The notes beneath the pieces were generated by a model. It saw only the letters and a list, made by a program, of their open reading frames with translations. It searched no databases and was not told the DNA's origin. Position numbers and translations under genes: made by a program. Positions 1 through 34,563 of a stretch of 34,563 bases of DNA are shown here, piece by piece. Numbering within the stretch: the first letter of the stretch is position 1; every line of letters begins with the position of its first letter. Origin of the DNA: Lachnospiraceae bacterium (GTDB lineage: Bacteria; Bacillota; Clostridia; Lachnospirales; Lachnospiraceae); the NCBI GenBank assembly GCA_017539565.1, contig JAFYCS010000063.1, forward strand, positions 1-34,563, read 5' to 3'.

Positions 1-421
1 CAGCCTTCTTCTCTGCGGGCTTTGCTGCTGCCTTTGCGGGAGCCGCCTTCTTCTCTGCAGGTTTTGCTGCTGCCTTTGCGGGAGCTGCCTTCTTCTCTGC
101 GGGCTTTGCTGCTGCCTTTGCAGCCGGCTTGCTTACCAGTTCCTTTATGATAGCTGCCTTCTCTGCATCGCCGATAACGGTGATAACGCTCTCGTCAGCC
201 TTACCGTCAAGATAAGCAACGAACTCATTACCGTCTGCAACTACCTTTGCATCATGATCGAAATACTCATAAGGAGCAACCTCGATCTTTCCTTCCTTTA
301 CTGCCACATAGAATGCGCCTTCGCCCTCACCGGTGATGTCTACCTGTACAGCAGCTTCGCTCTTTGCTTTAAGCTTTGTGGCCTTCTTGCTGACATAGCT
401 AACTATCTCTTCGTAAGTCAT
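1..421 (-). CDS. SCP2 sterol-binding-like protein with Lys/Ala/Pro-rich repeat tail (3' end off window)
   Basis: The frame opens with MTYEEIVSYVSKKATKLKAK at 421 and stays open for 140 codons to the left edge, so the C-terminus is missing. A strong AGGAAGG site lies just upstream. Residues 1 to about 95 resemble the SCP2-like fold of small clostridial proteins, with the phrase EGAFYVAVKEGKIEVAPYEY typical of that family; these bind lipid-like ligands in eukaryotes, but the bacterial role is unknown. From about residue 97 the protein becomes a low-complexity tail built of a 14-residue unit (AAAKPAEKKAAPAK) that runs off the window. The tail resembles histone H1-like or ribosome-associated basic tails and could bind nucleic acid or acidic surfaces; that is inference. 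Family assignment is by eye and moderately sure; the frame itself is certain. Confidence 0.75.
   Translation of the reverse strand, partial: MTYEEIVSYVSKKATKLKAKSEAAVQVDITGEGEGAFYVAVKEGKIEVAPYEYFDHDAKVVADGNEFVAYLDGKADESVITVIGDAEKAAIIKELVSKPAAKAAAKPAEKKAAPAKAAAKPAEKKAAPAKAAAKPAEKKA
3..128 (-). repeat. In-frame 42-bp tandem repeat, 3 copies
   Basis: Three copies of a 42-bp unit start at 3, 45 and 87, each beginning GCCTTCTTCTCTGC on the plus strand. Copies 1 and 2 differ at three positions and the differences I checked are synonymous. The third copy degrades in its last few bases. The unit encodes 14 residues of the tail of the SCP2-like protein. More copies may lie left of the window. Confidence 0.9.
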
Positions 422-496
422 CGTCTTTTTCCTTCCTCCCTAATAAACCCTCATGCGCTGTGATATGGTTAATACGCGCCCGTTGATTACTCGAAT

Positions 497-525
497 AATA
501 TAGCCCTTTTTTCTTAAATCGTCAA
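497..525 (-). promoter_or_regulatory. Sigma-A-type promoter of the SCP2-like gene
   Basis: Reading the minus strand, a -35 box TTGACG (520-525) is followed after 17 bases by a -10 box TATATT (497-502). It lies about 75 bases upstream of the start codon at 421, leaving a leader of roughly 70 bases. Confidence 0.65.
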
Positions 526-622
526 CATTTTCTTGTATTTTTGTTAATTTTTTACAACAAAGCCCCAATGAAACCAACGCCATCATTAACTTTGCCTAAT
601 CTGAGGCCCTAAATTTCTACAT

Positions 623-653
623 AAAAACTCTCCCTTTTTCAGGGAGAGTTTTT
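623..653 (-). terminator. Intrinsic terminator after ferredoxin (works on either strand)
   Basis: A 13-bp perfect stem (AAAAACTCTCCCT, 623-635, with its complement at 641-653) with a 5-base loop ends in a run of T on both strands. It sits 30 bases after the ferredoxin stop codon. Confidence 0.9.
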
Positions 654-682
654 ATATCACGCAATTAAATTTCTTTTACTTC

Positions 683-853
683 TTACTCTTCGGCAATAGC
701 CCCTACAGGACATACACCTGCGCAAGAACCGCAGCTGATGCAGGTATCGGGATCTATTTCATACTTGCCGTCGCCTTCATTGATAGCTCCTACAGGGCAT
801 CCGCCTGCACAGGTACCGCATGATACGCAGCTGTCATTGATCACAAAAGCCAT
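683..853 (-). CDS. 2[4Fe-4S] ferredoxin
   Basis: A 56-residue protein starting MAFVINDSCVSCGTCAGGCP, too short for most gene finders. It has two classic cluster-binding motifs, CVSCGTCAGGCP (from residue 9) and CISCGSCAGVCP (from about residue 38), each of the form CxxCxxCxxxCP. This is the clostridial low-potential electron carrier that serves pyruvate:ferredoxin oxidoreductase, hydrogenase and Rnf complexes in the cytoplasm. The length matches the family (about 55 residues). A strong AGGAGGT site precedes ATG at the usual distance. It is monocistronic, with a terminator immediately downstream at 623-653 and its own putative promoter upstream near 918-942. Recoding or truncation is not evident. 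The assignment is very safe. Confidence 0.97.
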   Translation of the reverse strand: MAFVINDSCVSCGTCAGGCPVGAINEGDGKYEIDPDTCISCGSCAGVCPVGAIAEE

Positions 854-917
854 TTTTATCTACCTCCTGTTATTATTCTTATCCGGCTTAAAACCGGTTC
901 TTTTTTTCGCTTCTCGA

Positions 918-942
918 ATTCTAACACAGCCGCCCGTGTTAG
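918..942 (-). promoter_or_regulatory. Putative ferredoxin promoter with overlapping inverted repeat
   Basis: On the minus strand TGTTAGAAT (918-926 on plus coordinates) fits an extended -10 box, TG-N-TAGAAT; no good -35 box is seen at 17 bases. A perfect 7-bp inverted repeat, CTAACAC (921-927) and GTGTTAG (936-942) with 8 bases between, overlaps it and could be an operator. No T run follows, so it is not an intrinsic terminator. Confidence 0.4.
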
Positions 943-980
943 TGATACAAAATCATTGTTAGTTTGCGCAAATCCCCTTC

Positions 981-1748
981 TCATGCTTCAGGATTCAGCT
1001 CCGCACGGCGTTTACGCACACCGTCCAGGATAACTTTCTTCTTTTCTACAGCTTCTGCCTGTGTCATGGCCGGCACACCCTTAAGCCTGTACTCAAGTCC
1101 CAGCTTCTCATACTTGGGCAGGCCCATGGTATGATAGGGAAGTACGTCGAGGGCTTTCAGATTTCCCAGTCCTCCGATGAAATATCCCAGGTCAAAGAGA
1201 TACTTATCATCATCCGTGATACCGGGCACTACCACATGGCGTATCCAGACATCCACATGCTTCTCATCCAGATACTTTGCAAAAGCCAGTATGCCGTCAT
1301 TGGGCTGCGAAGTCAGCCATTTGTGCTTCTCCGGATCTATATGCTTTATATCCAGCATCACCAGATCGGTCTTTTCCATCAGTTTATCCAGGGTCCTGTT
1401 ATACTCCGTGTCTCCGGGATGATACATGATACCCGACGAATCTATACAGGTGTGTATCCCTTTCTCCTTGGCAAGCGTAAAGAGTTCCAGAAGGAAATCC
1501 ACCTGCATAAGGGGTTCACCGCCTGTAACAGTGATACCGCCGCCTTCGTAAAAGCCCTTGTTTCTTTCAAACTGCTCTATCAGCTCCGAAGCCTCCGTAG
1601 GAGTACCGCCTGTCGGATCCCAGGTATCGGGATTATGGCAGTATGCACAGCGCATGGGACATCCCTGCAGGAAAATAACAAACCTGACACCGGGTCCGTC
1701 GACCGTTCCGAAACTTTCTGTTGAGTGTATTCTTCCTTTTATGCTCAT
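981..1748 (-). CDS. pflA: Pyruvate formate-lyase activating enzyme (radical SAM)
   Basis: A 255-residue cytoplasmic radical SAM enzyme. It uses a [4Fe-4S] cluster and S-adenosylmethionine to place the glycyl radical on pyruvate formate-lyase, enabling CoA-dependent pyruvate cleavage to acetyl-CoA and formate under anaerobiosis. The cluster motif CPMRCAYC, followed by HNPDTW, lies near residue 30, after the typical N-terminal phrase SFGTVDGPGVRFVIFLQGC; the GGEPLMQ glycine motif follows. The ATG at 1748 was chosen over an in-frame ATG 30 bases upstream because it has a GAGGTGTGGA ribosome site and the length fits the family. This ATG overlaps the stop of the upstream epimerase gene (ATGA), so the two are translationally coupled. 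No pfl structural gene is adjacent, so the partner glycyl radical enzyme must be elsewhere; a different glycyl radical partner is possible but less likely. Confidence 0.93.
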   Translation of the reverse strand: MSIKGRIHSTESFGTVDGPGVRFVIFLQGCPMRCAYCHNPDTWDPTGGTPTEASELIEQFERNKGFYEGGGITVTGGEPLMQVDFLLELFTLAKEKGIHTCIDSSGIMYHPGDTEYNRTLDKLMEKTDLVMLDIKHIDPEKHKWLTSQPNDGILAFAKYLDEKHVDVWIRHVVVPGITDDDKYLFDLGYFIGGLGNLKALDVLPYHTMGLPKYEKLGLEYRLKGVPAMTQAEAVEKKKVILDGVRKRRAELNPEA

Positions 1749-2920
1749 TCCACACCTCTTCTGATCACTTCCATGCACATACGTCCGTTATGATACGGGC
1801 ATTTCCAGGGTTCTACTATCTCACGTCTCTTGGGATCGGGTGATCCGTCGGCCGCCACTCCCGAAAACCATTCACTCCCTTCGCGGTGATCGATGGAATA
1901 TGTTTTTATGAAGTCCCATTCAGCCCTTGCAGCCTCAAGGAAATCCGTCTGTGATGTATCTTTCTGATAGGCATTTATAAATCCTATCAGGGTTTCAGCC
2001 TGCACCCACCAGATACGGTCGGTATTGACGACACCCTTATCACATTCATTTGCAAGCGAATGTCCGTCAAAGGCAACTTTCTTAACATTCTGTGCAAGGT
2101 CCCTGGTTATCGGGCTTAACTTATCCGAATAAGCCTTATCTCCCAATATCTCCAGTCCTCTGTCGATAAGCCATGATGTTTCTATATCGTGGCCATAGGA
2201 ATACAGGTCTATGAGTGTATTGTATTCGTGGTCAAAGAACACTTCCTGTCTGTGCAGGGCAGGATTATAGATCTTATCCGCAAAGCAGTCCAGTATCCAG
2301 CGCAGTTTATCCGCTACTGCTTCATTCTTATCCACACGGTACAGCTCTGTATAAGCTTCAAACACGTGCAGCAGCGTATTCATGGTACGGTCTGCCATAA
2401 CGCCGTTTTCGGAGAGTTTCTCATTGCTCGCAGGCTTGAACTCCTCATCAAAAGCCTCGAGATATCCGCCCTCGTCGCGGCACTTCGTCTCTATGATATC
2501 AAACAGTCTGTATGCCTCCTCCAGCGCCTGCTTATCTCCGCAGGCATCATAATAAGAAGCTAATGCGTATATACAGAATGCCTGATTGTAAGTATGCTTG
2601 GTTGTATCAAGGGGCTTTCCGTCATAGCTCATAGCCCAGTAGACACCGCCGTTTTTGCGGTCCAGACAGCAGTCACGTAAAAACTCATAGCCATGGCGCG
2701 CCTCATCAAGCAGTGATACGTCTTTTAAGCACATGTATGCATTGGAAAAGAACCATGTGATACGGTTGTTGAGTATGCAGCCTTTCACAGCCTTTTTATC
2801 CAGATTCAGTTCATAATCCAGAAGCCCGTAATAGCCGCCGAACTCATCATCCCGGAGCTTCTTCCAGAAGGGGATGATATGACCTGTAAGCTCGCTTTTT
2901 ATTTCTTCTATCATTGACAT
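1745..2920 (-). CDS. ce: Cellobiose 2-epimerase (AGE family)
   Basis: A 391-residue protein of the N-acylglucosamine 2-epimerase superfamily, an (alpha/alpha)6 barrel. It interconverts the reducing-end glucose and mannose of beta-1,4 disaccharides, for example cellobiose to glucosyl-mannose, a cytoplasmic step in beta-mannan or cellodextrin use. It is close along its whole length to the Ruminococcus albus enzyme as I remember it: the N-terminus ELTGHIIPFWKKLRDDE, the SYGHDIE motif (H244), the C-terminal CPYHNGRMCMEVI motif (H377) and R53 match the catalytic residues of that family. Length equals the family norm. The first ATG at 2920 has an AGGTAGG site eight bases upstream. The gene leads a two-gene unit with pflA. 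No mannoside phosphorylase or transporter is next to it in this window. Confidence 0.88.
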   Translation of the reverse strand: MSMIEEIKSELTGHIIPFWKKLRDDEFGGYYGLLDYELNLDKKAVKGCILNNRITWFFSNAYMCLKDVSLLDEARHGYEFLRDCCLDRKNGGVYWAMSYDGKPLDTTKHTYNQAFCIYALASYYDACGDKQALEEAYRLFDIIETKCRDEGGYLEAFDEEFKPASNEKLSENGVMADRTMNTLLHVFEAYTELYRVDKNEAVADKLRWILDCFADKIYNPALHRQEVFFDHEYNTLIDLYSYGHDIETSWLIDRGLEILGDKAYSDKLSPITRDLAQNVKKVAFDGHSLANECDKGVVNTDRIWWVQAETLIGFINAYQKDTSQTDFLEAARAEWDFIKTYSIDHREGSEWFSGVAADGSPDPKRREIVEPWKCPYHNGRMCMEVIRRGVE

Positions 2921-2942
2921 TATCGTTACCTACCTAATTAAA

Positions 2943-2991
2943 AGATCCTTTGCTTCGCTCAGTATGACACGCCCGGTATACTTCGTCCGGG
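2943..2991. repeat. Intergenic palindromic segment between epimerase and zinc-ribbon genes
   Basis: The 80-base gap contains AGATCCTTTGCTTCGCTCAG (2943-2962) then TATGACAC, whose centre GCTTCGC/GCGAAGC can form a tight mini-hairpin, followed by CCCGG (2972-2976) paired with CCGGG (2987-2991). No T run follows on the minus strand, so I do not call a terminator. The first part resembles a short string that recurs between genes in many bacterial genomes; that is recollection only. Confidence 0.35.
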
Positions 2992-3000
2992 ATGATCCGG

Positions 3001-4287
3001 TCAGCCTCTCTCTTCGTAAGTTCTTACATAGCGGTCGTTCTCTCCGGTCAGCTGGAATGAACCCTTCACTACATAATGCTGTGCTTCAGTCTTGTTATGG
3101 GATACCATGGAAGCTTTTGCCGAAGAAACAGTAACGGCTGCTATGATAACTGATATTATCGCTGCTGCTGCCATGAACACGAAATCCCCGCTGCCGATAA
3201 AATATGCTATCAGCTCTGTAATGACCAGAGAGATTATAAGGGTTAGCATGAACATCTTTGTACTCTTGCCGCTGTCTATGGGCATATCACCGGTAACCTT
3301 GCCGGTCTGTCCGTTTACGGCAAAAGTATACTGTCCGCCGTTCCAGCGTGTAGTAAGCATCCATACGGGAAGCATGCAGTAGCTGATATTACCGTTATTG
3401 ATCTTTACATTGCAGGATTCTGTATTGACAGAATCATAATTCTTTACGGTCTCACGTACAGACTGCTCTGTAGTTGTACGTATACGCTTATCCACACGTT
3501 CTTTAACATCTTCCGGCGATTCATCATACTTATTTGCCAGATATCCCGAAAAATAAGCTGAATTGTAAGCCGTCAGTTTAGAATAATCAAATGGCTCGAT
3601 GGAATCCATATACTCATCCTTCATCTCCTTTGATCCGTCCGCAGGCACCTTTTCATAGCGCATCCTGGCGGCACGGCTTACGGCATATTCCTCAACCTCT
3701 TTCCAGTTCTCTGTTTTCTGCTGGCCGTTTTCGGTAACATTCTTGGTAAATCTCCTCTTTACCTTGGTTGCCTTATAAAAACCATGGCCTTCCACATCAC
3801 AGTCAAAAAGCCAGAAAGGAACGTATACACCCTGGATCTTCTCCATACGGTTATTGCTTATGAAGGAATCAGGGATAAGTTTCTTTCCGCTGTAGAACTC
3901 CTTCATCTTATTCATGGCAGTATCTTTATTCACTGCAAAAGGAATGATGCCGTCAGGCAGGTTCATTCCTTCGAATGTAGACTGAACGATAGCGGGATTA
4001 CCGCAATAAGGACACTCCGTAGCACCCACCTGGCCGTCACTTACCATAACGGCACCGCAGGCCTTGCATTCCCACTCTGCCATGCCTTGGGCACCGGCTT
4101 CAAGTGTCTGTCCCTGGACCTGCGACCAGTCGGTCTTCTCCTCTTTCTTCATATCATTTGCGCTGAACTGCGACATATCAAACTCACTCTCGCAGTAAAC
4201 GCAGACCATCTTCTGTACATCCCCCCGGAATTCCAACGGTCCCGTACAGTTCGGGCACTGGTATTCCTGTAATTTGTTCTCTGCCAT
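3001..4287 (-). CDS. Double zinc-ribbon membrane-anchored protein of unknown function
   Basis: A 428-residue protein. The N-terminus carries a zinc ribbon (C11, C14, C29, C32) and a second one (C74, C77, C92, C95). A middle region of about 230 residues has many charged and aromatic residues and contains the phrase VYVPFWLFDCDVEGHGFY. Two hydrophobic segments follow at about 345-365 and 368-390, then a short hydrophilic tail. Proteins of this layout are common in Clostridia and are often labelled TFIIB-type zinc-ribbon protein, or wrongly PriA helicase because of the zinc ribbon; no helicase motifs are present here. Function is unknown. A zinc-dependent membrane assembly role is possible, but nothing in the context supports a specific one. 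The start has an AAGGAGGGGAAT site and a good promoter upstream, so the gene is well defined. Confidence 0.85.
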   Translation of the reverse strand: MAENKLQEYQCPNCTGPLEFRGDVQKMVCVYCESEFDMSQFSANDMKKEEKTDWSQVQGQTLEAGAQGMAEWECKACGAVMVSDGQVGATECPYCGNPAIVQSTFEGMNLPDGIIPFAVNKDTAMNKMKEFYSGKKLIPDSFISNNRMEKIQGVYVPFWLFDCDVEGHGFYKATKVKRRFTKNVTENGQQKTENWKEVEEYAVSRAARMRYEKVPADGSKEMKDEYMDSIEPFDYSKLTAYNSAYFSGYLANKYDESPEDVKERVDKRIRTTTEQSVRETVKNYDSVNTESCNVKINNGNISYCMLPVWMLTTRWNGGQYTFAVNGQTGKVTGDMPIDSGKSTKMFMLTLIISLVITELIAYFIGSGDFVFMAAAAIISVIIAAVTVSSAKASMVSHNKTEAQHYVVKGSFQLTGENDRYVRTYEERG

Positions 4288-4366
4288 ATTCCCCTCCTTA
4301 TTTATTATGCGTACCTTTGTATTCAGCCATATACCGGCTCACAAAGACCGCAAATTTTCCTCAAAT

Positions 4367-4396
4367 ATAATACCACAATAAAGACATTATGGTCAA
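4367..4396 (-). promoter_or_regulatory. Promoter of the zinc-ribbon membrane protein gene
   Basis: On the minus strand TTGACC (4391-4396) is followed after 18 bases by TATTAT (4367-4372), with a TGG extended -10 element. It is about 80 bases upstream of the ATG at 4287 and is back-to-back with the plus-strand promoter at 4413-4441. Confidence 0.65.
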
Positions 4397-4412
4397 TCAG
4401 ATCAAAAACCAT

Positions 4413-4441
4413 TTGCAAATTTACGTGATACGATATATTAT
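4413..4441 (+). promoter_or_regulatory. Promoter for the DUF4250 gene and gpmI
   Basis: TTGCAA (4413-4418) is followed after 17 bases by TATTAT (4436-4441), about 33 bases upstream of the DUF4250 start. No terminator is seen between that gene and gpmI, so this promoter may drive both. Confidence 0.55.
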
Positions 4442-4474
4442 GTTAGAGTTAACAAACCAGCAGGGAGGTGCATC

Positions 4475-4651
4475 ATGCCGAAGGATCCGAACATGCTATT
4501 AAGCTATGTGAACACGCAGTTACGTGACAACTACGATTCCCTTGAGGATCTGGCAGTTTCTGCCGGAGTCACTGCAGAAGAGATCTGCGGTAAACTGGCA
4601 GCCATCGGCTATGAATATGACGAGGCACTGAAGCGCTTCATCACTAAATAA
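4475..4651 (+). CDS. DUF4250 family small protein
   Basis: A 58-residue protein starting MPKDPNMLLSYVNTQLRDNY, preceded by a GGGAGG ribosome site seven bases from the ATG. The sequence matches the layout of DUF4250 small proteins: the opening PKDPxMLLSYVNTxLRD, a short helix-turn-helix-like middle (DLAVSAGVTAEEICGKLA) and an ending of the form IGYEYDEALKRFI. The function of the family is unknown; the helical middle would fit a small DNA-binding or adaptor protein, which is inference. It sits 60 bases upstream of gpmI on the same strand, probably co-transcribed. Family assignment is by memory of the motif and fairly secure. Confidence 0.85.
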   Translation: MPKDPNMLLSYVNTQLRDNYDSLEDLAVSAGVTAEEICGKLAAIGYEYDEALKRFITK

Positions 4652-4711
4652 CCGCAGATACATAAACTGTTATCTGAATACGGTCCAATAAATAAAGAAG
4701 GAGAACGAAAA

Positions 4712-6304
4712 ATGAAACAAAGACCTGTTGTATTAATGGTACTCGACGGCTACGGGATCTCCGAAAACCCCAAGGCTAATGCGATCGCCATCGCAAAAAC
4801 CCCCGTTATGGATAAGCTTGAAGCTGAATGCCCTTTTGTTAAAGGCTTTGCTTCCGGACTGGCAGTAGGTCTGCCCGACGGACAGATGGGTAATTCCGAG
4901 GTTGGTCATATGAACATCGGCTCAGGCCGCATCATCTACCAGGATCTGACCCTGATCACCAAATACATCGAAGACGGCGTCTTCTTTAAGAATGAAGAGC
5001 TGCTCCGCGCTATCGATAACTGCAAGAAGAACAATTCCGACCTGCATGTATGGGGTCTGCTCTCCGACGGCGGCGTACACAGCCACAACACACACCTTTA
5101 CGCTATCCTTGAACTGTGCAAGCGTGAAGGATTTGAAAACGTTTATCTGCATCCTTTCTTTGACGGCCGTGACACTCCTCCCGCATCAGGCAAGGATTAC
5201 CTTCAGGCTCTGGTAGACAAGACCAAAGAGATCGGCGTAGGTAAGGTGGCTTCTCTTTCCGGCCGCTACTATGCGATGGACCGTGATAACAACTGGGACC
5301 GTATCCAGAAGGCTTACGACAGCCTGGTACTTGGTGAAGGCGTTAAAGCTACGGATCCCGTTGCCGCAATGCAGGCATCTTATGACGACGGTGTTACCGA
5401 TGAGTTCGTACTGCCCACCGTAATCACCGATGAGGCAGGCAAGCCCCTCTCGGTTGTTAAGGCAAACGACTCCGTCATCTTCTTCAACTTCCGCCCCGAC
5501 CGTGCAAGGGAGATCACCAAGGCATTCTGCTTTACCGATGATGACATCGCTGCACAGGCAGGTGACGCGGCAGATACCAAGTGCATCAAGTACTTAAAGC
5601 GTGCAAACGGCTTCATGCCCCTTACCTATGTATGCTTCAAGGACTATGATGAGACCATCCCCAACAAGTTCGTAGCTTTCAAAAAGGAAGAGATCAAGAA
5701 TACCCTGGGTGAATATCTTGCAAATAACGGCCTTAAGCAGCTGCGTATCGCCGAGACAGAGAAATATGCACATGTAACATTCTTCTTCAATGGCGGTATC
5801 GAAGAGCCCAACAAGGATGAGGACCGTATCCTGGTCAACTCACCTGCGGTAGCTACTTATGACTTAAAGCCCGAGATGAGCGCTCCCGAAGTAAGCGAAA
5901 AGCTGGATGAGCAGATCACTTCAGGCAAATATGATGTAATAATCATCAACTTCGCTAACCCTGACATGGTAGGCCATACCGGTGTGCTGGATGCCGCTGT
6001 AACAGCTGTTGAGCGTATCGATCAGTGCGTAGGCGCAGCAGTAGAAGCCGTAAAGAAGATGGATGGCGTACTCTTCATCTGTGCAGACCACGGTAACTGC
6101 GAGCAGATGGTGAACTACGAGACCGGCGAGCCTCATACAGCTCATACCACCAATCCCGTTCCTTTCATTCTCTACAACTACGATCCCGCATATACCCTGC
6201 GTGAGGGCGGACGTCTCTGTGACATCGCTCCCACCCTGCTGCAGATCATGGATATGCCCCAGCCTGCAGAGATGACCGGAGAATCACTGCTGATAAAGAA
6301 ATAA
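4712..6304 (+). CDS. gpmI: 2,3-bisphosphoglycerate-independent phosphoglycerate mutase
   Basis: A 530-residue cytoplasmic enzyme of the alkaline phosphatase superfamily that interconverts 3- and 2-phosphoglycerate in lower glycolysis, using two Mn2+ ions and a phosphoserine intermediate. The first metal aspartate is in VLMVLDGYG (D12), the catalytic serine in GNSEVGH (S62), substrate loops in HLHPFFDGRDTPP-type sequence near residue 150, and C-terminal metal motifs in NFANPDMVGHTG and CADHGNCEQM. Length is slightly above the usual 510. The ATG has an AAGGAGAACG site. A strong intrinsic terminator follows 13 bases after the stop. The gene stands apart from any gap-pgk-tpi glycolytic cluster in this window. 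Confidence 0.97.
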   Translation: MKQRPVVLMVLDGYGISENPKANAIAIAKTPVMDKLEAECPFVKGFASGLAVGLPDGQMGNSEVGHMNIGSGRIIYQDLTLITKYIEDGVFFKNEELLRAIDNCKKNNSDLHVWGLLSDGGVHSHNTHLYAILELCKREGFENVYLHPFFDGRDTPPASGKDYLQALVDKTKEIGVGKVASLSGRYYAMDRDNNWDRIQKAYDSLVLGEGVKATDPVAAMQASYDDGVTDEFVLPTVITDEAGKPLSVVKANDSVIFFNFRPDRAREITKAFCFTDDDIAAQAGDAADTKCIKYLKRANGFMPLTYVCFKDYDETIPNKFVAFKKEEIKNTLGEYLANNGLKQLRIAETEKYAHVTFFFNGGIEEPNKDEDRILVNSPAVATYDLKPEMSAPEVSEKLDEQITSGKYDVIIINFANPDMVGHTGVLDAAVTAVERIDQCVGAAVEAVKKMDGVLFICADHGNCEQMVNYETGEPHTAHTTNPVPFILYNYDPAYTLREGGRLCDIAPTLLQIMDMPQPAEMTGESLLIKK

Positions 6305-6316
6305 ATAACGGAAATT

Positions 6317-6350
6317 AAAAGATCCTTCGCCTGCGGCGGAGGATCTTTTT
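6317..6350 (+). terminator. Intrinsic terminator of gpmI
   Basis: A 15-bp stem starting AAAAGATCCTTCGCC (6317-6331), with a 3-base loop and one G-T pair, is followed by a run of T. It begins 12 bases after the gpmI stop. Confidence 0.92.
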
Positions 6351-6369
6351 TATTTTCAGATAAAAAGTA

Positions 6370-6397
6370 AAAATGACAGTGATTAAACTGTCATTTT
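6370..6397 (-). terminator. Intrinsic terminator of the ftsH/pseudouridine synthase unit
   Basis: An 11-bp perfect stem, AAAATGACAGT (6370-6380) with its complement at 6387-6397, is followed on the minus strand by a T-rich tract (TTTTTACTTTTTA). It lies about 117 bases after the pseudouridine synthase stop; the AT-rich bases between hold no gene I can support. Confidence 0.75.
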
Positions 6398-6514
6398 CAG
6401 AGAAGGTATTTCTTTCTAATGGGGTTATAGCAAAAAACTATAAAATGTATTGGGGGTTACAATAGGCATTATATCAGATAAAGAATATTCGTCTATTCTC
6501 AAAAATCACAAAAT

Positions 6515-7231
6515 TTACAATCGATTTGACTTTTTTTTGTGTAATATTATAAGTTCCTGCTCAGTAAGCTCCCTGTACTCCCCTTCCCCAAGGCTCTCAT
6601 CCAGCTCAAGCTCCCCTACTGACAGGCGTTTCAGATAAATAACCTCTTTACCCCGGGCCGAGAGCATACGCTTTATCTGGTGATATTTGCCTTCACTTAT
6701 GGTGATAACGGCGCTGCAGGGGTCATCCGGGTCTATATCCAGCTCCGCCTCTTTAAAGGCTGTTCCGTCGTTTAGTACAAGCCCTTCCCTAAATGCGGAT
6801 ACATCCTCTTCAGTCATGGGCGCATCCGTATGAAGCAGATAGCGCTTGTCCACGTGATGCGAAGGTGCCATCAGTTCATGGCAGAGTGCCCCGTCGTCGG
6901 TAATGATCAGCAGCCCCACCGTATCCTTGTCCAGACGCCCTACGGGAAAGAGTCTCTTTCTCATGTTCTCCGGAAACAGGTCCAGTACGGTCTGCTGCCT
7001 GTTATCTTCCGTTGCGGTGATTATCCCCGCCGGCTTGTTCAGCATATAATAAAAATGATCCCGATGGCTTATGGTCACACCGTCACATACAACAGTATCG
7101 GCATCACCCACAGCCATCCCGGGATCCGTAGCTTTATTTCCGTTTATAAAAACACTGCCTTTTCTTATCAGCTGTTTAACCTGACTGCGGCTGCCCACGC
7201 ACATATCCGCCAGATACTTATCCAGCCTCAT
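6515..7231 (-). CDS. 16S rRNA pseudouridine synthase, RsuA/RluB family
   Basis: A 238-residue protein with an N-terminal S4 RNA-binding domain (residues 1 to about 55, MRLDKYLADMCVGSRSQVKQ) and a pseudouridine synthase domain. The catalytic aspartate is D101 in GRLDKDTVGLLI and the conserved phrase NKPAGIITA is at about 65-73. KYHQIKRML near residue 180 is the usual third motif. The family isomerises specific uridines in rRNA; RsuA acts at position 516 of 16S rRNA, and the length and S4 domain fit RsuA best, although RluB or RluE type specificity cannot be excluded. The start codon directly abuts the ftsH stop (TAAATG), so the two genes form one transcript. The unit ends at the terminator at 6370-6397. 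Confidence 0.9.
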   Translation of the reverse strand: MRLDKYLADMCVGSRSQVKQLIRKGSVFINGNKATDPGMAVGDADTVVCDGVTISHRDHFYYMLNKPAGIITATEDNRQQTVLDLFPENMRKRLFPVGRLDKDTVGLLIITDDGALCHELMAPSHHVDKRYLLHTDAPMTEEDVSAFREGLVLNDGTAFKEAELDIDPDDPCSAVITISEGKYHQIKRMLSARGKEVIYLKRLSVGELELDESLGEGEYRELTEQELIILHKKKSNRL

Positions 7232-9037
7232 TTACACCACCTTAAAGAGTGCTTCGAATTCCTCCTTGCCGATGCGCTCCTTTTCTATAAGAAGTTTTGC
7301 ACATGCATGCAGTATGCCCATGTTCTCCTCAAGAATCCTGGTAGCCTCGGTATGGCATTCGTCTATGATACGCTTAACCTCGGCATCAATCTCGGAAGCC
7401 TTGGCCTCACTGGTGGTCTTGGCGTGAGCCAGATCCCTGCCCAGGAAAACTTCGTTATCGTCATCCTCATAGCAGATAAGGCCCAGGGAGGACATACCGA
7501 AGCGTGTCACCATGCTGCGGGCTATCTTCGTCACATTCTTTATATCCGCGGATGCTCCGGTAGAAACATCCTTAAAGATCAGTTCTTCCGCAATACGTCC
7601 GCCAAGGGATACCATCAGGCGCTGACGCAGCTGCTCCTTGGTCTGGTGCATGTCATCATTATCGGGTACGGGCATCATATAACCTGCAGCCCCCTCTCCC
7701 GTAGGAATGATTGACACGGTATATACCGAGCCTGTCAGAGGAAGCAGATGCATCAGTATAGCATGGCCGGACTCATGATAAGCGGTGATCTCCTTATCGT
7801 GATCCGTCACTATATGGCTGCGCTTTTCCGTACCTATACCTACTTTAATGAAACTCTTCTTTATATCCTCATCGTTAAGGAAGGCCCTGTTTTCCCTCGC
7901 CGCCTTTATGGCTGCTTCATTGAGAAGGTTCTCAAGATCGGCACCGGAGAAGCCCGATGTCGTCCTTGCCAGCTGCTTAAGGTCTATATCATCGCCGATA
8001 GGCTTGTTTTTCGCATGTACCTTAAGGATATCCTCGCGGCCCTGTACATCAGGAAGGCTCACGGTTATCTTTCTGTCAAAACGGCCCGGACGCAGTATTG
8101 CGGGATCCAGTATATCCACGCGGTTGGTAGCTGCCATTACTATGATACCTTCGTTTGCCTCAAAACCGTCCATCTCTACCAGGAGCTGGTTTAACGTCTG
8201 CTCGCGTTCGTCATGTCCGCCGCCCATACCTGCACCACGCCTGCGGGCTACCGCGTCTATCTCATCGATGAACACGATACAGGGTGAATTCTTCTTCGCG
8301 TCGGCAAAGAGGTCCCTCACACGGCTGGCTCCGACACCGACAAACATCTCAACAAAATCGGAACCGGATATGGAGAAGAAAGGCACTTTTGCCTCTCCTG
8401 CTATGGCCTTTGCCAGAAGGGTCTTACCTGTACCGGGACGGCCCTCAAGCAGTATGCCCTTAGGGATCCTGGCGCCCAGTGCGGTATATTTTCCGGGATC
8501 CTTAAGAAAATCCACAACTTCATCCAGGTCATCTTTCTCTTCCCTTAAACCTGCCACATCTTCAAAGGTGACTCCCGAATCGGTGACCATCTGCGCGCGG
8601 CTCTTTCCGAAGTTCATCATACGGCTGCTCGCACCGCCGCCGCTCTGGTTGTTCATCATGTTGCTGTAGAAGAACACAAAGATTATCAGCACCAGCAGAC
8701 TGGGCAGTACATACATCACAAACCAGTTATCTTCGGGCACATCCTCAACTTTAACATTTATGCCGCTGGTCCTGGCCTCTGTCTCTATCACACGTACATC
8801 CGTAGCATTAAAGCTGTGGGTCACATAATCGTTGGTAACAACAAATATCGTACCAGTGGGCACTTCCTTGTTCTGTTCGATGGTAATGCTCATCACAGTA
8901 CCGTCTTTTACCGCCTTCTGATAATCTTCATAAGTATAATTATTGCCTCTTTTTGTGGAAAAGCTGATCCAGATAGCCGCTGCCAGCAAAAGAATTATTA
9001 TCAGAAATACAAAACTATAGCTTGACTGTCTTCTCAT
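7232..9037 (-). CDS. ftsH: ATP-dependent zinc metalloprotease FtsH
   Basis: A 601-residue membrane AAA+ protease that degrades misassembled membrane proteins and regulatory substrates. Two transmembrane segments (about 8-26 and 105-124) flank an extracytoplasmic domain of about 75 residues. The AAA module has Walker A GRPGTGKT (199-206), Walker [10 protein letters not shown] (254-262) and the SRH region ending RPGRFDR. The protease site is HESGH (421-425) with the third zinc ligand in GASADIKN. The usual Walker A is GPPGTGKT; here R200 replaces the first proline. The ATG at 9037 was preferred over an in-frame ATG at 9190 because an AGGAG site precedes it, the hydrophobic N-terminus matches the family and a promoter sits at 9078-9106, inside the longer frame. 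It is divergent from divIC; no hpt gene lies between tilS and ftsH as it does in Bacillus. Confidence 0.97.
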
Positions 9038-9077
9038 AAATATGAACGCTCCTGTTTCTCTATAAAAAACAGACCTT

Positions 9078-9106
9078 ATTATATACGTAAAAAGGCGATT
9101 AAGCAA
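9078..9106 (-). promoter_or_regulatory. ftsH promoter
   Basis: On the minus strand TTGCTT (9101-9106) and a perfect TATAAT (9078-9083) are separated by exactly 17 bases, about 40 bases upstream of the chosen ftsH start. This argues against the longer upstream start at 9190. Confidence 0.8.
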
Positions 9107-9200
9107 GCCATAAATGCCTCTGTCCGGCCTTATATGCCCCGCTTTTACGATACTTTCTGTATATAGCGTGCAGCCGTCAGTCCCCCACAATATGATGTGG

Positions 9201-9230
9201 TTGACAGAAGTTAAGTCTAAAGTTTATTAT
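9201..9230 (+). promoter_or_regulatory. divIC-tilS promoter
   Basis: A perfect -35 TTGACA (9201-9206) is followed after 18 bases by TATTAT (9225-9230). A TATAAT at 9228-9233 overlaps it but would need a 21-base spacer. The divIC start is 32 bases further on. Confidence 0.7.
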
Positions 9231-9262
9231 AATTGTATATTATGTAAACAGTAGGGGAATCT

Positions 9263-9589
9263 ATGGCTTTTTCTCGCAACAAAAAGAAAGTAGCTGCTTT
9301 CCGGAAGGAAAAAAAGGGTGGCCGTCTGGGCATCTTTATGGCTATGTTCATTTTTGCCGCGTTCATAGGCATGTTCTGCTATAACAGCTTTACGCTCTAC
9401 AAACAACAGAGACAGCTCGACCGAGATATGGCCATCCTTGAAGAGAAGCTTGAACAGGAGCAGGCCCGCGAGCAGAACCTTGCCGAATTCGAAACCTACA
9501 CTCATACCAAGAAGTATGCTGAACAGGTAGCCAAGGAAAAACTGGGCTACGTATATAAGGGCGAGATAATCTTCCAGAAGGATAACTGA
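9263..9589 (+). CDS. divIC: Septum formation initiator, DivIC/FtsL family
   Basis: A 108-residue bitopic membrane protein. A short basic cytoplasmic N-terminus (NKKKVAAFRKEKKGG) precedes one transmembrane helix at about residues 22-41, then an extracytoplasmic coiled coil (about 43-75, LYKQQRQLDRDMAILEEKLE) and a small C-terminal domain with the family phrase AEQVAKEKLGYVYKGEIIF. DivIC forms a complex with FtsL and DivIB at the septum. Order divIC-tilS with ftsH nearby matches the conserved Bacillota cluster. FtsL has a similar architecture, but the C-terminal GY-kGEi-f motif and the neighbours favour DivIC. The ribosome site is weak (GTAGGGGAATCT before ATG). Its stop lies one base before the tilS start. 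Confidence 0.88.
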   Translation: MAFSRNKKKVAAFRKEKKGGRLGIFMAMFIFAAFIGMFCYNSFTLYKQQRQLDRDMAILEEKLEQEQAREQNLAEFETYTHTKKYAEQVAKEKLGYVYKGEIIFQKDN

Positions 9590-9590
9590 A

Positions 9591-10592
9591 ATGGATCTTA
9601 AGGAAAGAGTCCGCCGGGCTATTACAGAGCAGGGGCTTATCGGGCCGGAAGATACCGTTTTATGCGGGGTATCCGGCGGGGCCGATTCCCTCTGCCTTTT
9701 TATTTTGCTCCATGATCTGTACGGAGATACTTCCGTAAGACTCAACGTCATGCACATCCACCACCATTTAAGGGAAAGCGCCGACGGGGACGCAGCTTTT
9801 GTGCGCAGTCTTTGCGAAGAGCTGTCTGTACCTTTTGAGCTTAAGGATGTTGATGTTACCGGACTGGTCGCCGAAAAAGGCCTCTCCACAGAAGAAGCGG
9901 CCCGCATACTGCGCTACCGCGCTTTTGAAGAAAAGCTCTGCGCCATTGAATCCGATACCGCCAGACGGCGCCTTGCAGTAGCCCACAACATGAACGATGA
10001 CGCCGAAACCGTACTGCATAACCTCTTCCGGGGCAGTGGCCTTAAGGGACTTGGAGGCATCCGCCCGCTGCAGTCCATGGGCAGCTATACCCTTATCCGC
10101 CCCCTTCTGGATATATCCCGGGCAGAGATCGAAGAATACCTTACCGGTGCCGGTCTTCACTGGCGTACCGATGAAACCAATTTAAGTGATGATTATGCAC
10201 GAAACCGCATCAGAAACAATCTGCTGCCGATGGCAGCTTCCCAGATAAACGAACGCGCCGCCGAACACATTCACTGTGCAGCAGGCCAGCTCAGGTCCGC
10301 CGAAGATTTCATATCGGCCCAGTTAGACGATGCCTTCAGCAACTGCACTTCAGACATTCCCGACGGCATAACAATAAACCGCGCCTCATTTCTGGCGCTG
10401 CATCCCTATCTTCAAAAACGGCTTGCCCTCAAATGCATGGAATACGTCAGCGGCTACGCCAAAGACATCACCGGCATCCACGTCGGGGTACTATGTGGTC
10501 TCTTTGCCCTTCCAACCGGCAAGATGCTTGACCTTCCCCACCGTCTTCATGCAGTCCGCCGCCGCGACAGCGTCGAACTCATCCGCAAGTAG
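9591..10592 (+). CDS. tilS: tRNA(Ile)-lysidine synthetase, short form
   Basis: A 333-residue PP-loop ATPase that converts C34 of the tRNA-Ile CAU anticodon to lysidine using ATP and lysine, so that it reads AUA and is charged with isoleucine. The PP-loop SGGADS is at 28-33; other family phrases are HIHHHLRESADGDAAFV, EEAARILRYRAFE and HNMNDDAETVLHNLFRGSGLKGLGG, followed by RPLLDISRAEIEEYL. Most Bacillota TilS proteins are 430-470 residues; this one ends where the C-terminal TilS_C domain would begin. The roughly 50 bases after the stop show no continuation that I can recognise, so a natural short form (Aquifex-like) is likelier than a frameshift, but I am not certain. It follows divIC by one base and ends before a long hairpin. 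Confidence 0.92.
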   Translation: MDLKERVRRAITEQGLIGPEDTVLCGVSGGADSLCLFILLHDLYGDTSVRLNVMHIHHHLRESADGDAAFVRSLCEELSVPFELKDVDVTGLVAEKGLSTEEAARILRYRAFEEKLCAIESDTARRRLAVAHNMNDDAETVLHNLFRGSGLKGLGGIRPLQSMGSYTLIRPLLDISRAEIEEYLTGAGLHWRTDETNLSDDYARNRIRNNLLPMAASQINERAAEHIHCAAGQLRSAEDFISAQLDDAFSNCTSDIPDGITINRASFLALHPYLQKRLALKCMEYVSGYAKDITGIHVGVLCGLFALPTGKMLDLPHRLHAVRRRDSVELIRK

Positions 10593-10639
10593 CCTCTCGC
10601 CCCCCGCGCCATATTCTCCCCCTCCCATTCATGTTATAC

Positions 10640-10701
10640 GCCGTGGATATTGCCCCCCGTGCACTGCTTGTCGCATTGCCCGGGGGGCAACTATCCACGG
10701 C
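10640..10701. repeat. Very long near-perfect hairpin between tilS and rqcP
   Basis: The arm GCCGTGGATATTGCCCCCCG (10640-10659) pairs with 10681-10701 over 20 bp, interrupted only by one bulged C. The loop is 21 bases. No T run follows on either strand, so it is not a classical terminator. A second small hairpin, CGGAGC (10725-10730) with GCTCCG (10734-10739), stands next to it. Both convergent genes, tilS and rqcP, transcribe into this structure. It could be a bidirectional 3' stabilising element or a REP-like repeat unit. Nothing else is seen in the 154-base gap. Confidence 0.8.
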
Positions 10702-10746
10702 TATCCCCTATAGGCAGACATGTACGGAGCACCGCTCCGACGGGAT

Positions 10747-10992
10747 TCAGCCGGTCACGTATTCGTACATGTTGTCGGCATCTTCCTTGCGGATGCTCTC
10801 CTGAACGTTAAGGACCCTGACCCTGGTCTCTTTGTTGCCGAAAGCAATAGTTATGATGTCACCGGCCTTCACTTCTGCGGAGGCGCGGGCTACTTTGTCG
10901 TTGAGCAGGACACGTCCGGCGTCGCAGGCTTCGTTAGCTACGGTACGGCGCTTGATCAGGCGTGATACTTTAAGGTATTTATCAAGTCTCAT
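10747..10992 (-). CDS. rqcP: S4-domain RNA-binding protein RqcP (YabO-type, HslR-like)
   Basis: An 81-residue protein that is almost entirely an S4 domain: MRLDKYLKVSRLIKRRTVAN, then GRVLLNDKVARASAEVKAGD. In Bacillus the orthologue RqcP works with RqcH on stalled 50S subunits to add C-terminal alanine tails to nascent chains. Bacillus places it as yabO, beside yabP, yabQ and divIC; here divIC and tilS are next door but on the opposite strand, and yabP and yabQ are missing. HslR of Proteobacteria is the same family. HU is upstream on the same strand, separated by a likely terminator, so expression may come partly by read-through. Start has a GGGAGATATACA site. Confidence 0.88.
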   Translation of the reverse strand: MRLDKYLKVSRLIKRRTVANEACDAGRVLLNDKVARASAEVKAGDIITIAFGNKETRVRVLNVQESIRKEDADNMYEYVTG

Positions 10993-11013
10993 TGTATATC
11001 TCCCTAACTAAAA

Positions 11014-11038
11014 CAGGGTGCACGAAACGCGCACCCTG
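11014..11038 (-). terminator. Terminator or attenuator between HU and rqcP
   Basis: An 8-bp stem (CAGGGTGC at 11014-11021 with GCACCCTG at 11031-11038), extendable inward by two pairs, is followed on the minus strand by TTTTAG. The T run is short, so read-through into rqcP is plausible. Confidence 0.7.
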
Positions 11039-11064
11039 CATAAAAATCAACTACAGCTTATATA

Positions 11065-11337
11065 TTAGCCGATAGCATCCTTGAAAGCCTTGCCGGGCTT
11101 AAACTTGGGTGCCTTGGAAGCAGCGATCTTCATGGTAGCGCCGGTCTGGGGGTTACGTCCGGTACGAGCGCTTCTCTTGGTAACTTCGAAAGTACCAAAG
11201 CCTACTAACTGAACCTTGCCACCCTTCTTAAGCTCCTTGGTAACAGTCTCGGTAAATGCTGCTACTACTGCATCTGCATCTTTCTTGGAAATGCCTGCCT
11301 TATCTGCGATTGCTGCAACTAATTCTGTCTTGTTCAT
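11065..11337 (-). CDS. hup: DNA-binding protein HU
   Basis: A 90-residue nucleoid protein of the HU/IHF family, starting MNKTELVAAIADKAGISKKD. It forms a dimer that bends DNA without strong sequence preference. The conserved core phrase VQLVGFGTFEV is at about residues 42-52, the DNA-gripping arm is RSARTGRNPQTGATMKI with the intercalating proline in RNPQTG, and the C-terminus FKPGKAFKDAI is standard. Length is exactly typical. A strong AGGAGG site and a near-consensus promoter at 11400-11428 predict high expression. The roughly 60-base leader contains a TTTCGCGAAA palindrome. The position beside rqcP agrees with the order known in Bacillota. Confidence 0.97.
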   Translation of the reverse strand: MNKTELVAAIADKAGISKKDADAVVAAFTETVTKELKKGGKVQLVGFGTFEVTKRSARTGRNPQTGATMKIAASKAPKFKPGKAFKDAIG

Positions 11338-11376
11338 TACTAAATCCTCCTACTTAAAATGTGTTTGTTTATAGCC

Positions 11377-11386
11377 TTTCGCGAAA
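11377..11386. promoter_or_regulatory. Perfect palindrome in the HU leader
   Basis: TTTCGCGAAA is a perfect 10-base palindrome. With flanking AGC and GCT it can form an 18-base imperfect hairpin (11372-11389) just downstream of the predicted HU transcription start. It may be an operator or a leader structure; I cannot tell which. Confidence 0.35.
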
Positions 11387-11399
11387 AGCTACAAGTACC

Positions 11400-11428
11400 T
11401 TTATATTCGTTTTTGCCTTATTTGTCAA
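11400..11428 (-). promoter_or_regulatory. HU promoter
   Basis: On the minus strand a perfect TTGACA (11423-11428) and TATAAA (11400-11405) are separated by 17 bases. The HU start is about 63 bases downstream. Confidence 0.85.
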
Positions 11429-11541
11429 TACTTTGACACAACATAAAGCGCTTTTTTCCCGTAAATCCGCTATCTGTGGTGGTTATGTACTGTATTTTCG
11501 CTGATTTTTGTATAGTTTGCATATTGAAATTCCTGAAAACA

Positions 11542-12978
11542 TCAGCCAATCGGCAGCAGTTCAGAGAAGGAATAATTAACGTCCTTATTCTCCGAATCCA
11601 TGGTGATCGTATAGCTTCTGGTCTGGAATCCCTCCTTACGCAGGGTCACTATACAGCTGCCGGCAACCTTCTTAAAGTTCAAAGGTGTCAGGCCTATATA
11701 AACACCGTCTTTATAGACCTCTACGCCTTCCGGAGCATCTATGTATACCCTGTACTCACCGGCCGTCACCACGTTATTGCTTCCGCCGTCATCACCGCTT
11801 ACCCTTGCATCACCGTATCCGCTGCCGGTCTCTTCGTCTGCGAAATTTCCGGAAGCAGAGTTTCTCGAAACATTATTATCCGACGTACTGTTATCGGATC
11901 CGGGAGTGGGTGTGGGTGTAGTTGTGGGTGTTACGCTATTCTCAGTGACAGTGTTATTCTGCGATGCAGTCCCGTTCTTTTCAAGGGTAACGCCCAGTCT
12001 GGCCGCATCCTGAGCCACACGGATATATCTGGTCACAGTATTATAGCCTTCTGCCCTGGCCACCATCTGATGTATACCGTAGCTTAAGCTTACATCCTTG
12101 CCAACCTCTATCGCGGTACCGTCGATCAGTATCTCCGCGTCGTCAGGTTTGCAGCTGAAAAGCACCTTGCCGTATTTGGGTGTGCTCACCCAGGGTGATA
12201 CATCTACGCTTACTTCCTGTCCCCTGGCCACGCTTATCTGTCTGGTCCCGGTGCTGCCCTTATTGGAAACAGTTATATCATAAGTACCTACGGGAACCGC
12301 GAGCAGCATATCCCTGCTGATCTGATAGACCCTGTTTTCACCCACTTCGATAAAACCGCCCACAAAATGATCTTCGTTCTCAAGACGCAGATAGCCGTGG
12401 CTGTTCTGTACGCTTATGGAATACACGGTATGTCCCATACCGCATACCATCAGCTTATCCACGGCATTAAGGTCCATGGCTTCTCCCGGTCCGTTATCGG
12501 TAAGGATCACGACATTCTGATCCATGGTATAGTTTTCACCCATAAGGAAGAGCTGCCTGGAATCTGCCGGTACCGGGAGGTTCTCAACATCGGTAAAGGC
12601 AAATGCCTCGCCGTTTATCTGCAGACTGTTAAGACGTTTTCTGGAACGCATAAAGCTTATATCTACGACTGCGCCGCTTTTAAGCTGGTCCAGTGCGATG
12701 GGCTGTGCGTATTTATCGTTGTATAACGTTGCCCCGTCATAATTCAGGGTATAGTATTTACCGACCTCGATATTATAGAAACGTATGGTCTTTTCCTGTT
12801 TATCGCTGTCAACATAGATCGCCGTATCCAGGGAATCATAGTTCCCGGGTGTCGCGGGCATAAATCCGGTATCTTCGTATCCCTTCTGTCCCTCATCACC
12901 GCCAAATGGCATGGTGCATGCAGACAGCAGAAATATAAAACCCAGTATTAAGACTAAAAACTCAGGCTTTCTTTTCAT
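11542..12978 (-). CDS. PEGA-domain surface lipoprotein
   Basis: A 478-residue protein with a lipoprotein signal: basic MKRKPEF, a hydrophobic stretch and lipobox LLSAC (cysteine near residue 21). It therefore should be anchored to the outer face of the membrane. The middle is beta-rich. Two PEGA domains follow: one around residues 275-330 (KYGKVLFSCKPDDAEILIDG) and one at the C-terminus, about 410-470 (YRVYIDAPEGVEVYKDGVYI). Between them is a flexible Thr/Pro/Ser/Asn linker (TPTTTPTPTPGSDN). PEGA repeats are common in surface proteins and their role is unclear. The ATG at 12978 was chosen because it gives a clean signal peptide and has a GGAGAA site; a longer frame begins at 13035. It overlaps the 3' end of cca by 17 bases and is likely co-transcribed with it. 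No terminator seen downstream. Confidence 0.85.
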   Translation of the reverse strand: MKRKPEFLVLILGFIFLLSACTMPFGGDEGQKGYEDTGFMPATPGNYDSLDTAIYVDSDKQEKTIRFYNIEVGKYYTLNYDGATLYNDKYAQPIALDQLKSGAVVDISFMRSRKRLNSLQINGEAFAFTDVENLPVPADSRQLFLMGENYTMDQNVVILTDNGPGEAMDLNAVDKLMVCGMGHTVYSISVQNSHGYLRLENEDHFVGGFIEVGENRVYQISRDMLLAVPVGTYDITVSNKGSTGTRQISVARGQEVSVDVSPWVSTPKYGKVLFSCKPDDAEILIDGTAIEVGKDVSLSYGIHQMVARAEGYNTVTRYIRVAQDAARLGVTLEKNGTASQNNTVTENSVTPTTTPTPTPGSDNSTSDNNVSRNSASGNFADEETGSGYGDARVSGDDGGSNNVVTAGEYRVYIDAPEGVEVYKDGVYIGLTPLNFKKVAGSCIVTLRKEGFQTRSYTITMDSENKDVNYSFSELLPIG

Positions 12979-14359
12979 ACACATAATTCTCCAGAAGATA
13001 CTGCCTGTTGTTGTGGTCCGGCTCATCCAGTACATCGTCCAGCATGATATTCAGTATGCGTCCCATATCCGGGCCGGGACTGATACCTGCTTCTATCAGA
13101 TCCTTTCCCTTAACAGCCAGATCCTTCATGCTTATGCACTGCTTCCTTTCCAATATAAGTTTATACAGCTCACGCAGCTGCCTGATACGCTCGAGTTTCT
13201 CTTCACGCTTATAGAGGCTCTGCGCCATACAATCCGCTTCCTGTATATAAAAGATCAAGGGGAAGCAGTCTTCGCCCATCCTGTTCATGACACGGCGAAG
13301 GGATCTCTCCTCTGCAGGAAAACGGTCCTCATGATTCTCCACAAGGCGCACCACATTCTTTATCGTATCGTTATCGTACTTAAGGCGTCTCAGTATATCC
13401 TCTGCCATCTCTGCTCCCAGCTGCGGATGGCCTTTAAAGTGGGCCACACCATCTTCGTCGATCTTCTTAAGCGGCGGTTTCCCGATATCATGCAGCAGCA
13501 TGGTAAGACGCATGATCCTTAATGCCCGGGGATATCCTTCTTCACCGTATTCTTTCTTAAGGCTGTCTGTATCTATGGTTTCAAGGCTGTGCAGCATATG
13601 CTCTCCCACATTATACATATGATGGGGGTTCTCCTGCGTTGTTACCATAGTCTTATCCCATTCGGGCATGAAGTATGCCGTCAGACCGCTTTCGTAAAAA
13701 AGATTAAAGCGGCAGGGATCGTCACTCAGCAAAAGTTTTTCGACTTCCACCCGTATACGTTCCGCGCTGACATGCCTGATATTGGGTGCCAGTTCAAGTA
13801 TAGCATTCCATGTATCCTCTTCGATATCAGCCTTAAACTGGGCCGAAAAACGTATCGCCCGCATCATGCGAAGCGCATCTTCCGTAAATCGCTCATGGGG
13901 ATCCCCTACGCAGCGTATCACCCGCTTCTTCAGATCCTCAAGCCCGCCATGCATATCCACGATGCCTTTGCCCGGAGCATATGCCATGGCATTTACCGTA
14001 AAATCCCTGCGCTTTAAGTCTTCTTCAAGGCTGGCCGTGAACTCTACCTGCCTGGGGTGACGGCAGTCATCATACTCCCCGTCTATTCGGTATGTGGTGA
14101 CCTCAAAGCTTTCCTGTTTACCGTCCATGCGCATAAGCACCGTGACCGTACCGTGCTTTATACCGGTATCCACGGTACGCTTAAATACGGACTTTACCTG
14201 CGCAGGCAGGGCTGATGTTGTGATATCCCAGTCGTTGGGGGCCTTTCCAAGGACACAATCCCTTACACAGCCGCCTACTATAAATGCTTCGTAGCCTGCT
14301 TTCTCAAGTTCCTCTATGATCTTTAAGGCTCCCGCCGGTATCTTATCGTCAAAATTCAT
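12962..14359 (-). CDS. cca: CCA tRNA nucleotidyltransferase (class II poly(A) polymerase family)
   Basis: A 465-residue enzyme that builds or repairs the 3' CCA end of tRNAs. The nucleotidyltransferase motif GGCVRDCVLGKAPNDWDITT (from residue 28) has the two metal aspartates in DWD. RDFTVNAMAY and GGLEDLKKRVIRCVGDPHERFTEDALRMMRAIRF, about residues 118-175, are the next conserved blocks. A C-terminal HD domain is present (LLHDIGKPP, then GHPQLGAEMAEDIL, about residues 290-330), as in CCA enzymes of this group. Length fits. A weak AGAGG site precedes the ATG, which overlaps the end of the aminotransferase gene by 11 bases, so translation is probably coupled. Poly(A) polymerase I is related, but the length and HD domain favour CCA addition. 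Confidence 0.93.
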   Translation of the reverse strand: MNFDDKIPAGALKIIEELEKAGYEAFIVGGCVRDCVLGKAPNDWDITTSALPAQVKSVFKRTVDTGIKHGTVTVLMRMDGKQESFEVTTYRIDGEYDDCRHPRQVEFTASLEEDLKRRDFTVNAMAYAPGKGIVDMHGGLEDLKKRVIRCVGDPHERFTEDALRMMRAIRFSAQFKADIEEDTWNAILELAPNIRHVSAERIRVEVEKLLLSDDPCRFNLFYESGLTAYFMPEWDKTMVTTQENPHHMYNVGEHMLHSLETIDTDSLKKEYGEEGYPRALRIMRLTMLLHDIGKPPLKKIDEDGVAHFKGHPQLGAEMAEDILRRLKYDNDTIKNVVRLVENHEDRFPAEERSLRRVMNRMGEDCFPLIFYIQEADCMAQSLYKREEKLERIRQLRELYKLILERKQCISMKDLAVKGKDLIEAGISPGPDMGRILNIMLDDVLDEPDHNNRQYLLENYVYEKKA

Positions 14360-15443
14360 TTATGGCCTCTGTTACCGTCTGCTGCTCTTCCCTGGTTATC
14401 CCGCTGTACATCGGGATAGAAAGAACAGTGTCTGCATATTCCTCCGTGACCGGAAGGCTTCCTTCTTTCATCCCGAGGAAAGCATATGCTTTCGAAAGGT
14501 GCGGAGGAACAGGATAATGGATTATGGTATCCACTCCCCGGGATTTAAGATGCTCGGCAAGGGCATCTCTTTCCTTACAGCGTATAACGTACTGGTGATA
14601 AACATGCTCAGCTCCATCCCTGCATACGGGAGTTTTCACTTTGGGATTCCTGATCTCCTCATCATAAAATGCCGCAGCAGCCTTTCTCTCAGCGTTAAGC
14701 TCCTCAAGATGTGAGAGCCTTACCGAAAGCAGTGCCGCCTGCATCTCATCCAGCCTGGAATTTACCCCCAGTTCTTCATTATAATATCTCACCCTGCTGC
14801 CGTAATTGCGCAGCTGCTTAATACGCTCATAATACTCTTCATTATCGGTGACCACCGCACCGCCATCCCCGAAACACCCCAGGTTCTTCGAAGGATAAAA
14901 GGAGAAGCAGCCTATATCTCCTATGCTGCCGCTCTTTTGGGCACCCGCATATGCACCATGGGACTGTGCACAGTCTTCTATGATCTTAAGTCCGTGCCTA
15001 TCACATATGGCCTTTATCTCATCCATCCTGGCTGTCTGGCCGTAGAGATGTACCACCATGACCGCCTTCGTGCGTTCAGTGATATGGGGCTCTATCTGTG
15101 CCGGATCCAGCTGGTAGTATTCATCAGGCTCAACAAATACAGGCCTTCCTCCGGCTGCACTTATACCCATGGCACTGGCGATGAAAGTATTCCCCTGCAC
15201 GATCACTTCGTCACCTTCGCTTATACCTATGGCCCTGCAGGCAAGGCTTAATGCATCCAGGCCGTTCCCGCAGCCTGCGCAGTATTTTGTTCCTATATAA
15301 TCAGCATAGCTTTTTTCAAAAGCCTCCAGTTCCCGGCCAAGTATATACCAGCCGCTGCGCAGTACCCTAAGCGCTGCTGCCTCAAATTCCTCTCTGTATC
15401 TTTCAAATCCCCTGTCCAAGCGGTTTGTCATGATATTTCCCAT
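14349..15443 (-). CDS. DegT/DnrJ/EryC1/StrS family sugar aminotransferase
   Basis: A 364-residue PLP enzyme of fold type I. The Schiff-base lysine is K186 in SFYPSKNLGCFGDGGA, the ring-nitrogen aspartate is D157 in IIEDCAQSHGA, and the substrate loop NYGSRVRYYNEELGVNSRLDEMQAA is intact. Members transfer an amino group to keto-sugar nucleotides to make amino sugars for glycans or antibiotics; the NYGS and HLYGQ phrases resemble the 3-keto or 4-keto-6-deoxyhexose transaminases (FdtB, QdtB or RmlA-linked types), but I cannot fix the substrate. No other sugar-nucleotide gene is nearby: the neighbours are acyl carrier protein upstream and cca downstream. The first ATG has an AGGGAGAG site. The gene follows the acpP terminator by about 50 bases. 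Confidence 0.85.
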   Translation of the reverse strand: MGNIMTNRLDRGFERYREEFEAAALRVLRSGWYILGRELEAFEKSYADYIGTKYCAGCGNGLDALSLACRAIGISEGDEVIVQGNTFIASAMGISAAGGRPVFVEPDEYYQLDPAQIEPHITERTKAVMVVHLYGQTARMDEIKAICDRHGLKIIEDCAQSHGAYAGAQKSGSIGDIGCFSFYPSKNLGCFGDGGAVVTDNEEYYERIKQLRNYGSRVRYYNEELGVNSRLDEMQAALLSVRLSHLEELNAERKAAAAFYDEEIRNPKVKTPVCRDGAEHVYHQYVIRCKERDALAEHLKSRGVDTIIHYPVPPHLSKAYAFLGMKEGSLPVTEEYADTVLSIPMYSGITREEQQTVTEAINEF

Positions 15444-15491
15444 AAATACTCTCCCTGATCCTAACGTTCCGTAATACCCTGTAAAAATAAA

Positions 15492-15515
15492 ATCTCCCTG
15501 AATCTTCAGGGAGAT
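15492..15515 (-). terminator. Intrinsic terminator after acyl carrier protein gene
   Basis: ATCTCCCTGA with its complement forms a 10-bp stem and tight loop, followed on the minus strand by TTTTATTTTTAC. It lies about 30 bases after the acyl carrier protein stop. Confidence 0.85.
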
Positions 15516-15545
15516 ATACCATCAGAAAAAAGTCCTTGATCTAAT

Positions 15546-15785
15546 CTATTCTATGTCGATCCCCTGGGCTCTGATGTATTCCATAACATCGCCTACGGTC
15601 TTTAAATTCTCAAGTGCCTCATCTTCAAACTTAATGCCATATTCGTCTTCAACAGCAGTTATCAGATCAAGGAGCTCAAGCGAATCGGCTCTTAAATCTT
15701 CCTGAAAAGATGTATCTTCATTTATATCCACTCCATCCGAAAGATGAAGCTGTTCTCTGATCATTTCTGCTACTTTTTCTAACAT
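15546..15785 (-). CDS. acpP: Acyl carrier protein
   Basis: A 79-residue four-helix carrier. The phosphopantetheine site is S35 in LRADSLELLDLITAVEDEY, the classic DSL motif, and the length is typical. It shuttles acyl chains in fatty acid synthesis as the holo form. No fab genes are adjacent, so this could be a second carrier serving another pathway such as D-alanylation or a specialised ligase; the EDEYGIKF and IKTVGD-type phrases are nonetheless like fatty acid ACPs. It has an AGGAGGTTACC site and its own near-consensus promoter at 15828-15856, and is terminated at 15492-15515. It is divergent from the gmk-like gene. Confidence 0.9.
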   Translation of the reverse strand: MLEKVAEMIREQLHLSDGVDINEDTSFQEDLRADSLELLDLITAVEDEYGIKFEDEALENLKTVGDVMEYIRAQGIDIE

Positions 15786-15827
15786 GGTAACCTCCTGTAG
15801 ATAAATAAACCTTGCTTCTAACTAGAG

Positions 15828-15856
15828 AGTATATGCACGGAGCTATTGTTTGTCAA
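15828..15856 (-). promoter_or_regulatory. acpP promoter
   Basis: On the minus strand a perfect TTGACA (15851-15856) and TATACT (15828-15833) are 17 bases apart, about 43 bases before the start codon. Its -35 box overlaps the likely -35 box of the divergent gmk-like gene. Confidence 0.85.
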
Positions 15857-15899
15857 CACCAATTTTATTGTGGTATATTCCGTAAAAACATGGTATAAT
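15850..15899 (+). promoter_or_regulatory. Promoter elements of the gmk-holB-ricT-pyrC operon
   Basis: TTGTCA (15850-15855) is followed after 18 bases by TATATT (15874-15879) with a TG extension. A second extended -10, TGGTATAAT (15891-15899), lies only 9 bases before the ATG at 15909. Use of the second would give an almost leaderless mRNA. Confidence 0.55.
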
Positions 15900-15908
15900 A
15901 TTTTGGCT

Positions 15909-16493
15909 ATGAGTGGGATTTATTGTCTAATGGGAAAAAGCGCCAGCGGCAAAGACAGCCTCTTCAGGCGCTTGTTTGAAACATGCGGGCTTGGCTTTAA
16001 GCCTCTGGTAACCTATACCACACGCCCCATCCGGGAGGGCGAAAAAGAAGGCGTTGAATATCACTTTACCGATATCGCCGGAATGAGAGCCCTTGAAGAT
16101 AAAGGCCTTATCATAGAATCACGTGTATACCATACCGTTCACGGTGACTGGTATTATTTCACGGCAGATGACGGCAGTACCGATATAAGTTCGGATAATT
16201 ACCTTATGGTATCCACTCCCGAAGCCTATGTTAAATTAAGGGATTATTACGGAGCGGAGCACGTTCATCCGATATATATAGAAGTAGAAGACGGACTGAG
16301 GCTTTCACGTGCCCTCGAGCGTGAGCGCATGCAGAAGGAACCAAAGTATAAGGAATTGTGCCGGCGCTTTCTGGCCGATTCGGAGGACTTCTCCGAAGAG
16401 AGGTTAAAAGAAGCCGGAATAGATAAACGCTTTGTAAACGTTGATATGGACAGTTGTCTTAAGGAGATCACGGAATGGATCCTATCCAGATAG
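15909..16493 (+). CDS. Guanylate kinase-like nucleotide kinase
   Basis: A 194-residue P-loop protein. Walker A is GKSASGKD (9-16), followed by the guanylate-kinase block [21 protein letters not shown] (about 34-54), with the TTRP-x-RxGE-x-xGxxYHF signature that binds GMP. The second half has the [10 protein letters not shown] and [11 protein letters not shown] lid-like segments. It probably phosphorylates GMP or another nucleoside monophosphate in the cytoplasm. The P-loop differs from the canonical gmk GPSGVGKGT, so this is a divergent branch and another substrate is possible. ATG at 15909 is chosen because [16 protein letters not shown] is the expected first beta strand; no Shine-Dalgarno site precedes it. 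It overlaps yaaR by 19 bases and sits where tmk is found in Bacillus. Confidence 0.8.
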
Positions 16494-16918
16494 CAAGGAT
16501 AAACCAGACCATGCCCACAGAAGCTGCAGCCCCCGTCGAAGCACGGGACGACAGCTTTAAGTTCATACTGGCAAGTAATATCAATGAATCGGAGCTTCAG
16601 GAAAAGCTCACCTCTCTGATGAGCGAGATCACACAACAGGGTGAACGGCTCAGCAAGCGCAAGGATATCAGGGATATGAAGCGATACCGCGGCCTGATAA
16701 AGGAATTCCTTAACGAAGTGGTCAACCGCTCACACGAATTCTCCCGCGAGAATTTCCTGGATAAGCGCGGAAGACACAGGGTCTACGGCATAGTGCGCCT
16801 GGTGGATGAGAATCTGGATGCCCTGGCACAGGAACTTGTAAAGGATGAAAGTGACAACATGGAAGTACTGGCAAAGATAGGCGAGATACGCGGCCTATTG
16901 CTGGATCTGTTTACTTAA
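16475..16918 (+). CDS. yaaR: YaaR family protein (DUF327)
   Basis: A 147-residue, mostly helical cytoplasmic protein with no recognisable catalytic motif. The central phrase [31 protein letters not shown], followed by [23 protein letters not shown], is characteristic of the YaaR/DUF327 family found between tmk and holB in Bacillota. Function is unknown. The start overlaps the gmk-like gene by 19 bases and holB begins 12 bases after its stop, so it is inside a tight operon. The family name rests on position plus the conserved RYRxLIKxFL pattern; both agree. Confidence 0.88.
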
Positions 16919-16930
16919 GGGGGTGATGAT

Positions 16931-17935
16931 ATGGCATTTTCGGACATCGTTGGACAGAGCCTTATAAAGGAACAGCTGCAGGGCGCCATAAAAAGCGGCA
17001 AGGTCAGTCATGCTTACATTATCAGCGGCGAAAACCGCAGCGGTAAGGAATTTGTGGCCAAAAACTTCGCCCAGGCACTGCTTTGTGAAAAGCCCGTGGA
17101 CAATCCGGATACAGGTATCGAAGCCTGCTGTGAATGTCATTCATGCAGACAGGCTGCGGCCATGACACATCCCGATATAATATATGTAACACACGAAAAG
17201 CCCAATACCATAGGCGTTGATGACATACGCCAGGGTATAGGCGAAACCGTTCAGATAAAACCGTACAGCAGCAAACACAAGATCTATATCATAGAAGAAG
17301 CGGAGAAGCTTTCTCCCCAGGCCCAGAACGCACTGCTGCGTACTCTTGAGGAGCCGCCGGAATATGTGGTATTCCTGCTGCTCACCACCGGAACAGGCAC
17401 TCTCCTGCCTACCATCATCAGCCGCTGCAATGTATTGCAGATGCGCCCGGTGCAGGATGACGAGATGCGCCACTACCTTATACGCCATCTTCATGTGCCC
17501 GAGAGCCGTGCCGAGATATGCATAGCCTTCGCCCGGGGCAATGTCGGACGCGCCAAGGCATTGGCATCCAGTGAAGATTTTGATAAAATACGGACCGGTG
17601 CCCTTTCTCTTTTAAAGAACATCAAAGAGATGGATACTGCTGAAGTAATGGACGCTTTAAAGCAGATAAGGGAATACGGCTTTGACATTAACGATTATCT
17701 GGATATAATGGCTGTGTGGTACAGGGACATCCTTTTATTCAAGGCGACCCACGATATGAACCACCTTATATTCAGGGATGAGATAACAAATATTAAAAAA
17801 GCAGCGCAGTACAGTGATTATGAGGGTATAGAGGAAGTGATCCGCGCCCTTGAGGTGGCCAAGAGCCGTCTGCGTTCATCCGCAAATTACGAGATGACCA
17901 TGGAACTGCTGCTGTTAACGATACAGGAGAGTTAG
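16931..17935 (+). CDS. holB: DNA polymerase III delta' subunit
   Basis: A 334-residue AAA+ clamp-loader subunit. Delta' is the rigid stator of the loader that places the beta clamp on primed DNA. A P-loop-like element GENRSGKE is at 33-40, degenerate as expected for delta'. The zinc module has C52, C66, C69 and C72 (ACCECHSC). The sensor block IIEEAEKLSPQAQNALLRTLEEPPEYVVFLL (about 118-148) and the SRC motif (IISRCNVLQ) match the family. Length is usual for Bacillota. A good GGGGGTGATGAT site precedes the ATG, and ricT follows six bases after the stop. It could be confused with the N-terminus of DnaX, but the size and operon favour HolB. Confidence 0.93.
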   Translation: MAFSDIVGQSLIKEQLQGAIKSGKVSHAYIISGENRSGKEFVAKNFAQALLCEKPVDNPDTGIEACCECHSCRQAAAMTHPDIIYVTHEKPNTIGVDDIRQGIGETVQIKPYSSKHKIYIIEEAEKLSPQAQNALLRTLEEPPEYVVFLLLTTGTGTLLPTIISRCNVLQMRPVQDDEMRHYLIRHLHVPESRAEICIAFARGNVGRAKALASSEDFDKIRTGALSLLKNIKEMDTAEVMDALKQIREYGFDINDYLDIMAVWYRDILLFKATHDMNHLIFRDEITNIKKAAQYSDYEGIEEVIRALEVAKSRLRSSANYEMTMELLLLTIQES

Positions 17936-17940
17936 TATTA

Positions 17941-18852
17941 ATGAAGACAATTGTAGGCATACGTTTTCGCACAGGAGGCAAGGTATACTTTTTCGATCCC
18001 GGCGAGCACATGATAAAAAGAGGCGATCACGTTATAGTCGAGACTGCCAGAGGTGTGGAATACGGTACGGCAGTGGGTGAACCCAGACAGATTGAGGATG
18101 AGAAATTTACCCAGCCATTAAAGCCCATAATCCGTATGGCAACAGAAGAAGACGATGCAGTAGATACGGAGAACCGTGAAAAAGAAAAGATAGCCATCCC
18201 CATTGCAAAGGAGAAGATCCGCGCAAGGGGACTGGATATGAAGCTTATAGATGTTGAATACACCTTCGACAGGAACAAGGTCGTATTCTATTTTACCGCA
18301 GACGGACGTGTGGACTTCCGTGAGCTGGTCAAGGATCTGGCAAGCCAGTTCCGCACCAGGATAGAGCTGCGCCAGATCGGCGTTCGCGACGCCACCAAGC
18401 TTCTGGGCGGTCTGGGAAGCTGCGGCAGGGTTCTCTGCTGCCATTCCTACATGTCGGATTTCATCCCCGTTTCCATCAAAATGGCCAAGGAACAGGGACT
18501 GTCCTTAAACCCCGGCAAGATAAGCGGCATGTGCGGCAGACTGATGTGCTGCCTTCAGTACGAGGCCGATACCTATTCTTATCTTAACCGCCGCCTGCCC
18601 CGCGTCGGAGACGAAGTCGTCACCCCCGACGGCACCAACGGTACCGTGCAGAGCGTAGATGTACTGCGCCAAAAGGTACAGGTCATCGTTGATGTCAACG
18701 ATGAAAAAGAGATCGAAGAATTTCCGGTTGAGGAGCTTAAATTCACAAAACGCTCCCATAACAATAATAAGAAAGATAACAACAGGAATCAGGAGAAGCT
18801 CTCCAAAGAGGAGCTTCAGGAACTGAAGAAACTGGAAAAGCCGGAAGACTGA
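17941..18852 (+). CDS. ricT: PSP1-domain protein RicT (YaaT)
   Basis: A 303-residue protein of the PSP1/YaaT family. In Bacillus RicT forms the RicAFT complex with [4Fe-4S] clusters; that complex helps RNase Y mature mRNAs and affects competence, biofilm formation and sporulation. The PSP1 domain covers about residues 60-145. The family cysteines are C161, C166, C167 (SCGRVLCC) and C198, C203, C204 (MCGRLMCC), all present. The C-terminus has an unusual Asn/Lys tract (HNNNKKDNNRNQEK) and an acidic-basic helical tail. The ribosome site is AGGAGAGTTAGTATT. RicA and RicF are not in this window. The gene lies directly after holB, as in Bacillus. Confidence 0.93.
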   Translation: MKTIVGIRFRTGGKVYFFDPGEHMIKRGDHVIVETARGVEYGTAVGEPRQIEDEKFTQPLKPIIRMATEEDDAVDTENREKEKIAIPIAKEKIRARGLDMKLIDVEYTFDRNKVVFYFTADGRVDFRELVKDLASQFRTRIELRQIGVRDATKLLGGLGSCGRVLCCHSYMSDFIPVSIKMAKEQGLSLNPGKISGMCGRLMCCLQYEADTYSYLNRRLPRVGDEVVTPDGTNGTVQSVDVLRQKVQVIVDVNDEKEIEEFPVEELKFTKRSHNNNKKDNNRNQEKLSKEELQELKKLEKPED

Positions 18853-18855
18853 GCC

Positions 18856-19572
18856 ATGGAGAGACTGGATGATCTGCAGCTTTCGGGACTTAAGATCCTG
18901 CAGGATACGGACAGGTTCTGTTTCGGCATGGATGCCGTGGTATTATCCGGTTTTGTAAAAGTAAAAAAGGGCGGACGTCTTCTTGATATGGGGACCGGAA
19001 CCGGCATACTCCCCCTGCTCTTATCCGCAAAGACCGAAGCTTCGGAGCTGGTAGGCCTGGAGATCCAGGATGCGAGCGCGGACATGGCGTTAAGGAGCGT
19101 TGAATTAAACGGCCTTTCGGAACGTGTGCATATAGTCAAAGGTGATATAAAGGAAGCAGGAAAGCTTTTCGGCCCTGCTTCTTTTTCGGTAGTATGTTCC
19201 AACCCGCCTTATATGGCGCAGGGCAGCGGTCTTACCAATCCCGACAGCCCTCTGGCCATAGCGCGTCATGAGATACTCTGCTGCTTTGAAGATGTTGTAA
19301 AGCAGAGCTTCATAGTCCTGCCGCAGGGTGGCAGCCTTTTCCTGGTACATAAACCGGAACGGCTTTCGGAACTTTTATGTACTCTGAGTGAAAACAGGAT
19401 GGAACCCAAACGCCTGCGACTGGTACATCCCTTTGTAGACAGGGAACCTTCCATGGTGCTCATAGAAGCCGTAAAGGACGGCAAAAAAGGCATAAAGGTT
19501 GAAAAGCCGCTGATACTTTATGAAGAAAAAGACGTATACAGCGAAGAGATGAGGAGGGACTATGGCTTCTGA
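18856..19572 (+). CDS. trmN6: tRNA1(Val) (adenine-N6)-methyltransferase family protein (YabB-like)
   Basis: A 238-residue Rossmann-fold methyltransferase. The SAM motif DMGTGTG is at 44-50 and the catalytic NPPY motif at 116-119, which marks N6-adenine or N5-glutamine methyltransferases. The opening LQDTDRFCFGMDAVVLSGF is the characteristic YabB/TrmN6 start. E. coli TrmN6 methylates A37 of tRNA-Val; activity of Bacillota orthologues is inferred from the family. It starts three bases after the ricT stop and overlaps rsmI by 11 bases. In Bacillus, yabA lies between ricT and yabB, and yazA before rsmI; both are missing here. Confidence 0.88.
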   Translation: MERLDDLQLSGLKILQDTDRFCFGMDAVVLSGFVKVKKGGRLLDMGTGTGILPLLLSAKTEASELVGLEIQDASADMALRSVELNGLSERVHIVKGDIKEAGKLFGPASFSVVCSNPPYMAQGSGLTNPDSPLAIARHEILCCFEDVVKQSFIVLPQGGSLFLVHKPERLSELLCTLSENRMEPKRLRLVHPFVDREPSMVLIEAVKDGKKGIKVEKPLILYEEKDVYSEEMRRDYGF

Positions 19573-20413
19573 ATGCGGGATGCTCTATCTGTGCGCCACT
19601 CCCATAGGCAATCTGGGTGATATAACAGCCAGGGTATTGGAAACTCTGGAAAATGCGGATATCATCGCTGCGGAGGATACCCGGGGCAGCCTTAAGCTGC
19701 TGAGCCACTTCGGTATAAAGACTCCTCTCACCAGTTATCATGAATATAATAAATACGATAAGGCAAAGACCCTGATCGCCAAGATGCGTGAAGGACAGAA
19801 CATCGCTCTTATCACCGACGCCGGAACACCCTGTATCTCTGATCCCGGTGAGACTCTGGTGGCAATGTGCATAGAGGAAGGTATAAGGGTCAGCAGCCTG
19901 CCCGGGCCTGCGGCCTGCATCACCGCTCTTACCCTCTCCGGCCTGCCCACCAGACGCTTCTGCTTTGAAGCTTTCCTGCCTTCGGATAAAAAACAGCGCC
20001 GGCGCATACTGGAGGAGCTTAAGACCGAAACACGCACCATCATCTTATATGAAGCTCCCCATCATCTTAAGACTACGCTTTCGGAGCTTTATGATGCACT
20101 GGGCAGCCGCCGTACAGCACTCTGCCGTGAACTTACCAAGCGCTTTGAGGAAGTGGCGCATATGCGCCTTGATGAGGCTGTCAGCTTCTATGAAGAAAAC
20201 GAGCCCCGGGGCGAATATGTACTGGTCATCGAGGGCCGGGATGAAGAAGAGCTGCTGCGTGAACAGCGCGCTTCCTGGGACGACATATCCATAGCCGATC
20301 ACGTGGCGCAGTATGAACAGCAGGGTATGGACCACAAGTCCGCTCTTAAGCAGGCAGCCTTAGACCGCGGCATACCCAAGCGTGAGGTTTACGATGCAGT
20401 CCATAAGGGCTGA
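19562..20413 (+). CDS. rsmI: 16S rRNA (cytidine(1402)-2'-O)-methyltransferase
   Basis: A 283-residue tetrapyrrole-methylase-fold enzyme that 2'-O-methylates C1402 in the decoding centre of 16S rRNA with SAM. The family blocks are TPIGNLGDIT (13-22), AAEDTRGSLKLLSHFGI, LITDAGTPCISDPGE (about 83-97) and SLPGPAACITALTLSGL. IILYEAPHHL and CRELTKRFEE follow as usual. Length is typical. It starts inside the trmN6 coding end, with a GAGGAGGGAC site, so translation is coupled. In Bacillus the orthologue yabC closes the same cluster. Confidence 0.95.
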   Translation: MASECGMLYLCATPIGNLGDITARVLETLENADIIAAEDTRGSLKLLSHFGIKTPLTSYHEYNKYDKAKTLIAKMREGQNIALITDAGTPCISDPGETLVAMCIEEGIRVSSLPGPAACITALTLSGLPTRRFCFEAFLPSDKKQRRRILEELKTETRTIILYEAPHHLKTTLSELYDALGSRRTALCRELTKRFEEVAHMRLDEAVSFYEENEPRGEYVLVIEGRDEEELLREQRASWDDISIADHVAQYEQQGMDHKSALKQAALDRGIPKREVYDAVHKG

Positions 20414-20453
20414 CCTACGGCAATATCAATCAATCTGTTTTGGGAGAATCCTG

Positions 20454-21716
20454 ATGAAAACACTTATTAAAAACGCAAACGTAGTTAATCCCGCCGGAGA
20501 ATCCGGTTTTATGGACATCCTTATCTCAGACGGGCTTATCTCCCGCATGAGCAAAAATATCGAAGGAACCGCAGACAAGGTGATCGATGCAAAGGGTTTT
20601 ATCACAGCCCCCGGCTTTGTGGATGTACATGTACACTTCAGGGATCCGGGACAGACCCGGAAAGAAGATATTATCACCGGTGCCGCTGCTGCAGCTGCCG
20701 GCGGATACACTTCAGTCGTGATGATGGCCAATGTCATCCCTGCCGTAGATAATCCGGACACTCTTAAATATATGCTGGATAAGGGCCGTGAGACCGGCAT
20801 CAACATATATGCCTGTGCCAACGTGACCATGGGCATGAAAGGCTCAGAGCTCGTCGACATGCAGAGCTTAAAGGCTGTCGGAGCCGTAGGTTTTACCGAT
20901 GACGGCAAGCCCATCATGGATGAGCATCTGGTGGAAGATGCAATGAAACAGGTAAAGGAGCTTAACGTTCCCATCAGCTTCCATGAAGAAGATCCCCAAT
21001 ACATTTCCACGCCCGGATATAACCGCGGTGCCGCTTCGGAGCACTTTGGTATCGGCGGCGCAGACCGCATGGCCGAGATATCCATGATAGAAAGGGATAT
21101 AGCGCTGGCACTTAAGACAGGTGCCGATATCGATATACAGCATATAAGTACCAAAGAGGGTGTCGAACTGGTACGACAGGCCAGAAAGAAGGCATCAAAC
21201 ATCCATGCTGAAGCTACTCCCCACCATTTCGCCCTTACCGAAGAAGCGGCCATCAGATACGGCAGCATGGCAAAAATGAACCCTCCCCTGCGTACCGAAG
21301 AGGACAGACAGGCTATAATAGCAGGCCTTTCCGACGGTACCATCGAGATGATAGCCACCGACCATGCTCCCCACAGTGCGGAGGAAAAGGCCAAAGGCTT
21401 AACCGAAGCCCCCAGCGGCATCATCGGTCTGGAGACTGCCCTTGCACTGGGTAATACAGTCCTGGTGGACGGAGGTTATCTGAACATAGAAACCCTGATC
21501 AGGAGGCTTAGTACGGATCCCGCACGCATCTACGGTCTTAATGCGGGAGTATTAAAAGAAGGCGGCCCCGCGGATATCGTTATCTACGATCCCGACGAAA
21601 AATGGTCGCCCGAAAAATATGCGTCAAAGTCTTCAAATACGCCCTTTACCGGGCAGGAATTGAAAGGCAGGGTCAGATATACCGTCTGCGGCGGCAATAT
21701 CGTTTACAAAGCCTAA
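20454..21716 (+). CDS. pyrC: Dihydroorotase, class I
   Basis: A 420-residue amidohydrolase that cyclises carbamoyl-aspartate to dihydroorotate in pyrimidine synthesis. The metal-binding HVHFRDPG motif is at 59-66, followed by QTRKEDIITGAAAAAAGGYT. Further ligands are in IDIQHISTKE and ATPHHFAL, and the catalytic aspartate is in IATDHAPHS. The ATG at 20454 gives the usual N-terminus (MKTLIKNANVVNP) and has a GGGAGAATCCTG site; a longer frame from 20382 overlaps rsmI and is unlikely. It ends the operon, and its TAA overlaps the TAG of the converging DUF402 gene. No other pyr gene is nearby. Allantoinase is related, but the motif set favours dihydroorotase. Confidence 0.95.
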   Translation: MKTLIKNANVVNPAGESGFMDILISDGLISRMSKNIEGTADKVIDAKGFITAPGFVDVHVHFRDPGQTRKEDIITGAAAAAAGGYTSVVMMANVIPAVDNPDTLKYMLDKGRETGINIYACANVTMGMKGSELVDMQSLKAVGAVGFTDDGKPIMDEHLVEDAMKQVKELNVPISFHEEDPQYISTPGYNRGAASEHFGIGGADRMAEISMIERDIALALKTGADIDIQHISTKEGVELVRQARKKASNIHAEATPHHFALTEEAAIRYGSMAKMNPPLRTEEDRQAIIAGLSDGTIEMIATDHAPHSAEEKAKGLTEAPSGIIGLETALALGNTVLVDGGYLNIETLIRRLSTDPARIYGLNAGVLKEGGPADIVIYDPDEKWSPEKYASKSSNTPFTGQELKGRVRYTVCGGNIVYKA

Positions 21717-22204
21717 GCTTTTCTCTCCTCTTCATCTATAAAGATGGTAAGTGTGTCAAATTTATCCGAATAGATTATCTTAAGGAGTTTATCCAGCTGG
21801 GTAAGGGAATGCTTAAGCTGTTCCAGGGTGATCAGGTCTTCATCTAGACAGGTGACCATCTCATCTATGTCCACTACCTTCACGAAGCCGTCCGGATAGA
21901 TTATCACGTCAGCCAGAAGATCCGTTACTATAAGAGCATCCTCCGTGGTGCTCTTTTCAAAATCAACTATATCACAATACCAGTATAACAGTGTGTTATC
22001 CGCAGTATAGAACTTGCTTACTTTATAGCCCTCTTTCAGGAAATAACAGGAGTATCCGTGGTGGAGGTCCTTCTTTGGTTTTAGCGCATTCCATTTGGTA
22101 AGGATTATGTTTTCATCCCACTTTAAAATCACATCATCCTTAAGCGGTACGCATTCCAAAGGGATAAGACGTTTACGGTAAAGAAGCGGATAAATACTGT
22201 CCAT
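21713..22204 (-). CDS. DUF402 domain protein
   Basis: A 163-residue protein. It shares the DUF402 pattern seen in FomD and nucleoside tri- and diphosphatases such as NtdP: TLLYWYCDIVDFE, a DLLADVIIYPDGFVKVVDIDE segment with conserved aspartates, and a helical tail. Characterised members hydrolyse nucleotide or CMP-phosphonate esters with divalent metal. This one is shorter in its N-terminus and its substrate is unknown. It has a strong AGGAGG site before ATG and begins 11 bases after the SleB-type gene, as the last gene of that operon. Its stop codon overlaps the pyrC stop on the other strand, with no terminator between them. Confidence 0.82.
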   Translation of the reverse strand: MDSIYPLLYRKRLIPLECVPLKDDVILKWDENIILTKWNALKPKKDLHHGYSCYFLKEGYKVSKFYTADNTLLYWYCDIVDFEKSTTEDALIVTDLLADVIIYPDGFVKVVDIDEMVTCLDEDLITLEQLKHSLTQLDKLLKIIYSDKFDTLTIFIDEEERKA

Positions 22205-22215
22205 ATCGTTTCCTC

Positions 22216-23430
22216 CTAATAGAATATGTGGCCGCCTATCCTTATACCCTCCAATCCGGGTATAGGGGTGCGGAAGTATACGCAGTTACCGACATTAGTC
22301 TTGCCGGCCATGGCTTCATCAGCTGCACGGTAACAGCTGTCTGTAGCCTTGTTCACATTAAGTGCATTGGCCAGGGTACCGTAATCTACCGGTGAGAACT
22401 GGCCACGCTGGTATATAACGCCCGTAACGGTATCCGGATAACGGGAACTGAGCACACGGTTAATAACAACCGCGCCCACAGCCACCTGTCCTTCATAAGG
22501 CTCACCACCTGCTTCGCAGTATATCAGGTTAGCCAGAAGATAGCGGTCATTCTCCTCAAAGGTCACCTCGGAGATATCTCTCCAGGTAGACTGGGCTGCC
22601 AGACGTGAAAGCCTTAATTCTTCTTCATACTTTGCCTTTATCTTCTGGTATTCATCGGTAGCATCGGCCACTTCCTGGACTTTCTCGTTAACGTCCTGTT
22701 CGAATGCATCAGCCTGTGCATTCATTTCATCTATAGAGTCTTCGGTCCTGGCGATACGTACCGCGGTCTGGCCCATCAGTTCGCTAACACGGTCCTGCTG
22801 CCGGTACACATCTTCCTTAAGCTCATCCAGCTCTGCCATCTCCGCTTCCAGTGCGATACCCGCCTCGGTTATCTCTTCTTCCGTCTGCTTATACTCATCA
22901 AGCATAAGTCTGTCATAGGCCAGCAGCTCATCCATATACTCGGCATAATTTAAGAAATCAGCAAAGTTATCCGCATTGAACATAAGCTCCAGCATATTGG
23001 TTGCCCCGCCTTCATACAGGAAACGTATGCGCGCCTTCATGCTCTCATACTGGTTGATGCGGCGCTGCGTAGCTTCTTCAAGCGCAATACGTGTTTCATC
23101 GATCTCCATCTGCTTAAGATCTATCTTGGTCTCAAGCACAGCCAGATGGTCCGCTACCAGCTGCATCTCTTCATTCAGGACGTTCATCTCGCCCTGATAA
23201 TCATTCTTTACAGCCTGCAGGCCGGCCAGTTTTTCTTCGGTCTGTGCCAGGTCTTTCTGAGCCTGGGCCAGCTCCTGCTCTTTCTCTTCTTTTTTCTGTT
23301 CAGCCTGCTCCATCTTCTCCTTCGTATCAGAAGTGGCATCGGCGGGAATAAGACACAAAAAGAAGATAAGCACTGCACTTACCAGAAGACGTACGGCTTT
23401 TCTTCTTATTGCTTCTTTTTCGCTTATCAT
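22216..23430 (-). CDS. Secreted cell wall hydrolase: PcsB-like coiled coil plus SleB (hydrolase_2) domain
   Basis: A 404-residue exported protein. The signal peptide spans about residues 9-33 (VRLLVSAVLIFFLCLIPADA). A long coiled coil follows, about 35-275, in two segments interrupted by RIRFLYEGGATNMLELMFNA, the phrase found in the N-terminal domain of PcsB/CwlO-type proteins that FtsEX controls. The C-terminal domain, about 290-404, is SleB-like: YCEAGGEPYEGQVAVGAVVINRVL, GQFSPV and NCVYFRTP, with the likely catalytic Glu in YCEAGGE. SleB enzymes are lytic transglycosylases that act on peptidoglycan. This fusion suggests a division-linked or wall-growth hydrolase rather than a spore germination enzyme; inference. 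It starts one base after the dCMP deaminase stop. Confidence 0.88.
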   Translation of the reverse strand: MISEKEAIRRKAVRLLVSAVLIFFLCLIPADATSDTKEKMEQAEQKKEEKEQELAQAQKDLAQTEEKLAGLQAVKNDYQGEMNVLNEEMQLVADHLAVLETKIDLKQMEIDETRIALEEATQRRINQYESMKARIRFLYEGGATNMLELMFNADNFADFLNYAEYMDELLAYDRLMLDEYKQTEEEITEAGIALEAEMAELDELKEDVYRQQDRVSELMGQTAVRIARTEDSIDEMNAQADAFEQDVNEKVQEVADATDEYQKIKAKYEEELRLSRLAAQSTWRDISEVTFEENDRYLLANLIYCEAGGEPYEGQVAVGAVVINRVLSSRYPDTVTGVIYQRGQFSPVDYGTLANALNVNKATDSCYRAADEAMAGKTNVGNCVYFRTPIPGLEGIRIGGHIFY

Positions 23431-23431
23431 C

Positions 23432-23917
23432 CTACAGTTCTATCTCTATCTTCTTTCCGCTGGGCTGATATCTGTAATAACGGACCCCTGCTGCATTGAA
23501 AAGCCTCTTGGCAGCAGTATTTGAGGGTGTTCCGTCATATTTATCATCAGCATATACCACAGTCCTGATCCCGGCCTGTATTATGGCCTTTGCACATTCG
23601 TTACAGGGAAACAGGGTAACATACAGCTTGGTCCCCTCAAGGGATCCGCCGCGGTAATTGAGTATGGCATTCAGTTCGCTGTGTGTGACGTATGGATACT
23701 TTGTCTCAAGTTCGTCGTCCCCGGCACGCTCCCAGGGAAATTCATCATCACTCACACCGTTAGGGAAACCGTTATAGCCCATGGAGAGTATCTTGTTGTC
23801 GTTGCTTACGATACAGGCACCCACCTGGGTATTGGGGTCCTTTGAACGCTGCGCCGAAAGGGTCGAAACCCCCATAAAATACTCATCCCAGCTTATATAA
23901 CCGCTGCGTTTTCCCAT
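23432..23917 (-). CDS. Deoxycytidylate (dCMP) deaminase, ComEB-type
   Basis: A 161-residue zinc deaminase. The site has H79 and E81 in THSELNAIL and C105 and C108 in PCNECAK, the HxE and PCxxC signature. Other family phrases are RSKDPNTQVGACIVSNDNKILSMGYNGFP. It deaminates dCMP to dUMP for dTTP synthesis and is usually allosterically controlled by dCTP and dTTP. ComEB of Bacillus is an orthologue sited in a competence operon; here the setting is rpiB and the threonylcarbamoyl-AMP synthase. A GAGGAGGG site precedes the ATG, two bases after rpiB. Confidence 0.92.
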   Translation of the reverse strand: MGKRSGYISWDEYFMGVSTLSAQRSKDPNTQVGACIVSNDNKILSMGYNGFPNGVSDDEFPWERAGDDELETKYPYVTHSELNAILNYRGGSLEGTKLYVTLFPCNECAKAIIQAGIRTVVYADDKYDGTPSNTAAKRLFNAAGVRYYRYQPSGKKIEIEL

Positions 23918-23919
23918 AT

Positions 23920-24363
23920 TCAGCCCTCCTCTATCTCTGAGATAAGCCTTATACGGCGTGCATGCTTCTCCTCACCGGAAAACTCCGTATCGAGCCAGAT
24001 CTCTGCAATGCGCTTTGCCAGTACAGGTGTGAGCTCTGCAGCACCCATAGCCAGTACATTTGAATCATTATGAAGACGGGTCATCTGTGCGGTATGCTCG
24101 TTATGGCAGAGTGCACAGCGAACACCCTTTACCTTATTGGCAGCTATACTTGCACCTATACCTGTGGTACAGAGTACAATACCCTTATCCACACTGCCGT
24201 CGGCTACGGCTTCAGCCACAGCCCTTGCATATATGGGGTAATCGCAGGAATCATGTGAATCGCATCCTTTGTCGACCACCTCGATACCCTTTTCTTTAAG
24301 CCAGGGTATCATATCCTGCTTCAGATCGTATGCTCCGTGGTCACTTCCTATTGCAACTTTCAT
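23920..24363 (-). CDS. rpiB: Ribose 5-phosphate isomerase B
   Basis: A 147-residue cytoplasmic isomerase of the RpiB/LacAB family that interconverts ribose 5-phosphate and ribulose 5-phosphate. MKVAIGSDHGAYDLK carries the usual D8-H9 pair. The catalytic cysteine is C65 in CTTGIGASIAANK, and HNEHTAQMTRLHNDSNVLAMGA closes the active site. Length is standard. The ATG overlaps the upstream stop (ATGA), so translation is coupled. LacA/LacB or allose 6-phosphate isomerases are related; the neighbour ywlC-like gene is the same as in Bacillus, where ywlF is rpiB, so I prefer RpiB. Confidence 0.93.
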   Translation of the reverse strand: MKVAIGSDHGAYDLKQDMIPWLKEKGIEVVDKGCDSHDSCDYPIYARAVAEAVADGSVDKGIVLCTTGIGASIAANKVKGVRCALCHNEHTAQMTRLHNDSNVLAMGAAELTPVLAKRIAEIWLDTEFSGEEKHARRIRLISEIEEG

Positions 24364-25412
24364 TTTGTTTCCTCCGTATTAATTATATTGTAACCGGCAG
24401 CTTTGAGCATCCTGTTCATCACAGCCTGACCAAAGCCTTCGGTATCAAAGCTCTCCGCATATATCTCTTCTATTCCTTCATCATCAAACTCACGCAATGC
24501 CCTGTATATGTTGAGCGCAACGGATCTGAGATCTGTCCTGCTGCCTAAGCTGCGTATTATTATTCCTTTATCATCATAAAGCCTGATGCTTTCATCGCTG
24601 CACAGTATGCCGCAGCGCCTGCTGCTTTGTCTGACTCTTTTATTGATCGTTTCCGCAACAGAAGACATTTCCCCGGCAAAGATCTGCATATCGCCCTTGG
24701 GCGCATAGTGTCTGTACCGCATGCCCGGGGCCTTGGGACGGCCTCCTTCTGTCTTCTTCATAAGGGTGGGGTCTGTCTCAACAGTCCCTATTACCCTCTC
24801 AAGCATATCACGTGTGACGTACCCCGGCCTTAATATCATGGGGACATCCCCGCTGAGATCCACTATCGTAGATTCGATACCTATTCCTACTTCCCCGCCG
24901 TCTATGATCATATCGATCCGGCCGTTTAGATCCTCTTCCACATGCGAAGCCAGCGTAGGGCTGGGACGCCCGGATGCATTGGCACTGGGCGCAGCTATGT
25001 ATCCGCCGCCGGCTCGTATCAGTTGAAGTGCAACAGGGTGATCGGGCATTCTTATAGCCACGGTATCCAGTCCCCCGGTTGTTTCCGAAGGAACAGCCTG
25101 CTTCTTTTTTATGATCATGGTAAGAGGTCCCGGCCAGAAAGCGTCCGCAAGATCGTAAAGTATTTCAGGTATATTATCGCTCAGCTTGTCCAGCGCGGAC
25201 ATCTCCGCTATATGCACTATCAGCGGATTGTCGGAAGGTCTGCCCTTTGCGGCATATATCTTTTTTGAAGAATCAGGATTAAAAGCATCTCCCCCAAGAC
25301 CATATACGGTCTCCGTAGGAAAAGCTACCAGTCCGCCGTTTTTTATTATCGCACCGGCCTTCTCATAGACCGCCGTATCGTTTTCACCGGCTTTTTCTAT
25401 CAGTGTTTCCAT
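24360..25412 (-). CDS. ywlC: Threonylcarbamoyl-AMP synthase, Sua5 type (TsaC domain plus C-terminal Sua5 domain)
   Basis: A 350-residue enzyme making threonylcarbamoyl-AMP from threonine, bicarbonate and ATP for the t6A modification at A37 of ANN-reading tRNAs. The TsaC domain, about residues 10-205, has GGLVAFPTETVYGLGGDAF, YAAKGRPSDNPLIVHI, FWPGPLTMI, AIRMPDHPVALQLI and PSANASGRPSPT. The linker RPKAPGMRYRHYAPKGD leads to the C-terminal Sua5 domain. Length agrees with Sua5 rather than the shorter TsaC. It begins three bases after the GH18 gene stop and overlaps rpiB. In Bacillus ywlC and rpiB (ywlF) are also near each other. Confidence 0.93.
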   Translation of the reverse strand: METLIEKAGENDTAVYEKAGAIIKNGGLVAFPTETVYGLGGDAFNPDSSKKIYAAKGRPSDNPLIVHIAEMSALDKLSDNIPEILYDLADAFWPGPLTMIIKKKQAVPSETTGGLDTVAIRMPDHPVALQLIRAGGGYIAAPSANASGRPSPTLASHVEEDLNGRIDMIIDGGEVGIGIESTIVDLSGDVPMILRPGYVTRDMLERVIGTVETDPTLMKKTEGGRPKAPGMRYRHYAPKGDMQIFAGEMSSVAETINKRVRQSSRRCGILCSDESIRLYDDKGIIIRSLGSRTDLRSVALNIYRALREFDDEGIEEIYAESFDTEGFGQAVMNRMLKAAGYNIINTEETK

Positions 25413-25415
25413 TTT

Positions 25416-27377
25416 TCAGTGAAGGTCTCCGTTAATGGCATCCCAGACGCCGCTGCCTTCCAGCCCCAGCTTCCAGCCTGCCATGCTCTTTATGCCTTTA
25501 TCCTTCATTACACCGGTACGCGCATGATAAGCAGATACATCCTCAAGCCATATCTGATAAAGTGCGGTACCGTCTCTGTACTCGGCATAGTACTGGCATT
25601 CATCCTCCAGCCACTGTGTCTCTAGAGAACGGTTGTTGACCCATTCCCAGGCGGTATCCATACCCAGGGCATCCGATGTCACACTGCCGGCCTCCGTCTT
25701 CCACAAACGTGTATAGAAAGGCATACCGCAAACCAGCTTCTCCGCCGGAACGCTGTATTTCTGCAGGCAATCGGTGATACCTTTTTCAACAAATCCTATT
25801 GATGCCACGCTGCCGGCTTCCGAACCCGCATAGTGCTCATCATATGCCATAAGTACCACATAATCCGTAACATATCCAAGCTCCTCCAGATCGAAGCCCT
25901 TATTGCTCTCAGTCGGAGGGGGTACATCTACGGAAAGACTCAGGCCGTTCTTATGTGCCTCTATAGACAGCTCACGGAGGAACTGTACATAATGAATGCC
26001 GGTCTTAGACAGCTTAGAATCCGTAAGCTCGACGTCCATATTGATACCGTCAATACCAAGTTCCAGTGCATCTGCGATCAGGCTTTCGATCAAGCCTGCA
26101 CGGCGTTCTGATGATGAGAACAGAGCGTATTCATCAAAATCCGCTTCCATATTCTCTACCAGAGCCCATACCTGATAGCCCTTTGCATGCGCTTTCTCAA
26201 CATAGGACTTACGTCCTATCTGTGTATATGCACCTTCCTCATCCTTTAAGAAGAACCAGGTGGGGCTGACGACATTCATTCCGGTGGCAGCTTCGGTCAA
26301 TGCTTCCATACCGCTGCCGTCATCTGCATCAAATATCTGATGCCAGCCTAATATTACCTGCTCCATAGGCGGCGTCATATTATAATCCTTTTCGGGATGA
26401 TATGCCCCGGTAGCTGCCGGAAGTGTACGTGTTGTGGACTCATTTAAGGTTTTGTTCTCTACAAAGCCCACAAAAGCATCTTCTGTCTTAACCTTGCTCC
26501 AGGTCTCCATCGTCTCCAGGATCTCTACTTCTTCTTCCTTATTAACCTGACGCAACACCTCACTCTTGATACCGCCGCGGATACGAAGCTGGGTATCATT
26601 TTTCAGAGTGGCAACGCGGTCCTCTTCCCATTTGGTATATACCTGAACGCGGTTGATATGATCGTCACTCGTATACAGATTACAGTCAAAATCTGCAAAT
26701 AAGCGTACATAATCTGCTGCTATATAGAAGGTCCCGTCTTTACCGTAACGTGAAACGGGAACGGAAAGGCTCTTAAGTTCACCATCCATAGTATAGGTCT
26801 TTTCTCCTATAACATTGCTTATGACCTGTGTGGATGTGGAATAAAGGAGCTTGTTCTCATCCGCATTAACATAAAAGCGTTTGGTAAACAGGTCACGTAC
26901 CGTATCTATGGAAAAATAGACCGCTCCGTCCAAAAGCTTTGCATGCGCGGCGATACGCTCATCCTGTAAAATTATTGCAACATCTTCATTATTAAAAAGC
27001 TGGAAGTAATCCTTTAAGTTGGCGGGATCCATTCCGTAAGAATACTTTTCCGGATAGAGCAGTGATAAAAGCCAGCGGCCGCCTAACTCTTCGCGGTTAG
27101 CTATACTCTCTTTGATACGGTCGCCAAAAGCCACCATGATAACGATCGCAATAAGTATGACAGCTATGATAACAGCCAGAACACTCTGCCCTAAACGCTT
27201 GAGTACTTCCCTGTTGGCACGCTTGGCCTGCCTGCCGCGTCTCCTTCTGCGCTTTTTGGAGCCGCTGCTGCGCTTTTTCCTGCGCGGTGCAGGTCTTTGC
27301 TCATATCCGTTATCGATATATTGCTCATCGGTGAAACCGGTATCGATTATTTCGTTTGTATCCCCGATCTTTCCCAT
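25416..27377 (-). CDS. Membrane-anchored GH18 family hydrolase with SH3-like domain
   Basis: A 653-residue protein. An acidic start is followed by a very basic stretch (about 31-64, with RRKKRSSGSKKRRRRRGRQ) and a single transmembrane helix at 65-85, so the bulk lies outside the membrane. Next is a copper-amine-oxidase-N-like stalk region (about 130-245), an SH3-like segment (about 255-310) and a GH18 catalytic barrel (about 335-650). The catalytic motif DGINMDVE (443-450) retains the acid E450, of the DxxxDxE form. Relatives such as YaaH, YdhD and CwlX-type proteins act on peptidoglycan or chitin-like glycans. The gene has its own promoter at 27415-27443 and leads the operon. Substrate is unknown, with wall glycan the best guess. 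Confidence 0.88.
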   Translation of the reverse strand: MGKIGDTNEIIDTGFTDEQYIDNGYEQRPAPRRKKRSSGSKKRRRRRGRQAKRANREVLKRLGQSVLAVIIAVILIAIVIMVAFGDRIKESIANREELGGRWLLSLLYPEKYSYGMDPANLKDYFQLFNNEDVAIILQDERIAAHAKLLDGAVYFSIDTVRDLFTKRFYVNADENKLLYSTSTQVISNVIGEKTYTMDGELKSLSVPVSRYGKDGTFYIAADYVRLFADFDCNLYTSDDHINRVQVYTKWEEDRVATLKNDTQLRIRGGIKSEVLRQVNKEEEVEILETMETWSKVKTEDAFVGFVENKTLNESTTRTLPAATGAYHPEKDYNMTPPMEQVILGWHQIFDADDGSGMEALTEAATGMNVVSPTWFFLKDEEGAYTQIGRKSYVEKAHAKGYQVWALVENMEADFDEYALFSSSERRAGLIESLIADALELGIDGINMDVELTDSKLSKTGIHYVQFLRELSIEAHKNGLSLSVDVPPPTESNKGFDLEELGYVTDYVVLMAYDEHYAGSEAGSVASIGFVEKGITDCLQKYSVPAEKLVCGMPFYTRLWKTEAGSVTSDALGMDTAWEWVNNRSLETQWLEDECQYYAEYRDGTALYQIWLEDVSAYHARTGVMKDKGIKSMAGWKLGLEGSGVWDAINGDLH

Positions 27378-27414
27378 CAGTATACCTTCATGCTTTCATG
27401 ATTATATAACGGAT

Positions 27415-27443
27415 AGGATACCACATTTGCTCATAAGTGTCAA
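27415..27443 (-). promoter_or_regulatory. Promoter of the GH18-ywlC-rpiB-dCMP deaminase operon
   Basis: On the minus strand TTGACA (27438-27443) and TATCCT (27415-27420) are 17 bases apart, with a TGG extended -10. It lies 13 bases after the FHA gene stop and about 38 bases before the GH18 start. There is no terminator in the gap, so read-through from the pilus locus is possible. Confidence 0.7.
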
Positions 27444-27455
27444 AAACAGCCCCCT

Positions 27456-28685
27456 CTACATATAACTGAATCTTACCCTGCCTATACCAATTTCATCTTC
27501 TTTTTCCAGCATCACCTGTTCCTCTGCTTCAAGCTGCACTCCGTTGATAAATGTACCGTTGGTCGAATGACAGTCCTGTATGTATGCATGTCCGTTCTGC
27601 ATGAAGATCCTGGCATGTATACGTGATACCGAGCTGTCATTAATGGGCAGATCCACACAGTTCTTAACCTTTCCTATAGTATAGGGAAAATTGCTTATCC
27701 TGTATTGTTTTCCTTTACTTTTCTCTACCAGGAGGTTTTCAACAGGCGCATCCGTTTGTCCTATGAACACAGTCTTTCCGTAATCACCATCGCTGTCATT
27801 TACGGGTTCCATATCGGAAAACGCCGCACTGAAATCCGGTATACCAATGTCTTGATCATCCTCATGCTCCTCTCTTGCAGGCTTCCTGCTATTCAATACT
27901 TTAACTGTATCCTTTTCGCGATCCTTCTTTGCCGTCTTCTTTTCTGTTTTTTTCTGCGGATCCTTTGACCTACCAAAGATACGTGTAAACAGTCCCTGCT
28001 TTCTCTCATTATCTTCTTCCTCCTCTTCATTAATAAATATATCCGTTTGTTCCCTTATCCGTGGCATCACAGATGTCTCCCTGTTTATGATCCTGTCATC
28101 TGAACAGATCTCCACGCTGTCTGCAGAGACCGGCTGCTCTGTCAGCATCTTTTCCAGATCCCCCAAAACACAGTTTTCGTTCTTAACCGCCTTATACAGA
28201 CGATAGGTCCACATTGCCGCTGCCGCATCGTTCTGATCTATATGTTCCATAAGATACTCCGTCAATGCCAGCAGCCTCTCCTGCATACTCGCACAATCCC
28301 AGGGTATGAATAAAAGACAGGGCTTAAGGTTCTCCGGGTCTACAAAAAGATACTCAGGGGCCAATACCAGAGCCCCTTCACTAAGCATATATTCCCTTAT
28401 GGACTTAAATACATCTATGATCCCCCTTAACATGGCCGCAGCATCGGAGCGTTTTATCTCCTTATGATCAAAAATACGGCTCAAAGGCTGCATGGAGCTT
28501 ATTTCATAATAAATCTGCTCCCTTCCTTCATTCATTCTTTTTGATGCCCTCAGCAGACCCGGTACATTATTCTCCAGTATCATCTCCAGCCTGTAATCCT
28601 GATAGTCTTCATCCGGCAGCTCGGCAACCAGATAGTTGTGATCCATGCTCTTTCTGTACTGCAATTTGAGCTCTTTATCATCCAT
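27456..28685 (-). CDS. FHA-domain protein with DUF6382-type N-terminus
   Basis: A 409-residue cytoplasmic protein. The N-terminal part (about 1-170) resembles the DUF6382 domain, which is usually attached to FHA domains in Clostridia. The middle (about 180-325) is charged and disordered-looking, with an acidic stretch EEEEEDNERK and a Lys-rich KKTEKKTAKKD block. The C-terminal FHA domain, about 328-409, contains SVSRIHARI and DCHSTNGTFING, the phosphothreonine-binding signature. It probably binds a phosphorylated partner and regulates or scaffolds the pilus machinery encoded upstream; no Ser/Thr kinase is in this window. The start has a GGGAGGTTAGG site and follows the TadE-like gene by three bases, so it belongs to the same transcript. 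Confidence 0.85.
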   Translation of the reverse strand: MDDKELKLQYRKSMDHNYLVAELPDEDYQDYRLEMILENNVPGLLRASKRMNEGREQIYYEISSMQPLSRIFDHKEIKRSDAAAMLRGIIDVFKSIREYMLSEGALVLAPEYLFVDPENLKPCLLFIPWDCASMQERLLALTEYLMEHIDQNDAAAAMWTYRLYKAVKNENCVLGDLEKMLTEQPVSADSVEICSDDRIINRETSVMPRIREQTDIFINEEEEEDNERKQGLFTRIFGRSKDPQKKTEKKTAKKDREKDTVKVLNSRKPAREEHEDDQDIGIPDFSAAFSDMEPVNDSDGDYGKTVFIGQTDAPVENLLVEKSKGKQYRISNFPYTIGKVKNCVDLPINDSSVSRIHARIFMQNGHAYIQDCHSTNGTFINGVQLEAEEQVMLEKEDEIGIGRVRFSYM

Positions 28686-28688
28686 TTC

Positions 28689-29123
28689 CTAACCTCCCGT
28701 AACATTCCTCATGGTCCGTACAGTCATCGCTTCCTTAAGCCTGGGTGTCTGTCTTGTTAGATTTATGCTCCAGTCAAAAAGTTTTACATCCCCAAAGCCC
28801 GGCAGCACCGGTGCACGCATTCTGCCGTTGTATACGGCTTTTACCGTAAGCAGGTCAACACTCACTTCAACAGCAGCCTCTTCCATCATTACCATCCTGG
28901 CATTCAGCAGCTCCACCGCCTTATCCTTCGCAAGACCGGTTATTTTTTCATTACTCGCTTCCGCCTGCCTGGCCGCCTGGATCACAGCCACCGACAATGC
29001 ATAATCTGCCGCCGTCCTGTTATATAGGAATATCCCGCTCCACACTACCATCAGGCTGATCATCAGGCAGACCGGCAATATAATGACGGCCTCTATCGTC
29101 ATCATCGCTCCCACACGTTTCAC
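28689..29123 (-). CDS. TadE-like pseudopilin
   Basis: A 144-residue small membrane protein. The N-terminus MKRVGAMMTIEAVIILPVCLMIS has the short basic leader, the T-x-E-A glutamate motif (MTIEAV) and a hydrophobic helix of the TadE/TadF/TadG pseudopilin group, cleaved by the Tad prepilin peptidase. The rest is a soluble domain of about 105 residues without a known fold. It probably caps or primes the Flp pilus. The start is GTG at 29123, which overlaps the stop of the prepilin peptidase; ATG codons at residues 7 and 8 have their own GGGAG site and are an alternative. Its function is inferred from layout and locus. Confidence 0.78.
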   Translation of the reverse strand: MKRVGAMMTIEAVIILPVCLMISLMVVWSGIFLYNRTAADYALSVAVIQAARQAEASNEKITGLAKDKAVELLNARMVMMEEAAVEVSVDLLTVKAVYNGRMRAPVLPGFGDVKLFDWSINLTRQTPRLKEAMTVRTMRNVTGG

Positions 29124-29555
29124 TCAACCACCCCCATTCAAATAAACACGCAGCTGAAAGAGCATAAATCCTGCCAGCAGAAAAGGAATGAACGGCAGCG
29201 TATCCTTTCGTCCCGCACGTTTTGTAGTGATCAGAAATATCGATACTACAGCAGACAGCAGAAGTGCATACATCATCAGTTCCCCTCCCTGCCTGAGACC
29301 ATACATCGCCCCCAGCAGAAGGAGCAATACGGCATCTGCGCTGCCGATACAGCCGCTCAGCTTTCCCACCGCCAGCATAGCTCCGCCCGGGATCAGTCCA
29401 AGCAGCATCTCGCTTCTGTCAGTGACGAAGATGATCGTTATCACGGCACTCCCTGCTGCTGCCGCTGCAAGGAACAATACCGGTACGCTTTTCTTCCTTA
29501 TATCCATAACACTGCCGCTAAGCAGCATAGCGATCGTCCAGATCTCTTTTACCAA
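29124..29555 (-). CDS. Prepilin peptidase, TadV/CpaA type (A24)
   Basis: A 143-residue protein with about five hydrophobic segments and almost no soluble part, the layout of short TadV/CpaA peptidases that remove the leader of Flp pilin and TadE. The first catalytic aspartate is in SVMDIRKKSVP. The second is in the sequence IGSADAVLLL, in place of the usual GxGD motif; the aspartate stays but the second glycine is alanine. The start is probably TTG at 29555, nine bases after GGAGG; an upstream GTG at 29561 would sit only about three bases from that site. Stop and start spacing with the neighbours indicate coupled translation. The locus context makes the function likely. Confidence 0.78.
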   Translation of the reverse strand: MVKEIWTIAMLLSGSVMDIRKKSVPVLFLAAAAAGSAVITIIFVTDRSEMLLGLIPGGAMLAVGKLSGCIGSADAVLLLLLGAMYGLRQGGELMMYALLLSAVVSIFLITTKRAGRKDTLPFIPFLLAGFMLFQLRVYLNGGG

Positions 29556-29561
29556 AATCAC

Positions 29562-30200
29562 TCACCTCCTTGTCATGGCACAGCGGCTGCACAGCCTGCG
29601 GCTCCCGACCTGCGATAAAGGTATCTCATATATAGTCCGTTTAAGCCCGCTGCATGTCAGCGATGAATGATAACGGTCACCGTCATCCGTTATATAAACC
29701 GTCCCGCTGCCACCACCGCATATCTCACACCTTTTATACTTTCCGCCTCCGGAATTTCTCGCATCCCCTACCCGATCACTGTTTATAGGCCTTATGCTCA
29801 GATCCAGATGGGTACAGCTCCGGCTCAGATGGTATACCGTACCGTTCTCCGCAACATAGACTATGGGATCCTCCATACTCCCCCCATTACTATCGGTTGC
29901 ACTTCCCAGTTTATATCCGGTCCATGAATGTGCCCTTGCCCTGCACATCAATATCTGCGTCGGTATGCCAAACACATTGCACCGCGGCTCAAAAATATAT
30001 GGTTCCACTATATCTATCACTGTCTCCACAGGCGAAAGTAACGCGGCACTCTTCACCGTTCTGCTCAGATCGAAATCTTTTTTCATCGTGCCCTGCATCA
30101 TTTCAAGGATCGACAGCAGGCTTATAAAAAAGAACAGATACAAAGGCAGGACTACCGAAGCCTCCAGTGTGAGGCTTCCTTTATTTCTTTTTCTAAGCAT
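29562..30200 (-). CDS. TadE-like protein with a duplicated Cys/His module
   Basis: A 212-residue protein. The N-terminus MLRKRNKGSLTLEASVVLPLYLFFF has a basic leader, the TLEAS pseudopilin motif and a hydrophobic helix at about 15-33. Unlike its neighbours the C-terminal half holds two copies of a Cys/His module: H124, C129, C158, C161 and H178, C183, C204, C207. Each copy reads VY-x6-YH-x4-C-x2-L ... C-x2-C, resembling the small zinc-like modules attached to some competence and nuclease proteins. Metal binding is inference. It overlaps the preceding gene by 8 bases, has a GAGGAGG site, and ends adjacent to the prepilin peptidase. Confidence 0.78.
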   Translation of the reverse strand: MLRKRNKGSLTLEASVVLPLYLFFFISLLSILEMMQGTMKKDFDLSRTVKSAALLSPVETVIDIVEPYIFEPRCNVFGIPTQILMCRARAHSWTGYKLGSATDSNGGSMEDPIVYVAENGTVYHLSRSCTHLDLSIRPINSDRVGDARNSGGGKYKRCEICGGGSGTVYITDDGDRYHSSLTCSGLKRTIYEIPLSQVGSRRLCSRCAMTRR

Positions 30201-31647
30201 AACGGAACCTCCTCTCCATGAAGAAACTGTATCCGTACCAGCTGTTAAATATCATCTGCACCGTAGCTCCGGCAACACAATTATCCAGACAGAAATCCGC
30301 ATATCCGCTAACCTGCCTTATATCCATCTCTACTATATCCATGCAGCGCTGAGTCTTCAGTTCAAGAGGTTCAAGGTAGAAGATCATTCTCAGATAATCC
30401 GCGTAGTCCTGTCCTTCCCCGCCACCCTCTCCCGGATCAAATTGCATTAATAATGCTTTATCAAGAGTTAAGTTCCAATCTTCCGCTTTCTTTATCAAAG
30501 GTACCCTTCCACCCCTGAAAAGTCTTTTTAAGTCAAATATGGTCTCGGCATATATCCATGCACAGCATATAAGGATCTCAAACGCTTCAGCTGCCTCCGG
30601 AAGGGCTATCACAAAAGCCAGCGCTTCGGCTAATCCTTTAGCCTGCTGTCTCTTGTTATCATCCATATAAAAAGCCATGGTATTTGATCCTCCCCTTATC
30701 GCCATTAGCTCCATGGCCGTAAAGCTCAGATTATCTTTATCATTATCTTTTCCGCCTATGATATATTCAGCTTCATAGCTCAGGCGGCTGCCTTCTTTTA
30801 CATTCCTGTAATTACCGCATTTTTCCAGTATGTATTCGCTGAAAAGTATCTGTTCGGTGATACTGTCATGTGCTTCCCAGTCCTCGCACATCCCATTACC
30901 CACAACCAGATCACGATGCGAGGCATAACAGGACAGATCTGCCGATGCGCCCGATATCTCACCGTCTACTACCTGCGATAACAGAACACCTTTACTCGCC
31001 GCCACTACAGCCGATGCAGGATCGTCCTTCTTTGGCGGTGTCCATTCGATCTCGTTTCCCTCTTCATCGTATTCCGGCTCGGGCTCGGGATATATTATGG
31101 CATCAACCTCATCCTGGGCATCCTGAAGATTCTGTGTAACATCAACATTATGGAATTCCTCCCCGGCAGACGTCTCCACCATATCCTGTATATCAGCTAC
31201 ATAGGCCAGACCATACTTTTCAAGCATATAGCTCATAGCCATATATCTGAATACCGCACCTTCTTCATCCGTTGCCCTGTGAACTGCCGTAGCTTCCGAC
31301 GAATAGAGACTGAGTTTTGTATGATCCCTGTTTCCCGGTACCGGCAGCCCCTTATCGGGTTTGATATTATATTCAAGATATCCGTCCAGGTGATCGAGCA
31401 TCTTATCCACCGATCCCTGCCCTCCGTCATACATCGTGTCCACAAACAACAGATCATACCTGTCCATAAGTGCCTTGTTATATTCGGCAAGAACGGAGTC
31501 CATGGAAAGATCCGCTGCACACTCCAATCTCAGTTTTATGGCATTGACTCTGGCCGACTCTATCATTGTGACCAACAGCGGGATCAGAACCGCCATCATC
31601 AGCGCCAGATATACACTGATCGCTCCTCTTTCTTTTTTCATATTCAT
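30193..31647 (-). CDS. TadG-like DUF5702 protein
   Basis: A 484-residue protein. The N-terminus MNMKKERGAISVYLALMMAVLIPLLVTMIESAR has a basic start and hydrophobic helix, then a large soluble extracytoplasmic domain. The layout (long, poorly conserved, with RGAISVYLALMMAV) matches the DUF5702 proteins that take the TadG position in Lachnospiraceae pilus loci. The phrase RYDLLFVDTMYDGG and acidic Pro-Glu stretch PEPEPEYDEEGNEIEW (about 185-200) are visible. Function is unknown; pseudopilin or adhesin scaffold are reasonable guesses. GGAAGGAG precedes two nearby ATG codons (31647 and 31641), and I kept the first. Flp1 is 21 bases upstream. Confidence 0.78.
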   Translation of the reverse strand: MNMKKERGAISVYLALMMAVLIPLLVTMIESARVNAIKLRLECAADLSMDSVLAEYNKALMDRYDLLFVDTMYDGGQGSVDKMLDHLDGYLEYNIKPDKGLPVPGNRDHTKLSLYSSEATAVHRATDEEGAVFRYMAMSYMLEKYGLAYVADIQDMVETSAGEEFHNVDVTQNLQDAQDEVDAIIYPEPEPEYDEEGNEIEWTPPKKDDPASAVVAASKGVLLSQVVDGEISGASADLSCYASHRDLVVGNGMCEDWEAHDSITEQILFSEYILEKCGNYRNVKEGSRLSYEAEYIIGGKDNDKDNLSFTAMELMAIRGGSNTMAFYMDDNKRQQAKGLAEALAFVIALPEAAEAFEILICCAWIYAETIFDLKRLFRGGRVPLIKKAEDWNLTLDKALLMQFDPGEGGGEGQDYADYLRMIFYLEPLELKTQRCMDIVEMDIRQVSGYADFCLDNCVAGATVQMIFNSWYGYSFFMERRFRYA

Positions 31648-31668
31648 GGACTCCTTCCTTACATTTAC

Positions 31669-31851
31669 TTACCGGGCTACTTCAGCCGATTTTGTTACTA
31701 TGCTGTCAAATAAGTCATTCACGATCTCTGTTATCTGCTTTTTGAATATGAGCACCAATCCGACCAGGACAACGATTATGAGTATCACCTCGACCGTTCC
31801 CATACCTGCATCATCCTGCACATATTCCTTCAGTCCTTTCCATAGTGACAT
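31669..31851 (-). CDS. Flp1-type type IVb pilin
   Basis: A 60-residue protein that fits Flp1/TadZ-locus pilins: leader MSLWKGLKEYVQDDAG, then the hydrophobic core GMGTVEVILIIVVLVGLVLIF with the +5 glutamate after the likely cleavage site (about G16-M17), followed by a short tail of the form KKQITEIVNDLFDSI. It is the likely major subunit of the pilus built by the TadA/TadB/TadC machine and processed by the prepilin peptidase. A strong AGGAGGTAGCAGAC site precedes the ATG, which suggests it is the most translated gene of the locus. It sits between tadC and the DUF5702 gene with 48 and 21 base gaps. Confidence 0.92.
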   Translation of the reverse strand: MSLWKGLKEYVQDDAGMGTVEVILIIVVLVGLVLIFKKQITEIVNDLFDSIVTKSAEVAR

Positions 31852-31899
31852 GTCTGCTACCTCCTTTCTCCGCTGAATATTTCCCCCGTCCCCGTCTCC

Positions 31900-33339
31900 T
31901 TATATGGAAACAAAAGCCGGCACAATGATCACTACCATTACGATAGCCAGCATCATTATCATGGGCAGCAAAAGCCTGGTTCCTGCTTCTTCCCCCATAC
32001 GTCTGGCTTCCGCCTTTCTCTCCTGCAGGGCATCTTTGCACTCACTGCGCATGGTGCTAAGAAAGCCTGCCGCCCCCAGCCTGGTATTCTGCTCAAGCAG
32101 TGATACCAGCTTCACATATTTCTGAAGCCTGCAGCGCTTGGCAAAGTGCTGGTATGCCTGCAACTCGCTTACACCGCTCTCCATCTCCCTGCAGGCAAGC
32201 AGCATTTCTTCATATACATAACGTGTTATCCCTTTCTGTCTGTATTCATCCGTCATCTTCCTCCAGGCCATACGCGTACTCATCCCCGCACCTATATATA
32301 AGGAAAGCTTGCTTACCATCTCCGGATAATCCTGCTTAAGCTGCTCATCCCTTTCCTTTATCTTCTTATCCAGGTCTTTATCCCTGCCCCAGTAGACCGC
32401 AGCCGCAGCTACAATTATCATCACCGACAATATGACGGCACTGTTCTTTTTTCTCTCCTGCCATTTCACAGCCACACCGTCTATCTCCGAAGGGAGCTTA
32501 TACGTCACTTCACTGCGGCTCTTATCCGAGGCCGTACTTAACGCATCTTCTATACTCCGCTTAAGCCTGTCCGCACTGCTCAGTTCCTCCGGATACGCCA
32601 TAACGGAGAAACTGTACAGTTCTTCATGATCTTCATAGCTTATGTGTGCCGTGATCTCACATATGCTGCCATCCGCCGGTATATCTTCTTTTATCTCACC
32701 CATCCGGTTGAACACTTCCCTGTTCCCGAAATCCCATTCCACATAAAAGGGATAACCTTTTATCTCACTTACAGGATTCAGGTCCCTGCAAACATGATCC
32801 GGACTCTCATTCTTTCCAAGAACCGCAGACTCAAGTCTTTTTCTGAAGTCCGGCAGCATCTCTTCGATCTCCGCTTCCGTATACACCCTCTCATCTACCG
32901 CCACATCTACGGTACTGACTTCACCGTCTATCTCCGCATCCAGCTCCACACTGTATCTGCCCTTACCGTATTCCCGGCGCATTAAGCTCCCGTCTTCCCC
33001 AAGGACAGGTTCCTGCGCTTCACTGTATGTGATCAGAAGCGTAAATATCATCCCCACCGTGACCAGCAGAAAACACAGTCCGCATTTTTTAATAAACAGT
33101 ATCCGCGCAGAACGTCTCGCGTCCGCAGCAGGTTCCAATACCCTGAACCTTTCCTCATTTTGCAAAAAAACTCTTTTTCTCATGCTGCTGTCACGCAGCA
33201 CTCTCTCCAGCCATACTGCCATCCGGTAAAACGGCCTTGTAACTGCCGAAGCCTCACACTCCCCGGGCACCTTCTCTTTTGCCGATATGATACCCAGTAT
33301 TCCCATAAGTACGACCACAACTATCGCAGGATAAAACAT
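31900..33339 (-). CDS. tadC: TadC-like inner membrane protein with large extracytoplasmic insertion
   Basis: A 479-residue membrane protein of the type II secretion F family. Transmembrane segments lie at about residues 2-19, 85-104, 300-317 and 455-477. The T2SSF cytoplasmic domain is about 330-450 (MVSKLSLYIGAGMSTRMAWRKM). Between the second and third helices is an extra domain of about 190 residues on the opposite side of the membrane from the T2SSF part. TadC from other phyla is near 300 residues and lacks it. The ATG at 33339 is chosen because GGGGAGG lies nine bases upstream; a TTG at 33360 would have no site. It pairs with tadB as the pilus platform and overlaps nothing but follows tadB closely. 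Confidence 0.85.
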   Translation of the reverse strand: MFYPAIVVVVLMGILGIISAKEKVPGECEASAVTRPFYRMAVWLERVLRDSSMRKRVFLQNEERFRVLEPAADARRSARILFIKKCGLCFLLVTVGMIFTLLITYSEAQEPVLGEDGSLMRREYGKGRYSVELDAEIDGEVSTVDVAVDERVYTEAEIEEMLPDFRKRLESAVLGKNESPDHVCRDLNPVSEIKGYPFYVEWDFGNREVFNRMGEIKEDIPADGSICEITAHISYEDHEELYSFSVMAYPEELSSADRLKRSIEDALSTASDKSRSEVTYKLPSEIDGVAVKWQERKKNSAVILSVMIIVAAAAVYWGRDKDLDKKIKERDEQLKQDYPEMVSKLSLYIGAGMSTRMAWRKMTDEYRQKGITRYVYEEMLLACREMESGVSELQAYQHFAKRCRLQKYVKLVSLLEQNTRLGAAGFLSTMRSECKDALQERKAEARRMGEEAGTRLLLPMIMMLAIVMVVIIVPAFVSI

Positions 33340-33356
33340 CACTCTCACCTCCCCGT

Positions 33357-34166
33357 TCAATAAGCTATATCAAGTATCTTCCCCGCCAGCAGATAAGCTC
33401 CGATATAAACCGCCAGCATCGCACTCATCACCGCAACACCAAATACACTGTGATACAGAGGTGCAAAGAATCCCGGTGACGTCGTGTCTATATATAGGAT
33501 TATTCCGAATGGCACCAGATCCATGATCCCCTGCTCCATCTTCTTCGCGGATATCTGAGTAGTTATCTCACGCTGTACTTCGATCCGGTCGCTTATGAGG
33601 TCCGCGCTGTTACGCAATATCCCCGGCAAATCTCCGCCGCTTCGCTTTGCTATACGGAATACTTCCGCAAAATCCGTAATATCCTGCACATGGGCCCTTA
33701 CGGCCATATCATCCAGCGCATCTTCAATATTCACATTATTCTTAAGCTTCCTGGCTATCAGTTTGAGCTCACAACAGATCATTGAATCGCTCCCGTACAA
33801 AAGACGCATGTCTTCATATGCATGTATAAACGAATTTTCGATGGAATATCCTGCCTGGAGCCCCGCTATTACAGCGTGCATCATTTCCCTGAACTGCAGC
33901 ATCAGTTCGTGCCTTCGTTTTTCCACTATCTTTTTGCGTTCCCTTGCCATGTAGAAGAACAAGCCCGGCAGCGTGATAAAGAATGCAGCCATAGAACGAT
34001 AGAATACGTATGCTATCAGCATAAGTATCGCTAAGCCTTTAATAAATGCGGCCGTCCACTCTGCCGGGCTCATAAGATATTCTTCATAATCCTGCTGCCC
34101 GGAGTTTTTCTTCGTGCTCCAGCGGATTCCTTTTCTTAAGGCTTCCAAGTATCCTGCCCTGCTCAT
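33357..34166 (-). CDS. tadB: TadB-like inner membrane platform protein
   Basis: A 269-residue T2SSF family protein. Helices occur at about 38-55 and 58-72, then the T2SSF domain (LMLQFREMMHAVIAGLQAGYSIENSFIHAYEDM, about 88-120, and RSGGDLPGILRNSADLI, about 175-191), then two closing helices at about 215-235 and 240-262. TadB and TadC together form the cytoplasmic-face platform that the TadA ATPase drives. ATG at 34166 has a GAGGAGGG site; a longer frame begins at 34199. It overlaps the tadA 3' end by about 83 bases, an unusually long overlap. Its TGA at 33357-33359 is followed by the tadC start within 20 bases. Confidence 0.9.
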   Translation of the reverse strand: MSRAGYLEALRKGIRWSTKKNSGQQDYEEYLMSPAEWTAAFIKGLAILMLIAYVFYRSMAAFFITLPGLFFYMARERKKIVEKRRHELMLQFREMMHAVIAGLQAGYSIENSFIHAYEDMRLLYGSDSMICCELKLIARKLKNNVNIEDALDDMAVRAHVQDITDFAEVFRIAKRSGGDLPGILRNSADLISDRIEVQREITTQISAKKMEQGIMDLVPFGIILYIDTTSPGFFAPLYHSVFGVAVMSAMLAVYIGAYLLAGKILDIAY

Positions 34167-34563
34167 CTTCACCCTCCTCTTCAAATTCATACAGAACATT
34201 GGTCTCTATAACGTCATCTTTATAACCCAGTATCTCCACAACCTGCAGTACCTTACGGCTCTTATCCCGCAGTCTGCCAAGATGTACTATCACATCTATG
34301 CCGCTCGCCAGCTGTCCCCTTATGGCCGAAAGAGGCAGGTCCATCCCCATCAGTATCATGGTCTCCAGACGTGAAAGCATGTCTTCGGCGCTATTGGCAT
34401 GTCCCGTGCTGAGACTCCCGTCATGACCGGTGTTCATAGCCTGCACCATATCAAGCGCTTCACTCCCTCTCACCTCTCCGACCACGATCCTGTCCGGCCT
34501 CATGCGAAGACTGGACTTGATCAGGTCGCGCATAGTGATCTCTTTACAGCCCTCTACATTGGC
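34084..34563 (-). CDS. tadA: TadA/CpaF secretion ATPase, C-terminal part (5' end off window)
   Basis: The frame is open to the right edge, and the 159 visible residues begin with ANVEGCKEITMRDLIKSSLRMRPDRIVVGEVRG. This is the C-terminal half of the TadA/CpaF type II/IV secretion ATPase that powers Flp pilus assembly. The Walker B block RIVVGEVRGSEALDMVQAMNTGHDGSLSTGHAN, with the GEVRG and GSLSTGHAN phrases, is diagnostic. The Walker A motif is outside the window. The tail EEEGEDEQGRILGSLKKRNPLEHEEKL is charged. Its 3' end overlaps tadB by about 83 bases. Confidence 0.93.
   Translation of the reverse strand, partial: ANVEGCKEITMRDLIKSSLRMRPDRIVVGEVRGSEALDMVQAMNTGHDGSLSTGHANSAEDMLSRLETMILMGMDLPLSAIRGQLASGIDVIVHLGRLRDKSRKVLQVVEILGYKDDVIETNVLYEFEEEGEDEQGRILGSLKKRNPLEHEEKLRAAGL

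Follow-up and report, generated by a model that had tools for sequence, protein, structure and literature searches.

Lachnospiraceae are among the commonest bacteria of the gut and rumen, and how they attach to surfaces is poorly known. The stretch of DNA analyzed here (the window; 34,563 nucleotides, contig JAFYCS010000063.1 of a Lachnospiraceae bacterium) ends in a set of genes that a first-pass annotation had read as a Tad/Flp pilus locus with unusual accessory proteins. This raises the question of what fiber a one-membrane bacterium would build with them and what that fiber would carry at its tip. We propose that the locus encodes a Tad pilus with an Flp1 shaft, a DUF5702-capped tip bearing Ada-type modules, and two prepilin peptidases, and we give this model as a whole a probability of about two in three. 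The model centers on two small, conserved modules that resemble zinc fingers and probably sit on the tip of a pilus widespread in Lachnospiraceae. Such a near-universal pilus, with a conserved and possibly metal-binding tip, would offer studies of attachment in this family a defined target.

A Tad operon without a secretin

All nine frames lie where they had been placed, in the claimed order tadA-tadB-tadC-flp1-DUF5702-TadE-like-prepilin peptidase-TadE-like-FHA, on the minus strand of positions 27456..34563. The motor gene tadA (34084..34563, minus strand, as for all features below) is present as its 3' part and encodes a CpaF-type ATPase (Pfam T2SSE, E = 3.4e-26). Its 5' part is found on a second contig of this assembly, C120, which has 141 identical bases in common with the end of the window and into which the tadA frame continues; C120 also carries tadZ and a first prepilin peptidase (peptidase 1). 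Extension beyond the window, as proposed with the first-pass annotation, therefore recovered both tadZ and the rest of tadA. Of the two platform genes, tadB (33357..34199; T2SSF, 6.8e-9) is listed from its first ATG, which overlaps tadA, and its true start may be further inside. The other, tadC (31900..33360), encodes a protein with a large insert whose T2SSF match (1.2e-3, 19.3 bits) falls below the cut-off of 25.2 bits; the same profile was matched at E≤0.1 by all 31 TadC proteins in alignment A3 (31 of 33 sequences). With a TadA-type ATPase, paired TadB and TadC, TadV-type prepilin peptidases (two of them) and TadE-like minor pilins, the locus is a real type IVc (Tad/Flp) pilus operon without a secretin. 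A profile search of its own genome gave no match to PF00263, and 6 of 14 controls did match, which bears out the absence of a secretin claimed earlier; the available text of PMC6668835 describes loss of the secretin in monoderm Tad systems.

The major pilin gene, flp1 (31669..31851), matches Flp1_like at 1.8e-21. Its leader ends in Gly and is followed by Glu at +5 and by Val at +6, where canonical Flp has Tyr, and we filed it as the Flp-like subtype as defined in the available part of PMC3244431; Gram-positive Flp-like pilins without the canonical +6 Tyr are known. By pattern count, Glu is at +5 in 96 of 109 Flp1 proteins. Across the order, Flp1_like exceeded its cut-off in 61 of 147 genomes; a Flp1_like match is present in 62 of the 63 DUF5702-positive ones. 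From this recurrence we conclude that the gene set is not due to chance, and the earlier concern that the Flp1 frame might be random and the set not co-conserved falls away. Against the two nearest relatives, dN/dS was ∼0.05–0.17 wherever it was computable, with dS saturated.

Gram-positive Tad/Flp loci described previously (PMC3244431; Bifidobacterium breve; Micrococcus luteus), as represented in the excerpts available, have the same tadZ, tadA, tadB and tadC, an Flp-like major pilin, TadE-like minor pilins, a TadV-type peptidase and no secretin. Beyond the parts listed for those loci, the present one has DUF5702, Ada-type modules on a TadE-like protein, a second peptidase, the TadC insert and a DUF6382-FHA protein.

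Co-conservation and a separable block of putative tip genes

The same gene set is co-conserved across Lachnospiraceae. Among 80 named loci, which were selected by the pattern of the modules described below, DUF5702 is present in all 80 and the exact gene order in 74, unbroken as far as the contigs reach. Within the family, 58 of 60 genomes have tandem modules. Across the order, they occur in 46 of 63 DUF5702-positive versus 0 of 84 DUF5702-negative genomes; 45 of these 46 pairs lie within 6 kb of DUF5702. The 40 loci fetched come from 39 genomes, out of 62 DUF5702-positive genomes besides that of the window. Three features that had been called unusual, namely the insert in TadC, the Cys/His pair and the DUF6382-FHA protein, are the rule in the family.

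In another family, f18, there is no linkage between Flp1 and DUF5702 in 16 of 18 genomes. Six stand-alone cassettes there contain DUF5702, the Cys/His TadE and the second TadE-like protein (TadE2), with peptidase 2 in four of them, and the five core loci that we read run tadZ-A-B-C-flp1-FHA without tip genes; a relative of DUF6382-FHA is found at all five and peptidase 1 at two. Because the block is unlinked from flp1 and the core loci lack the tip genes, we read DUF5702/Cys/His TadE/peptidase 2/TadE2 as a putative tip cassette that can be separated from the core and that usually includes a prepilin peptidase of its own. A plasmid search found no DUF5702 on plasmids. This natural split between core and tip genes would provide a direct genetic handle on how Tad machines discriminate shaft from tip. 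The cassette, the Ada likeness, the lack of Glu5 in DUF5702 and the two peptidases with differing motifs are features absent from the first-pass annotation.

Pilins of the predicted tip

The DUF5702 protein (30193..31647; PF18960, 4.5e-75) has the leader and helix of a pilin but lacks Glu at +5. The residue at this position is F, Y or W in 104 of 121 family members, that of the window included, and E in none of the 121; a cruder pattern, superseded by the final one, had left 56 of 121 unmatched and returned one E. The same pattern found Glu at +5 in 89 of 116 Cys/His TadE and 104 of 118 TadE2 proteins, and most of the remaining cases printed in the +5 counts are misses of the pattern. Since an aromatic residue replaces the Glu5 of the other pilins, we consider DUF5702 a candidate tip cap. 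The available text of PMC10191384 describes a type 4 filament tip complex capped by a subunit without Glu5, and such GspK/PilK-type caps are like DUF5702 in the absence of Glu5 and in proposed tip position; no sequence or fold match between them was listed, which is informative neither way. In the AlphaFold2 model of DUF5702 (pLDDT 81.0), the first helix is 52 residues long and a helical region lies between strands. A large helical insert between beta parts is also the layout of GspK. Fold searches gave no trustworthy match for this model or that of the Cys/His TadE, and the absence of GspK and the Ada domain from the rows returned is uninformative; a PDB profile search with alignment A4 (27 of 42 sequences) gave nothing useful.

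The adjacent TadE-like minor pilin (29562..30200) carries two tandem Cys/His modules, at 29709..29861 (H-x4-C ... C-x2-C) and 29571..29699. It has no Pfam match itself; TadE was matched at E≤1 by 29 of the 32 family members in alignment A1, which comprises 32 of 36 sequences, omitting L047, L048 and L053 (without modules) and L057 (very like L056). A further alignment, A2, holds 31 of 34 sequences. The model of the window protein has a pLDDT of 89.2, with residues 111–210 at 90–97 in blocks of ten; the structure comparison spanned approximately residues 1–98, and the modules lie outside it. The ligands H, C, C and C are invariant in all 62 modules of alignment A5 (62 of 64, those of L073 being left out), an invariance that, for A1 and A5 alike, partly reflects selection, because sequences were picked for having modules, in A5 by a motif that contains these residues.

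Judged from their sequences, the modules probably resemble the Ada zinc domain and may bind zinc and a ligand. The window protein does not match Ada_Zn_binding (PF02805), five of the 32 aligned members match it weakly (best 2.3e-4), and the module profile reaches L118, whose module beats the Ada_Zn_binding cut-off (38.9 versus 23 bits); PDB profile searches with A1 and A5 gave nothing useful. The modules and the N-terminal metal-binding domain of Ada both have C-x2-C near the end and two ligands upstream; unlike Ada's, the modules are duplicated and sit on a pilin-like protein. Their first ligand pair is H-x4-C at the place where Ada has a Cys pair.

In our model, DUF5702, the Cys/His TadE and TadE2 would form a priming complex that becomes the tip of the pilus. 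DUF5702, lacking Glu5, would cap the tip at its outermost point, with the tandem Ada-type modules displayed beside it as binding modules, probably stabilized by zinc. According to the available text of PMC12075869, Myxococcus Tad tips are made of TadE/F/G-like pilins, and three tip clusters exist besides that of the kil cluster. Like the tip proposed here, the Kil tip of Myxococcus xanthus (KilL/M/N) is a unit of three minor pilins, one of them large, and the several tip clusters per genome are a further likeness to the cassette. DUF5702 is a different large protein from that of the Kil tip, and the Ada-type modules are here on a TadE-like protein.

Alternative readings of the tip

With mucus, plant fiber or epithelium as its target, the tip may serve as an adhesin or a host signal, a function compatible with our model that we regard as a credible but tentative proposal. 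Gut or rumen sources are given for many of the records, Bifidobacterium breve TadE stimulates gut epithelium (PMC6916266, available text), and unbroken DUF5702 frames range from 458 to >1,200 amino acids, some families having extra sequence inside the domain; the failure of Pfam, PDB profile and fold searches to recognize a ligand-binding domain in the DUF5702 alignment counts weakly against it. We are somewhat more doubtful that the modules are merely disulfide- or zinc-stapled folds that confer stability and have no ligand of their own, which would still allow a tip position. They are small, single modules occupy the C-terminus of very different proteins, and Myxococcus tips have many predicted intramolecular disulfides (PMC12075869, excerpt); however, a His that is invariant in 62 of 62 A5 modules, themselves motif-chosen with that His, suits a metal better than a disulfide.

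It seems unlikely that DUF5702 and both TadE-like proteins form a fixed, wall-spanning structure at the pilus base rather than a tip. A base or wall-spanning structure was proposed for M. luteus, whose TadE/E2/F were not found in sheared pili (PMC4322843, available text), but DUF5702, like capping pilins, has no Glu5, and a block that can be encoded apart from the machine suits an exchangeable tip. Distinctly improbable, in our view, is a DNA-uptake pilus that would catch extracellular DNA with its tip modules and, on retracting, pass it to ComEA/ComEC. The modules resemble the metal-binding domain of Ada, a DNA-repair domain, and among 16 other module proteins fetched, 10 of which were scanned with Pfam, at least four are MBL-fold proteins and two are DNA/RNA endonucleases. 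ComEC is present in the bacterium's own genome, and Flp pili of M. luteus take part in DNA uptake (PMC6370729, PMC4322843, both in excerpt). However, ComEC is found in 145 of 147 genomes, pilus or not, so a linkage between pilus and ComEC cannot be seen; 13 N_methyl pilin matches in the same genome could serve instead, and further module carriers are SH3, choline-binding-like and YQBQ-like proteins. Replacement of ComG by Tad, examined through ComEC, was uninformative given this near-universality, and the genome has other type IV pilins. A bolder version would make this the pilus of nearly all Lachnospiraceae, with an exchangeable tip of Ada-derived zinc modules that binds extracellular nucleic acid or another phosphate-rich polymer, Tad rather than ComG as the capture fiber, and a cassette that brings a peptidase of its own and can be moved and paired with other Tad cores; we think this a long shot.

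Platform, peptidases and proposed regulator

In the model that we prefer, the DUF5702-capped tip on an Flp1 shaft, TadA would power TadB and TadC, which would stack Flp1 into the shaft. The TadC insert (32452..33015) sits between hydrophobic stretches 84–115 and 304–327 and is probably an aBig-type (atrophied bacterial Ig) domain, outside the membrane by its predicted topology. aBig_2 (PF20578) was matched at E≤0.1 by 15 of the 31 TadC proteins of A3, the best at 1.5e-11; the insert of the window reached E = 0.13 and 12.5 bits versus a curated cut-off of 27. Lying outside the membrane and beneath the wall, this domain may help hold the machine and guide the fiber, as a stand-in for the missing alignment and outer-membrane parts. 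The insert bears on how one-membrane Tad machines hold together, a question posed in the available text of PMC6916266.

The second prepilin peptidase (29124..29561; Peptidase_A24, 1.6e-5, just below the cut-off) has GSAD instead of GxGD. This motif, flagged earlier as non-standard, is indeed a minority form, but it is not unique: among 113 second peptidases, 16 have GxAD, a wider count that displaced an early reading, from few loci, of GxAD as confined to close relatives. Of 68 upstream peptidases, 59 have Lys two places past the Asp of the motif (GxGDxK), versus 1 of 113 downstream ones. Peptidase 2, whose gene adjoins that of TadE2 (28689..29123; TadE, 7.2e-5), may mainly serve the tip pilins, and peptidase 1, encoded upstream of tadZ, may serve Flp1.

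The final gene (27456..28685) encodes a protein with DUF6382 (1.2e-45, about 28170–28658) and a C-terminal FHA domain (6.5e-17, about 27480–27683). TseJ and TsfJ of type VII secretion variants e and f (PMC11217815) likewise have an N-terminal DUF6382 and a C-terminal FHA, and their loci, like relatives of this one, in some cases have PPM phosphatases nearby; they belong to type VII secretion, whereas the present protein is encoded in a Tad locus. EssB had no match in the bacterium's own genome, comparison of DUF6382 with an EssB-type pseudokinase by hhalign gave a probability of 0.6%, against a single EssB (one full EssB in 149 genomes of the phylum), and a PDB profile search with DUF6382 returned four weak, unrelated-looking rows (best 0.069). 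We rejected a GH18-SH3 gene (25416–27377) as part of the system: among the loci searched, it adjoins FHA in the window and in its nearest relative, L129, but in no other. We propose that DUF6382-FHA regulates the pilus machine and may couple its motor or platform to Ser/Thr phosphorylation. In a scan of 10 flanking frames, PP2C phosphatase genes adjoin FHA in L042 and L046 and lie one gene further in L048, and a kinase gene is present in L038.

Results and Discussion

The window cuts off inside tadA. In its own assembly (3.37 Mb, 120 contigs) it is listed as contig C38, and its final 141 bases recur identically at the end of contig C120. C120 carries a first prepilin peptidase, a tadZ-like gene and the remaining tadA, the latter two being what the first-pass annotation had proposed to seek to the right of the window; these genes were assigned from where they lie, from their motifs and from their resemblance to the corresponding genes of relatives, not from Pfam. 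Compiled from C38 and C120 as two separately read contigs, the transcription order is peptidase 1, tadZ, tadA, tadB, tadC, flp1, DUF5702, Cys/His TadE, peptidase 2, TadE and DUF6382-FHA. No secretin match was found in the window's own genome; among 14 control genomes, 6 do match.

Named genomes were queried with the Cys/His pilin, which yielded 204 relatives, and the best 80 were retained for analysis. Their record titles are Lachnospiraceae or genera such as Butyrivibrio, Eisenbergiella, Anaerocolumna, Sellimonas and Faecalimonas, with a few titled merely Clostridia or uncultured; the nearest, L129 (83% identical), is labelled Lachnospiraceae and comes from goat omasum. A search for this gene set across Lachnospiraceae was a check proposed by the first-pass annotation; in 74 of these best 80 loci the gene order is exact and uninterrupted up to the contig ends. 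The exceptions are three loci with one gene split into two frames (L163, L165 and L171), one with an overlong TadE2 frame that begins ahead of the peptidase (L137), one without peptidase 2 (L151) and one without tadC and flp1 (L201). Among the same 80, DUF5702 was present in 80, TadE2 and peptidase-2-type frames in 78 each, FHA in 76, Flp1 and TadC in 75 each, TadB in 73, TadA in 68 and TadZ in 66. Values of dN/dS against L129 and a second relative, L130, were 0.05–0.17 wherever computable (dS > 1), and therefore the genes of the locus are maintained by selection.

DUF5702 was present in 63 of 147 genomes sampled from the order, including 19/19 from the window's own family, and in 8 of 149 genomes of a phylum sample, two of these again from that family. 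Flp1_like matches occurred in 65 of the 147 order genomes; 62 of these were DUF5702-positive, and the matches in the other three were all under the family cut-off.

The Cys/His pilin (29562..30200) is 212 residues long. It has a prepilin leader with Glu at +5, and behind its pilin-like body come two tandem modules, each with the pattern YH-x4-C ... C-x2-C. We examined 41 DUF5702 loci: the window itself and 40 fetched from 39 of the 62 other DUF5702-positive genomes. A two-module protein was found in 33 and not in the other eight (L038, L039, L046, L047, L048, L049, L050 and L053), and none of the other open frames among the 3,630 of these loci carries two modules. With a profile built from 62 modules, a tandem pair was detected in 46 of 63 DUF5702-positive versus 0 of 84 DUF5702-negative genomes of the order, 45 of the 46 within 6 kb of DUF5702; a further five positive genomes had a single module match near DUF5702, and 13 had none. 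Within the window's own family, 58 of 60 genomes drawn had the pair. The module duplication is old, because 29/31 first and 27/31 second modules were closest to the module at the same position.

The same profile also finds single modules at the end of other proteins, 16 of which were fetched and read. Pfam searches on ten of these identified four metallo-beta-lactamase (MBL)-fold proteins, two DNA/RNA non-specific endonucleases, two SH3 matches, one weak choline-binding match and one YQBQ-like protein. In one of them, L118, the module scores 38.9 bits as an Ada metal-binding domain, above the Pfam cut-off of 23 bits. Among 32 Cys/His pilins, the Ada family matched five weakly (best 2.3e-4) and DUF6233 matched six weakly (best 5.5e-4). 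The predicted structure of the pilin had a pLDDT of 89.2, with the module blocks at 90–97; matches in the fold comparison were taken up by the long helix, not by the modules. At the level of sequence, the Cys/His module is supported as a putative Ada-type zinc module. As a separate observation, L113, L115, L117, L118, L121 and L126 carry C-terminal single Ada-type modules on MBL-fold proteins and DNA/RNA endonucleases.

The upstream peptidase has GxGDxK, AxGDxK or a similar motif with Lys in 59 of 68 cases, whereas the downstream one has Lys at that place in 1 of 113. This difference in motif suggests a division of labor, with peptidase 2 acting on the proposed tip pilins and peptidase 1 on the shaft, which we only infer, because the downstream peptidase was not seen in 5 of 116 loci (L045, L052, L070, L151 and L150, the last truncated by a contig end). 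GxAD replaces GxGD in 16 of 113 second peptidases, namely those of the window (29124..29561), the ten nearest named relatives (L129–L138, of the best 80 of 204) and five others, with the catalytic Asp retained.

The proposed tip genes can be encoded apart from the core. Counting Flp1 and DUF5702 as unlinked when separated by > 8 kb or placed on different contigs, they were unlinked in 16 of 18 DUF5702-positive genomes of family f18 versus 2 of 45 in other families. Six stand-alone cassettes (L037, L043, L044, L045, L051 and L052) each hold DUF5702, Cys/His TadE and TadE2, and four of them peptidase 2; tadZ-A-B-C and flp1 are absent from the fetched stretches of all six. Conversely, five core loci (L213–L217) consist of tadZ-A-B-C-flp1-FHA without any tip gene, with peptidase 1 at two of them. 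Core and cassette lie hundreds of kilobases or more apart in G107, G113 and G131, each a single contig, and on one contig of G146. G018, likewise a single contig, has DUF5702 at two places: L046 is a full Tad locus that lacks the modules, and L045 is a stand-alone cassette that carries them. The arrangement resembles that of Myxococcus, for which PMC12075869 describes three tip clusters in addition to one inside the kil cluster. Draft-assembly splits and the loci without a downstream peptidase weaken single steps of the reading of the locus as a Tad pilus with DUF5702, Cys/His TadE and TadE2 at its tip, and slightly lower our confidence in it. In the DUF5702 frames of families f10, f17 and f18, the profile match is interrupted near positions 201–220 by extra sequence, possibly a variable tip domain.

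A 2011 description of Gram-positive Tad loci (PMC3244431) already covers Flp-like pilins that lack Tyr at +6. Among the papers listed, mostly the first entries of longer lists and mostly seen as titles and abstract beginnings, we found no published account of the Cys/His TadE, DUF5702 or the split tip cassette. We assign the locus to the Flp-like subtype of Tad pili, with a tip variant that is new.

In TadC, hydrophobic stretches 84–115 and 304–327 flank the insert, which would face outside. The insert matches aBig_2 in 15 of 31 aligned TadC proteins (best E-value 1.5e-11), the window's copy reaching only 0.13, and TadC has at least 400 residues in 28/33 first-set loci and 73/76 second-set frames.

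DUF6382-FHA is known as TseJ/TsfJ in type VII secretion variants (PMC11217815). In other families, a PP2C phosphatase gene adjoins the Tad FHA gene (L042:8375-9154 and L046:4552-5313) or lies one gene further (L048:14159-14923), and a Ser/Thr kinase gene is nearby in L038:12111-13796; these neighbors fit control by phosphorylation. The FHA part is missing in 5/5 f6 proteins of A2, the alignment of DUF6382-FHA proteins. Four of the family's Tad loci have a rhomboid protease gene following DUF6382-FHA (L055:5003-5602, L058:10377-11003, L061:13677-14297 and L063:13589-14182). In the window, the FHA gene is adjoined by a GH18 glycosidase gene with an SH3 domain (25416-27377, minus strand), a neighbor common only to the window and L129 among the loci searched; it has its own promoter-like site at 27443-27415, of a kind that is less frequent than in shuffles.

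Elsewhere in the window's own genome, N_methyl-type pilins are matched 13 times on contigs C18, C61, C63, C77 and C2, with 12 of these matches above the cut-off. Two of the 13 fall in frames as long as 1,169 and 1,938 residues, and this genome therefore probably has a further type IV pilus system, one whose pilins include giant forms.
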